Shown: positions 1 to 5,484 of the stretch, piece by piece
Layout: every line of letters begins with the position of its first letter
Position numbering within the stretch: the first letter of the stretch is position 1
NCBI GenBank assembly: GCA_903904765.1
Contig: CAIVEA010000056.1
Location: forward strand, 1 to 5,484
Source: an uncultured Chloroflexota bacterium
GTDB lineage: Bacteria > Chloroflexota > Anaerolineae > Aggregatilineales > Phototrophicaceae
Direction of reading: 5' to 3'
Length of the DNA stretch: 5,484 nucleotides
Notes under the pieces: model-generated
Seen by the model: only the letters and a program-made list of their open reading frames with translations
Databases searched by the model: none
What the model was told of the DNA's origin: nothing
Translations under genes and position numbers: made by a program

Positions 1-530
1 AGTTCCACGCCGAGGAAACCGCTGACGGTATCCACGAGGAACAGGGTGTCCTCGTACTGATGCACAATTTCGCCGATGGCCTTGATCGGGTTGGTCACGC
101 CGGTGCTGGTTTCGTTGTGGACGACGCACACCGCGTCGTAGATTTCTTTCTTCAGCGCGTCCGCCACCATATCGGGCGTGTGCGGCTTGCCCCAGTCCAC
201 ATTGATGATGTCCACCTGCTTGCCGTTCAACTGGCTCACTTCCGCCCAGCGTTCGCTGAACGCGCCGCCCACCAGATGCAGCGCCTTCTTGCCGTCGCGG
301 ATGCAGTTGCGCGATGCGCCTTCCCACATGCCCGTGCCGGACGAACCGTGAATGAACACGCGATTCTGCGTGAGGAACGTCTGCTTCAACTTGGCTTCGA
401 TGCTGGCGAACAGTTCTTCAAACGCTTTGGTGCGATGCCCGATCATCCATGCGGTCTGTGCTTCCAGCACTTCGCGGCGCACTTCTACCGGACCGGGAAT
501 GACAAGGCGTTTGTGAGTTGAATTTGCCAT
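1..530 (-). CDS. Class V PLP-dependent aminotransferase (alanine-glyoxylate / serine-pyruvate type), N-terminal part
   Basis: The minus-strand frame from the ATG at 528-530 is open for 176 codons and leaves the window at its left edge, so about the first half of a roughly 360-400-residue enzyme is seen. It opens with the PGPVEV element (residues 12-17) and IGHRTKAFEELF (30-41), typical of the alanine-glyoxylate, serine-pyruvate and ureidoglycine-glyoxylate aminotransferase group. Next come the glycine-rich cofactor phosphate loop GSSGTGMWEG (62-71), HNETSTGV (138-145) and LVDTVSG (165-171), where D167 is the expected partner of the PLP ring nitrogen. The Schiff-base lysine lies outside the window, so activity cannot be judged. 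The family moves amino groups between alanine or serine and glyoxylate or pyruvate in the cytoplasm; the exact substrates are not readable here. The start is supported by AGGAGG (plus-strand 541-546) ten bases upstream. The gene is divergent from the nitrilase homologue. Confidence 0.9.
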   Translation of the reverse strand, partial: MANSTHKRLVIPGPVEVRREVLEAQTAWMIGHRTKAFEELFASIEAKLKQTFLTQNRVFIHGSSGTGMWEGASRNCIRDGKKALHLVGGAFSERWAEVSQLNGKQVDIINVDWGKPHTPDMVADALKKEIYDAVCVVHNETSTGVTNPIKAIGEIVHQYEDTLFLVDTVSGFLGVE

Positions 531-540
531 AGTGATATAG

Positions 541-546
541 CCTCCT
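541..546 (-). promoter_or_regulatory. Shine-Dalgarno site of the aminotransferase
   Basis: The minus strand reads AGGAGG here, ten bases before the ATG at 528-530. It is a full consensus ribosome binding site and fixes the start codon. Confidence 0.8.
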
Positions 547-587
547 CGTGGAGATTTCTATTGTGACATTCTGCACGATGATAACGC

Positions 588-616
588 ACACCCCTGTTAA
601 ATAATATAGGGAGTGT
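588..616. other. Imperfect inverted repeat in the divergent intergenic region
   Basis: ACACCCCT (588-595) pairs with AGGG-A-GTGT (608-616), giving eight base pairs with one bulged A at 612 around a 12-base AT-rich centre. It lies between two divergent genes and has no T-run on either side, so it looks more like an operator or a chance dyad than a terminator. No bound protein can be named. Apart from this and the promoter at 645-673, nothing else was recognised in 547-711. Confidence 0.25.
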
Positions 617-644
617 AAGGGCTTGAAACAGGACAAAACGCGAG

Positions 645-673
645 TCGTGAAAATGGGGTTATCAGGCTACAAT
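645..673 (+). promoter_or_regulatory. Candidate sigma-70-type promoter of the nitrilase homologue
   Basis: TACAAT at 668-673 matches five of six bases of the -10 consensus. A weak -35-like TCGTGA at 645-650 lies 17 bases upstream. Transcription would start near 680 and give a leader of about 30 bases containing GAGGA at 700-704, a usable ribosome binding site before the ATG at 712. The -10 box is convincing and the -35 box is not. Confidence 0.4.
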
Positions 674-711
674 AGGAGGCGTTGAAGGGTATTGAATGCG
701 AGGAATAATCC

Positions 712-1548
712 ATGCGTGAAGTGACGGTAGCCGTCGCGCAGATGCGCCCCAAACTTGGCGAATCCGAAGACAATCTGGTGAAGATGAGCGAGACGATTTC
801 CAAGATCGCCTCTCAGCAAAAAGTGGACTTGATCGTGTTCCCGGAACTCGCCACCAGTGGTTACGAGTTGGGCGTGCGCTTCACGGAACTGGCGCAGCGC
901 GTGCCGGGACCGACCATCAACTTGCTGGCACAACGCGCCAACGAGTACGGCGTGTTCATCGCGTTCGGCATGGTGACAAAAGAAAAAGTCGAGTCGGTGC
1001 TGTACAACTCGGCAGTGATCGTCGGCCCCGAAGGGGAACTGCTGGACGTGTACAACAAGATTCACCTGCGTGGTGAAGAACGCATGGCCTTCCGCGAAGG
1101 TTACAAGCTGCCCGTCATCCCCACCGAAATCGGCAACATCGGCCTGATGATCGGCTACGATCTGGCCTTCCCCGAAGTGGCGCGCAGTCTGGCGCTGGAT
1201 GGCGCGGACATCATCTGCTGTGTGGCAAACTGGGAAGCCGCACAGATTGACGAGTGGAAAACCTACACCCGCGCCCGTGCCTACGAGAACGCTGTATTCG
1301 TTGCAGCCGCTAACCGCGTGGGCGAAGATGTGACGCTCAACTTCGGTGGCGAAAGCATGATCGTCGGCCCGCGTGGGCATATCCATGCCACGCTGGCTGC
1401 CGAAACCGACCCGCAGACTGGTGCGCCGCTGGAAGGGTTCGCAGTAGCGCGGATTGATCTGGACGAGGTGCGAAAGTACCGCGAAGAATTCCAGTTCATC
1501 CAGAACCGCCAGCCCGCCGTGTACAAGGCGCTGGTGCGGAAGTATTAA
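712..1548 (+). CDS. Nitrilase-superfamily (carbon-nitrogen hydrolase) homologue with Gly at the catalytic Cys position
   Basis: This 278-residue protein has the normal single-domain length and layout of the carbon-nitrogen hydrolase family, whose members hydrolyse amides or nitriles through a Glu-Lys-Cys triad. The N-terminal strand VTVAVAQMRP (4-13) is typical. The general base is E45 in FPELATSGYE (43-52), and the lysine is K116 in YNKIHLRGEE (114-123), with E123 as the usual second glutamate. The nucleophile elbow, normally CYDxxFPE, reads GYDLAFPE: residue 148 is glycine (codon GGC, 1153-1155). The surrounding fold motifs, including GADIICCVANWE (164-175) and RARAYENAVFVAAANRVG, remain intact. 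Two adjacent cysteines, C169 and C170, lie on the following strand but are not at the nucleophile position. The protein is therefore either a non-catalytic homologue or an enzyme with altered chemistry. GAGGA at 700-704 supports the start, and a terminator follows at 1561. Substrate unknown. Confidence 0.9.
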   Translation: MREVTVAVAQMRPKLGESEDNLVKMSETISKIASQQKVDLIVFPELATSGYELGVRFTELAQRVPGPTINLLAQRANEYGVFIAFGMVTKEKVESVLYNSAVIVGPEGELLDVYNKIHLRGEERMAFREGYKLPVIPTEIGNIGLMIGYDLAFPEVARSLALDGADIICCVANWEAAQIDEWKTYTRARAYENAVFVAAANRVGEDVTLNFGGESMIVGPRGHIHATLAAETDPQTGAPLEGFAVARIDLDEVRKYREEFQFIQNRQPAVYKALVRKY

Positions 1549-1552
1549 TCTG

Positions 1553-1581
1553 TTACCGTGAACATCCTCCGGCGATATACT
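1553..1581 (+). promoter_or_regulatory. Candidate promoter with its -10 box inside the terminator loop
   Basis: TATACT (1576-1581) matches five of six bases of the -10 consensus and sits in the loop of the terminator hairpin. TTACCG (1553-1558) is a weak -35 exactly 17 bases upstream. Transcription would begin near 1588, inside the descending arm. The transcript of the selenoprotein gene would then lack the left arm and could not form the terminator. This would explain how a gene starting 18 bases after a terminator is expressed. It is inference from spacing and similarity only. Confidence 0.35.
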
Positions 1582-1600
1582 CTCCGGGGGATGTTTTTAT
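1561..1600 (+). terminator. Rho-independent terminator of the nitrilase homologue
   Basis: AACATCCTCCGG (1561-1572) pairs with CCGGGGGATGTT (1584-1595) over twelve positions, including one T-G wobble, around an 11-base loop. A T-run (1594-1598, then ATT) follows directly. It begins twelve bases after the nitrilase stop codon and ends just before the next gene's start. There is no T-run on the opposite strand, so it should act only on plus-strand transcription. Confidence 0.8.
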
Positions 1601-1617
1601 TCCGAATGGATGCCACC

Positions 1618-2214
1618 ATGCCGTATATCCAGCAGGTATCGGATGACGACGCACAGGGCGCAGCGCGGCGCGAATTGGACGCGGCACGCAAGCGTGCGGG
1701 GCGTGTGTGGAACATCGTCCGCATCATGACTCCCAATCCGGCGGTGCTGAATGCCAGCATGGGCATGTATATGGCGCTCATGTTCGCAGAGTCGCCCCTC
1801 TCGCGGGTGCAGCGCGAAATGCTGGCGGTGGTGGTCAGCCAGACCAACGGCTGCCGCTACTGAACGCAGGCACACGCTCATGACCTCCGTGCTGAGGTCA
1901 AACACCTGCCCCCGGACGAAGCCGACGCATGGGTTCACGCGCTGGCACGCGACTGGCGCGGCGCAGCATTACAGGCGGCGGACGCGGCGCTGTGCTACTT
2001 CGCGGAGGCCGTCACGCGGCATCCGGCGGGCATGGGCGAAGCGCAGGTCGCGGCGCTGCGGACGGCGGGCTTCGATGACCGCGCCATCCACGATGCAACG
2101 CAGATCATCAGCTACTTCAACTACATCAACCGGATTGCCGACACGCTGGGCGTAGAACTGGAAACGTTCGTCCGCCACTGGGGAGAAAAAGACGTACCAT
2201 TCGACCAGACCTAG
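1618..2214 (+). CDS. AhpD-like peroxidase-related selenoprotein with a C-R-Y-U active site
   Basis: Read through the in-frame TGA at 1861-1863, this is one continuous 198-codon frame ending at TAG 2212-2214. It matches the carboxymuconolactone decarboxylase/AhpD superfamily, specifically the uncharacterised peroxidase-related enzymes. The N-terminus MPYIQQVSDDDA and PLSRVQREMLAVVVSQTNGC (60-79) are family-like. E67, C79, residue 82 and H86 form the ExnCxxCxxxH active site. After the TGA the protein continues with TQAHAHDLRAEV (83-94), LARDW (109-113), EAQVAALRTAGFDDRAI (141-157) and SYFNYINRIADTLGVELE (165-182), all expected of the family. The TGA sits exactly at the second, normally Cys, position of CxxC. 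AhpD-type proteins use this pair in thiol-dependent peroxide reduction, and selenocysteine would raise reactivity. An alternative in-frame ATG at 1606 would add MDAT. The ribosome binding site is weak: GGA at 1608-1610 for the start at 1618. A nonsense pseudogene is the main alternative, but the exact position, the intact downstream frame and the SECIS-like hairpin argue against it. Confidence 0.85.
1861..1863 (+). other. Probable selenocysteine codon (in-frame UGA, residue 82)
   Basis: The codon after C79-R-Y is TGA, where the AhpD family has its second active-site cysteine, one base away from TGC. UGA acts as a normal stop elsewhere in the window: the ComEA-like gene ends in TGA at 3557-3559, one base before the convergent ABC gene. 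Genome-wide reassignment of UGA is therefore unlikely. The four neighbouring complete or partial genes contain no other in-frame UGA. Confidence 0.82.
1881..1900 (+). promoter_or_regulatory. Bacterial SECIS-like hairpin downstream of the UGA
   Basis: TGACCTC (1881-1887) and GAGGTCA (1894-1900) form a perfect seven-base-pair stem with the six-base loop CGTGCT. The loop starts 24 bases after the UGA and has a G at its second position. This agrees with the general bacterial SECIS pattern as I recall it: a stem-loop right after UGA, an apical loop roughly 16-37 bases away, and a G among the first two loop bases. SelB would bind this loop to deliver selenocysteyl-tRNA. The hairpin lies within codons 88-95 and so is translated after insertion. 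Confidence 0.7.
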
Positions 2215-2291
2215 TGGCTAGTTCCTAAATGAATGCTTTGTGTTATTCTCGCTGAAGGTTTCGGGCAGCATTTCGGAAGCGGAGACAATCA

Positions 2292-2392
2292 CCCTCATCC
2301 TCCATCCCTTTCTCCCGCAGAGTGAAGGGGTGACAAAGAATCACATGATTCTGAAGTCCCTCGCCATGAGGGAGAGGGATAAAGGGTGAGGG
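2292..2392. repeat. Imperfect terminal inverted repeat, MITE-like intergenic element
   Basis: The left arm (2292-2316, starting CCCTCATCC and ending TTTCTCCC) is an imperfect reverse complement of the right arm (2370-2392, starting GGGAGAGGGATAAAGG and ending TGAGGG). About 53 bases lie between them. Next to the right arm is a short perfect hairpin, TCCCTC-GCCAT-GAGGGA (2357-2373). Similar CCCTCACCC/GGGTGAGGG repeats recur as dispersed small elements in some bacterial genomes. Whether this one is repeated cannot be seen from a single copy. It carries no reading frame and fills the space before mscL; it may also act as an RNA hairpin. Confidence 0.5.
2337..2352. other. 16-bp palindrome AGAATCA-CA-TGATTCT
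   Basis: Two perfect seven-base arms (2337-2343 and 2346-2352) flank CA. It lies in the middle of the inverted-repeat element, about 90 bases before mscL. It could be the central hairpin of the element or a dimeric-regulator site. No other recognised feature lies in 2215-2291, and no convincing -10/-35 pair for mscL was found. Confidence 0.35.
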
Positions 2393-2424
2393 TTCTCCAC
2401 CATTCGCCATCGTTTGAAAAATCA

Positions 2425-2430
2425 GGGGAG
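2425..2430 (+). promoter_or_regulatory. Shine-Dalgarno site deciding the mscL start
   Basis: GGGGAG lies nine bases before the ATG at 2440. It supports that start over the in-frame GTG at 2386, which lies inside the repeat. Confidence 0.7.
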
Positions 2431-2439
2431 AAACACAGG

Positions 2440-2895
2440 ATGCTCAAGGAATTTCAGAAGTTCATCATGCGCGGGAACGTACTCGATCTCGCGGTCGGTA
2501 TCATCATCGGCGCGGCCTTCACCAGCATCGTCAATTCGCTGGTGAATGATGTCGTCATGCCCATCGTCGGCCTCATCACGGGCGGCGTGGATTTCTCGAA
2601 CATTTTTGTCACGCTGAAGGATGGCGCATCGGCTGGCCCTTATGCCACACTGGCGGCAGCGCAGGAAGCCGGCGCAGTCACCATCAACCTCGGCGTGTTC
2701 ATCAACGCGGTGGTCAATTTCCTGATTGTGGGCTTCGTCATCTTCATGATCGTCCGCAGCTTCAACACTGCTTCGGAACGCTTCCAGAAGAAAGAAGCCG
2801 AAATTGCCGCCGCTGCACCGCCTGCGCCTACAGCCGAGGAAAAGCTAACGGCAGCCATCGAAAAGCTGACCGCTGTGATGGAAAAGAAAGCCTAA
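2440..2895 (+). CDS. mscL: Large-conductance mechanosensitive channel MscL
   Basis: The 151-residue protein is the usual MscL size. The amphipathic N-terminal helix MLKEFQKFIMRGNVLDLAVG leads into TM1 (about 15-45), with the pore-constriction pattern GIIIGAAFTSIVNSLVNDVVMP (20-41). A periplasmic loop (46-80) contains GGVDFSNIFVTL. TM2 spans about 83-105 (the FINAVVNFLIVGFVIFMIV segment) and is followed by SFNTASERF. An Ala/Pro-rich linker (123-132) then leads to a Lys/Glu-rich C-terminal helix (133-150) that would form the cytoplasmic bundle. MscL is a homopentameric inner-membrane pore that opens under membrane tension and releases solutes during hypo-osmotic shock. The start at 2440 is chosen because GGGGAG at 2425-2430 lies nine bases upstream and the protein then begins as the family does. 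An upstream in-frame extension from 2386 would run through the repeat arm. The gene stands alone, with a hairpin following at 2908. Confidence 0.97.
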   Translation: MLKEFQKFIMRGNVLDLAVGIIIGAAFTSIVNSLVNDVVMPIVGLITGGVDFSNIFVTLKDGASAGPYATLAAAQEAGAVTINLGVFINAVVNFLIVGFVIFMIVRSFNTASERFQKKEAEIAAAAPPAPTAEEKLTAAIEKLTAVMEKKA

Positions 2896-2907
2896 TTCTC
2901 GCCATCA

Positions 2908-2945
2908 GCGGAAGGGCGGCACGGTGTGTCGGGCTGCCCTTCCGC
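2908..2945 (+). terminator. Strong hairpin after mscL, probable terminator without a T-run
   Basis: GCGGAAGGGC (2908-2917) pairs perfectly with GCCCTTCCGC (2936-2945). The stem extends by GGC/GCT (one wobble) to thirteen pairs around a 12-base loop. It begins 12 bases after the mscL stop and ends 23 bases before the next start. No T-run follows, so it may end transcription weakly, protect the mscL mRNA 3' end, or shape the leader of the next gene. Confidence 0.5.
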
Positions 2946-2968
2946 CTGCACAACCCGACGAGTCTACT

Positions 2969-3559
2969 ATGTCCGATCAACTGCCCGAACCTAGTCCCCG
3001 TATCGCGATCAGCGTGTATCTGCTGCTGGCGGCGCTCATCGTCGGCAGCATTGTGCTGCTGCTCACAGGCCGTCCCGCAGCGGTGCAGATCGTCATCAAC
3101 CCGCCGCTGCCCACTGCCACACCCGCCCCCAGCGCCACGCCGCCGCCCATCACCGTCTACATCACCGGCGCGGTAGCCACGCCAGATCAGATGCTCTCGC
3201 TGCCTGCGGGCAGCCGCGTACAGGACGCGCTGGCAGCAGCGGGCGGGGCGCTGCCGCAGGCTGATCTGGAACGGGTCAACCTCGCCAGCCGCCTGCATGA
3301 TGGCGATCAGGTGCATGTACCGGAGAAATCCGAGCAGGCCGCGCTGCCCACCGCCAATACTGCCGGCATAGTGGATGTGAACAGCGCCACTGCCGCTGAA
3401 CTGGCGACGCTCCCCGGCATCGGGGACTCGCTGGCAGAGCGCATCGTGGCCTACCGCGAGGCGAACGGCGCATTTGCCGATTTGAACGCGCTGGATGCGG
3501 TGGAGGGCATCGGCCCCGGCCTACTGGCGGATATTCAAAATCTGATCCGGTTCGACTGA
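2969..3559 (+). CDS. comEA: ComEA-like membrane-anchored SLBB/helix-hairpin-helix DNA-binding protein
   Basis: The protein is 196 residues. A short N-terminus is followed by one membrane segment (about 12-33, rich in Leu, Ile and Val) and a Pro/Thr/Ala-rich linker (44-60, TATPAPSATPPP). An SLBB domain follows (61-118, with ITVYITGAV, VQDALAAAGG and LHDGDQVHVPE). The C-terminus is a tandem helix-hairpin-helix unit (134-196), starting VDVNSATAAELATLPGIG and including VEGIGPG (178-184). This is the ComEA architecture: an extracytoplasmic, membrane-tethered receptor that binds double-stranded DNA during natural transformation. No ComEC permease gene is visible nearby, so a role in DNA uptake is inferred from the family. 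The start at 2969 is the first ATG before the membrane segment. It has no clear ribosome binding site, and an upstream GTG at 2924 would fall inside the hairpin loop. It converges on the ABC gene with one base between stop codons. Confidence 0.88.
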   Translation: MSDQLPEPSPRIAISVYLLLAALIVGSIVLLLTGRPAAVQIVINPPLPTATPAPSATPPPITVYITGAVATPDQMLSLPAGSRVQDALAAAGGALPQADLERVNLASRLHDGDQVHVPEKSEQAALPTANTAGIVDVNSATAAELATLPGIGDSLAERIVAYREANGAFADLNALDAVEGIGPGLLADIQNLIRFD

Positions 3560-3560
3560 G

Positions 3561-4646
3561 CTACCCCACGCGCACGCCGGTCTTGGGGTCGAAGAACAGC
3601 ACCTCGTCCGGCTTGAAGCCGCAGTGCAGCGCCGAACCCGCGTGAATCGGCTCGTTCAACGGGACGATCAGCGTCCACTGTTCGCGCCCTCTGGTGAGCG
3701 TAACCAGTTGATGCCGTTCGGAAAGGTATGGCACGACGGTATCCACCACCGCCTCCACGCCCTCCTCACCGTCAAGCACTTGAATATGCTCGGCGCGAAT
3801 GCCTGCGATGAGCGGCGTATGCTCCGCAAGGTCGCGGCGCACGGGCAAACCGCCGAAGTTTTCACCCTGCCAGCGCCCGTTCTCCACGCGCCCTTTGAAC
3901 AGGTTAATCATGGGCGTGCCGATGAAGGTCGCCACGAACAGGTTTTGCGGTTGGTTGTACAAGTTGGTATACGTGCCGATCTGTTCCATCCGCCCATCGC
4001 GCATGACCGCGATGCGGTGCGCGAGCGCAATTGCCTCCACCTGATCGTGGGTGACATACACCGAGGTAACGGGGAAAGCGTTCAGCAGGCGCTTCAGTTC
4101 CACGCGGGCTTCGGCGCGGTATTTCGCATCTAGACTGGCGAACGGCTCATCCAGCAGCAGCACGTTCAAATCCCGCGAGAGGGCGCGGGCGATGCCCACC
4201 CGCTGCCGTTCGCCGCCCGAAAGCTGACGCGGACGGCGGTTGAGCAGTTCATCAAGACCGATGCCTGTGATCTTCGAGATTTGCTTCAGGCGTTGCGGCA
4301 CTTCGGCCTCGCGCTTCCGCAGGCTGAAGAAGAAGCCGATATTGGTTTCGGCCTCCCAGTGCGGGATGAGCGCCCCTTCCTGAAACACCATGCCGATTCC
4401 GCGCTCGCGCAGCGGGATGTCCGTCAAATTCTGGTCGTCATACAGCACGCGCCCGCTGTCCGGTGGCATCGTGCCCGCGATCATCTTCAGTAGCGTGGAC
4501 TTGCCGCAACCGGACGGGCCGAGAATCGCCAGCACATCGCCGGACGTGATCTTCATATTCAGATCGCGCACTGCCGTCACCTTCTTCTCGTCGGCATGGG
4601 CAGGGGTAAAGGCTTTGGTCAGGTGCTCAAGGGTGACGCTGGTCAT
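3561..4646 (-). CDS. ABC transporter ATP-binding protein, MalK/UgpC-like (CUT1-type importer ATPase)
   Basis: The protein is 361 residues, the usual length for this family. The nucleotide-binding domain shows Walker A GPSGCGKST (43-51), Q-loop Q89 in VFQEGALIPHW, signature LSGGERQRVG (142-151), Walker B VLLLDEP (162-168) with catalytic E167, D-loop SLDAK (171-175) and H-loop H200 in VTHD. All catalytic residues are present. The region after about 235 (YNQPQNLFVATFIGTPMINLFKG) and the C-terminal TOBE-type domain, with IRAEHIQVL, are typical of ATPases energising sugar, glycerol-phosphate or related importers. No permease or binding-protein gene adjoins it: a divergent aldolase lies upstream and a convergent gene downstream. 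It may serve transporters encoded elsewhere, as MsiK/MsmK do. GGAG (plus-strand 4657-4660) nine bases upstream supports the start. The substrate cannot be assigned. Confidence 0.93.
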   Translation of the reverse strand: MTSVTLEHLTKAFTPAHADEKKVTAVRDLNMKITSGDVLAILGPSGCGKSTLLKMIAGTMPPDSGRVLYDDQNLTDIPLRERGIGMVFQEGALIPHWEAETNIGFFFSLRKREAEVPQRLKQISKITGIGLDELLNRRPRQLSGGERQRVGIARALSRDLNVLLLDEPFASLDAKYRAEARVELKRLLNAFPVTSVYVTHDQVEAIALAHRIAVMRDGRMEQIGTYTNLYNQPQNLFVATFIGTPMINLFKGRVENGRWQGENFGGLPVRRDLAEHTPLIAGIRAEHIQVLDGEEGVEAVVDTVVPYLSERHQLVTLTRGREQWTLIVPLNEPIHAGSALHCGFKPDEVLFFDPKTGVRVG

Positions 4647-4675
4647 CGGCGCTGTACTCCACTATTCGAACCCCC

Positions 4676-4704
4676 GTTATGGAACGCCCCGCGCTGTTTG
4701 TCAA
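4676..4704 (-). promoter_or_regulatory. Promoter of the ABC ATPase gene
   Basis: On the minus strand a perfect -35 box, TTGACA (plus coordinates 4699-4704), is followed after exactly 17 bases by CATAAC (4676-4681), a four-of-six -10 box. Transcription would start near 4669 and give a leader of about 22 bases containing the GGAG ribosome binding site. This is the best promoter match in the window. Confidence 0.65.
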
Positions 4705-4712
4705 GCGGGGCG
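4685..4712. promoter_or_regulatory. GC-rich inverted repeat around the ABC -35 box, possible operator
   Basis: CGCCCCGC (4685-4692) and GCGGGGCG (4705-4712) are perfect eight-base inverted arms separated by 12 bases. The minus-strand TTGACA lies in the centre, directly abutting the right arm, and the left arm falls in the promoter spacer. A dimeric regulator binding here would cover the -35 box. No T-run follows on either strand, so a terminator is less likely. Confidence 0.45.
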
Positions 4713-4738
4713 GTTCAGCAGGTCATACCATCCGGCAC

Positions 4739-4767
4739 TTTTCAGTGCGGCGGATTCCTTTTAGACT
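4739..4767 (+). promoter_or_regulatory. Candidate promoter of the threonine aldolase gene
   Basis: TTTTCA (4739-4744) and TAGACT (4762-4767) each match four of six consensus bases and are separated by 17 bases. A short hairpin, GCACT-TTTC-AGTGC (4735-4748), overlaps the -35 box. Transcription would start near 4774. The only ribosome-binding sequence before the ATG at 4806 is GGA at 4794-4796, which is weak. Confidence 0.35.
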
Positions 4768-4805
4768 AGCAGCGAAACTAAAACATCAAAATTGGACACC
4801 TGCTC

Positions 4806-5484
4806 ATGCAAAGTATTGACCTCCGCAGCGATACCGTCACATGGCCTACGCCAGCCATGCGCGAAGCAATGGCGAACGCGCCCATTGGCGATGATGTCTA
4901 CGGCGAAGACCCCACCGTGAACGAGTTGGAAGCCACCGCCGCCCACATGCTCGGCAAAGATGCGGGGCTATTCGTGTCATCCGGCACACAGGGCAACATC
5001 GTGGCGGCGCTCACCCACTGCGGGCGCGGCGACGAGATGATCGTAGGGCGCGAAGCCCACATGTTTCGCTACGAAGCCGGTAGCTCGTCCGCACTGGGCG
5101 GCATCCACCCGCACATCATTGATGTGCAACCGGACGGCACGCTGCCGCTGGCAGCCATCCAGAACGCCATCCGCGCCGATGACCCGCATTTCCCGCGCAC
5201 CCGCCTGATCTGCCTCGAAAACACGCAGGGGACGGTGGGCGGCATCCCGATCACAGCGGCCTACACCGCCGAAGTGGGCGACATCGCCCGCGAAAACCGC
5301 CTGAGCCTGCATATTGACGGGGCACGCCTGTTCAACGCCGCCGCCGCGCTCAAAACCTCCGTCCGCGATCTGGTAGACCCCGCCGACAGCGTATCGGTGT
5401 GCCTGTCCAAAGGGCTGTGCGCGCCGGTGGGTTCGGTACTGGTCGGCTCGGATGACTTCATCCGGCAGGCGCGGCGCATCCGCA
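4806..5484 (+). CDS. ltaE: Low-specificity L-threonine aldolase, truncated by the window edge
   Basis: The frame from the ATG at 4806 stays open for 226 codons to the right edge, about two thirds of a typical 340-residue enzyme. It begins with SIDLRSDTVTWPT (3-15), followed by GDDVYGEDPTVNELE (28-42), the standard aldolase opening. SSGTQGN forms the PLP phosphate loop, and H85 (GREAHMFRYEAG) is the expected residue stacking on the cofactor. IDGARL places D171 at the pyridine nitrogen and R174 nearby. K202 in VCLSKGLCAPVGS is the Schiff-base lysine. All key PLP residues in view are present, so the enzyme should be active. It cleaves L-threonine or L-allo-threonine to glycine and acetaldehyde in the cytoplasm. 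The first ATG is used because the family begins right there. The gene is divergent from the ABC ATPase across a 159-base region holding both promoters. Confidence 0.95.
   Translation, partial: MQSIDLRSDTVTWPTPAMREAMANAPIGDDVYGEDPTVNELEATAAHMLGKDAGLFVSSGTQGNIVAALTHCGRGDEMIVGREAHMFRYEAGSSSALGGIHPHIIDVQPDGTLPLAAIQNAIRADDPHFPRTRLICLENTQGTVGGIPITAAYTAEVGDIARENRLSLHIDGARLFNAAAALKTSVRDLVDPADSVSVCLSKGLCAPVGSVLVGSDDFIRQARRIR

What the first reader, a model, noticed from the sequence alone, without database searches (positions are those of the whole stretch)
1618..2214. Probable AhpD-like selenoprotein: in-frame UGA replaces the second Cys of the CxxC active site
Seen directly: one TGA at 1861-1863 splits a family-like protein at C79-R-Y-X82, the frame continues for 116 codons with family-typical sequence to a TAG, and H86 keeps the CxxCxxxH spacing. 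UGA is a true stop for the ComEA-like gene in the same window. Established: AhpD-family proteins use this Cys pair for redox catalysis, and AhpD-like selenoproteins have, as I recall, been reported from environmental sequence surveys. Inference: UGA is read as selenocysteine, giving a C-x-x-U centre. Standard gene calling would give a truncated protein ending at 1863 plus a fragment from 2032, hiding the gene.
Basis: partly seen in the sequence, partly recalled or inferred. Interest (0 to 1): 0.9.

Follow-up and report, generated by a model that had tools for sequence, protein, structure and literature searches.

The report
AhpD-like selenoprotein from a Chloroflexota bacterium
An apparently broken bacterial gene is almost certainly an intact antioxidant-type enzyme whose internal stop codon is read as selenocysteine; it belongs to a family of selenium proteins that was already known.

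Summary
In detail: frame 1618-2214 carries one in-frame TGA (1861-1863, residue 82), spaced C79-x-x-U82-x-x-x-H86. In all 80 genomic relatives returned (the best of 512) the same codon is TGA, between intact Cys and His codons. The closest relative, L001 (90% identical over 5.5 kb), comes from a genome with tRNA-Sec, SelA, SelB and a SelD that itself carries an in-frame TGA. A hairpin 24 nt after the UGA fits the published bacterial SECIS model. Its codons are frozen across 81 sequences, and all six stem pairs form in 77 of 81, against a mean of 8.7 in synonymous shuffles. The sequence after the TGA is under purifying selection. Caveat: the window's own genome is not held. The protein belongs to the peroxidase-related branch of the AhpD superfamily (TIGR01926, COG2128), whose CxxU selenoproteins have been in print since 2005. 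It is a new, well-supported member of a known kind.

The parts
1618..2214 (+). AhpD-like (TIGR01926, peroxidase-related) selenoprotein gene, 198 residues with predicted Sec82
1852..1854 (+). TGC, Cys79, the partner cysteine of the C-x-x-U pair
   Evidence: Cys codon in 80 of 80 relatives examined
1861..1863 (+). TGA, predicted selenocysteine 82
   Evidence: TGA in 80 of 80 relatives examined; Cys in 10 of 30 loci of the wider Chloroflexota sample
1873..1875 (+). CAC, His86, conserved catalytic-type histidine
   Evidence: His codon in 80 of 80 relatives examined; invariant in the 24-row alignment A1
1881..1900 (+). bacterial SECIS hairpin: 7-bp stem, 6-nt loop CGUGCU (1888-1893), 24 nt between UGA and loop
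   Evidence: model quoted from PMC13188914
1560..1598 (+). strong hairpin (1560-1596) ending in a T run, likely transcription terminator of the upstream gene
   Evidence: -22.9 kcal/mol, z -6.3; not reported by the consensus scan

Best explanation
The gene encodes a small all-helical AhpD-superfamily peroxidase-related enzyme. UGA at codon 82 is decoded as selenocysteine by SelB and tRNA-Sec, directed by the hairpin at 1881-1900. The product most likely reduces a peroxide or a similar oxidant through the C79-x-x-U82 pair. The selenolate of U82 would attack the substrate, C79 would resolve it as a selenenyl-sulphide, and H86 with E67 would relay protons; a cellular thiol system would then reduce the pair. 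Shown here by comparison: conserved codon, SECIS, machinery in the closest sequenced relative, purifying selection, fold. Inferred: actual Sec insertion in this organism, substrate, catalytic roles and reductant.
For: 80 of 80 genomic homologues returned (the best 80 of 512 confirmed) have Cys-TGA-His at these codons. Of the 120 catalogue hits listed, 45 full-length homologues have W at residue 82, as expected if a gene caller translates TGA as Trp, and 62 are C-terminal pieces, 55 of which begin to match at residues 83-85. Of 30 loci fetched from the Chloroflexota sample, 20 have TGA and 10 have Cys at that column. The genome of L001 has tRNA-Sec with anticodon TCA, SelB 376 bits, SelA 519 bits and SelD with CAGUASKL. 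SECIS. Selection. Fold: pLDDT 92.4, TM 0.80 to 6k40.
Against: The window's own genome is not held, so its Sec genes are inferred from L001. The hairpin of the window alone is unremarkable: z -1.94; 286 of 1000 synonymous shuffles of it fold as well, and about 10% keep the six pairs. The strength lies in the 81-row comparison. The tRNA-Sec family search is over its cut-off in 5 of 14 control genomes too, so that hit alone is weak. By hand count, 2 of 56 sampled genomes with a TGA-bearing match have no selA match and one has only a weak one; 5 of 23 tested lack a strong selB. Incomplete genomes may explain this, but completeness is not told. No biochemical evidence exists here.
Confidence: 0.96

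Rival explanations
1. The TGA is a true stop, or a sequencing error or pseudogene; the protein is truncated or split.
For: A standard ORF list gives two pieces.
Against: TGA in 80 of 80 relatives examined; dN/dS after the TGA 0.18-0.22; one profile spans both halves.
Confidence: 0.01
2. UGA is reassigned to Trp (or another sense residue) genome-wide.
For: 45 of the 120 listed catalogue homologues carry W at this position.
Against: ComEA in the same window ends in TGA; 10 of 30 loci of the Chloroflexota sample have Cys, none has Trp, at the column; tRNA-Sec with anticodon TCA and SelB are present in the L001 genome; the frozen codons around the hairpin would be unexplained.
Confidence: 0.01
3. 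It is a selenoprotein, but its main role is not peroxide reduction: for example a thiol oxidoreductase or a reductive dehalogenation step on the same fold.
For: The fold search also returns the debrominase Bmp8 (6ohi, 6ohj); several of the closest solved structures are named only uncharacterized or putative.
Against: The closest structures are named alkyl hydroperoxide reductase or peroxidase-related; identity to Bmp8 is only 17-18%.
Confidence: 0.25

Closest known systems
AhpD-like selenoprotein, COG2128 / TIGR01926, CxxU (PMC1088965, PMC2398784 'AhpD-like 1', PMC1794560, PMC9312934, PMC13188914; passages seen)
   Same: Same family model, same CxxU motif, SECIS directly after the UGA
   Different: Nothing essential; this is an additional member, from a Chloroflexota lineage. 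The passages I saw name no Chloroflexota member of this family, but I did not read the papers whole or their supplements
Cys-containing peroxidase-related proteins 6k40 (Deinococcus radiodurans), 2pfx, 2oyo, 3c1l, 2prr
   Same: Fold; 26-34% identity in the fold search
   Different: Cys in place of Sec in 6k40 and 2pfx, the two whose alignment I saw; these two also lack the DLRAEV stretch that carries the SECIS here
NF041238 AhpD_rel_CFYUT (seleno)protein and NF053654 YciW-related (seleno)protein
   Same: AhpD-superfamily families that NCBI already labels as (seleno)proteins
   Different: The window protein scores 73.4 of 175 and 20 of 310 bits, below both cut-offs

Membership tests
TIGR01926 peroxidase-related (AhpD superfamily, COG2128) | Score above the curated cut-off | tested here: met
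   139.8 bits against 81.8
TIGR01926 peroxidase-related (AhpD superfamily, COG2128) | Cys-x-x-Cys/Sec with His four residues on | tested here: met
   C79, U82, H86; Cys-TGA-His in 80 of 80 relatives examined
TIGR01926 peroxidase-related (AhpD superfamily, COG2128) | All-helical AhpD fold | tested here: met
   AlphaFold2 model pLDDT 92.4; TM 0.80 to 6k40
TIGR01926 peroxidase-related (AhpD superfamily, COG2128) | Peroxidase activity | not testable with these tools
   No assay
Bacterial selenoprotein | In-frame UGA aligned with Cys of homologues | tested here: met
   Of 30 fetched loci, 20 have TGA and 10 have Cys at the column
Bacterial selenoprotein | bSECIS: loop 3-9 nt, stem 4-16 bp, G in the first two loop positions, mostly followed by G or U, 16-37 nt from UGA, MFE at most -7.5 kcal/mol (PMC13188914) | tested here: met
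   Loop 6 nt CGUGCU, stem 7 bp with the outer U-A pair, spacing 24 nt; -11.8 kcal/mol for 1861-1902, -15.3 for 1861-1910. The optional pair inside the loop of that model is not evident
Bacterial selenoprotein | selA, selB, selC, selD in the organism | tested here: inconclusive
   All four in the genome of close relative L001; own genome not held
Bacterial selenoprotein | Selenium in the purified protein | not testable with these tools
   Needs mass spectrometry

The most novel reading that the evidence does not exclude
In this branch of the family, Sec is the standard and long-kept state across Chloroflexota, Gemmatimonadota, Planctomycetota and some Actinomycetota. The conserved protein stretch D-L-R-x-E-V exists at least partly because the RNA hairpin needs it, so that RNA has shaped the protein rather than the reverse.
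Probability: 0.4. Interest if true: 0.4.

Novelty: new member of a known kind. Interest (0 to 1): 0.3.

Why it matters
It corrects a gene that a standard ORF list splits in two. It also shows a large group of TGA-bearing AhpD-like genes in environmental Chloroflexota and Gemmatimonadota, many of which stand in the protein catalogue as C-terminal fragments or with Trp at the active site. The frozen SECIS codons are a clean, reusable criterion for finding further members.

Tried and rejected
Considered and rejected: pseudogene or sequencing error (80 of 80 relatives examined share the TGA); genome-wide recoding of UGA (ComEA ends in TGA). A functional link with neighbouring genes was tested at tblastn E <= 1e-15: among 74 loci with more than 1.5 kb upstream, a nitrilase-like match was found in 3 (one of them at 25% identity and some 3 kb downstream of the gene), and MscL in 2 and ComEA in 4 of 76 loci with more than 1.5 kb downstream. 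The neighbourhood gives no function. Rfam on the window gave 4 matches, all below their gathering scores. The single-sequence hairpin is not significant on its own. In the count of structure pairs, 4 of 6 pairs never vary, one pair has changes on both sides, and 91 of 500 shuffles reach that number; the covariation argument is therefore small, and the codon-choice argument is the stronger one. The UGA group is not one clade in the tree (112 rows, 5 label changes, weak deep branches, long branches meeting), so ancestral Sec is not shown. That tree left out L095 (same gene as L001) and L122 (under 140 residues) and added three Cys proteins that I picked by hand. A consensus promoter/terminator scan and an inverted-repeat search of 1500-2450 found nothing. 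Association with selA is weak evidence because selA is common in the sample (331 of 400 at E <= 0.001).

Bias to note: the relatives were collected with three peptide patterns, one of which covers the HAHDLRAE stretch, so the conservation of those residues is partly selected. Codon choice would be selected only if the tool's back-translation is not fully degenerate, which I could not check.

Full report
Observation. Reading TGA as a residue, 1618-2214 encodes 198 amino acids ending in TAG. TGA is codon 82; C79 and H86 give C-x-x-U-x-x-x-H. The read-through protein matches NCBIfam TIGR01926 (peroxidase-related enzyme) at 139.8 bits over residues 2-180, and Pfam CMD over residues 41-91, across the TGA. 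The 81-residue first part alone still passes the CMD cut-off; the second part alone has no family match above a cut-off.

Origin. No whole genome is held for the window. The best genomic relative, L001, is a contig of an uncultured Chloroflexi MAG (Loclat_bin-07687). It is 90.2% identical to the window over about 5.5 kb, and all six neighbouring genes tested match it. I infer that the window is from a close relative in Chloroflexota.

Conserved UGA. All 80 have TGA at residue 82, a Cys codon at 79 and a His codon at 86. By record title they include Chloroflexota, Gemmatimonadota, Planctomycetota and Actinomycetota, with two rows placed under Pseudomonadota. Of the 120 listed hits in the protein catalogue (354 in all), 57 span the site: 45 have W at residue 82, 3 Cys, 4 a gap, 2 Gly and one each Arg, Leu and Ser. 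A further 62 are C-terminal pieces, 55 of which begin to match at residues 83-85, and one is an N-terminal piece. I infer that W comes from gene callers reading TGA as Trp. In a sample of 400 genomes of the same phylum, 89 had a match at E <= 1e-10. Of the 30 loci fetched from it, 20 have the stop at column 82 (one of them, L095, is the L001 gene again) and 10 have Cys there. The Cys loci are 31-36% identical to the window protein, the TGA loci 32-92%; in two Cys loci the residue at column 79 is not Cys.

SECIS. The hairpin 1881-1900 has a 7-bp stem and the loop CGUGCU, starting 24 nt after the UGA. The review PMC13188914 (passages seen) gives the bacterial model as loop 3-9 nt, stem 4-16 bp, a G in the first two loop positions mostly followed by G or U, spacing 16-37 nt and MFE <= -7.5 kcal/mol; these are met. 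Across the window and 80 relatives, Leu90 is CTC in 81 of 81, although CTC is 333 of 1133 Leu codons elsewhere in the same genes. Arg91 is CGG or CGT in 81 of 81, although CGC is the commonest Arg codon elsewhere (593 of 1129). Glu93 is GAG in 81 of 81. The full six-pair stem forms in 77 of 81 rows, against a mean of 8.7 and a maximum of 18 in 1000 synonymous shuffles. Six rows carry ATC at residue 94, and all six have GAT instead of GAC at residue 89, turning a C-G into a U-A pair; these rows fall in two separate clades of the tree. Related rows are not independent, so the p-values overstate the case; only one of six pairs shows a two-sided change. For the window alone the energy is not significant (z -1.94; 286 of 1000 synonymous shuffles as low).

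Machinery. The genome of L001 has tRNA-Sec above the Rfam cut-off (5 of 14 control genomes also pass it), called tRNA-SeC with anticodon TCA by ARAGORN. It has SelB at 376 bits (cut-off 242), SelA at 519 bits (cut-off 268; apparently split over two contig ends) and SelD at 370 bits (cut-off 125) with an in-frame TGA in CAGUASKL. In the 400-genome sample, 331 have a SelA match at E <= 0.001 and 321 one above the cut-off. Counting by hand, 54 of 56 genomes with a TGA-bearing match have a SelA match at E <= 0.001 (one of them weak), against 26 of 33 with only TGA-free matches and, by subtraction, 251 of 311 without any match. This agrees with Sec decoding but is weak evidence. The column of the TGA was checked only for the 30 fetched loci. 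SelB is strong in 18 of 23 genomes tested: the 20 with the best TGA-bearing matches and the three with no or weak selA.

Selection. Against six relatives (L001-L006), dN/dS (NG86) is 0.01-0.21 for residues 1-81 and 0.18-0.22 for residues 83-190 (0.15-0.23 for 97-190, leaving out the hairpin); dS exceeds 1 in all but L001, so these ratios are rough. The part after the TGA is a protein under constraint.

Fold and mechanism. The model (U modelled as Cys; pLDDT 92.4, pTM 0.87) is all-helical and matches 6k40, 2pfx, 3c1l, 2prr and 2oyo. E67, C79, residue 82 and H86 have the spacing of Glu118, Cys130, Cys133 and His137 of Mycobacterium tuberculosis AhpD (that numbering and those roles are recalled, not from a call). 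By that analogy Sec replaces the attacking residue, C79 resolves and H86/E67 relay protons. Substrate and reductant are not shown.

Comparison with what is known. The Sargasso Sea survey of 2005 described an AhpD-like CxxU family (COG2128, 27 sequences; PMC1088965, passages). The 2008 GOS survey lists AhpD-like 1 (COG2128, CxxU) with 299 selenoproteins (PMC2398784, passages). Reviews of 2022 and 2026 list it as COG2128 and as TIGR01926, CxxU, both with the example MCB9421940.1 (PMC9312934, PMC13188914, passages). A 2006 survey lists 2 AhpD-like (COG2128) selenoproteins, and 3 selenoproteins in Chloroflexi (PMC1794560, passages). The main text of the 2026 review does not contain the words Chloroflexi or Chloroflexota, and the deep-Sep paper's main text does not mention AhpD (PMC12013277, term search). 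Supplements were not seen. The finding is therefore a new member of a known kind. What this work adds is the breadth of TGA-bearing homologues and the frozen SECIS codons; I did not search print specifically for either.

Noticed in passing
G001 (genome of L001), C263:3317-3808: A second, more distant AhpD-like gene (41% identity) with one in-frame TGA: the genome may have two AhpD-like selenoproteins.
   Followed up: no
L093: SelD of the L001 genome carries an in-frame TGA in CAGUASKL and so is probably itself a selenoprotein.
   Followed up: partly
400 Chloroflexota genomes sampled: 321 of 400 have a SelA above its cut-off, which suggests that Sec use is common in this phylum; only 23 were tested for SelB, chosen because they bear the gene.
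   Followed up: partly
1560-1598: Strong hairpin with a T run after the carbon-nitrogen hydrolase gene (z -6.3), missed by the consensus scan; the selenoprotein gene is probably a separate transcription unit.
   Followed up: partly
2288-2398: Long imperfect palindrome between the selenoprotein gene and mscL (-56.7 kcal/mol, z -5.0), possibly a repeat element; the inverted-repeat tool did not list it.
   Followed up: no
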